The notes below the pieces were generated by a model that did not search any database, was not told the origin of the DNA, and was given only the letters and a program-made list of their open reading frames with translations. A DNA stretch of 32,517 nt from Betaproteobacteria bacterium (lineage in GTDB: Bacteria > Pseudomonadota > Gammaproteobacteria > Burkholderiales > CAIKXV01), in NCBI GenBank assembly GCA_947457885.1, contig CANGXU010000024.1, positions 1-32,517 on the forward strand, read 5' to 3'. Positions 1 through 32,517 of this stretch are shown here, piece after piece (the first letter of the stretch is position 1; each line of letters opens with the position of its first letter). The translations under genes were made by a program, and so were the position numbers.

Positions 1-902
1 AGGGTCGCGGTGACACCGGTACGGCCCGACACCTGGTTGACCGCAGTGACGACCGAGCCGAGGTTGCCGCCGGACGGGATCGTCGCGTTGATCGTGGTCG
101 CAGTGCCGCCGCCGTTCAGGCTGAACGAGACGTTGCCCACGTTGGCGACAGCCAGGGTCGCGGAAGTCGATGCACGCGCGCTGACGCCGGTCGCGCCGGA
201 CTGCGCATTGACCGCTGCGGCGATCGTCGACGCCTGGTCGTCGGCTGCGACTGTGACGTTCGCCGAGCCGTTCGAGCCCGACACGGTCACGGTCTGGGCC
301 GCGACACCGTTGCCCGCCGGCGCCGCGTTGGCACCCGCGGAAGCGCCACCGAGGCCGGTCGCGCCGGTCCCCTGACCTGCCACGGAGTTATTGGCCAGAT
401 CCTTGGCGGCCGCGCCCTGGATCGACACGCCGATCGTCTGGTTGGCATCGGCGCCGACCTGAAACTGCTGGCCCTGATAGGTCCCGTCGAGGATCTTCAG
501 ACCGTTGAAGGTGGTCGCGTTGGCGATCCGCGTGACCTCGGTCACCAGCTGGTTCACCTCCGAGTTCAGGGACTGGCGGTCGCTGGCGGAGTTCGTCGCG
601 TTCGCCGACTGGATCGCCAGTTCACGGATACGCTGCAGGATTTCGCCGGACTGCGCCAGCGCGCCCTCGGCCGTCTGCGACAGCGAGATGCCGTCGTTCG
701 CGTTGCGGCGGGCCTGGTCGAGGCCGCGGATCTGCGAGGTCATGCGATCGGAGATCGCGAGACCGGCGGCATCGTCCTTCGCCGAGTTGATGCGCAGGCC
801 CGAGGACAGGCGCTGCAGCGCGGTCGCCAGATTGCTCTGCGACGTCGTGAGGTTGCGCTGTGCGTTCAGCGAAGCGATGTTGGTGTTGATTACCTGGGAC
901 AT
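1..902 (-). CDS. fliC: Flagellin (FliC), C-terminal part outside the window
   Basis: This is the main subunit of the flagellar filament, exported unfolded through the flagellar type III system. About 300 residues are visible and the frame runs off the window edge. The start [15 protein letters not shown] and the stretch [20 protein letters not shown] are the classic D0/D1 flagellin N-terminus. The ELAIQSAN helix follows, and [13 protein letters not shown] closes D1 near residue 145. After about residue 165 comes an Ala/Gly/Ser/Thr-rich variable region with two repeats resembling the Flagellin_IN family (ending near [15 protein letters not shown] and [15 protein letters not shown]). The start is set by the canonical N-terminus and an AGGAG ribosome site 7 nt upstream (plus-strand CTCCT, 909-913). 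Two sigma-28-like promoters precede it. The Ser/Thr-rich surface domain is the likely acceptor for the glycosylation genes next door (inference). Confidence 0.96.
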
Positions 903-934
903 GAAAGTCTCCTGAAGTGTTCGTGGTCGTGTCA

Positions 935-959
935 GTCAAACGGATCGTTAATGTTTGAC
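935..959 (-). promoter_or_regulatory. Stem-loop in the flagellin mRNA leader
   Basis: GTCAAAC (935-941) and GTTTGAC (953-959) are perfect 7-bp inverted repeats around an 11-nt loop. They lie about 22 nt upstream of the fliC ribosome site, within the leader made from either sigma-28-like promoter. It could protect the 5' end of a highly expressed mRNA or bind a translational regulator. The repeat is visible; the role is inference. Confidence 0.4.
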
Positions 960-1008
960 ATCGCTCATCCCTCGCCACTTAAGGCCTTGCGAGCCGCTGT
1001 CCTTGATG

Positions 1009-1035
1009 TTAACGACCAGACCTCGAAATTCTTTA
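1009..1035 (-). promoter_or_regulatory. Sigma-28 (FliA) promoter, proximal, for fliC
   Basis: On the minus strand TAAAGAAT is followed by exactly 11 nt and then GTCGTTAA. Against the enteric FliA consensus TAAAGTTT-N11-GCCGATAA it matches 6 of 8 bases in each half with the ideal spacing. Transcription would start near 1000 and give a leader of about 100 nt before fliC. Confidence 0.65.
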
Positions 1036-1094
1036 GCGAATCAGTCGCTTGAGGTGGGCCGAGGACAGGACGGAGCAGTTCTCGGTCGTTGACG

Positions 1095-1121
1095 GTAACG
1101 GCACAGGACGGCGAAACTTGA
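1095..1121 (-). promoter_or_regulatory. Sigma-28 (FliA) promoter, distal, for fliC
   Basis: On the minus strand TCAAGTTT is followed by 11 nt and GCCGTTAC. This is 7 of 8 and 6 of 8 matches to the FliA -35 and -10 consensus with exact spacing. It lies 86 bp upstream of the proximal element and would give a leader of about 185 nt. The pair would make fliC a doubly initiated class-3 flagellar gene. Confidence 0.6.
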
Positions 1122-1165
1122 GCGAACGCCGCGCGATTGGACGGCTGGACATCCTGCAAGGGCCT

Positions 1166-1813
1166 TCAGCGCACGTCGGCGCGGATCGACTCAGGCTCCT
1201 CGCTGCACAGGCGTTCCAGCAGGCTCGCCTGGCTGCCGGTGGCCGGCTCCAGGAATTCGAGCTCGATACCGACGCCTGCGAACGCGTCGGACTCGTACAG
1301 GTCGCGCCCCCCCGGCGCATTCAGGTATCTGTCGGCACCGAGCCGGCGTGCGATGGCCAGGATACGTTGCTGCCCGCGCAGGCTTGGATCGATTTCGAGG
1401 CTCGAGGAGCGGACTATCGGGCAGGCAATCCCGAGACAGTCGAGCACTGCCTTCAGGTTGCGTTCGAGATAGTCGACGAGGGTCGCCCCCCCTTCGAGCA
1501 GCGGCAGCCTTGCGCGCCGTTCCGGCTCCGCCCGATCGAACGCAGGAAAGCGCCGCAGGTCGGCAGCGAGCTGCTCCATCGCGAAGGCTTCGAGACGCAT
1601 GTCGCGGATGGCCGTGTCCTGCGCCGCATGCGCGAGCCGGAGGGTCAGCCACTGCAGTTGCCCGCCGGCCCCCGTCAGACGGTTCCGGTGCACCCAGCCG
1701 CGACGCGGGAACTGCACGCAGTCGTACAACACGAACAGATCGGCGCGCGAGAACAGCCGGAAGTACCCGGCGTACGGGTAGAAGTACGGCTGCATGATCG
1801 CAACGGTGGTCAT
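1166..1813 (-). CDS. WbqC family protein
   Basis: A 215-residue protein beginning MTTVAIMQPYFYPYAGYFRL and continuing with LFVLYDCVQFPRRGW and HRNRL. This is the diagnostic N-terminal signature of the WbqC-like family. These proteins occur in O-antigen, capsule and flagellin-modification clusters, but their reaction is not securely known. The ATG at 1813 is preferred over an in-frame start at 1927 because the family N-terminus begins here and an AGGG-containing ribosome site precedes it. It lies upstream of fliC on the same strand and diverges from OGT1, 156 bp away. A role in processing or transferring an amino-sugar derivative for flagellin is inference from position. Confidence 0.85.
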   Translation of the reverse strand: MTTVAIMQPYFYPYAGYFRLFSRADLFVLYDCVQFPRRGWVHRNRLTGAGGQLQWLTLRLAHAAQDTAIRDMRLEAFAMEQLAADLRRFPAFDRAEPERRARLPLLEGGATLVDYLERNLKAVLDCLGIACPIVRSSSLEIDPSLRGQQRILAIARRLGADRYLNAPGGRDLYESDAFAGVGIELEFLEPATGSQASLLERLCSEEPESIRADVR

Positions 1814-1861
1814 TGCCCTGCCCTCTGGAAGCCGCAAAACCGCTCTCGGGGTGCGATGCGC

Positions 1862-1889
1862 TGCAGACGCCGGCTTCGCAACGTCTGCA
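1862..1889. promoter_or_regulatory. Perfect 8-bp dyad, possible operator between wbqC-like and OGT1
   Basis: TGCAGACG (1862-1869) and CGTCTGCA (1882-1889) are exact inverted repeats with half-site centres 20 bp apart, about two helical turns. The dyad covers the -35 region of the proposed OGT1 promoter and sits between divergent genes, as expected for a dimeric regulator. The binding protein is unknown. Confidence 0.35.
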
Positions 1890-1903
1890 CGATGCTCGAT
1901 AAT
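1875..1903 (+). promoter_or_regulatory. Sigma-70-type promoter for OGT1
   Basis: TTCGCA (1875-1880, 4 of 6 to TTGACA), a 17-nt spacer, then GATAAT (1898-1903, 5 of 6 to TATAAT). This would start transcription about 60 nt before the OGT1 start codon. An 8-bp inverted repeat overlaps the -35 element. Confidence 0.4.
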
Positions 1904-1969
1904 GCCCGTTCGCGCGGCGGGTTTCACTCCGGAACCGGCGCAGCCCAGGAAAGCGTCTCCCGCCCCTGC

Positions 1970-3991
1970 ATGAGCGATCCGCGTTCACCCGGCGATGCCG
2001 ATCGAAGCCTGCTCGACCGTGCGATACAGCTGCACGACGAGGGCCGTTTCCGGGATGCGATCACGCTCTACCGGCAGTTGTACGAGGCCGATCCGCACGA
2101 CTTCGACGCCGTGCACCTGATGGGTGTCGCCGCGCTGAACCTCGGCGAGGCCGCGCTCGCGCGGCGCCTGATCGAAGCAGCCCTCGCGCTGCGCCCCGGA
2201 TCTGCCGAAGCACACAACAACCTGGGCAGCGTACGCATGGCCGAGGGCGACCTCGAAGGTGCCCTGCAGTCGTACCTCGCGGCCGTGCACCATCGTCCAT
2301 CCTATCCCGAGGCCTTCGGAAACCTCGGCAACGTGCTGCTGTCGCTGGAGCGCGAGGATGAAGCACGCACCTGCTACGCGGAAGCCGAGCGGCTGTCTCC
2401 CGGGTGCTTCCAGGCCGCGAGCGGACTCGGACGGCTCCACTATCGCACGCACGACCTGTCCGCCGCCCAGGACACCTTTACACAGGGGCTGGCCGCGAAC
2501 CCTGACAACGCGGAACTGCTGCTCAACCTGTCGCTGGTGGTGACAGACCGCGGCCTGTCCGATGCTGCGTTGCCGCTGCTCGAGCGCGCGGTACGCACCG
2601 GTGCCAGCGGGCAGGCGGTAGCAGAACTGCAGCGCATTGCCCTCTCCCGCATGCAGCCCGATGCGCTCGAACGCGACCGCCTCTATCACGGTGGGCTGGT
2701 CGACGACGCCGAGGCTATGGCCCGGGCAGACCTCGCGCGCGCGAACACGGTAGATCATCACAATTTCCTGCTGAAGTGCTACCTGGCGAGCCCCCGGCAT
2801 TCGGCGCGCGACTATTTTGCCGAAAGCCGCGCGTGGGCCGCGGCCCATGCCTCGGAGGACCGGCTGCCCGACCCCGCCTCGTTTCCGAACGACCGCGACC
2901 CAGGCCGGCGCCTGCGCATCGGGCTGGTCGGCGACTACATCGACAGCATGATCGGGCGGCAGACCCTGTATCCGTTCTTCCGACAGTACGACCGGCGGAA
3001 GATCGAGCTGTACTGCTACAACTTCGGCGGTGGCGGGTCGGCGCTGCGCCAACTGCTCGACCAGTACCGGGACGTGCACGGTATCGGCGACGCCGCCTTC
3101 TTCGACCAGGTCCGGGCCGACCGGATCGACATCCTGCTCGACATCAACGGACGGCTGCGCACGCCCAACTTCTTCGGTGCAATGCTGCGACAGCCCGCGC
3201 CGATACAGGTCAACTGGTTCAACCTGACCGCGACCGTCGGGGCGAAGGCCTACAACTACCTGATTGCCGACGACTACAGCGTGCCACCCGAGGATGCCGG
3301 CCTGTACGTCGAGAAGATCTTCAACATGCCCAACGGCACCATCTCGGCCTGGGACATGGGCGATCCACCGGCCACCACGGCGCCGCCGGTCGAGCGCAAC
3401 GGCTATCCGACGTTTTCCTGCTTCGGGGACTTCTTCAAGGTCAATGCCGAAGTGATGCACGCCTGGGCGCGCCTGCTGCATCGGGTGAGGCATGCGAAGC
3501 TGTACCTCAAGAGCGCGAACCTGCGCATGCCCGCTGAACGCGAACGGGTCGCCGCGGCGTTCCGCGCGCTTGGCATCGGCGGCGACCGCCTGATCCTCGA
3601 AGGGCCCTCCCCTTACGACGCCATGAAACGGCTTTATGCGCAGGTCGATGTCGCGATCGATACCTTCCCCTACAGCAGCGGCTCCACCTCCATAAACGCC
3701 CTCTGGCAGGGCGTCCCGGTCGTCGCGATCGGCGGCGACGAATGGCGCAGCCGGAACACCGCGTCGATCCTGGTTGGTGCAGGCATTCCGGCGTACATCG
3801 CCCGCGACGTCGACGACTACATTGCCCGCGCGGAAGCGTTGGCCGGCGACGTCGACCACCTGCGCCGCCAGCGCGCGACGCTTGCAAGCTACCTGGCGAC
3901 GACGCCGCAATGGGACACCGCCGCCTTCGCAGTCAACTTCGAAGCCCGCCTGCGCGCGATCTGGCGCGACTGGCTGGCAGCCGCGCGGTGA
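1970..3991 (+). CDS. TPR-repeat SPINDLY/OGT-like glycosyltransferase (OGT1)
   Basis: A 673-residue cytoplasmic protein. Six TPR repeats fill residues 11-214 (34-residue spacing, each closing on a Pro- or Gly-containing turn), followed by a linker and a GT41-like catalytic region from about residue 315. Family marks include DINGRLRTPNFF, RQPAPIQVNW, a phenylalanine/lysine segment CFGDFFKVN equivalent to the OGT segment with the nucleotide-binding Lys, and DTFPYSSGSTSINALWQGVPVV. The N-lobe motif, normally DFxxHxxG-like, reads GDYIDSMIGR here and lacks the His. The frame stays open upstream to 1049, but that part is antisense to wbqC. I chose ATG 1970 because TPR1 follows directly; the ribosome site is weak. 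Neighbouring fliC suggests flagellin as acceptor, comparable in logic to FlmG or GmaR (inference). Confidence 0.82.
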   Translation: MSDPRSPGDADRSLLDRAIQLHDEGRFRDAITLYRQLYEADPHDFDAVHLMGVAALNLGEAALARRLIEAALALRPGSAEAHNNLGSVRMAEGDLEGALQSYLAAVHHRPSYPEAFGNLGNVLLSLEREDEARTCYAEAERLSPGCFQAASGLGRLHYRTHDLSAAQDTFTQGLAANPDNAELLLNLSLVVTDRGLSDAALPLLERAVRTGASGQAVAELQRIALSRMQPDALERDRLYHGGLVDDAEAMARADLARANTVDHHNFLLKCYLASPRHSARDYFAESRAWAAAHASEDRLPDPASFPNDRDPGRRLRIGLVGDYIDSMIGRQTLYPFFRQYDRRKIELYCYNFGGGGSALRQLLDQYRDVHGIGDAAFFDQVRADRIDILLDINGRLRTPNFFGAMLRQPAPIQVNWFNLTATVGAKAYNYLIADDYSVPPEDAGLYVEKIFNMPNGTISAWDMGDPPATTAPPVERNGYPTFSCFGDFFKVNAEVMHAWARLLHRVRHAKLYLKSANLRMPAERERVAAAFRALGIGGDRLILEGPSPYDAMKRLYAQVDVAIDTFPYSSGSTSINALWQGVPVVAIGGDEWRSRNTASILVGAGIPAYIARDVDDYIARAEALAGDVDHLRRQRATLASYLATTPQWDTAAFAVNFEARLRAIWRDWLAAAR

Positions 3992-4009
3992 TCACCGAGG
4001 CGTCCGGCG

Positions 4010-4882
4010 TCAGTCGGTCAGACCGTTCGCGCAGTCGACCTGAGCGATCGACGGAAACCCGGGTAATGGCGCCCCGCGGATGACGGTCCGCTGGTAGGCG
4101 CACGGATAGCCGCGCTCGACAAAGGTGGCTTCGGCGGTGTTCTCGTAACGCATGCTGGCGGCGATGCGCAGCCCGGCGCAATCCTTCACAGCGGTGCGGT
4201 GCACGGTGAAGCCGGTGAACACCAGCAGGTCGCCGCGCGATACGGTCGCGGTGATGAAGTCTTCATCGTCGTAGCAGGACGGATCAACCTCGCAGGTGTG
4301 CTCGGTGATGCACGAGGGCCAGACGCCGCGCCGGTGGCTGCCCGGGATCAGCTGCAGCGGGTACGTGTGCGGCGTCACGTCGAACAGCGAAAACCACATG
4401 GTGACCGCATCTAGCGAGCCCTGGACCACCGGCCAGTCCTGGTGCGTGGCGACGCCGTGATAGCCGCCGGGGATGCGCAGCGTGTCGCCCATCACGTGCA
4501 GCACCGGCGAGGTGGGCAGCGAAGCCGCCTGCAGCCCGAGCGCCGAGCCGATCGACAGCACGGTATCCGACACGACCAATTGCTGCAGCGAAGCGAGTCG
4601 CGCGCTGTGCCGGGTCGTTGCGAGGTATGCCTTCAAGTCGGCTTGCAGCAGTTGCTCCATGTTCTGCAGCAGCGAGGCACGCCCGCTCCACGCCGCGGCG
4701 GGCAGGCCCAGCCGCTCGAGCTGCCGTGTGTAGGCGCAGTGCATGTCGCGCGCGATGCGGTCGAGGCGATCCACCGGCAGCACACCCGGAATCACGGCCA
4801 GCCCGCTGGTGCGATAGGAGGCAACCCAGTCGGAACCGGCGTCGGCTGCGCATGGGCTTTCGGCTTGGAGAGCGGGTGTCAT
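4010..4882 (-). CDS. PhyH-type Fe(II)/2-oxoglutarate dioxygenase, copy 1
   Basis: A 290-residue member of the phytanoyl-CoA dioxygenase (PhyH) superfamily, which hydroxylates small molecules using iron and 2-oxoglutarate. The iron triad is visible: H147 and D149 in ATHQDW and H228 in FTVHRT, with R239 (LRIAA) placed to bind 2-oxoglutarate. LIPGSHRRG is also typical. The ATG at 4882 has a GAGGA ribosome site 7 nt upstream. Another in-frame start at 5029 would intrude on the preceding methyltransferase gene. It is the last gene of the eight-gene operon, 10 bp after the methyltransferase, and converges on OGT1 with an 18-bp gap. The substrate is unknown; a sugar or acyl substituent of the flagellin glycan is likely from context. 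Confidence 0.85.
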   Translation of the reverse strand: MTPALQAESPCAADAGSDWVASYRTSGLAVIPGVLPVDRLDRIARDMHCAYTRQLERLGLPAAAWSGRASLLQNMEQLLQADLKAYLATTRHSARLASLQQLVVSDTVLSIGSALGLQAASLPTSPVLHVMGDTLRIPGGYHGVATHQDWPVVQGSLDAVTMWFSLFDVTPHTYPLQLIPGSHRRGVWPSCITEHTCEVDPSCYDDEDFITATVSRGDLLVFTGFTVHRTAVKDCAGLRIAASMRYENTAEATFVERGYPCAYQRTVIRGAPLPGFPSIAQVDCANGLTD

Positions 4883-4892
4883 CGTCGAATCC

Positions 4893-5687
4893 TCAGGACA
4901 GGTTGCCCCTGCCGACCGGGCCGACCGGTTCGCCCAGGCCGCCGGAGCCCGGGCTGCATAGCAGGAAGATGCTCGCGCAGAGGTCCGGATGGACCATGCC
5001 GAGCTGGTAGCAGCCCTCCAGATAGGCACGATCGATGATCCCCGCCTCGAGCGCGCGGTCCATCTGGAAGTTCGCCAGCGGCTTGAACAGCACGCCGGCC
5101 CGGTGCGTCACGTCGAGCCCGGCGAGCCGCACCTCGTGTTCCAGCGTATCGAACGCATAAGTGCGCCGGTGACCGTGTTCGTACTCACCGGCGGTCACTG
5201 CGGTGTTGTGGGTGATCAGTCCCATCTTGACGGCGATCTGGCGCGACGGCGCGTTGGCATTGGGCACCACCAGGAACAGCCGCCCCCCCGGGGCGAGCCA
5301 GCGGCCGATACGCTCGAGCAGGGACACTGGCTCGTCGACATGCTCGAGCGTGTGCATCAGGAATACCGCGTCGAACCGGACGTCGGCGGGCGGGTTCCAG
5401 TCCTCGAAGCGGGAATGCACGAAACGCACATGGGCGGGCACGGCCCGGCGAGCCGCCTCGACCAGGTTCCCCGCCCCCTCCAGCACGGTGAGGTCGTCGA
5501 AGGCCCCCGCCAGCGTACGCGTGAACTCGCCGCGGTAGCAGCCCATCTCCAGCGCCCGCGCGCCGGCATGGCGCGGCAGGAACGGCTGGAACGCGCGCCA
5601 CATGTATTCCCGGTGGATATAGTCGAAGGCATACGCGTACTTGCGCGCACCGGTGTCCTGGTGTTCGAGCCGGAGGTCGCGTTTCAT
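4893..5687 (-). CDS. Class I SAM-dependent methyltransferase (MT1)
   Basis: A 264-residue Rossmann-fold methyltransferase. Motif I is ALEMGCYRGEFT near residues 45-56, followed by the acidic post-I segment VLEGAGNLVEAARR and DAVFLMHTLEHVDEP (motif IV region), then LAPGGRLFLVVPNANAPSR. This layout is that of the Methyltransf_11/23 group, often found in glycan or O-antigen clusters. The ATG at 5687 follows an AGGGA ribosome site. It lies 4 bp after PhyH copy 2 and 10 bp before PhyH copy 1, so it is translated with both. The likely job is O- or N-methylation of a glycan position; the substrate cannot be read from the sequence. Confidence 0.87.
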   Translation of the reverse strand: MKRDLRLEHQDTGARKYAYAFDYIHREYMWRAFQPFLPRHAGARALEMGCYRGEFTRTLAGAFDDLTVLEGAGNLVEAARRAVPAHVRFVHSRFEDWNPPADVRFDAVFLMHTLEHVDEPVSLLERIGRWLAPGGRLFLVVPNANAPSRQIAVKMGLITHNTAVTAGEYEHGHRRTYAFDTLEHEVRLAGLDVTHRAGVLFKPLANFQMDRALEAGIIDRAYLEGCYQLGMVHPDLCASIFLLCSPGSGGLGEPVGPVGRGNLS

Positions 5688-5691
5688 CGTC

Positions 5692-6525
5692 TTATCCCTG
5701 CCCTGGGCGATACATCCGGCGCTGCGGCGGCTGGTACCACTCCTCGAGTGTCGCGGGGATGCGCGAGTAGTACCCGAGCACCTGGCGCTGCAGTTCGGAC
5801 AGGGTGTCCATCCGTTCGTAGCCGAGCGCGCGCGGGTGGTCGAACTGCGGCTTCACCAGCGGACGGCTGAACATCGGCGTGACCGAGCGGCGCGCGTCGG
5901 CCGTGTTGTTGGCGCCCGCGGCGTGCCAGAGGTTGGAATCGAAAACGAGCAGGCTGCCCGCACGGCCGGTCGCGGCCTCGGCGCGTTCGGCGAACGCCTC
6001 GTCCGACGGCCGGACCGGGCAATCGCGATGGCTTCCGGTCATCATCATCGTCGCGCCGTTACGCACGGTGAAGTCGTCGAGCATCAGCAGCGTATTGAGC
6101 AGCAGCGGCAGCTCGCGCGAATAGGTGCGCACATCGCGGTGGATGGCGCTCGCGTAGGACGCGCTAGTACGAAGGATGTTGCCGCCGAACGCGTTCAGGA
6201 TGAACGGCCCGCCGAAGTGGGCCTGCAGGTGCGGCTCGAGCGGTCCCAGCCGGTCGATGAATTCGAGGAACGATTCGCCCTGGCCGACGAGGTGGTGCAG
6301 CGTGCCTTCCGTGTCGAGCGCAATGCCGTTGGCGATCTGCAGGCGGCGGCATGTGGCGTAGGCCCGCTCGAGGTCGGCACGCATACGGTGCACGAGGTCG
6401 TCGTCGACGAAGCGGTCGATGACCAGCCACCCGCGCGTCGCCATCGCCGCGCAGAAGCGGTCGACGCCGAGCCCTGCGGGCAGGCAGTGCGGCGCAGCGG
6501 CCATCGGTTCGGTCAGGTCTGGCAT
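5692..6525 (-). CDS. PhyH-type Fe(II)/2-oxoglutarate dioxygenase, copy 2
   Basis: A 277-residue PhyH-family oxygenase, clearly divergent from copy 1. H129 and D131 (AIHRDVR), H201 (NLWHAAG) and an Arg at 212-213 (ARRSVTP) supply the iron and 2-oxoglutarate ligands. MMMTGSHRDCP matches the family's PGSH turn. The ATG at 6525 follows GAGGA at good spacing; an upstream in-frame start at 6624 overlaps the preceding gene. It sits 10 bp after MT2 and 4 bp before MT1. Keeping an intact triad in both copies argues for two separate hydroxylation steps rather than one enzyme and one relic. Confidence 0.85.
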   Translation of the reverse strand: MPDLTEPMAAAPHCLPAGLGVDRFCAAMATRGWLVIDRFVDDDLVHRMRADLERAYATCRRLQIANGIALDTEGTLHHLVGQGESFLEFIDRLGPLEPHLQAHFGGPFILNAFGGNILRTSASYASAIHRDVRTYSRELPLLLNTLLMLDDFTVRNGATMMMTGSHRDCPVRPSDEAFAERAEAATGRAGSLLVFDSNLWHAAGANNTADARRSVTPMFSRPLVKPQFDHPRALGYERMDTLSELQRQVLGYYSRIPATLEEWYQPPQRRMYRPGQG

Positions 6526-6535
6526 TCCCGGTTCC

Positions 6536-7309
6536 TCACTTGATGGTGACGATCGCCTTGGACGGATACAGCGCCGCCTTCTCGATCGTGTAATCGATGT
6601 CCCGGAACACTTCCTTGAAGGCAATCGCCTCGCCGGGCGCGCCCGCCCAGGTCAGTTCATCGAAAACCAGCACGCTGCCCGGCATCAGCGACGACCTCAT
6701 CGCCTTGAGCGCCTCGACCGTCGGCAGGTAGGTGCCGATGTCGAAGAACGCCATCGCGACCAGCGTTTCAGGATGGTCGACGAAATACTTCGGGACGGTC
6801 TGGGTAGCGTCGCCCTCCACCAGCCGGTGGTTGCCGCGCTGGTGGCCGAAGGCGTTCGCGCCCTCGTGCGCCTCGAGCAGCGTTGCGAGGTAATCGCGGT
6901 ATCCCGGCGGCGTCGCATAGGTGCCGTCGCTCATCACGTCGCCGCGGATGTCCTTGTCGGTGAACGTGCGATACCCGGAGAAGGTGTCGAAGCCGACGAC
7001 CATGCGCTGCTTGTTGAAGGGTTCGTGGATCGCGCGCAGGTTCTCCAGCAGGACCAGGTTCTGGCCCCACCAGACGCCCAGTTCGATCAGCACCCCGGGC
7101 AGGTGGCGGATGCGCTGGTAGATGTCGTTCATGAACAGGAACTTCACCAGCACCGAGCTGCGGGTGTACATCCCGAGGTTGAACATCAGGTGCTCGGGCG
7201 GCAGCGGCGACTCCCGGAACATCCGTTCGAGTTGCTGGCGCTGGCCGAGCTGCTGCTCGTCCGCCGAGGTGCCTTCGCTGCTGGTGCGCGTGCTTCCGTG
7301 GAGCGTCAT
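6536..7309 (-). CDS. TylF/MycF-like SAM-dependent methyltransferase (MT2)
   Basis: A 257-residue protein with GVLIELGVWWGQNLVLL (SAM-binding motif I), VVGFDTFSGY (post-I acidic loop), MAFFDIGTYLPTVEALK and SLMPGSVLVFDELTW. This pattern resembles the macrocin O-methyltransferase (TylF/MycF) group, which methylates sugar hydroxyls and uses a divalent metal. The first 25 or so residues are Ser/Gln/Thr-rich and probably flexible. The ATG at 7309 follows a GAAGG ribosome site; the longer open frame upstream is a shadow of the propeller gene. It lies 5 bp after the propeller gene and 10 bp before PhyH copy 2. Sugar O-methylation is a reasonable guess; the exact substrate is unknown. Confidence 0.78.
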   Translation of the reverse strand: MTLHGSTRTSSEGTSADEQQLGQRQQLERMFRESPLPPEHLMFNLGMYTRSSVLVKFLFMNDIYQRIRHLPGVLIELGVWWGQNLVLLENLRAIHEPFNKQRMVVGFDTFSGYRTFTDKDIRGDVMSDGTYATPPGYRDYLATLLEAHEGANAFGHQRGNHRLVEGDATQTVPKYFVDHPETLVAMAFFDIGTYLPTVEALKAMRSSLMPGSVLVFDELTWAGAPGEAIAFKEVFRDIDYTIEKAALYPSKAIVTIK

Positions 7310-7314
7310 CTGGT

Positions 7315-8400
7315 TCAGCCTTCCGCTGTCGGCCCGGTGGCGGCACCTGGCCGTCCGGGCAGCCGGCCTTCCAGGATCGCGACGCCGATGCCGCTCTGCC
7401 CGAAGCCGTTGCCGTTGTAGAAAAGGTAGGTGCGCATGCCGACGCGCACCGTCGACGGGTAGCAGGTCATGGTCGAGTCCCAGCCGTCGGCCGAGGGCGC
7501 GATGCCCGACTGCGCATCGCTGCGCACGAAGCGTTCGCCGTCGTCGGACCATGCGTAGCCGATCCGGTAGGCGCCGCTGCCATCCCGGTAGTCGAGGCTG
7601 TGCCGATGGCAGTACCAGAGGTGGTAGCGCCCGCCCTCGCGCAGCACGGTCGGATGCGAGAACGCCTCCAGCGGATGGGCCTGCTCGACGCAGGTGACCG
7701 CCTTGCGCTGCCAGTGCACGCCGTCGTCGGAGCGCGCGTGCCGGATCACGTAGACCGGCTCGTAGCGGCCGTCGACTTCCACCCAGCGTTCGCCGGAGAT
7801 GTACCACGCCTGCCAGCGCGCGCTGCGGGCTGCCTGTGCGTCGGCATCCTGCCCCGACGGCTCGCATTCGATCCAGGGGGTGACCGCCAGGTACGGCTCT
7901 TCCGGCGTACGGTCGAGCACCGGACCTTCGTAGGCGCGCCGGAACGTAAGCCCATCATCGTCGCTGACCGCGAGCCCGGTCGCATTGTGGTACGGCACGG
8001 TCAGCCGCCGGTTCCAGCCACTGTAGTACATCCACACCCGGCCTTCCCGCTGATGCACCCAGGCCGGCATGACACCCTCATCGTCGAAGGTGCCTGGTGC
8101 CCCGAGCCCGAGCACCGGCGAGCGGTGGCAGCCGAGCAGTCGCGTCGGATCGTCGCGGTCGACATCGATGAAGGTCGGGAAGCTGCGACCGTCGGCACCG
8201 CGGCCGGCGTAGTAGACGCGCAGGCGATCGGCCATCACGAGCACGGCGGGTACCTGGGCATGGGTGCCGGCCCACTCGGGATGGGCACGCGGGTCGAATA
8301 CCTGCCCGAGCTTGCGCCAGTGCCAGCCGGTGGCCACAGCCCCCGCGGCCGGATGGCTGCCCGGTGCGCACATGATGGGAGAAGGCATCACGGTATCCAT
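7315..8400 (-). CDS. Five-bladed beta-propeller glycosidase-like protein (GH43/GH32/GH130 fold)
   Basis: A 361-residue protein with repeated blade-like units: LRVYYAGRG, VWMYYSGWN, WQAWYISGER, YHLWYCHR and TYLFYNGNGFG, several followed by ASDDDGxxF-like turns (AVSDDDGLTF, ARSDDGVHW, AWSDDGERF). This periodicity is that of the five-bladed propeller shared by families GH43, GH32, GH62, GH68 and GH130. I see no signal peptide, so it should stay in the cytoplasm with the other enzymes, which is unusual for a secreted-type glycosidase fold. The start at 8400 is 11 bp after the acyltransferase stop; ATG 8388 is an alternative, and neither has a good ribosome site. It may cleave or isomerise a sugar intermediate, act as a phosphorylase, or be a non-catalytic sugar-binding protein. 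Confidence 0.72.
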   Translation of the reverse strand: MDTVMPSPIMCAPGSHPAAGAVATGWHWRKLGQVFDPRAHPEWAGTHAQVPAVLVMADRLRVYYAGRGADGRSFPTFIDVDRDDPTRLLGCHRSPVLGLGAPGTFDDEGVMPAWVHQREGRVWMYYSGWNRRLTVPYHNATGLAVSDDDGLTFRRAYEGPVLDRTPEEPYLAVTPWIECEPSGQDADAQAARSARWQAWYISGERWVEVDGRYEPVYVIRHARSDDGVHWQRKAVTCVEQAHPLEAFSHPTVLREGGRYHLWYCHRHSLDYRDGSGAYRIGYAWSDDGERFVRSDAQSGIAPSADGWDSTMTCYPSTVRVGMRTYLFYNGNGFGQSGIGVAILEGRLPGRPGAATGPTAEG

Positions 8401-8411
8401 GGTTGTCACGC

Positions 8412-9083
8412 TCAGATGCCGCGCAGCCGGTGGCTGGGTACGCGCGAGGCTTCGGTCTTCGGGCCGATGTACACCTCGGCGTACTTCGTATCGGCCAGGA
8501 TCACCACGCCGGCGCCGATCACGTTGCGTGCGCCGATGCGGACGTTGTCGCGGATGGCCGCGTTCACGCCGATGAAGCTCGACTCGCCGATATCGACCGA
8601 TCCCGACACGACCACATGCGAGGCGAGGAAGCAGTGGTCGCCGACCGTCGAGTGGTGTCCGATGTGGTTGCCCGCCCACAGCCACACGTTACGTCCGAGG
8701 CGCGAGAACGGCTGCAGGTTGTTCAGTTCCATCACGAAGGTATTGCTGTCGGGCACCACCTCGCCGGCGACTCGCGCGTGCGAGCTGATGTAGTTCGCGC
8801 AGCGGTAGCCATCGGCCTGTACCCTGGTCACCGTGCCGGCGCGCGCCTGGTTCAACCGACCGTAGGCGATCGCCACGAACATCGCATGGCTCGCGGCCGG
8901 CCAGCGGACGATCGCCTGCGCATACGGCAGCACCGGCAGGCCGAGCAGGCTGTCGGCAACGAGATACTCCGGGTCGACCGTGAAGCCGACCACCTCGTAG
9001 TCCGAATCGTGCGCGAAGCAGTGCCATGCCACTTCCGCGATCTGGCCGGCACCGAACACCACGAGTGGTTGGCGCGCGGCCAT
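8412..9083 (-). CDS. NeuD/PglD-like sugar O/N-acyltransferase with left-handed beta-helix
   Basis: A 223-residue protein. The N-terminus LVVFGAGQIAEVAW is the Rossmann-like PglD_N domain that binds the nucleotide sugar. From about residue 95 hexapeptide repeats form a left-handed beta-helix (ISSHARVAGEV, NHIGHHSTVGDHCFL, ASHVVVSGSVDIGESSFIGVNAAI, IGARNVIGAGVVI), with the His-rich HIGHHS segment where the catalytic base lies in PglD. Such enzymes transfer acetyl or related acyl groups to an amino or hydroxyl group of UDP- or dTDP-linked deoxysugars. It starts 2 bp after the aminotransferase stop, and this pairing fits an amination-then-acylation sequence on one sugar. The exact donor and acceptor are not visible. 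Confidence 0.85.
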   Translation of the reverse strand: MAARQPLVVFGAGQIAEVAWHCFAHDSDYEVVGFTVDPEYLVADSLLGLPVLPYAQAIVRWPAASHAMFVAIAYGRLNQARAGTVTRVQADGYRCANYISSHARVAGEVVPDSNTFVMELNNLQPFSRLGRNVWLWAGNHIGHHSTVGDHCFLASHVVVSGSVDIGESSFIGVNAAIRDNVRIGARNVIGAGVVILADTKYAEVYIGPKTEASRVPSHRLRGI

Positions 9084-9085
9084 GG

Positions 9086-10276
9086 CTAGCCCACCGCGCG
9101 CAGGTGCGCGCCGCGCGAACTGCTGCTGCGCGTCGCCTTGGCGACGCCGGCACGGCCACGCCCGCCCAGCGCGAGGATGGCCTGCAGCGCAGCGGTCACC
9201 CGCTCGATGTCGGCCAGGCTCATCTGGAGATGGAACGGCAACCCGAGCAGGTGCTGGTCAAGGTGCTTGACGACCACATGGTCGTCGGCCTGGGTGAGCG
9301 CCAGGAACGCAGGATGGGCATAGATGCCCGGGCAGTACCAGCGGCGCGAGCCGATGCCGCGCGATGCGAGGAACTCCGCCACCGTTTCAGCGCGCAACCG
9401 GTCCGGCAAGCGCACCACGCCAAGCGAGTAGACACCGCCGGCTGCACGCTCCTGAAGAACGATTTCGGGGCAGGTGTCCGTCAGCGCCTGCCGGTAGGCC
9501 GTCATCAGCCGGCGCCGCGCAGCGCTGATCTCGGGCCAGCGATCGAGGGCAGCCAGCCCGACGGCAGCCGCATACTCGCTCATCTTGCCATTGACCCCGA
9601 TATCCGAGATCAGGCCACCCGCGGACATGTAGCCGAAATTGGACAGGCGCCTTACCCGCGCGACGATCTCGGCATCGCGCGCGACCACGAAGCCGCCCTC
9701 CCCGGCACCCAGCGCCTTGGTCGCATGCATGCTGTAGGCGACCACGGTATGGCGGCCGATGCACTGGTTGCCAAAGGCTCCTGCGGCATCGATCACGACA
9801 GGGACGCCGGTGTCCTCGGTCAGCTGGTCCCAGGCGTCTGCGTCGAGTGCACCGCCGAACGCGGCCACCGGCATGATCGCCCGGATGCCGCGCACCCGGT
9901 TCATCGCAGCGCGCGCGATCTCCGGTGTCAGCACCCAGCGCGAAGGGTCGACGTCGGCGAGCACCGGCTCGAACCCCGCCTGCAGGATCCCCGATACCGT
10001 GCCGGGGAACGTCAGCGAAGGCACCAGCACCTTCACCCGCGGGCGATCGACGCTGGCCATCAACGCGAGCTGCAGGCCGACGGTGCAGTTGGCAACGGTG
10101 GTCAGGGCCACCGGCTGCTCGCTCAGTGCGGCACAGTCGGCCGACAGCCTTTTCTCGAGTTCAAGGCACAGCGGCCCGAAATTGGCGTACTGCTGCGCCT
10201 CGTCGATTCGCCGCAGGTAGGGCAGCAGGTCTTCCACCGACGGCATGTCGGGCTTGAGCACCGGAATCGGATTCAT
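9086..10276 (-). CDS. DegT/DnrJ/EryC1/StrS-family sugar aminotransferase
   Basis: A 396-residue PLP-dependent enzyme. K187 in SMHATKALGAGEGG is the Schiff-base lysine and D163 in VVIDAAGAFGN pairs with the pyridine nitrogen; SLTFPGTVSGIL and VAAFGG are other family landmarks. These enzymes convert keto groups of nucleotide-linked sugars to amines, supplying viosamine-, bacillosamine- or 3-amino-deoxysugar-type building blocks. The ATG at 10276 overlaps the OGT2 stop by 4 nt and has an AGGAG ribosome site 8 nt upstream. The C-terminal tail after about residue 372 is Arg/Ser/Gly-rich and looks disordered. No matching 4,6-dehydratase is in the window, so the keto-sugar would come from genes elsewhere. 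Confidence 0.9.
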   Translation of the reverse strand: MNPIPVLKPDMPSVEDLLPYLRRIDEAQQYANFGPLCLELEKRLSADCAALSEQPVALTTVANCTVGLQLALMASVDRPRVKVLVPSLTFPGTVSGILQAGFEPVLADVDPSRWVLTPEIARAAMNRVRGIRAIMPVAAFGGALDADAWDQLTEDTGVPVVIDAAGAFGNQCIGRHTVVAYSMHATKALGAGEGGFVVARDAEIVARVRRLSNFGYMSAGGLISDIGVNGKMSEYAAAVGLAALDRWPEISAARRRLMTAYRQALTDTCPEIVLQERAAGGVYSLGVVRLPDRLRAETVAEFLASRGIGSRRWYCPGIYAHPAFLALTQADDHVVVKHLDQHLLGLPFHLQMSLADIERVTAALQAILALGGRGRAGVAKATRSSSSRGAHLRAVG

Positions 10277-12771
10277 ACTGCTGTCTCCTGTCGGGCCACG
10301 CTTTCGACCAGGAATCCGGCCATTTCCACTGCGCAGTCCGTCTGTCTGAACAGAAGATCGGACCGGGCCCGCAAATCTTGAGCAAGCTGCTGCCGCAGCG
10401 ACGGTTCCGCGGCCAACGTCAGCGCGCGCGACACGAAGTCGTCCACGCCTGTGGCGACCAGCCAGTCGATGTCCATCATGCTCAGCAACGCCTGGGTACC
10501 GCGGCCCGACAGGCGATCGGACGGCAGGGTCAGCACCGGTATCGCCTGCCCGAGCGCGTTGATGGCGGTCGTGCCCATTCCGAAAGGCCAGCAGTCGAGG
10601 ACCGCATCGGCTGCTTGCAGCCAGGACTGGAAGGTCCGCGCATCCGCCCAGGGCTCGAACCGTACCCGGCCTGCGGCGGCACCCATGGTCTCGCGCTGGC
10701 GCGCCTCGGTCAGCGCACGCCAGTGTGCCTGCCGCTCGTCCTCGAACAGCACCACGCAAGCCTTCGGGTCGCGCTCGATCAGGGCAGCCAGCGCCGCGTC
10801 GAAGTCGGGGTGCAGCTTGTGCAGCTTCACCGGGCAGAGGTACACATGTTCGCCGGCGAGTCCGAGCGCGGCCCGACTCGCCAGGTCGCCTACGACGGCC
10901 GGCGGAGTGAGCACGCTGTTGTAGGCGTCGAGCAGCACCAGCTCCTCGCTGTAGAAGGCCTGCGCGGCTGGCGTCTCCAGCCAGCGGCTGGACAGCAGGT
11001 AATCGATGTTCGGGCTGCCGCTGGTCTCGGGATGGCCGCCGCTGAGGCACTGCACCCGAGCGAGGCGAGACAGCGAGAGCGGATAGGTGATCCGATCCAT
11101 GCCGATGTCGGTGTAGAACAGGACATCCAGTTCCAGCGAGGCGATCGCCGCGCGTATCGAGGACAGGTTGCCGCGCGGAGAGATCCAGCCGGCGCAGTTC
11201 GAACGGATGCTCGTCGTCACCTCGTCGTCCTGGTGCCCGAGCGAGATGCCGACGATCTCCAGCCTCGGATCGGCAGCCAGACCGGCGATCAGCCGCATGA
11301 ACGACATGCCGACTGAATGCCGGAAGAAATACTGCGACACGAATCCGACCCGCACGCGAGCGCGGGTACGGGGTGCCCTGACATGCGGCGCTTCGCAGCC
11401 GAGTTCGGGTGCCATCTTCAGGTATAGGGCGGCCAGGTCGGACAGCGTCTGGCGATTGTTCCACCCCCGATAGGCGAAGTAGAACGGGGGATCGAGGTAC
11501 TTCATCACCCTGGCCTCGGTGGCGCTTTGCGGCGCGGTGGCCAGCGACTGCATGTCGGCGCGGATGCGCTGGCGGTCGGCCTCGATCGAGACCTTCGTGC
11601 CCATGATGGCGGACAACAGCGTAGCGGCCCGCAGGCGCAGCGCGGCGTCGTCCGCCAGCGCCGCCGCGTGCAGGAAAGTGCGCCGCGCCGCAGACGTGTC
11701 ACCGAGCTGTACGAAGGTCATCGCCAGGTTTGCATGCGCCTCCGCGAAGCCGGGGCGCAGCGCGATCGCGTTCCTGAAGGACGCTGCCGCGTCCTGCGCC
11801 AGACCGAGTTCCTGCGCTGCGAGGCCGGCGCCATTGAGCGCCTCGACGAACGACGGTGAGAGCTCCAGGGCACGTCGGAAGTCTTCGGCGGCCTCCGGGA
11901 AACGCTGCTCGCGCAAGTCCACGTTGCCGAGGTTGTTCAATGCTTCGGCGTGCGCGGGGTCGGCATCGAGCGCGCGCAGGAAGCATGCGCGCGCATCGTC
12001 GAGCAGATGCTCGTCCAGGAACAGGATGCCCAGGTTGTTGTAGGCGCCTGCGTGGGCAGGCGCCAGTTCGAACACGCGCTCGTAGGCGGCCACCGCATCG
12101 ACGCCGCGACCGAGCGCAGCGAGCGCACCGGCCCGGCAGAAGTGGGCATCGGCATCGTCGGGCCGCTGTTCGCAGGCTCGCTCGAAGCAGTCGAGCGCCT
12201 CCGCGCGCCGGCCGACGGCTTCGAGGATGACCCCGAGGTTTCGCCAGGCTTCGGGGAACGCAGGGCGCTGGGCAACCGCGCGGCGCAGCGCGGCGATCGC
12301 GTCGTCGTTGCACATCAGCGCACCGAGTTCGTTGCCCAGATTGCACCATGCCTCGGGGAACACCGGCTGCAGCTTCACCGCCCGGCGATAGGCCTTCTCC
12401 GCGTCCGCATGGCGCTCGAGCTTCTGCTGCGCGAGGCCGAGCTTGAACCAGCCGAGCGCGCTGCCGCGGGCACGCGCGACACAACGCTCGAATGCCTCGG
12501 TCGCCAGTGCATCGGCGCCGGTCTCTGCATGCAGGTCGCCGATCGCCATCCACACGTCGGCCTGCGCAGGATCCGCCGCGATCGCCTGCTGCAGGCAGCA
12601 CATGGATTGTTCCCGGTCACCGCTGGCCTTCTCGAGCAGGCCGAGCAGGTACAGCACCCGCGCGCTGTCGGGCTGCGTCTCGAGGATCGAACGGTAGGCG
12701 CGGCGCGCTGCGTCGAACTGGCCGGAATCGTGCAGCAGGGCCGCTTCGGCCAGGGTTGGCCCGGCGCTCAT
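10273..12771 (-). CDS. Large TPR-repeat SPINDLY/OGT-like glycosyltransferase (OGT2)
   Basis: An 832-residue cytoplasmic protein. About eleven 34-residue TPR units span residues 5-378 (for example AEALNNLGNVDLREQRFPEA and VEALNGAGLAAQELGLAQDA). A catalytic GT41-like region then begins near residue 465. It keeps the N-lobe motif GFVSQYFFRHSVG with its His, LDVLFYTDIGMD, SGGHPETSGSPNIDYLLSS, the C-lobe lysine segment CPVKLHKLHPDFD and LDCWPFGMGTTAINALGQAIPVL. This makes it the more canonical of the two OGTs. ATG 12771 has a GGAG ribosome site and follows a sigma-54-type promoter. It heads the eight-gene operon and overlaps the aminotransferase start by 4 nt. Flagellin is the likely acceptor; the TPR superhelix would bind it (inference). 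Confidence 0.88.
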   Translation of the reverse strand: MSAGPTLAEAALLHDSGQFDAARRAYRSILETQPDSARVLYLLGLLEKASGDREQSMCCLQQAIAADPAQADVWMAIGDLHAETGADALATEAFERCVARARGSALGWFKLGLAQQKLERHADAEKAYRRAVKLQPVFPEAWCNLGNELGALMCNDDAIAALRRAVAQRPAFPEAWRNLGVILEAVGRRAEALDCFERACEQRPDDADAHFCRAGALAALGRGVDAVAAYERVFELAPAHAGAYNNLGILFLDEHLLDDARACFLRALDADPAHAEALNNLGNVDLREQRFPEAAEDFRRALELSPSFVEALNGAGLAAQELGLAQDAAASFRNAIALRPGFAEAHANLAMTFVQLGDTSAARRTFLHAAALADDAALRLRAATLLSAIMGTKVSIEADRQRIRADMQSLATAPQSATEARVMKYLDPPFYFAYRGWNNRQTLSDLAALYLKMAPELGCEAPHVRAPRTRARVRVGFVSQYFFRHSVGMSFMRLIAGLAADPRLEIVGISLGHQDDEVTTSIRSNCAGWISPRGNLSSIRAAIASLELDVLFYTDIGMDRITYPLSLSRLARVQCLSGGHPETSGSPNIDYLLSSRWLETPAAQAFYSEELVLLDAYNSVLTPPAVVGDLASRAALGLAGEHVYLCPVKLHKLHPDFDAALAALIERDPKACVVLFEDERQAHWRALTEARQRETMGAAAGRVRFEPWADARTFQSWLQAADAVLDCWPFGMGTTAINALGQAIPVLTLPSDRLSGRGTQALLSMMDIDWLVATGVDDFVSRALTLAAEPSLRQQLAQDLRARSDLLFRQTDCAVEMAGFLVESVARQETAV

Positions 12772-12878
12772 GACGCGGCTCCGGCAACGTCATGCTGCCG
12801 CCCGGACCGGCAAGGCTTGCCGCGCGTGGCGCGATGTCGGCAGGAAATGTCGAGATGACGGTTCATGCACACGACTAG

Positions 12879-12894
12879 CGCAGAAAGCGTGCCA
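12879..12894 (-). promoter_or_regulatory. Sigma-54 (RpoN) -24/-12 promoter for the OGT2 operon
   Basis: The minus strand reads TGGCACGCTTTCTGCG. The -24 half TGGCACG is a perfect consensus match, and GG and GC are separated by exactly 10 nt, as RpoN holoenzyme requires. The -12 half is CTGC against TTGC. Transcription would begin near 12868, leaving a leader of about 97 nt before OGT2. An enhancer-binding activator would be needed; no clear activator site was recognised. Confidence 0.7.
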
Positions 12895-12900
12895 CCTCAC

Positions 12901-12939
12901 CTGCACAGGCACGGGCACAGGCACAGGCATCCTGTGCAG
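12901..12939. repeat. Tandem GCACAG hexamers inside an inverted repeat
   Basis: Four near-identical hexamers (GCACAG, GCACGG, GCACAG, GCACAG) run from 12903. CTGCACAGG (12901-12909) and CCTGTGCAG (12931-12939) form a perfect 9-bp stem. Because the left arm recurs, GCACAGG (12921-12927) can also pair with CCTGTGC across a 3-nt CAT loop, so several alternative hairpins exist. It lies between the deformylase stop and the sigma-54 element on the minus strand. There is no T-run, so a classical intrinsic terminator is not supported. Confidence 0.5.
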
Positions 12940-12979
12940 CGCGCGGCGGCGCTGCCTGGCCCGGCGCGGGACGACGACG

Positions 12980-13510
12980 CTAGTCGTCCGCCAGGGCCTC
13001 GCCGGGGAACAGGGCTTCGCTGAACCCGAACTGGCGCAGGTCGCGGATGCGCATCGGATAGAGGATGCCCATCAGGTGGTCGCATTCGTGCTGCACCACC
13101 CGCGCATGGAAGCCCGACACCGTACGATCGACCGGCTCGCCCGATGGGGTCAGGCCGCGGTAGCGCAGGTGCTTCCAGCGCGGTACCAAGCCGCGCATGC
13201 CGGGCACCGACAGACAGCCCTCCCACCCGTCCTCGATTTCCTCGCCCGCAGGCTCCAGGACCGGATTGAGCAGTTCGGTGTATGGAACCTTGTCCGCATC
13301 GGGATAGCGCGGATTGGACGCGACGCCGAAGATCACCACCTGCAGCGAGACGCCGATCTGTGGCGCGGCAAGCCCTGCGCCATCGAGGGCCGCCATCGTA
13401 TCGCGCATGTCCTGCAGCAGCGCCGCGAGTTCGGGCGTACCGCAGGCCTCGACCGGCCGCGCGACCTGCAGCAGCACGGGATCTCCCATCCGCAGCACGT
13501 CACGAACCAT
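12980..13510 (-). CDS. def: Peptide deformylase
   Basis: A 176-residue metalloenzyme that removes the formyl group from the initiator Met of new proteins. All three signature motifs are present: [10 protein letters not shown] (44-53), EGCLSVPG with metal ligand C99, and QHECDHLMG with ligands H141 and H145 and catalytic E142. ATG 13510 is chosen because [14 protein letters not shown] is the normal family N-terminus; the frame is open to 13651, but that stretch is antisense-like and overlaps the phosphorylase. Its first 11 nt overlap the phosphorylase gene end, indicating translational coupling. No fmt gene is adjacent, so this may be a second, non-fmt-linked deformylase. Confidence 0.95.
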
Positions 13511-14246
13511 GGCATTCCACGCATCGGTCGAGGATGTGCTGGACCCGCTGCATGGCCACCGAAAGCACGCCGCCGATGACGTGCAAGTCGATCGCATGCG
13601 CACTGTTGCCGCGCCCGGCGGCGAAGTTGGCCACCACGGCGAGTGCCGCATAGGAAAGCCCGAGCTCGCGCGCCAGCGCGGCCTCGGGCATGCCGGTCAT
13701 GCCGACCATGTCGGCGCCATCGCGCTCGAGCCGGTCGATCTCGGCCGCGGTCTCCAGCCTCGGCCCCTGCGTCACCGCATAGACACCGTCGGCGACCATC
13801 GCTTCGCCGGCGGCCGCCGCGGCCGCCAGCAGGCTCGCCCGCAGTTGCGGGCAGTAGGGCTCGGTGAAGTCGACATGGGTGACGGGCTGGTCGGGCCCCT
13901 CGAAGAAGGTCCCGCGGCGGCCGTGCGTGTAGTCGATGATCTGGTGCGGTACCGCAAGCACGCCCGGCGCCAGGTCTGCACGGATGCCGCCGACGGATGC
14001 GACCGAAATGATGGCCGTCACCTTCTCCTCGCGCAGCGCCCAGATGTTTGCGCGGTAGTTGACCTCGTGCGGGGCGATCGTGTGGCCGTGTCCGTGGCGC
14101 GGCAGGAACACCACGTCGCGCCCGCACAGGCGCCCGAAGGTCAGCGCACCCGAAGGTTCGCCGTAGGGGGTGCGCACGACGCGCCGGTGCGGAGCTTCGA
14201 TCGTGGCAAGCTTGCCGAGGCCGGAGCCTCCGATGATCGCTAGCAT
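13500..14246 (-). CDS. S-methyl-5'-thioinosine (or thioadenosine) phosphorylase
   Basis: A 248-residue PNP/MTAP-superfamily phosphorylase that splits a methylthionucleoside with phosphate to methylthioribose-1-phosphate and a purine base. [11 protein letters not shown] is the N-terminal phosphate loop, [21 protein letters not shown] the phosphate/ribose segment, and [17 protein letters not shown] and [17 protein letters not shown] form the nucleoside site. The base-contact segment reads ANFAAGRG with Asn rather than the DYDCW-type aspartates of adenosine-specific MTAP. This resembles the Pseudomonas methylthioinosine phosphorylase, so hypoxanthine is the likely product. The next upstream salvage gene encodes hypoxanthine phosphoribosyltransferase, which fits. 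The ATG has an AGGA ribosome site 6 nt upstream. Confidence 0.85.
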
Positions 14247-14270
14247 GTGATTCCTTTGTTCCGGGGCGTG

Positions 14271-15005
14271 TCAGTACACGGTAGCGGAGGTGGACGGCGC
14301 CCGCCCGTCGACCGCCCATTCGAACGCGCGTTCGCACTGTATGCGCACTGTATCGAGCACCGGCAGCGCGGAAGCCTCCGGCCTCATGGCCAGTGGCAAT
14401 TCGGTGCATCCGAGCACCACCGCATCGAGCGAAGCATGGCGATCGACGACGCGCAGCAGGCGGTCCTGGTACTCATCGAGCCATTCGCCACGCGCAAGCG
14501 GTGCCTGGATCGCCTGCACCTCGGCCCGATCGGCCGCATCCGGGATCACTGCCTCGATGCCATGCACCGCCAGACGGCGCGCGAAGAAACCGTCTTCCAT
14601 CGTGAAGCGGGTGGCGAGCAGGAGTACCCGGCGATACCCCGCAGCACGGGCCACCGCTGCGGTCTCGTCGACGATGTGGAACAGCGGCATCGGCAGCGCC
14701 AGCCGGTCCGCGAAGGTATCCAGCGACTTGTGGAGAGTGTTGTTGCCGAGGATGATGCACCCGGGCTGGCACTGCGCCAGTGCGCGCAGTTCGGCCTCGA
14801 GCAATGGGGCGATGCCGTCAAACGCGTCCGGCGGCACGCCGTCACCCGGATAACGGCTGCGGATCTCGTGGTAATCGATGCTGTGCACCAGCAGCCGTGC
14901 CGAGTGGTAGCCACCGAACCGTTCCTGGGCGAGTTCGTTCAGGAGCCGGTAGTAGATCACCGTGGACGGCCAGCTAGTCCCGCCGAGCACGCCGATCGTC
15001 TTCAC
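14271..15005 (-). CDS. Asp/Glu racemase-family protein with an altered first catalytic residue
   Basis: A 244-residue protein of the aspartate/glutamate racemase superfamily. The start KTIGVLGGTSWPSTVIYY and the later VVLGCTELPLA (C200) are typical. The first catalytic position, the residue before NT in the PCNTAH-type motif, is Asn here: LGNNTLHK with N88. The usual residue is Cys, or Thr in the E. coli YgeA type. Only one of the two acid/base residues therefore remains, so racemisation is doubtful and a lyase, isomerase or altered-specificity role is possible. I propose a GTG start at 15005, which gives the canonical N-terminus and a 4-nt GTGA overlap with hpt. An ATG at 15047 lies further inside hpt. 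Confidence 0.8.
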   Translation of the reverse strand: MKTIGVLGGTSWPSTVIYYRLLNELAQERFGGYHSARLLVHSIDYHEIRSRYPGDGVPPDAFDGIAPLLEAELRALAQCQPGCIILGNNTLHKSLDTFADRLALPMPLFHIVDETAAVARAAGYRRVLLLATRFTMEDGFFARRLAVHGIEAVIPDAADRAEVQAIQAPLARGEWLDEYQDRLLRVVDRHASLDAVVLGCTELPLAMRPEASALPVLDTVRIQCERAFEWAVDGRAPSTSATVY

Positions 15006-15553
15006 GGCTGCCGGCCGACCGCGTAGATGCCCGGCAGGTTGCGCCATGCGCCGTTGACGTCCATGCCGCAGCCGAACACATAACGGTCGGGAACCGTCAC
15101 GCCGACGAAGTCGGCGCGCACCGGCTTCTCCTGCTGCAGCAGCTTCTCGCAGAGCACGGCACTGTGGAACGCCCGCACGCCCTCGGACAGGAACCGCTCG
15201 CGCACCGCCGCCAGCGTGCGCCCCTCGTCCAGGATGTCGTCGACCACCAGGACCGTACGGTCCTTCAGAGGCACGTGCGGTGCGACCGGCCAGCGGACCT
15301 CGCCACCGGTGGTGCCGCCGCGATAGCGCGTCACATGGATGAAGTCGAACTCCAGCGGGAAGCGCAGGCGCGGCAGAAGCTGCCCCGCGAACACGACGCC
15401 GCCACCCATCACCGCCAGTACCAGCGGCTCGGTCTCGCGGAGCTGCGCAACGATCTGCGCGGCCACCCGTTCGATCGCCTGGTCGATCTCTGCCTCGGCA
15501 TGAAGCAATTCGGCGGCTTCGAGGATGCTCCAGGCCTGCGTTCGGTCGATCAT
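15002..15553 (-). CDS. hpt: Hypoxanthine-guanine phosphoribosyltransferase
   Basis: A 183-residue purine-salvage enzyme that joins hypoxanthine or guanine to PRPP, giving IMP or GMP. VLVVDDILDEGRTL (101-114) is the PRPP-binding motif of type I phosphoribosyltransferases. LAVMGGGVVFAGQLL supplies the pyrophosphate loop, and YVFGCGMDVNGAWRNLPGIY is the C-terminal base-binding and hood segment of HPRT. The gene lies 46 bp after ligA and overlaps the racemase homologue by 4 nt. With the phosphorylase two genes on, it would turn methylthioinosine-derived hypoxanthine into IMP (inference from order). Confidence 0.93.
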   Translation of the reverse strand: MIDRTQAWSILEAAELLHAEAEIDQAIERVAAQIVAQLRETEPLVLAVMGGGVVFAGQLLPRLRFPLEFDFIHVTRYRGGTTGGEVRWPVAPHVPLKDRTVLVVDDILDEGRTLAAVRERFLSEGVRAFHSAVLCEKLLQQEKPVRADFVGVTVPDRYVFGCGMDVNGAWRNLPGIYAVGRQP

Positions 15554-15599
15554 CGCTTGCTCATGGTCGTATCCAGTCTGTTCGATAGGTCACGGCGAC

Positions 15600-18972
<3,373 letters not shown>

Positions 18973-18981
18973 CGGTATCGG

Positions 18982-21900
18982 TCACGCCGCCTGGTCTTCG
19001 GTGAGACGCATCGCCTGCTGCATGTCGACGGTCACCACCCTGGATACGCCCTGCTCCTGCATCGTCACCCCGACGAGCTGGTGCGCACCTTCCATCGTGA
19101 TCTTGTTGTGCGAGATGAACAGGAACTGGGTGTGCTCGGACATCTTGGTGAGCAGGTTGCGGAAGCGTTCGGTATTCGTGTCGTCGAGCGGCGCATCGAC
19201 CTCGTCAAGCAGGCAGAACGGAGCGGGATTGAGCTGGAACAGCGAGAACACCAGCGACATTGCGGTCAGCGCCTTCTCTCCTCCGGACAGGAGCTGGATC
19301 GACGCATTCTTCTTGCCTGGCGGGCGGGCGAAGATCTGGACGCCGCTGTCGAGGATCTCTTCGCCGGTCAGCACCAGTTCGGCATGGCCGCCACCGAACA
19401 GCGCCGGGAACATCGTGGCGAGGTGGCCATTGGCTTCGGCGAAGGTCGCCATCAGACGCTCGCGGGTTTCCTTGTCGATGCGTCGGATCGCCGTCTCGAG
19501 CGTGCCGATCGCCTCGTTCAGGTCGGTTGCCTGCGCGTCGAGGGCATTCTTCTTCTCCGTCGCCCCGCCGAGTTCTTCGAGCGCTGCCAGGTTCACCGCC
19601 CCGAGCGCGTTGATCTCGGCCTGCAGGCGATTGATCTCGCCGGCCAGCGTCCGCGGGCGCGGCCCGTCCTCGGCCCGCGCCGCCAGCGCAGCCTCGTCGG
19701 CACCCGACTCGACCAGCTTGGCGGCGAACTGTTCCTCGGTGAGCCGCGCCTCCTGTTCCTTCAGCTTCGCCTCGCCGATCGCATTGCGCAGCGGCTCGTG
19801 TTTCTGCTCGGAAGTCAGGCGCTCCTCGTCGATGCTGCGCAGCTGCGATTCGAGCCCCGACAGGGTATTGCGCGCAGCCGACATCGCGGCCTCGCGTACT
19901 TCACGGGCCGAGAGAGCGGCCTGCAAGGCTTCGACGATCGGTGCCTCTTCGAACTGCTGCGCCTCGGCCGCCAGCCGATCGACTTCAGCGACGAGCCCGG
20001 CCAGTTCGCGTTCGCTGACCGCTACCGCGTTCTCGCCGTCCCGGATCCTCGACTGTGCAGACTCCATGCGGTAGCGCAGCTGCTGCACCACCTGCGTCGC
20101 CTGCTGCGCCGAATCGCGCGCCCGCGACAACTGGGCCTGCGCCCGGCCCGCGTCCGAGCGCGTGGTGGCCAGTTGGGCGCCGATCGACTGCAGCTGTTCG
20201 GCAAAGCGTTGCAGGTTCTGGTCGGTTTCGGCGAGGCGGGTGACCTCGGCCGCACGCTCGGTCTCGATCTCGGTCGACTCGCGATCGATCTGCGCGATGC
20301 GCTGCTCGACGCGGTCGGCCTGTTCGGTCTGGCGCACCAGATGCATCTGCGACGCGTGCTGGTTCTGCCGCAGTTCATCGGCCAGCCGACGCTTGTCGGC
20401 AAGGTCGCGACGTGCGCGGGACACCCCTTCGGTCGCCTCGATGTGGCGGCCACGGGCATCCGAGAGCTGGCCGGACATTGTCTCGATCTGCGCCGCCAGC
20501 GCCTCGATCTCGCGCTGGCGGGCAAGCACGCCATGCACTTCCGAATCGGGGGCGTAGAACACGACACTGGAACGGCTGAGCAGGTGACCTTCGCGGGTGA
20601 CCATCATCGCGCCGGCGGGCAACCGCTCGCGCAGCCGCATGCCTTCATCGAGGGTCGCCGCGACGAACACCTGGCTCAGCCAGTCGCCCAGCACCGGCTC
20701 GGTGCGCACATCCTCGCAGCTCACCAGTTCGCGCAGCGGACGGCCAAGCACGCCCAGTGACCCAGTGGTGGCAGCGCCAGCGGAAAGCTCGTACACCGCG
20801 ACCTTGGCGCCCGGCATGTCGCCCAGCCAGCCGGCGCCAGCATCGATGCGTTCGACCGCGAATGCATTCAGACGCTCGCGCAGTACCGCCTCGAGCGCAT
20901 TCTCCCAGCCTTCCTCGATGCGCAGCCCCTGCCAGAGGCGGCGCGCATTGGCCAGCCCGTGCCGGGCTGCCCAGTCGCGCGTGGCCTGAGCATTGGCCAG
21001 CCGGCTCTGCAGTTGCTCGAGGGCATCGCGCCGCGCCTGCACCCTGGTCAGTTCGCGGTTCGCCACATCGACGGCCGACTGAGCCTCGCGCGCGGCGATC
21101 TCGCCCTGGGCCAGCGTCTGCTCGGCCGACGAAGCGCCGGCCCGCATCTCGGCGAGCTGGGTACCGAGCGCCGCAACGGCTTCCTGCATCGTCGCCAGTG
21201 CCTCGCGGTCGGGCGGCTGCAGCCCGGCGCGCTCGGCCGCCAGCCGCTGGGCCCGCTGGCCGAGCTGTTCGGCCAGCCGCTGCGACGAACCGCGGCGGGT
21301 CTCTTCGACCTGCCAGAGCTGCTCGGCCTGCGCCAGCGCGCGCTCCGCCTCGCGCACGCGCGCATGAGCATCGCGTGCCGCCGCTTCCGCCTGCGGCAGC
21401 AGTGCGGACTCGTGCTCGGCGCTGGCGCGCGCGGTGTCCGCCTGGGCCTCTAGCGACTTCGCGTCACCCTGCCACTGGGCGAGGCTGGCGATCAGGCCAT
21501 CGCGGCGCTCGCCGGTCTGCTCGAGGCGCGCGCGCGCCTGTACCAGTTGGCCCTCGACGCGCGAGCGCGTATCGCGCAGGTGAGCCAGCTGCTGTTCGAG
21601 GCGGGCCACTTCCGCGTTCGACTCGTACAGTTCGCCCTGCGCCACGCGCGTGGCATCGTTGGCGAGCTGCTGCTCGTCGCGCGTCGCGGCGAGACGCTTC
21701 TCGACCTCGCGCAGTCGTGCGGTCTCGGTCTCGAGTTCGATCGACAGCCGCTCGACTTCGCGCTGCTGGCGCTCGCGCAGTGCGCTCGCTTCGCTACGGC
21801 GCAGGTACCAGAGCAGGTCCTGCGCCGACGTGAGTTCGGTGGTCAGCTGCTGGAACTGCGCAGCGACCGCGGCCTGCGCAGTGAGCCGCTCGATCTGCCG

Positions 21901-22506
21901 TTCCAGCTCGAGCCGGATGTCATCCACGCGCGCCAGGTTCTGGCGCGCGTCGGAAAGCCGGTTCTCGGTCTCGCGGCGGCGCTCCCGGTAGCGCGACACG
22001 CCGGCAGCCTCTTCCAGGAATACGCGCAGTTCCTCCGGTTTGGCGTCGATGATGCGCGAAATGGTGCCCTGCTCGATGATCGCGTAGCCGCGACCGCCGA
22101 GGCCGGTGCCGAGGAACACGTCGGCGACATCGCGCCGGCGCACGTGCTGGTTATTGATGTAGTAGGCCGAGTCGCCGTCGCGCTCGAGCACCCGCTTGAC
22201 CGACAACTCGGCGTAGCTCGCCCACTGGCCGCCGGCCTTGCCGAGGCTGTTGTCGAACACCAGTTCAACGCTCGCGCGGTTCGCCGGCTTGCGAGTGGCC
22301 GAACCGGCGAAGATCACGTCCTGCATGGTCTCGCCACGAAGGTGGCGCGCGGAAGACTCGCCGAGCACCCAGCGAGTGGCGTCGATCACGTTCGACTTGC
22401 CGCAGCCGTTCGGGCCGACCACGCCGACGATCTGACCCGGGAGGCGGATCTGCGTAGGATCGACGAACGACTTGAATCCGGACAGGCGTATTTCGGTCAG
22501 GCGCAC
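18982..22506 (-). CDS. smc: Chromosome partition protein SMC
   Basis: A 1174-residue ATPase that organises and segregates the chromosome together with ScpA/ScpB. Walker A is GPNGCGKS (31-38) and the next segment NVIDATRWVLGESSARHLRGE is characteristic. Two long Gln/Ala/Arg/Glu-rich coiled coils flank a hinge around residues 520-640 (AARHGLANARRLWQGL, GVLGRPLRELVSCEDV). The C-terminal head has the ABC signature LLSGGEKALTAMSLVF and Walker B CLLDEVDAPLDD. Translation starts at GTG 22506, where MRLTEIRLSGFKSFVDPT matches the family start; no ATG fits. It leads the smc-zipA-ligA run and diverges from the VOC gene 125 bp away. Confidence 0.98.
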   Translation of the reverse strand: MRLTEIRLSGFKSFVDPTQIRLPGQIVGVVGPNGCGKSNVIDATRWVLGESSARHLRGETMQDVIFAGSATRKPANRASVELVFDNSLGKAGGQWASYAELSVKRVLERDGDSAYYINNQHVRRRDVADVFLGTGLGGRGYAIIEQGTISRIIDAKPEELRVFLEEAAGVSRYRERRRETENRLSDARQNLARVDDIRLELERQIERLTAQAAVAAQFQQLTTELTSAQDLLWYLRRSEASALRERQQREVERLSIELETETARLREVEKRLAATRDEQQLANDATRVAQGELYESNAEVARLEQQLAHLRDTRSRVEGQLVQARARLEQTGERRDGLIASLAQWQGDAKSLEAQADTARASAEHESALLPQAEAAARDAHARVREAERALAQAEQLWQVEETRRGSSQRLAEQLGQRAQRLAAERAGLQPPDREALATMQEAVAALGTQLAEMRAGASSAEQTLAQGEIAAREAQSAVDVANRELTRVQARRDALEQLQSRLANAQATRDWAARHGLANARRLWQGLRIEEGWENALEAVLRERLNAFAVERIDAGAGWLGDMPGAKVAVYELSAGAATTGSLGVLGRPLRELVSCEDVRTEPVLGDWLSQVFVAATLDEGMRLRERLPAGAMMVTREGHLLSRSSVVFYAPDSEVHGVLARQREIEALAAQIETMSGQLSDARGRHIEATEGVSRARRDLADKRRLADELRQNQHASQMHLVRQTEQADRVEQRIAQIDRESTEIETERAAEVTRLAETDQNLQRFAEQLQSIGAQLATTRSDAGRAQAQLSRARDSAQQATQVVQQLRYRMESAQSRIRDGENAVAVSERELAGLVAEVDRLAAEAQQFEEAPIVEALQAALSAREVREAAMSAARNTLSGLESQLRSIDEERLTSEQKHEPLRNAIGEAKLKEQEARLTEEQFAAKLVESGADEAALAARAEDGPRPRTLAGEINRLQAEINALGAVNLAALEELGGATEKKNALDAQATDLNEAIGTLETAIRRIDKETRERLMATFAEANGHLATMFPALFGGGHAELVLTGEEILDSGVQIFARPPGKKNASIQLLSGGEKALTAMSLVFSLFQLNPAPFCLLDEVDAPLDDTNTERFRNLLTKMSEHTQFLFISHNKITMEGAHQLVGVTMQEQGVSRVVTVDMQQAMRLTEDQAA

Positions 22507-22631
22507 TTAGGTAGCTTCAACGGTCGGATGGAAGTAACCCGCGAGTTTAGCCGAAGGCAACCCGGCAGGCGGCTTGACCGTCGGGATCGATCGTCGGACA
22601 CTGCGCCGCTCTCCTTTCGAGGGTCAGCCAA

Positions 22632-23060
22632 ATGCCGATCGAAGCACTTGACCACTACAACATCTGTACCGCCGACCTCGACCGTGCGCGGCGGTTCTAC
22701 GCAGAGGTAGTCGGGCTGCGCGACGGCGAGCGCCCGCCCTTCGGCCGGCCAGGTGCCTGGATGTACCTCGGCGACCACGCAATCCTGCACATTTCCACCG
22801 CGCGGGTACCCGATTCGAGCAAGCGCGACGCCTTCGACCACGTGGCCTTCCGCGCCTCGGGCCTGGCTGCCACCCGCGCGACGCTCGACCGGTTGGGCAT
22901 CCGCAACCAGTCCTTCGCGGTGCCGGACCGCAATCTGGTGCAAGTGTTCTTCCGCGATCCCGACGGCGCCGAGATAGAGCTGATCTTCTCCGGCGACGAG
23001 GCAGCCGCCGATATCGCCGGCGGCGTAGCAGTCGACGCCACCAGCGGCCGTAGCACCTGA
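22632..23060 (+). CDS. VOC-superfamily (glyoxalase-like) protein
   Basis: A 142-residue protein with two beta-alpha-beta-beta-beta modules: ALDHYNICTADLDRARRFYAEVVGL, then DAFDHVAFRASGLAATRATLDRLGI and VQVFFRDPDGAEIELIF. His8, the DH of FDHVAF and the Glu of EIELIF are placed as metal ligands of the vicinal-oxygen-chelate fold. Members include glyoxalase I, extradiol dioxygenases and fosfomycin-resistance enzymes; the sequence does not show which. A GAGGG ribosome site lies about 10 nt before ATG 22632. It is a single-gene unit, divergent from smc and converging on the tctC-like gene with 11 bp between them. Confidence 0.85.
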   Translation: MPIEALDHYNICTADLDRARRFYAEVVGLRDGERPPFGRPGAWMYLGDHAILHISTARVPDSSKRDAFDHVAFRASGLAATRATLDRLGIRNQSFAVPDRNLVQVFFRDPDGAEIELIFSGDEAAADIAGGVAVDATSGRST

Positions 23061-23071
23061 CCTGCGGCCGT

Positions 23072-24046
23072 TCACTCGTCGGTGCGACCGATGAACCGCA
23101 CCGACGCCTGGATCCGTTTCACTTCGCGCTGCCACGCGGCCGCATACTCGGCGCCTTCCATGTAGGCGACCGTCGACAGCGACCGGGCCATCGCATTGCG
23201 GAACTCTTCGTCCTGCGCCGAAGCACGTACCGCGTCCTGCAGGATCTTCAGGGTCGACGGAGGGGTCTTCGCCGGCGCGAACAGCGCGGTCCAGAGGGTG
23301 AACTCGATGTCGATGCCGCTTTCGCGGAAGGTCGGCACGTCCGGGAAGGCCGGGATCCGCGCCCCACCCCATTGGGCGATCGCGCGTACCCGCCCCCCCT
23401 TCACCTGCGGCATGGCCACACTCGGTGCCGAGGCGACCGCGGTCGCATGGCCACCAACCACCGCTGCGATTGCAGGCGCACCGCCGGTATACGGGACGTG
23501 GCGCAGCTTGATGCCAGCGGCCTGCTCGAGGATCGCGATCGGCAGGTGCGTGGTGCCGTAGGTGCCCGACGAGGAGACAAGGAAATCCGCCGGCCTTGCC
23601 TTGGCCAGCGCCACGAATTCCTTCACCGTGCGTACCGGCAGCGACGGATTGACCAGCAGCATCGCCGGGTCGGCGGTGATCTGCGCCAGCGGTACGAACT
23701 GCGACAACTGATAGCCCGGCGCGCGCTGGAAAACCTCGTCGATCGCCGGGATCGCGGCGAACGCGGGCGACTGCAGCAGCAACGTGTATCCGTCCGGGGT
23801 GGCGTTGGCCACCGCGATCGTACCGACTGCCGAGGCGGCGCCCGGCCGGTTCACCACCAGCACCGGCTGGCGCCATTGCCGCTGCATCGAGGCGGCCAGG
23901 CCGCGCGCGACGATATCGACAAAGCCGCCCGGCGCGTTCGGGTTGACGATGGTCACCGGCCGCACCGGGAACGGGTCATCCGCGCCCCAGGCTGACAGCG
24001 ACAGGCAGGCCGCGACGGCCAGAACGGACAGGTGAAACCGATTCAT
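23072..24046 (-). CDS. TctC/Bug-family periplasmic solute-binding protein
   Basis: A 324-residue protein with a signal peptide ([22 protein letters not shown], cleavage likely after AWG). [49 protein letters not shown] and [21 protein letters not shown] are hallmark segments of the Bordetella uptake gene (Bug) family. These bind carboxylates for tripartite tricarboxylate transporters. No TctA or TctB membrane gene is nearby, the usual orphan state of the many betaproteobacterial Bug proteins. ATG 24046 has a strong GGAGGAG ribosome site 8 nt upstream; the longer open frame upstream is not coding. The ligand cannot be told. Confidence 0.95.
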
Positions 24047-24201
24047 GTGGCCACTCCTCCATGGAATCCCCGTACCCCGTCCGGTCTGCAGCCGGCCCCG
24101 GGCACGCGGGCGACCAGAATACCGCCTCGGCAGCGTCGGCTCCAGCCCCGCCTTACGGATTGGCCAGCCGTCCCCGCGCGGGCGCCCCGAGCGCCCGCCG
24201 C

Positions 24202-24207
24202 TATACT
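24202..24207 (+). promoter_or_regulatory. Possible -10 element for queF
   Basis: TATACT lies 56 nt before the queF start in the 216-bp gap after the divergent tctC-like gene. No convincing -35 is seen at 16-18 nt upstream, so this is tentative. I see no preQ1 riboswitch-like fold in the leader. Confidence 0.25.
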
Positions 24208-24262
24208 CAGGCACCGCAGGCAGACGCTCGCTGCGCATCCCGCCACTCCCGCAGAATCCATC

Positions 24263-24736
24263 ATGCCCGCACGATCCAAGAGTACCGGCGACCCTGCCGC
24301 CGCTGCCCGTCCAGCCCTTGTCGCGGGACCGTCCCGCGACCTCGAGACCTTCCCGAACCCGGCGCCCACGCGCGACCTGCGGATACATATGGAGATCCCG
24401 GAGTTCACATGCCTGTGCCCGAAGACCGGCCAGCCTGACTTCGCGACGCTGGTGCTCGACTATGTCCCGGACCGGCTTTGCGTCGAACTCAAGAGCCTCA
24501 AGCTCTATGTCTGGTCGTACCGCGACCAGGGCGCGTTCCATGAAGCGGTGACGCACCGCATTCTCGACGACCTCGTGCGCGCGACCCGCCCGCGCTTCAT
24601 GCGGCTCAAGGCGAAATTCTTCGTGCGCGGTGGCGTGTTCACGACGGTGGTGGCCGAACATCGCAAGGCCGGGTGGAAACCGCCGGTGCCGGTGGTGCTC
24701 GAAGCGCTCGATTCGCAGCAGAGCGTACGCGGCTGA
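24263..24736 (+). CDS. queF: NADPH-dependent 7-cyano-7-deazaguanine reductase QueF
   Basis: A 157-residue enzyme that reduces preQ0 to preQ1 in queuosine tRNA modification. The short, unimodular form is present. [14 protein letters not shown] holds the thioimide-forming cysteine (C52) and the proton-donor Asp59 at the spacing of Bacillus QueF (Cys55/Asp62). [26 protein letters not shown] is the QueF NADPH-binding motif. ATG 24263 yields the family size, and the frame upstream of it (to 24032) has no family similarity. The next gene starts 14 bp later, so both probably share one transcript. No other queuosine genes are in the window. Confidence 0.95.
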
Positions 24737-24750
24737 CGCCGCAGTCGGCG

Positions 24751-25332
24751 ATGCACGAGGACGCACCGGGCCACGCATCGCTGTCGGCCACCGCTGCAGT
24801 TGCCCTGCGCTGGCGCGTCGGCGACCCCGCGGCCGCGGCGCGGCTGCAGGCCCAATGTGCCGCGAGCGTCCGGGCACTTGCCGCCTGCCTGGACGCAGAG
24901 GGCGCGACGCCGGACGGACTTCCGCCGGACCGAGTCGAAGCGAAGATCGACCTGCTGCTGGTAACCCTCGACCGCCTGTCGGCCGCGATCGATCAGGCAG
25001 CGTCCGACGGCGGACGCAGTGACTTCCTGTACTGCGATGCCCGCTTCACCGCCGGCTCGGTCGAATGGGACGAACCAATGCCGCCACCCGACGGCACGGC
25101 AGTGGTGGTAGAGGTGCGGATAGCCGCCGGGCAGCCAGTCACCGCTTGCCTGCCAGCCACGCTGGCCCGGCACCCGGATGCGCCGGCGGCGGCACCCGGC
25201 GCGGCTGCGGTCCGCGTGCTCGCGACGCTGGCCCCGATGCCGGAGGCGACGCGCGACGCCTACGAACGCTGCGTGTTCATCCTGCATCGCCGGGAGATCC
25301 GGCGCGCGCACGGAACTCCCGGAGAGGGATGA
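24751..25332 (+). CDS. Degenerate PilZ-like (tPilZ-type) protein, probable
   Basis: A 193-residue soluble protein. Its layout resembles the atypical/tetrameric PilZ family: a helical segment VEAKIDLLLVTLDRLSAAID, a beta-rich core (FLYCDARFTAGSVEWDEPMPPPDGTAV, VRVLATLAPMP) and a closing helix ATRDAYERCVFILHRREIRRAHG like the family's LERLVFRRHRR ending. The canonical c-di-GMP motifs RxxxR and D/NxSxxG are absent, so ligand binding is uncertain. ATG 24751 is chosen over an in-frame start at 24673, which lies inside queF. It is 14 bp after queF. With flagellar and pilus genes in the same window a motility-control role is tempting but unproven. Confidence 0.55.
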   Translation: MHEDAPGHASLSATAAVALRWRVGDPAAAARLQAQCAASVRALAACLDAEGATPDGLPPDRVEAKIDLLLVTLDRLSAAIDQAASDGGRSDFLYCDARFTAGSVEWDEPMPPPDGTAVVVEVRIAAGQPVTACLPATLARHPDAPAAAPGAAAVRVLATLAPMPEATRDAYERCVFILHRREIRRAHGTPGEG

Positions 25333-25348
25333 GCCATACCTGAGCGCA

Positions 25349-25376
25349 TCGGCAGCGGCCGCCCCGGCGATATACT
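25349..25376 (+). promoter_or_regulatory. Sigma-70-type promoter for dapC
   Basis: TCGGCA (25349-25354, 4 of 6 to TTGACA), a 16-nt spacer, then TATACT (25371-25376, 5 of 6 to TATAAT). Transcription would start about 55 nt before the dapC TTG codon. Confidence 0.4.
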
Positions 25377-25436
25377 CGCGCCTCGCCCTTTCATGGGCCT
25401 GGCGACCGCCTGCCGGCCGCCCGGCCACCGCCCTAC

Positions 25437-26630
25437 TTGAATCCCGATCTGGATCTGCTCCAACCGTATCCATTCCAGCGCCTGGCCAGCCTGTTCGGCG
25501 GCGTGGTGCCAGACCCGGCCCTGCGCCCGATCAGCCTCGGCATTGGCGAACCGAAGCATCCGACACCGGAACGCATCCGCGCGGCCATCACCGCGAACCT
25601 GGACGGCCTGGCGGCCTATCCGGCCACGGCTGGCTCGGAGGCGCTGCGTCGCTCGATGGCCGACTGGCTCACGATGCGCCACGGGCTGCCCGGGCTGGAC
25701 TGGAAGACACAGGTGCTGCCGGTCAACGGCTCGCGCGAGGCGCTGTTCGCGATCGCCCAGACGATCGTGGACCGGACCCGGCCCTCGCCGCTGGTAGTGT
25801 CCCCGAATCCGTTCTACCAGATCTACGAAGGCGCCACGCTGCTGGCCGGTGCCCGCGCGGCCTTCCTCAATCAGACGCAGGACAACGGGTTCCGTCTCGA
25901 TCTCGGACAACTGTCGGAGGAAACCTGGAGCCGGACTCAGTTGCTCTTTGTCTGCTCGCCCGGCAATCCGGCCGGGGCAGTGCTGACGCTGGACGACTGG
26001 CGCGCGTTGTTTGCACTGTCCGACCGCCACGGCTTCGTGATCGTGTCCGACGAGTGCTACTCAGAGATCTTCTTCGATGACGCAGCGCCACCGCTCGGAG
26101 GGCTGGGCGCGGCGGCGGCGCTCGGGCGCACCGACTTCCCGCGGCTGGTCGTGCTCGGCAGCCTGTCGAAGCGGTCCAACTGTCCCGGCATGCGCTCCGG
26201 CATGATCGCCGGCGATGCCGCGATCATCGAGCGTTTCCTGCTCTACCGCACCTATCATGGCTGCGCAATGAGCCCGACCGTGCAGGCAGCCAGCATCGCC
26301 GCATGGAGCGACGAGTCGCACGTGGTCGAGAACCGCCGGATGTACCGCGAGAAGTTCGATGCCGTGATCGAGGTGCTGGCCCAGGCTATGCCGGTGCAGC
26401 GCCCGGACGGCGGCTTCTACCTGTGGCTCGAGACGCCGGGCGCCGATACCGATTTCGCGCGCGATCTCTACCGCGAACAGGCCGTCACCGTGCTGCCCGG
26501 CAGCTACCTCGCGCGCGAAGCGCACGGCATCAATCCCGGCCTCGGCCGTGTCCGGGCCGCGCTTGTCGCGCCCGTGGCCGAATGTGTCGAGGCCGCCACC
26601 CGGCTGGCCGCATTCGTCCGAAACCGCTGA
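25437..26630 (+). CDS. dapC: Succinyldiaminopimelate transaminase DapC
   Basis: A 397-residue class I/II PLP aminotransferase. It converts N-succinyl-2-amino-6-ketopimelate to N-succinyl-LL-diaminopimelate in lysine and peptidoglycan synthesis. [52 protein letters not shown] and the lysine motif [16 protein letters not shown] are all in family positions. Translation appears to start at TTG 25437: this gives [15 protein letters not shown], the usual DapC N-terminus, and no ATG or clear ribosome site fits. A weak start may limit expression. It heads the dap cluster, with dapD 65 bp downstream. Confidence 0.93.
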
Positions 26631-26695
26631 CGTCCGGCAGCCCTGCCCGCGACCGCCACTGCCTTTCCATCCACCGAGAGATTTCCGGAGCCACG

Positions 26696-27520
26696 ATGTC
26701 GAACGCCGAACTGCAGAGCCTGATCGAAACCGCCTGGGAGCGCAGGACGGAGTTGTCTCCCGGCTCCGACCTGAATGTCGCCGACGCGGTCGACCAGGTG
26801 CTGGAAGGCCTGGACGGCGGTACGTTGCGCGTAGCCGAAAAGATGGGCGGCGACTGGGTCGTTCACCAGTGGGTGAAGAAGGCCGTGCTGCTGTCCTTCC
26901 GGCTCCAGGACAACGTGGTGATGGACGCCGGCGCGCTGAAGTTCTACGACAAGGTCGACTCGAAGTTCGCCGACTACGATGCAAAGGCGTTCGCCGACGG
27001 TGGCTTCCGGGTGGTTCCGGCAGCGACCGTGCGGCGCGGTGCCTACCTGGGGAAGAACGTGGTGGTGATGCCTTCGTTCGTCAATATCGGCGCCCACGTC
27101 GGCGACGGCACGATGGTCGATACCTGGGCCACCGTCGGGTCCTGCGCGCAGATCGGCCGCAACGTCCACCTGTCCGGCGGGGTAGGCATCGGCGGCGTGC
27201 TGGAACCGCTCCAGGCGAATCCGACGATCATCGAAGACAACTGTTTCATCGGCGCACGCTCCGAGGTGGTCGAGGGCGTGATCGTCGAGGAAGGGTCGGT
27301 CCTGTCGATGGGCGTCTTCATCAGCCAGAGCACCCGGATCTTCGATCGGGAGACGAAAAACGTCACCTATGGCCGGATTCCGGCAGGCTCGGTCGTCGTG
27401 CCTGGCTCGCTGCCGGCCCCCGACGGTAGCCACAGCCTGTACTGTGCGGTCATCGTGAAGCGCGTCGACGCTCAGACTAGGGCCAAGACCAGCATCAACG
27501 AACTGCTGCGCGGCGTCTGA
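26696..27520 (+). CDS. dapD: Tetrahydrodipicolinate N-succinyltransferase DapD
   Basis: A 274-residue trimeric enzyme that transfers succinyl from succinyl-CoA to tetrahydrodipicolinate. After an N-terminal helical domain ([15 protein letters not shown]) the hexapeptide repeats form a left-handed beta-helix from about residue 105 ([81 protein letters not shown]). This is full length for the E. coli-type enzyme. GGAG lies 6 nt before ATG 26696. DapC, DapD and DapE from this window supply three steps of the succinylase branch. Confidence 0.98.
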
Positions 27521-27545
27521 ACGCCGTGCCCTGCGCCGGAGGGCA
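27511..27545 (+). other. Two short hairpins at and after the dapD stop codon
   Basis: CGGCGT/ACGCCG (27511-27526, loop CTGA, spanning the stop codon) is followed at once by TGCCCT/AGGGCA (27527-27545, 7-nt loop). No T-run follows, so this is not a standard intrinsic terminator. It may mark an mRNA processing or partial-termination point between dapD and the next gene. Confidence 0.3.
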
Positions 27546-27577
27546 GCGCCACCCGGGCACGAAGCTTGTAATCCGCT

Positions 27578-27605
27578 TTGCAAACCTGACCGGGGTTGGC
27601 ACAAT
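27578..27605 (+). promoter_or_regulatory. Weak sigma-70-type promoter before the unknown gene and pilU
   Basis: TTGCAA (27578-27583), a 16-nt spacer and CACAAT (27600-27605) match 4 of 6 bases in each half. It lies in the 123-bp gap between dapD and the next gene and could start the X-pilU-dapE transcript about 30 nt before the ATG. Confidence 0.25.
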
Positions 27606-27643
27606 CCGATTGATCGCAATCACTGTTCGGCTTCCTCACTGAC

Positions 27644-28441
27644 ATGTCGCTGCTCGACGATCTCAAGAATCAGGCTGAAGTGCTGCGCAAGCGGCAGCAG
27701 TCGGGCTCGGCGCTGCACGATCATTACTTCCGCGAGCTCCACGAACGGCTGAAGGTGATCTACGCGCAACTCAACGAGCTTGCGAACTCGCTCAACACCC
27801 TCAGACCGGAGGTCATCCGGTACTACTACGTCGAGCCATCCAACGTGCTCGAAGACCTGCGCCAGGGCGATTACGCGATCTTCGCGAAGCGCAAGTCGAT
27901 CGACCACGCCGATTTCTTCGAGGAAGTCATCCTGCGCACACGCTGCGTCGGAACCGGAAAGCTGAAGTTCGAGAAGGACTCCGACGCGCTCGTCACCAGG
28001 ATGCGCGAGTTTCTCTGGGGCAACTCGCTGAAGTTCGACCTGAACGAGATCCGCAGCGAGCGTGGCTATGTACAGTCCGGGACATTCATCGTCGAACCGG
28101 AAGTGCCGATATCGATCACGATCTCCGGTCTGGCGGACCGCGGTCAACTGCTGATCGTCACGCGCAATCTCGAAAAGCTCGGCGAGGTGTCCTACACGTA
28201 CGAGCTGGACGAGGTCGACAGTGCGCTCATCGAGGAACTCGTGAAGCTGCTGATCGGCAAGCCGAACCGGTTCCGCTCGATGGGCAAGCACCAGCAGCCG
28301 ATGCGCGCCCCGGTGCGGGCCCATACGGCCCGGGAAGCGTCTGAGCCCGAGCCGCCGGTTGTCGACGATCCCCCCGAGGACAACTCGCCGAAATCGATCT
28401 TCGGCAGTCTCCGGTCACTGCTCAGACGCAAGGCGGATTGA
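27644..28441 (+). CDS. Conserved-looking protein of unknown function, upstream of pilU
   Basis: I do not recognise this 265-residue protein. Residues 2-55 (LLDDLKNQAEVLRKRQQ to QLNELANSLNTL) look like a coiled coil. A mixed alpha/beta core follows to about residue 215, containing EVIRYYYVEPSNVLEDLRQGD, DHADFFEEVILRTRCVG and ERGYVQSGTFIVEPEVPI. The tail (215-265) is Pro/Glu-rich and ends in the basic SIFGSLRSLLRRKAD. There is no signal peptide or membrane helix, so it is probably cytoplasmic. Codon use looks like its neighbours. It lies 77 bp before pilU on the same strand, so a link to pilus retraction is possible from position only. Confidence 0.85.
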   Translation: MSLLDDLKNQAEVLRKRQQSGSALHDHYFRELHERLKVIYAQLNELANSLNTLRPEVIRYYYVEPSNVLEDLRQGDYAIFAKRKSIDHADFFEEVILRTRCVGTGKLKFEKDSDALVTRMREFLWGNSLKFDLNEIRSERGYVQSGTFIVEPEVPISITISGLADRGQLLIVTRNLEKLGEVSYTYELDEVDSALIEELVKLLIGKPNRFRSMGKHQQPMRAPVRAHTAREASEPEPPVVDDPPEDNSPKSIFGSLRSLLRRKAD

Positions 28442-28518
28442 CCTGCCCGCCACGTCTGTTCCGAAGCCGCTGCCCGACGCGGCGACCATGAACCCGAGGC
28501 GCCCGCAGCGATGCTCCC

Positions 28519-29718
28519 ATGTTCCTGACCCCCCTGCTCCACCTGATGGCCGAGAAACAGGCATCCGACCTGTTCTTCACGGCCGAGGCGCCCATCTACA
28601 TCAAGATCCGCGGCAACGTGATGCCGATCAACAACCAGGTGCTGGACGCGGACACCGTGCGCCGCATCGCCTGGGAGATCATGTCCGATGCGCAGGCGAA
28701 GACCTTCGAGGAAACCCTCGAGATGAACTTCTCCTACGGGCTGAAGGACGTGGGCAGTTTCCGGGTGAATGTGTTCAAGCAGCGCAGCACGGTCAGCATG
28801 GTGATCCGGCACGTGAAAAACCAGATCCCCTCGCTCACGGACCTGCGGCTGCCGCCGTCGCTCGGCGAACTGGCCCTCGAGAAGCGCGGCCTGGTGCTGC
28901 TCGTCGGGGCGACCGGCGCGGGCAAGTCGAGCACGCTCGCGGCAATGATCGACCACAGGAACCGGTCGCGTGGCGGGCACATCCTCACCATCGAGGATCC
29001 GATCGAGTACAACTTCAGCCACAAGAAGAGCATTATCAACCAGCGCGAAGTCGGGGTGGATACCCTGTCGTACGGCCATGCGCTGGTCAGTGCCATGCGC
29101 GAGGCCCCGGATGTGCTGGTGATCGGCGAGATCCGCGACCGGGAAACCCTTCAGCACGCGATCACCTATGCGCAGACCGGCCATCTCTGCATCGCGACGC
29201 TGCACGCCAACAACAGCCACCATGCGCTCAACCGCATCGTCACGTTCTTCCCGCACGAGACGCGTGCATCGCTGCTGATGGATCTGTCGATGACGCTGCG
29301 TGCGGTGATCTCGCAGCGGCTGCTGAAGACCGGAGACGGCTCTCTGGTGCCGGCGATCGAGGCGCTGATGAACACGCTGTCGATCCAGGAACTGATCCGC
29401 AAGGGCGACTTCGACCAGGTACGCGACATGATGGAACAGAGCATGACGCCCGGATCACAGACCTTCGAGCGATCGCTGTTCGAGCATTTCTCGTCCGGCA
29501 TGGTCACCCAGGAAGAGGCGCTCGCCCACTCCGATTCCCCGACCAACCTGTCATGGCTGATCAATAACGCGCGAGAGAAGGCCGTCGCGCCCGGGCGCGA
29601 CGGCGTACAGCCGGCCGCGCCAGCGTCAGGGCGGGCGCCGGCTGCGCCGTCGAAGGTGCCGGTGCGCACCGAAGGCACCGACCTCGGCAGCTTCAAGTTC
29701 AACATGGACGTGGTCTGA
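28519..29718 (+). CDS. pilU: Type IV pilus retraction ATPase PilU
   Basis: A 399-residue secretion-type hexameric ATPase that helps PilT retract type IV pili and drive twitching. Walker A is GATGAGKSS (130-138), Walker [10 protein letters not shown] (199-207), the His box [13 protein letters not shown] (219-231), and the Asp box lies in [12 protein letters not shown]. PilU rather than PilT is favoured by the start [29 protein letters not shown] and the long Ala/Pro-rich C-terminal tail ending [11 protein letters not shown]. The ribosome site is weak. Its stop codon overlaps the dapE ATG by 1 nt (TGATG), so it is translated together with a lysine-biosynthesis gene. No pilT is in the window. 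Confidence 0.93.
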
Positions 29719-30866
29719 TGAGCGCGGGATCCCCATCACACCCCGCATTCGAACTGTCGCGCGAGCTGATCGCCCTCGCCTCGGTCACCCCCGACGATGC
29801 CGGCTGTCAGTCGCTGCTGGCCGCGCGCCTTGCGGCCGCCGGGTTCAGCGTCGAACCACTCGCATGGGGAAACGTGAAGAACCTCTGGGCGCGGCGCGGC
29901 ACTTCCAGTCCGCTGTTCTGCTTCGCAGGGCATACCGACGTGGTGCCCACCGGTCCGCTCGAGGCATGGCATACGCCCCCGTTCGAACCGTCGGTGGTCG
30001 ACGGCGAGCTGGTCGGCCGGGGTGCCTGCGACATGAAGTGCGCGATCGCAGCTATGGTCGTGGCCTGCGAGCGATTCCTCGCCCGCCACCCCGAGCCTGC
30101 GGGCTCGATCGCCTTCCTGCTGACCTCCGACGAAGAGGGGCCGGCGGTTGACGGCTCCGTGCGTGTTGTTGAGCACCTGCGCACCCGCGGCGAGCACCTC
30201 GATTTCTGCGTGATCGGTGAGCCGACCTCCGTCGACGCCTTGGGCGACATGCTGAAGAACGGTCGCCGTGGTTCGCTTTCCGGCAGGCTGGTGATCAAGG
30301 GCAAACAGGGGCATATCGCCTACCCACACCTGGCCGCGAACCCGGTGCACCTGATGGCACCGGCCCTGGCCGAACTCACTGCGACCCGCTGGGACGAAGG
30401 CAACGAGGATTTCCAGCCGACCGCCTGGCAGGTCTCGAACATCCATGCTGGCACCGGCGCCGGCAACATCATTCCGGGGAGCGTCGAGATACAGTTCAAT
30501 TTCAGGTTTGCGCCTACCAGCACAGCAGCCTCGCTGCGGGAACGGCTGGAGTCGATCCTGCACCGTCATGGACTGGCGTTCGACCTGCACTGGACCCTCG
30601 GGGGCGAACCCTTCCATACCGGCCGGGGCCGGCTCGTCGATGTAGCGGTGGACTCCATCCGCGCGGTGACTGGCCTCCGGCCTGAAGTATCGACAACCGG
30701 CGGAACGTCGGACGGGCGATTCATCAAGGACATCTGCGCAGAGCTGATCGAATTCGGCGCGCGTAATGCCACCGCCCATGCGGTCGACGAGCGGGTCTCG
30801 GTGGAGACGCCCGCGCTGCTCGCCGGAGTCTACGAAGGCATGCTCGATCGGTTGCTCGTACGATGA
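29718..30866 (+). CDS. dapE: Succinyl-diaminopimelate desuccinylase DapE
   Basis: A 382-residue M20-family zinc hydrolase that frees LL-diaminopimelate from its succinyl derivative. Zinc ligands and catalytic residues are visible: H72 and D74 in [12 protein letters not shown]105 in RGACDMK, the EE pair 139-140 in [11 protein letters not shown], and the final His in [25 protein letters not shown] and [11 protein letters not shown] are diagnostic of DapE against other M20 enzymes. The start overlaps the pilU stop by 1 nt and the stop overlaps the PPOX start by 4 nt. Confidence 0.98.
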
Positions 30867-31519
30867 CGCGTGATGCAGCCGCACCGGTGCCAGCGACGGC
30901 AGATGCCCCGCACCTGATCCGCGACCTCGACACCCTGCTCGCCTGCTACGGCGAGCCGGTCGGCGCAGCCGTGGCGAAAGAACTGCCGTACATCCACCCG
31001 CATTACCGGCGATTCATCGAGGCTGCGCCGTTCGTATCTGTGGCGACCAGCGGACCGGGCGGGCTGGACAACTCCCCGCGCGGCGACGCACCGGGCTTCG
31101 TGCGCATGGTCGACGACCGTACCCTGATGCTGCCCGACCGCAGGGGCAACAACCGGCTGGACACTCTGCGCAACCTCCTCGCCGATCCGCGTATTGCCCT
31201 GCTGTTCCTGATCCCGGGCGTCGGCGAGACGCTACGGGTCAACGGCCGGGCGGTGATCTCGGTGGATCCCGCGTTGCTCGACATGTTCGCGGTGGACGGC
31301 AAGGCACCGCGCTCGGTGCTGGTGGTCACCGTCGACACTGTCTACTACCAGTGTTCGAAAGCACTGGTGCGTTCGAAGCTGTGGGATCCGGCCACGCGGA
31401 TCGAGCGCTCCGCCTTGCCCAGCACGGGCACGATGATCGGCGACATCAGCCGGGGTACCATCGACGCAGCGGTCTACGATCGCGAACTGCCAGCGCGGAT
31501 CCAGGCGCAGCTTTACTGA
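30863..31519 (+). CDS. FMN-dependent PPOX-type flavoprotein (MSMEG_1061-like)
   Basis: A 218-residue member of the pyridoxamine-5'-phosphate oxidase-like split-barrel superfamily. [32 protein letters not shown] followed by [43 protein letters not shown] is the core of the MSMEG_1061 subgroup, and the RRGNNR and LRVNGRA parts contact FMN phosphate in relatives. It lacks the substrate residues of true PdxH, so vitamin B6 synthesis is unlikely; reduction of a small molecule or cofactor is more probable. It starts inside the dapE stop (ATGA overlap), 18 bp before prmB. Confidence 0.88.
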
Positions 31520-31537
31520 AGCGCGGACAACACCCCC

Positions 31538-32491
31538 ATGGCCACATCTTCCGGAACCGGCAACGCCACGGCGGATCCGTTCGCGGCGGCGGTGCTGCAA
31601 CTGTCGACGCTGCGCGACTTCATCCGTCTTGCCGTCACCCGCTTCGAGAAGGCGGACGTCTTCTTCGGCCATGGCAGCGCGAGTGCCTGGGACGAGGCTG
31701 TCTATCTGTGCCAGCGTACTCTGGGTCTTCCGCTCGACCTGCTCGAGCCCTTTCTGGACGCGCGCCTGCTGCAGGAGGAAAGACAGGCGCTCGCCGACAT
31801 CCTGCGCCGGCGCATCGACGAGCGGATACCGGCCGCCTACCTGACCGGCGAAGCGTGGCTCGGCGAGCTCCGCTTCCGGGTGGATACCCGGGTGATCGTG
31901 CCCCGTTCGTACATCGCCGAGGTACTGCGGGAAGACCTGGAGCCCCTGGGCATCGACGAGGACCGCGTCCGGCGCGTACTGGACCTGTGCACCGGCTCGG
32001 CCTGTCTCGCGATCGTCGCGGCGCTTCGTTTTCCCGAGGCCCAGGTGGATGCGGTGGAACTCAGCCCGGATGCGCTGGCCGTGGCACGGATGAACGTCGA
32101 CGACTACGGACTGGCGGAGCGCCTGTCCCTTTTCGAAGGCGACCTGTACCAGCCGCTCGGTGATCGGACCTACGACCTGATCCTCACCAACCCGCCCTAC
32201 GTCGATGCAGCGGCCATGGCCGCGCTGCCCGCCGAGTATCGGCACGAGCCGGTGGGGGCACTGGCGGGCGGCGCGGATGGCCTCGACCTGGTGCGCACGA
32301 TACTCGCCGAGGCAGCACGCCATCTGGCGCCAGGCGGCAGGTTGGTGATGGAAGTCGGCAACAGCCGGGATGCGCTGGAGGCAGCGTTTCCGCGGCTGCC
32401 GTTCACCTGGATCGAGACGACCGCCCCGGTGTCTTCGGTCTGCCTGCTGGCGCGCGAGGACCTCCAGGCGACGATACTTCCCGGCGGCTAG
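31538..32491 (+). CDS. prmB: Ribosomal protein L3 N5-glutamine methyltransferase PrmB
   Basis: A 317-residue class I SAM methyltransferase that modifies a glutamine of ribosomal protein L3. SAM motif I is VLDLCTGSACLAIVAA, the post-I acidic residue is in DAVELSPDALAVA, and the glutamine-recognising NPPY is at 218-221 (LTNPPYVDAAAM). The PrmB-type N-terminal helical domain includes ADVFFGHGSASAWDEAVYL, and IPAAYLTGEAWLGELRFRVDTRVIVPRS joins it to the catalytic fold. This separates it from PrmC, which acts on release factors. The stop at 32491 is inside the window, so the gene is complete. Confidence 0.96.
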   Translation: MATSSGTGNATADPFAAAVLQLSTLRDFIRLAVTRFEKADVFFGHGSASAWDEAVYLCQRTLGLPLDLLEPFLDARLLQEERQALADILRRRIDERIPAAYLTGEAWLGELRFRVDTRVIVPRSYIAEVLREDLEPLGIDEDRVRRVLDLCTGSACLAIVAALRFPEAQVDAVELSPDALAVARMNVDDYGLAERLSLFEGDLYQPLGDRTYDLILTNPPYVDAAAMAALPAEYRHEPVGALAGGADGLDLVRTILAEAARHLAPGGRLVMEVGNSRDALEAAFPRLPFTWIETTAPVSSVCLLAREDLQATILPGG

Positions 32492-32517
32492 TAGACCCCG
32501 ACCGGGCGGATGCGCCG

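Follow-up and report, generated by a model that had tools for sequence, protein, structure and literature searches.

A fliC-adjacent gene island with two TPR-GT41 transferases predicted to glycosylate flagellin in a betaproteobacterial genus

Introduction

GT41 glycosyltransferases act on proteins and are best known as the eukaryotic nucleocytoplasmic O-GlcNAc and O-fucose transferases; Listeria GmaR is a bifunctional transferase and MogR anti-repressor. The closest described systems concern flagellin. In Enterobacteriaceae, islands with GT41/SPINDLY-domain genes lie beside fliC, are patchily distributed and carry one to three transferases each (PMC4875605). The viosamine island of Pseudomonas syringae pv. 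tabaci encodes VioA, VioB and VioM, which make a modified 4-amino sugar for flagellin (PMC3927599), and the TPR domain of Caulobacter FlmG binds flagellin (PMC7591256).

Here, we analysed a window of 32,517 nucleotides, the entire contig C24 of a betaproteobacterial genome (G000, 89.87% complete), one end of which falls inside a flagellin gene. The original prediction had placed a candidate flagellin O-glycosylation island there, with two TPR-OGT enzymes and a sugar-tailoring operon. Among the literature matches listed, none describes this gene set.

Results

Organization of the locus

Ten genes occupy positions 1166–12771, as delimited by ORFs and Pfam: wbqC, two distinct TPR-GT41 (OGT/SPINDLY-type) transferases and seven sugar-tailoring genes (Table 1). 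Reading along the minus strand between OGT2 and OGT1, the seven encode DegT, a hexapeptide transferase, a propeller protein, a TylF/CalS11-type methyltransferase, a PhyH protein, a class-I methyltransferase and another PhyH protein. OGT2 shares 4 bp with degT, the remaining operon gaps measure 2–11 bp (with the starts chosen in our analysis), and all ten genes are open. The predicted set of flagellin, WbqC, two TPR-OGT/SPINDLY genes and a tightly spaced tailoring operon is thereby confirmed. Two details call for correction: the propeller protein has no Pfam match at E 1e-3, and OGT1 is oriented opposite to the operon.

Table 1. Features at the flagellin end of the window
Feature	Position	Strand	Evidence
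fliC flagellin, first 300 aa, cut by contig edge	3..902	-	PF00669 E 2.9e-46
sigma-28-like site before fliC, TAAAGAAT-N11-GTCGTTAA, 2 mismatches	1009..1035	-	motif scan, assumed consensus
wbqC, 215 aa	1166..1813	-	PF08889 E 7.9e-37, 127.6 bits, cut-off 21.3
OGT1, TPR + GT41, SPINDLY-like, accessory	1970..3991	+	PF13844 107.9 bits
phyH1, Fe(II)/2-oxoglutarate dioxygenase family	4010..4882	-	PF05721 E 3.8e-12
MT1, class-I SAM methyltransferase	4893..5687	-	PF13489 E 1.3e-19
phyH2, Fe(II)/2-oxoglutarate dioxygenase family	5692..6525	-	PF05721 E 2.3e-20
MT2, CalS11 homologue	6536..7309	-	PDB 3tos/4gf5 E 4.7e-51; profile E 7.1e-56
Propeller, five-bladed, GH130/GH43-like fold	7315..8400	-	fold assignment
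Hexapeptide N-acyltransferase, NeuD/PglB/VioB family	8412..9083	-	TIGR03570 168.3 bits, cut-off 160.8
DegT/DnrJ sugar aminotransferase	9086..10276	-	PF01041 E 3.2e-60
OGT2, long TPR array + divergent GT41 domain	10273..12771	-	PF13844 43.2 bits
Flank gene, def-like	12980..13510	-	name given by eye; adjoins fliC directly in island-free G004

The flagellin gene is truncated because the contig ends within it; full-length orthologues in eight congeners have 492–495 aa. The locus is bordered by housekeeping genes and the flagellar operon, and the right flank holds genes that we take by eye to be smc, zipA and ligA, outside the profile scan, in which several right-flank ORFs were shadow frames. The GC content of the island (0.678 vs 0.680) bears no mark of foreign origin.

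A sigma-28-like site, scored against what we take to be the sigma-28 consensus, precedes fliC with one mismatch in five of six congeners scanned (G006, G009, G004, G003 and G005, not G010). The motif scan found none upstream of OGT1 or of the OGT2 operon; since the nearby sites precede fliC, sigma-28 control of the island was rejected.

Conservation within the genus

With the propeller gene as marker, the island is carried by 8 of 11 genomes of the genus, lying between def and the fliC operon in all eight as far as contigs reach. Transferase and sugar-enzyme genes are thus inserted at the flagellin locus, and their presence varies among close relatives. In G004, def and fliC are adjacent, which represents a natural empty site; the assemblies of G001 and G007, in which no propeller was found, did not show the def–fliC site. 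Gene order is conserved across the carriers, and the island genes tested are under purifying selection (dN/dS 0.04–0.43 in five comparisons, each against the window). For both reasons, the island is not a chance grouping.

Flagellin sequence does not track island presence. The flagellins of G004 and G006 are 89.6% identical; in the central region, G004 matches G006 at 84%, within the range of several carriers (66–86%, leaving out the near-identical G000), and its Ser/Thr content is the same as theirs. In G006 itself, Ser/Thr is only slightly in excess in the centre (0.234 vs 0.206 at the ends).

Both transferases exceed the curated PF13844 (Glyco_transf_41) cut-off of 25 bits and carry N-terminal TPRs. 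OGT2 is present in all eight islands and OGT1 in six, being missing from G003 and G010, which by parsimony amounts to two losses on the tree; OGT2 is likely the island's core transferase. In the HMMER alignment, one Lys of OGT1 lines up with a Lys of SPINDLY; this residue, to which we ascribe a donor-binding role as presumed for SPINDLY/OGT, is kept in 7/7 OGT1-like proteins, whereas the GT41 chain 5djs has Met at this position. In OGT2-like proteins the Lys of the matching motif is kept in 8/8, with equivalence judged by motif. The His of a YVSxDFxxH segment occurs in all eight OGT2-like proteins and, at that place, in none of the seven OGT1-like ones.

Predicted sugar donor and pathway

Judged by the enzyme families encoded, the probable product is an N-acylated, O-methylated 4-amino-4,6-dideoxyhexose. 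DegT matches PDB entries 3ju7 and 2po3, and its top NCBIfam model is DesI; since its scores fall far under the cut-offs of known models, the carrier may be dTDP or UDP. All genus genomes but one (10 of 11) have rmlA and rmlB above cut-off, and in G000 both lie on the small contig C237; the sole exception is an island carrier, G005 (84% complete). NeuB matched in 2 of 11 genus genomes, both island carriers, and had no match in the other 6/8 carriers, G000 (89.87% complete) included, which makes a nonulosonate donor unlikely for those six.

The MT2 family aligns with CalS11 (PDB 3tos, 4gf5), a TDP-rhamnose 3'-O-methyltransferase, over 216 residues (E 7.1e-56). The CalS11 motif FDLDLY reads FDIGTY in MT2, and metal or substrate binding may therefore differ. 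The propeller, whose role is the least certain of all, may be a GH130-like hydrolase or phosphorylase that edits the glycan or its donor. WbqC has no sequence relatives in the PDB; its AlphaFold model (pLDDT 93.3) weakly resembles the HIGH-type nucleotidylyltransferase/class I aaRS fold. A Foldseek search gave no match at E 0.001, and the VIA-align rows are mostly HIGH-type enzymes, with a Z that may reflect a common arrangement only. Among the literature matches listed, one paper mentions flagellin as well as WbqC.

We interpret the ten genes as a flagellin-linked island that builds this sugar and attaches it in the cytoplasm to Ser/Thr of flagellin, a reading to which we assign a probability of roughly 0.6; that flagellin is the acceptor we infer. 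We envision that RmlA and RmlB, encoded elsewhere in the genome, would supply dTDP-4-keto-6-deoxyglucose, which DegT would aminate at C4. Acylation of the amine would fall to the NeuD-type transferase, perhaps together with WbqC, and O-methylation to MT2 and MT1, and the PhyH dioxygenases could hydroxylate the sugar or its acyl group. The sugar would be built as a nucleotide sugar and passed to Ser/Thr of the neighbouring flagellin, with the TPR superhelix of OGT2 holding the protein and OGT2 transferring the sugar prior to export. OGT1 might add a second sugar or serve other sites. Weighing against this reading are the distance from flagellin of the cassettes nearest in content, the lack of sigma-28-like sites upstream of the transferases, the equal Ser/Thr content of flagellin in island-free G004, the low DegT scores and the lack of rmlA and rmlB over cut-off in G005.

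Relatives outside the genus and alternative readings

Relatives were sought in samples comprising 399 genomes from the order and 398 from the phylum. In the remainder of the order, the propeller gene has flagellin within 17 kb in 10/29 of the genomes that carry it, or in 10/22 if a flagellin match is required; beyond the order, none of 21 propeller-bearing genomes has flagellin matched on one contig with the propeller within 20 kb, a count limited by contig ends in fragmented assemblies. The cassettes nearest in content, those of G077 and G642, are unlinked to flagellin. In G077 the distance is 0.8 Mb, and in G642, which belongs to another class, eight related genes stand in identical order (degT-hexapeptide transferase-propeller-MT2-phyH2-MT1-phyH1-wbqC) beside an RTX-repeat gene. 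Of the further related cassettes, that of G068 has a type IV pilin gene nearby and is away from flagellin, and that of G192 has an autotransporter-domain gene nearby. The proposed link to flagellin is therefore strong in the genus and recurs in the order, but does not extend to all related cassettes.

The stretch read showed no GT41 catalytic domain at 16/29 propeller loci from other genera of the order and at 19/21 beyond the order; most relatives of the sugar genes therefore work without an adjacent OGT. In the order outside the genus, flagellin linkage was seen in 7/13 loci with an OGT and 3/16 without (Fisher p 0.064), or 7/11 and 3/11 for flagellin-bearing genomes only (p 0.20), so that a dependence of linkage on OGT is suggestive only. 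Cassette loci with several GT41 genes do occur (three in G077, two in G316), and the Enterobacteriaceae islands have one to three transferases each (PMC4875605), so that two OGTs with such a tailoring set, a combination that the original prediction did not recognize as described, are not unique.

The alternative that survives best is general O-glycosylation of surface proteins, with fliC a neighbour by chance and a second flagellin, pilin, porin or adhesin as the main acceptor. The genome does contain a second flagellin gene, unlinked to the island, and the pilin, autotransporter and RTX-repeat neighbours fit such a system, although their nearness may be coincidental. In the eight genus carriers, on the other hand, the cassette has remained next to fliC, and we consider this reading unlikely. 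We regard as improbable that the island modifies a lipopolysaccharide, capsule or exopolysaccharide sugar instead of a protein. O-antigen loci commonly encode DegT, NeuD-type and WbqC proteins, and the many propeller loci devoid of GT41 would suit a polysaccharide, but GT41 enzymes act on proteins, the locus is flanked by housekeeping genes and the flagellar operon, and profile scans of the ten island proteins found no exporter, polymerase or polysaccharide-export family, on which ground an LPS or capsule locus was rejected. The original prediction held that an operon commonly found away from flagellin and beside LPS or capsule loci would speak against it; unlinked cassettes do exist, but in the stretches read gene by gene no LPS or capsule export genes were noticed. 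Decay or loss of function, which the absence from G004 and the two OGT1 losses might suggest, is scarcely credible against ten open genes, low dN/dS in all five comparisons and retained motifs.

Discussion

Two diverged bacterial GT41 lineages, a tailoring operon, a candidate acceptor and an island-free congener coincide here, a setting that allows direct tests of which donor and acceptor are chosen and of what each transferase does. Since relatives of eight of the genes stand in the same order beside a predicted secreted-protein gene in another class (G642), the protein target can probably change. A broader and more doubtful extension, which we put forward tentatively, is a portable, acceptor-switching O-glycosylation cassette of these eight genes plus an OGT that would serve flagellin here, an RTX-repeat surface protein in the other class and, in relatives, type IV pilin or an autotransporter; the TPR-OGTs would be interchangeable acceptor adaptors for one shared glycan, and WbqC would represent a new ligase or nucleotidyltransferase of HIGH fold acting on the 4-amino group. 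If true, the conserved order of eight genes in different proteobacterial classes, next to varying surface-protein genes, would show how bacteria redirect one protein glycan to other targets, and WbqC and the GH130-like propeller, both from widespread families, would gain a context for finding their functions.

Among known systems, FlmG acts on flagellin and shares the N-terminal TPR and C-terminal GT-B transferase layout (PMC7591256), as the original prediction proposed. The parallel probably does not extend to the donor, since FlmG uses pseudaminic acid made with NeuB (PMC7591256), which is unmatched in 6/8 carriers; the island is therefore not classed as an FlmG-type pseudaminic acid system. 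With the viosamine island it shares an aminotransferase, a VioB-type acyltransferase and a methyltransferase, but homologues of vioS, vioR and acp are lacking among the ten island proteins, the viosamine transferase VioT has 1173 aa, and the viosamine sugar caps rhamnose, which we count as a difference (PMC3927599). The Enterobacteriaceae islands are alike in their fliC neighbour, GT41, DegT, NeuD acetyltransferases, methyltransferases and patchy presence, and often have rmlB supplied from elsewhere, as here (PMC4875605). They differ in their insertion site, fliC–fliA as opposed to def–fliC, and the words 'TPR', 'dioxygenase', 'propeller' and wbqC are absent from the main text of that report (PMC4875605). 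Taken together, GT41 flagellin islands are already described in Enterobacteriaceae, and the present island is a variant thereof.

Gene content of the island

The window is one entire contig of a draft genome (G000; 4.03 Mb, 289 contigs, 89.87% complete), and the island at its def–fliC site is real. The original prediction of a tightly spaced gene set beside flagellin was borne out: ten genes are present and, with the start codons chosen, adjacent operon genes are separated by 2–11 bp or share 4 bp. Housekeeping genes form the right flank. We predict that flagellin glycosylation is the most likely role of the island within this genus. The titles of six related public loci name Betaproteobacteria or Burkholderiales bins (n=4), an uncultured bacterium (n=1) and Bordetella parapertussis (n=1); in the last (L041, CAMDXD010000052.1) degT is 95% identical to that of the window, and the bin looks mislabelled and should not count as evidence for that species.

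Features of the window and of related loci
Feature	Position	Strand	Remark
Flagellin, first 300 aa	left edge of window	minus	truncated by contig end
wbqC	next after flagellin from left edge	minus	ORF and Pfam reading
OGT1	after wbqC from left edge	plus	ORF and Pfam reading
Operon OGT2-degT-hexapeptide transferase (hexa)-propeller-MT2-phyH2-MT1-phyH1	after OGT1	minus	
TGTGCC-like short direct repeats	window:12900-12930, between def and OGT2		
def, MTAP-like, phosphoribosyltransferase-like, ligA, zipA, smc	right flank		names assigned by eye
Racemase-like gene	right flank		PF01177
Additional OGT-like gene, G000	C185 (L103:2267-5710)		immediately downstream of porin-like gene (porin by eye)
Second flagellin, G000, 573 aa	C7 (L101:8285-10006)		no sugar genes seen alongside; related copies in G006, G007, G009
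Third OGT-like gene, congener G009	L051:10894-13047		inserted between def and OGT2
G642 cluster	C11:95824-111466 (L182 with L203, L204)		
G068 cluster	L155:9388-13864		OGT-degT-wbqC-two propellers-MT1

Both transferases pass the GT41 cut-off. With engineered TPR proteins left out, OGT1 is nearest to 5djs (E 1.7e-71) and SPINDLY (E 2.2e-68); OGT2 shows a more distant match in its catalytic half (XcOGT, E 1.3e-25). A Lys aligned between OGT1 and SPINDLY is conserved in 7/7 OGT1-like proteins, where 5djs has Met; all eight OGT2-like proteins carry a Lys within the matching motif, and the YVSxDFxxH segment retains its His in OGT2 only, not in OGT1. OGT1 and OGT2 are thus distinct lineages, not recent duplicates.

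The island across the genus

Some stretch was read in each of the 11 genus genomes, and eight carry the island. It runs unbroken from def to fliC on one contig in G000, G006, G009 and G010; the G005 contig spans from within OGT2 to past fliC, and the order in G002, G003 and G008 was assembled from at least two contigs each. Genes read as flaG, fliD, fliS and fliT lie 3' of fliC. In G004, def adjoins fliC across a 277-bp gap, and neither a propeller match nor an OGT2 orthologue was found genome-wide; the propeller profile also had no match in G001 and G007, whose def–fliC site lies outside the stretches seen. In a FliD+FliS+FliT tree of eight genomes, rooted on the long G001 branch, a node with support 100 unites G004 with G006, G003, G010 and G009, leaving carriers G008 and G005 outside (remaining nodes: 99 for G006+G003, 77, 55 and 54). 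This nesting of G004 among carriers makes loss of the island in G004 the simpler reading.

OGT2 is present in 8/8 islands, and OGT1 is absent from those of G003 and G010, which sit on separate branches. The dN/dS values of the island genes found span 0.04–0.43 (five comparisons, all against the window); in the three closer pairs they are 0.21–0.23 for OGT2 and 0.04–0.09 for degT and MT2.

Flagellin linkage outside the genus

Within the order, 399 genomes were searched with the propeller profile and 37 matched, namely the eight carriers and 29 others. A Flagellin_N match, in a search that also picks up FlgL, occurs in 22 of these 29 and is lacking in seven; in ten the propeller and such a match are no more than 17 kb apart, and in 12 the match is elsewhere or on another contig, with contig ends truncating several of the 29 stretches (e.g. 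L148, L159, L164, L165). A GT41 catalytic domain is present in 13 stretches, every time with degT and wbqC, and flagellin linkage was seen in 7/13 with GT41 versus 3/16 without (p 0.064), or 7/11 versus 3/11 among the 22 flagellin-bearing genomes (p 0.20). The propeller gene is an adjacent tandem pair in ten of the 29 loci (L149-L156, L161, L173), and a protein of ~150 aa lies between propeller pair and MT1 in L154, L155 and L184.

In the phylum sample, 24 of 398 genomes matched the propeller, 21 of them new. Flagellin linkage, seen in the genus and in part of the order, did not appear in these 21: on the propeller's contig, no flagellin match lies within 20 kb. One of the 21 lacks any flagellin match, and in two the stretch read includes a GT41 domain.

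Relatives beside other candidate acceptors

Related cassettes away from flagellin, which if common and beside lipopolysaccharide or capsule loci would count against the original prediction, do occur outside the genus, in G642, G068 and G077. G642 belongs to the same phylum and a different class by taxonomic placement (alphaproteobacterium-like by eye), and its order degT-hexa-prop-MT2-phyH2-MT1-phyH1-wbqC is that of the window, at 41, 47, 56, 63, 57, 60, 36 and 51% identity, respectively. Its OGT (29% identity) follows wbqC, whereas OGT1 lies between phyH1 and wbqC in the window. Its neighbours are a PseG gene (above cut-off), a PseI-like gene (first 58 residues scanned) and a 752-aa RTX-repeat protein, and the contig's sole Flagellin_N match is weak and 49 kb off. 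In G068 (96% complete, flagellin match not found), a type IV pilin gene (PF00114) lies 2 kb from the OGT, past a TPR gene. In G192, the OGT and an autotransporter-domain gene are ~1 kb apart; the flagellins of this genome open another contig, so its cassette may yet be linked to them.

The fullest relative, G077, combines every tailoring family with three OGTs; its flanking genes were read as ffh and rimM/trmD, and the flagellins of that genome lie 0.8 Mb away. About 5 kb from the cassette is a protein that looks secreted and, judged by eye, rich in Ser/Thr, with no Pfam match. A protein without Pfam match lies ~6 kb from MT1 in G425, and no obvious acceptor gene was noticed in the stretches read of G214, G224 and G388. 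The strongest new lead is a portable cassette with changing neighbours; acceptor switching may be involved, with the RTX-repeat, pilin and autotransporter genes as candidate acceptors.

Comparison with known systems

Systems for comparison include FlmG, whose TPR domain binds flagellins and whose sugar is pseudaminic acid (PMC7591256), a described viosamine island (PMC3927599) and a flagellin glycosylation system cited in a Burkholderia survival screen (PMC5987112); the literature covered also includes a review (PMC3958885). A Shewanella cluster paper makes no mention of dioxygenase, TPR or WbqC (PMC3765264). Flagellin islands of Enterobacteriaceae are described with GT41 enzymes bearing a SPINDLY domain, DegT, NeuD and methyltransferases, and rmlB is often located elsewhere (PMC4875605). 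Two OGTs with a tailoring set, a combination that the original prediction did not recognise as described, are not unique: those islands hold one to three transferases each (PMC4875605) and G077 has three OGTs. This kind of island is already known; in gene content and site, the one described here is a new variant.
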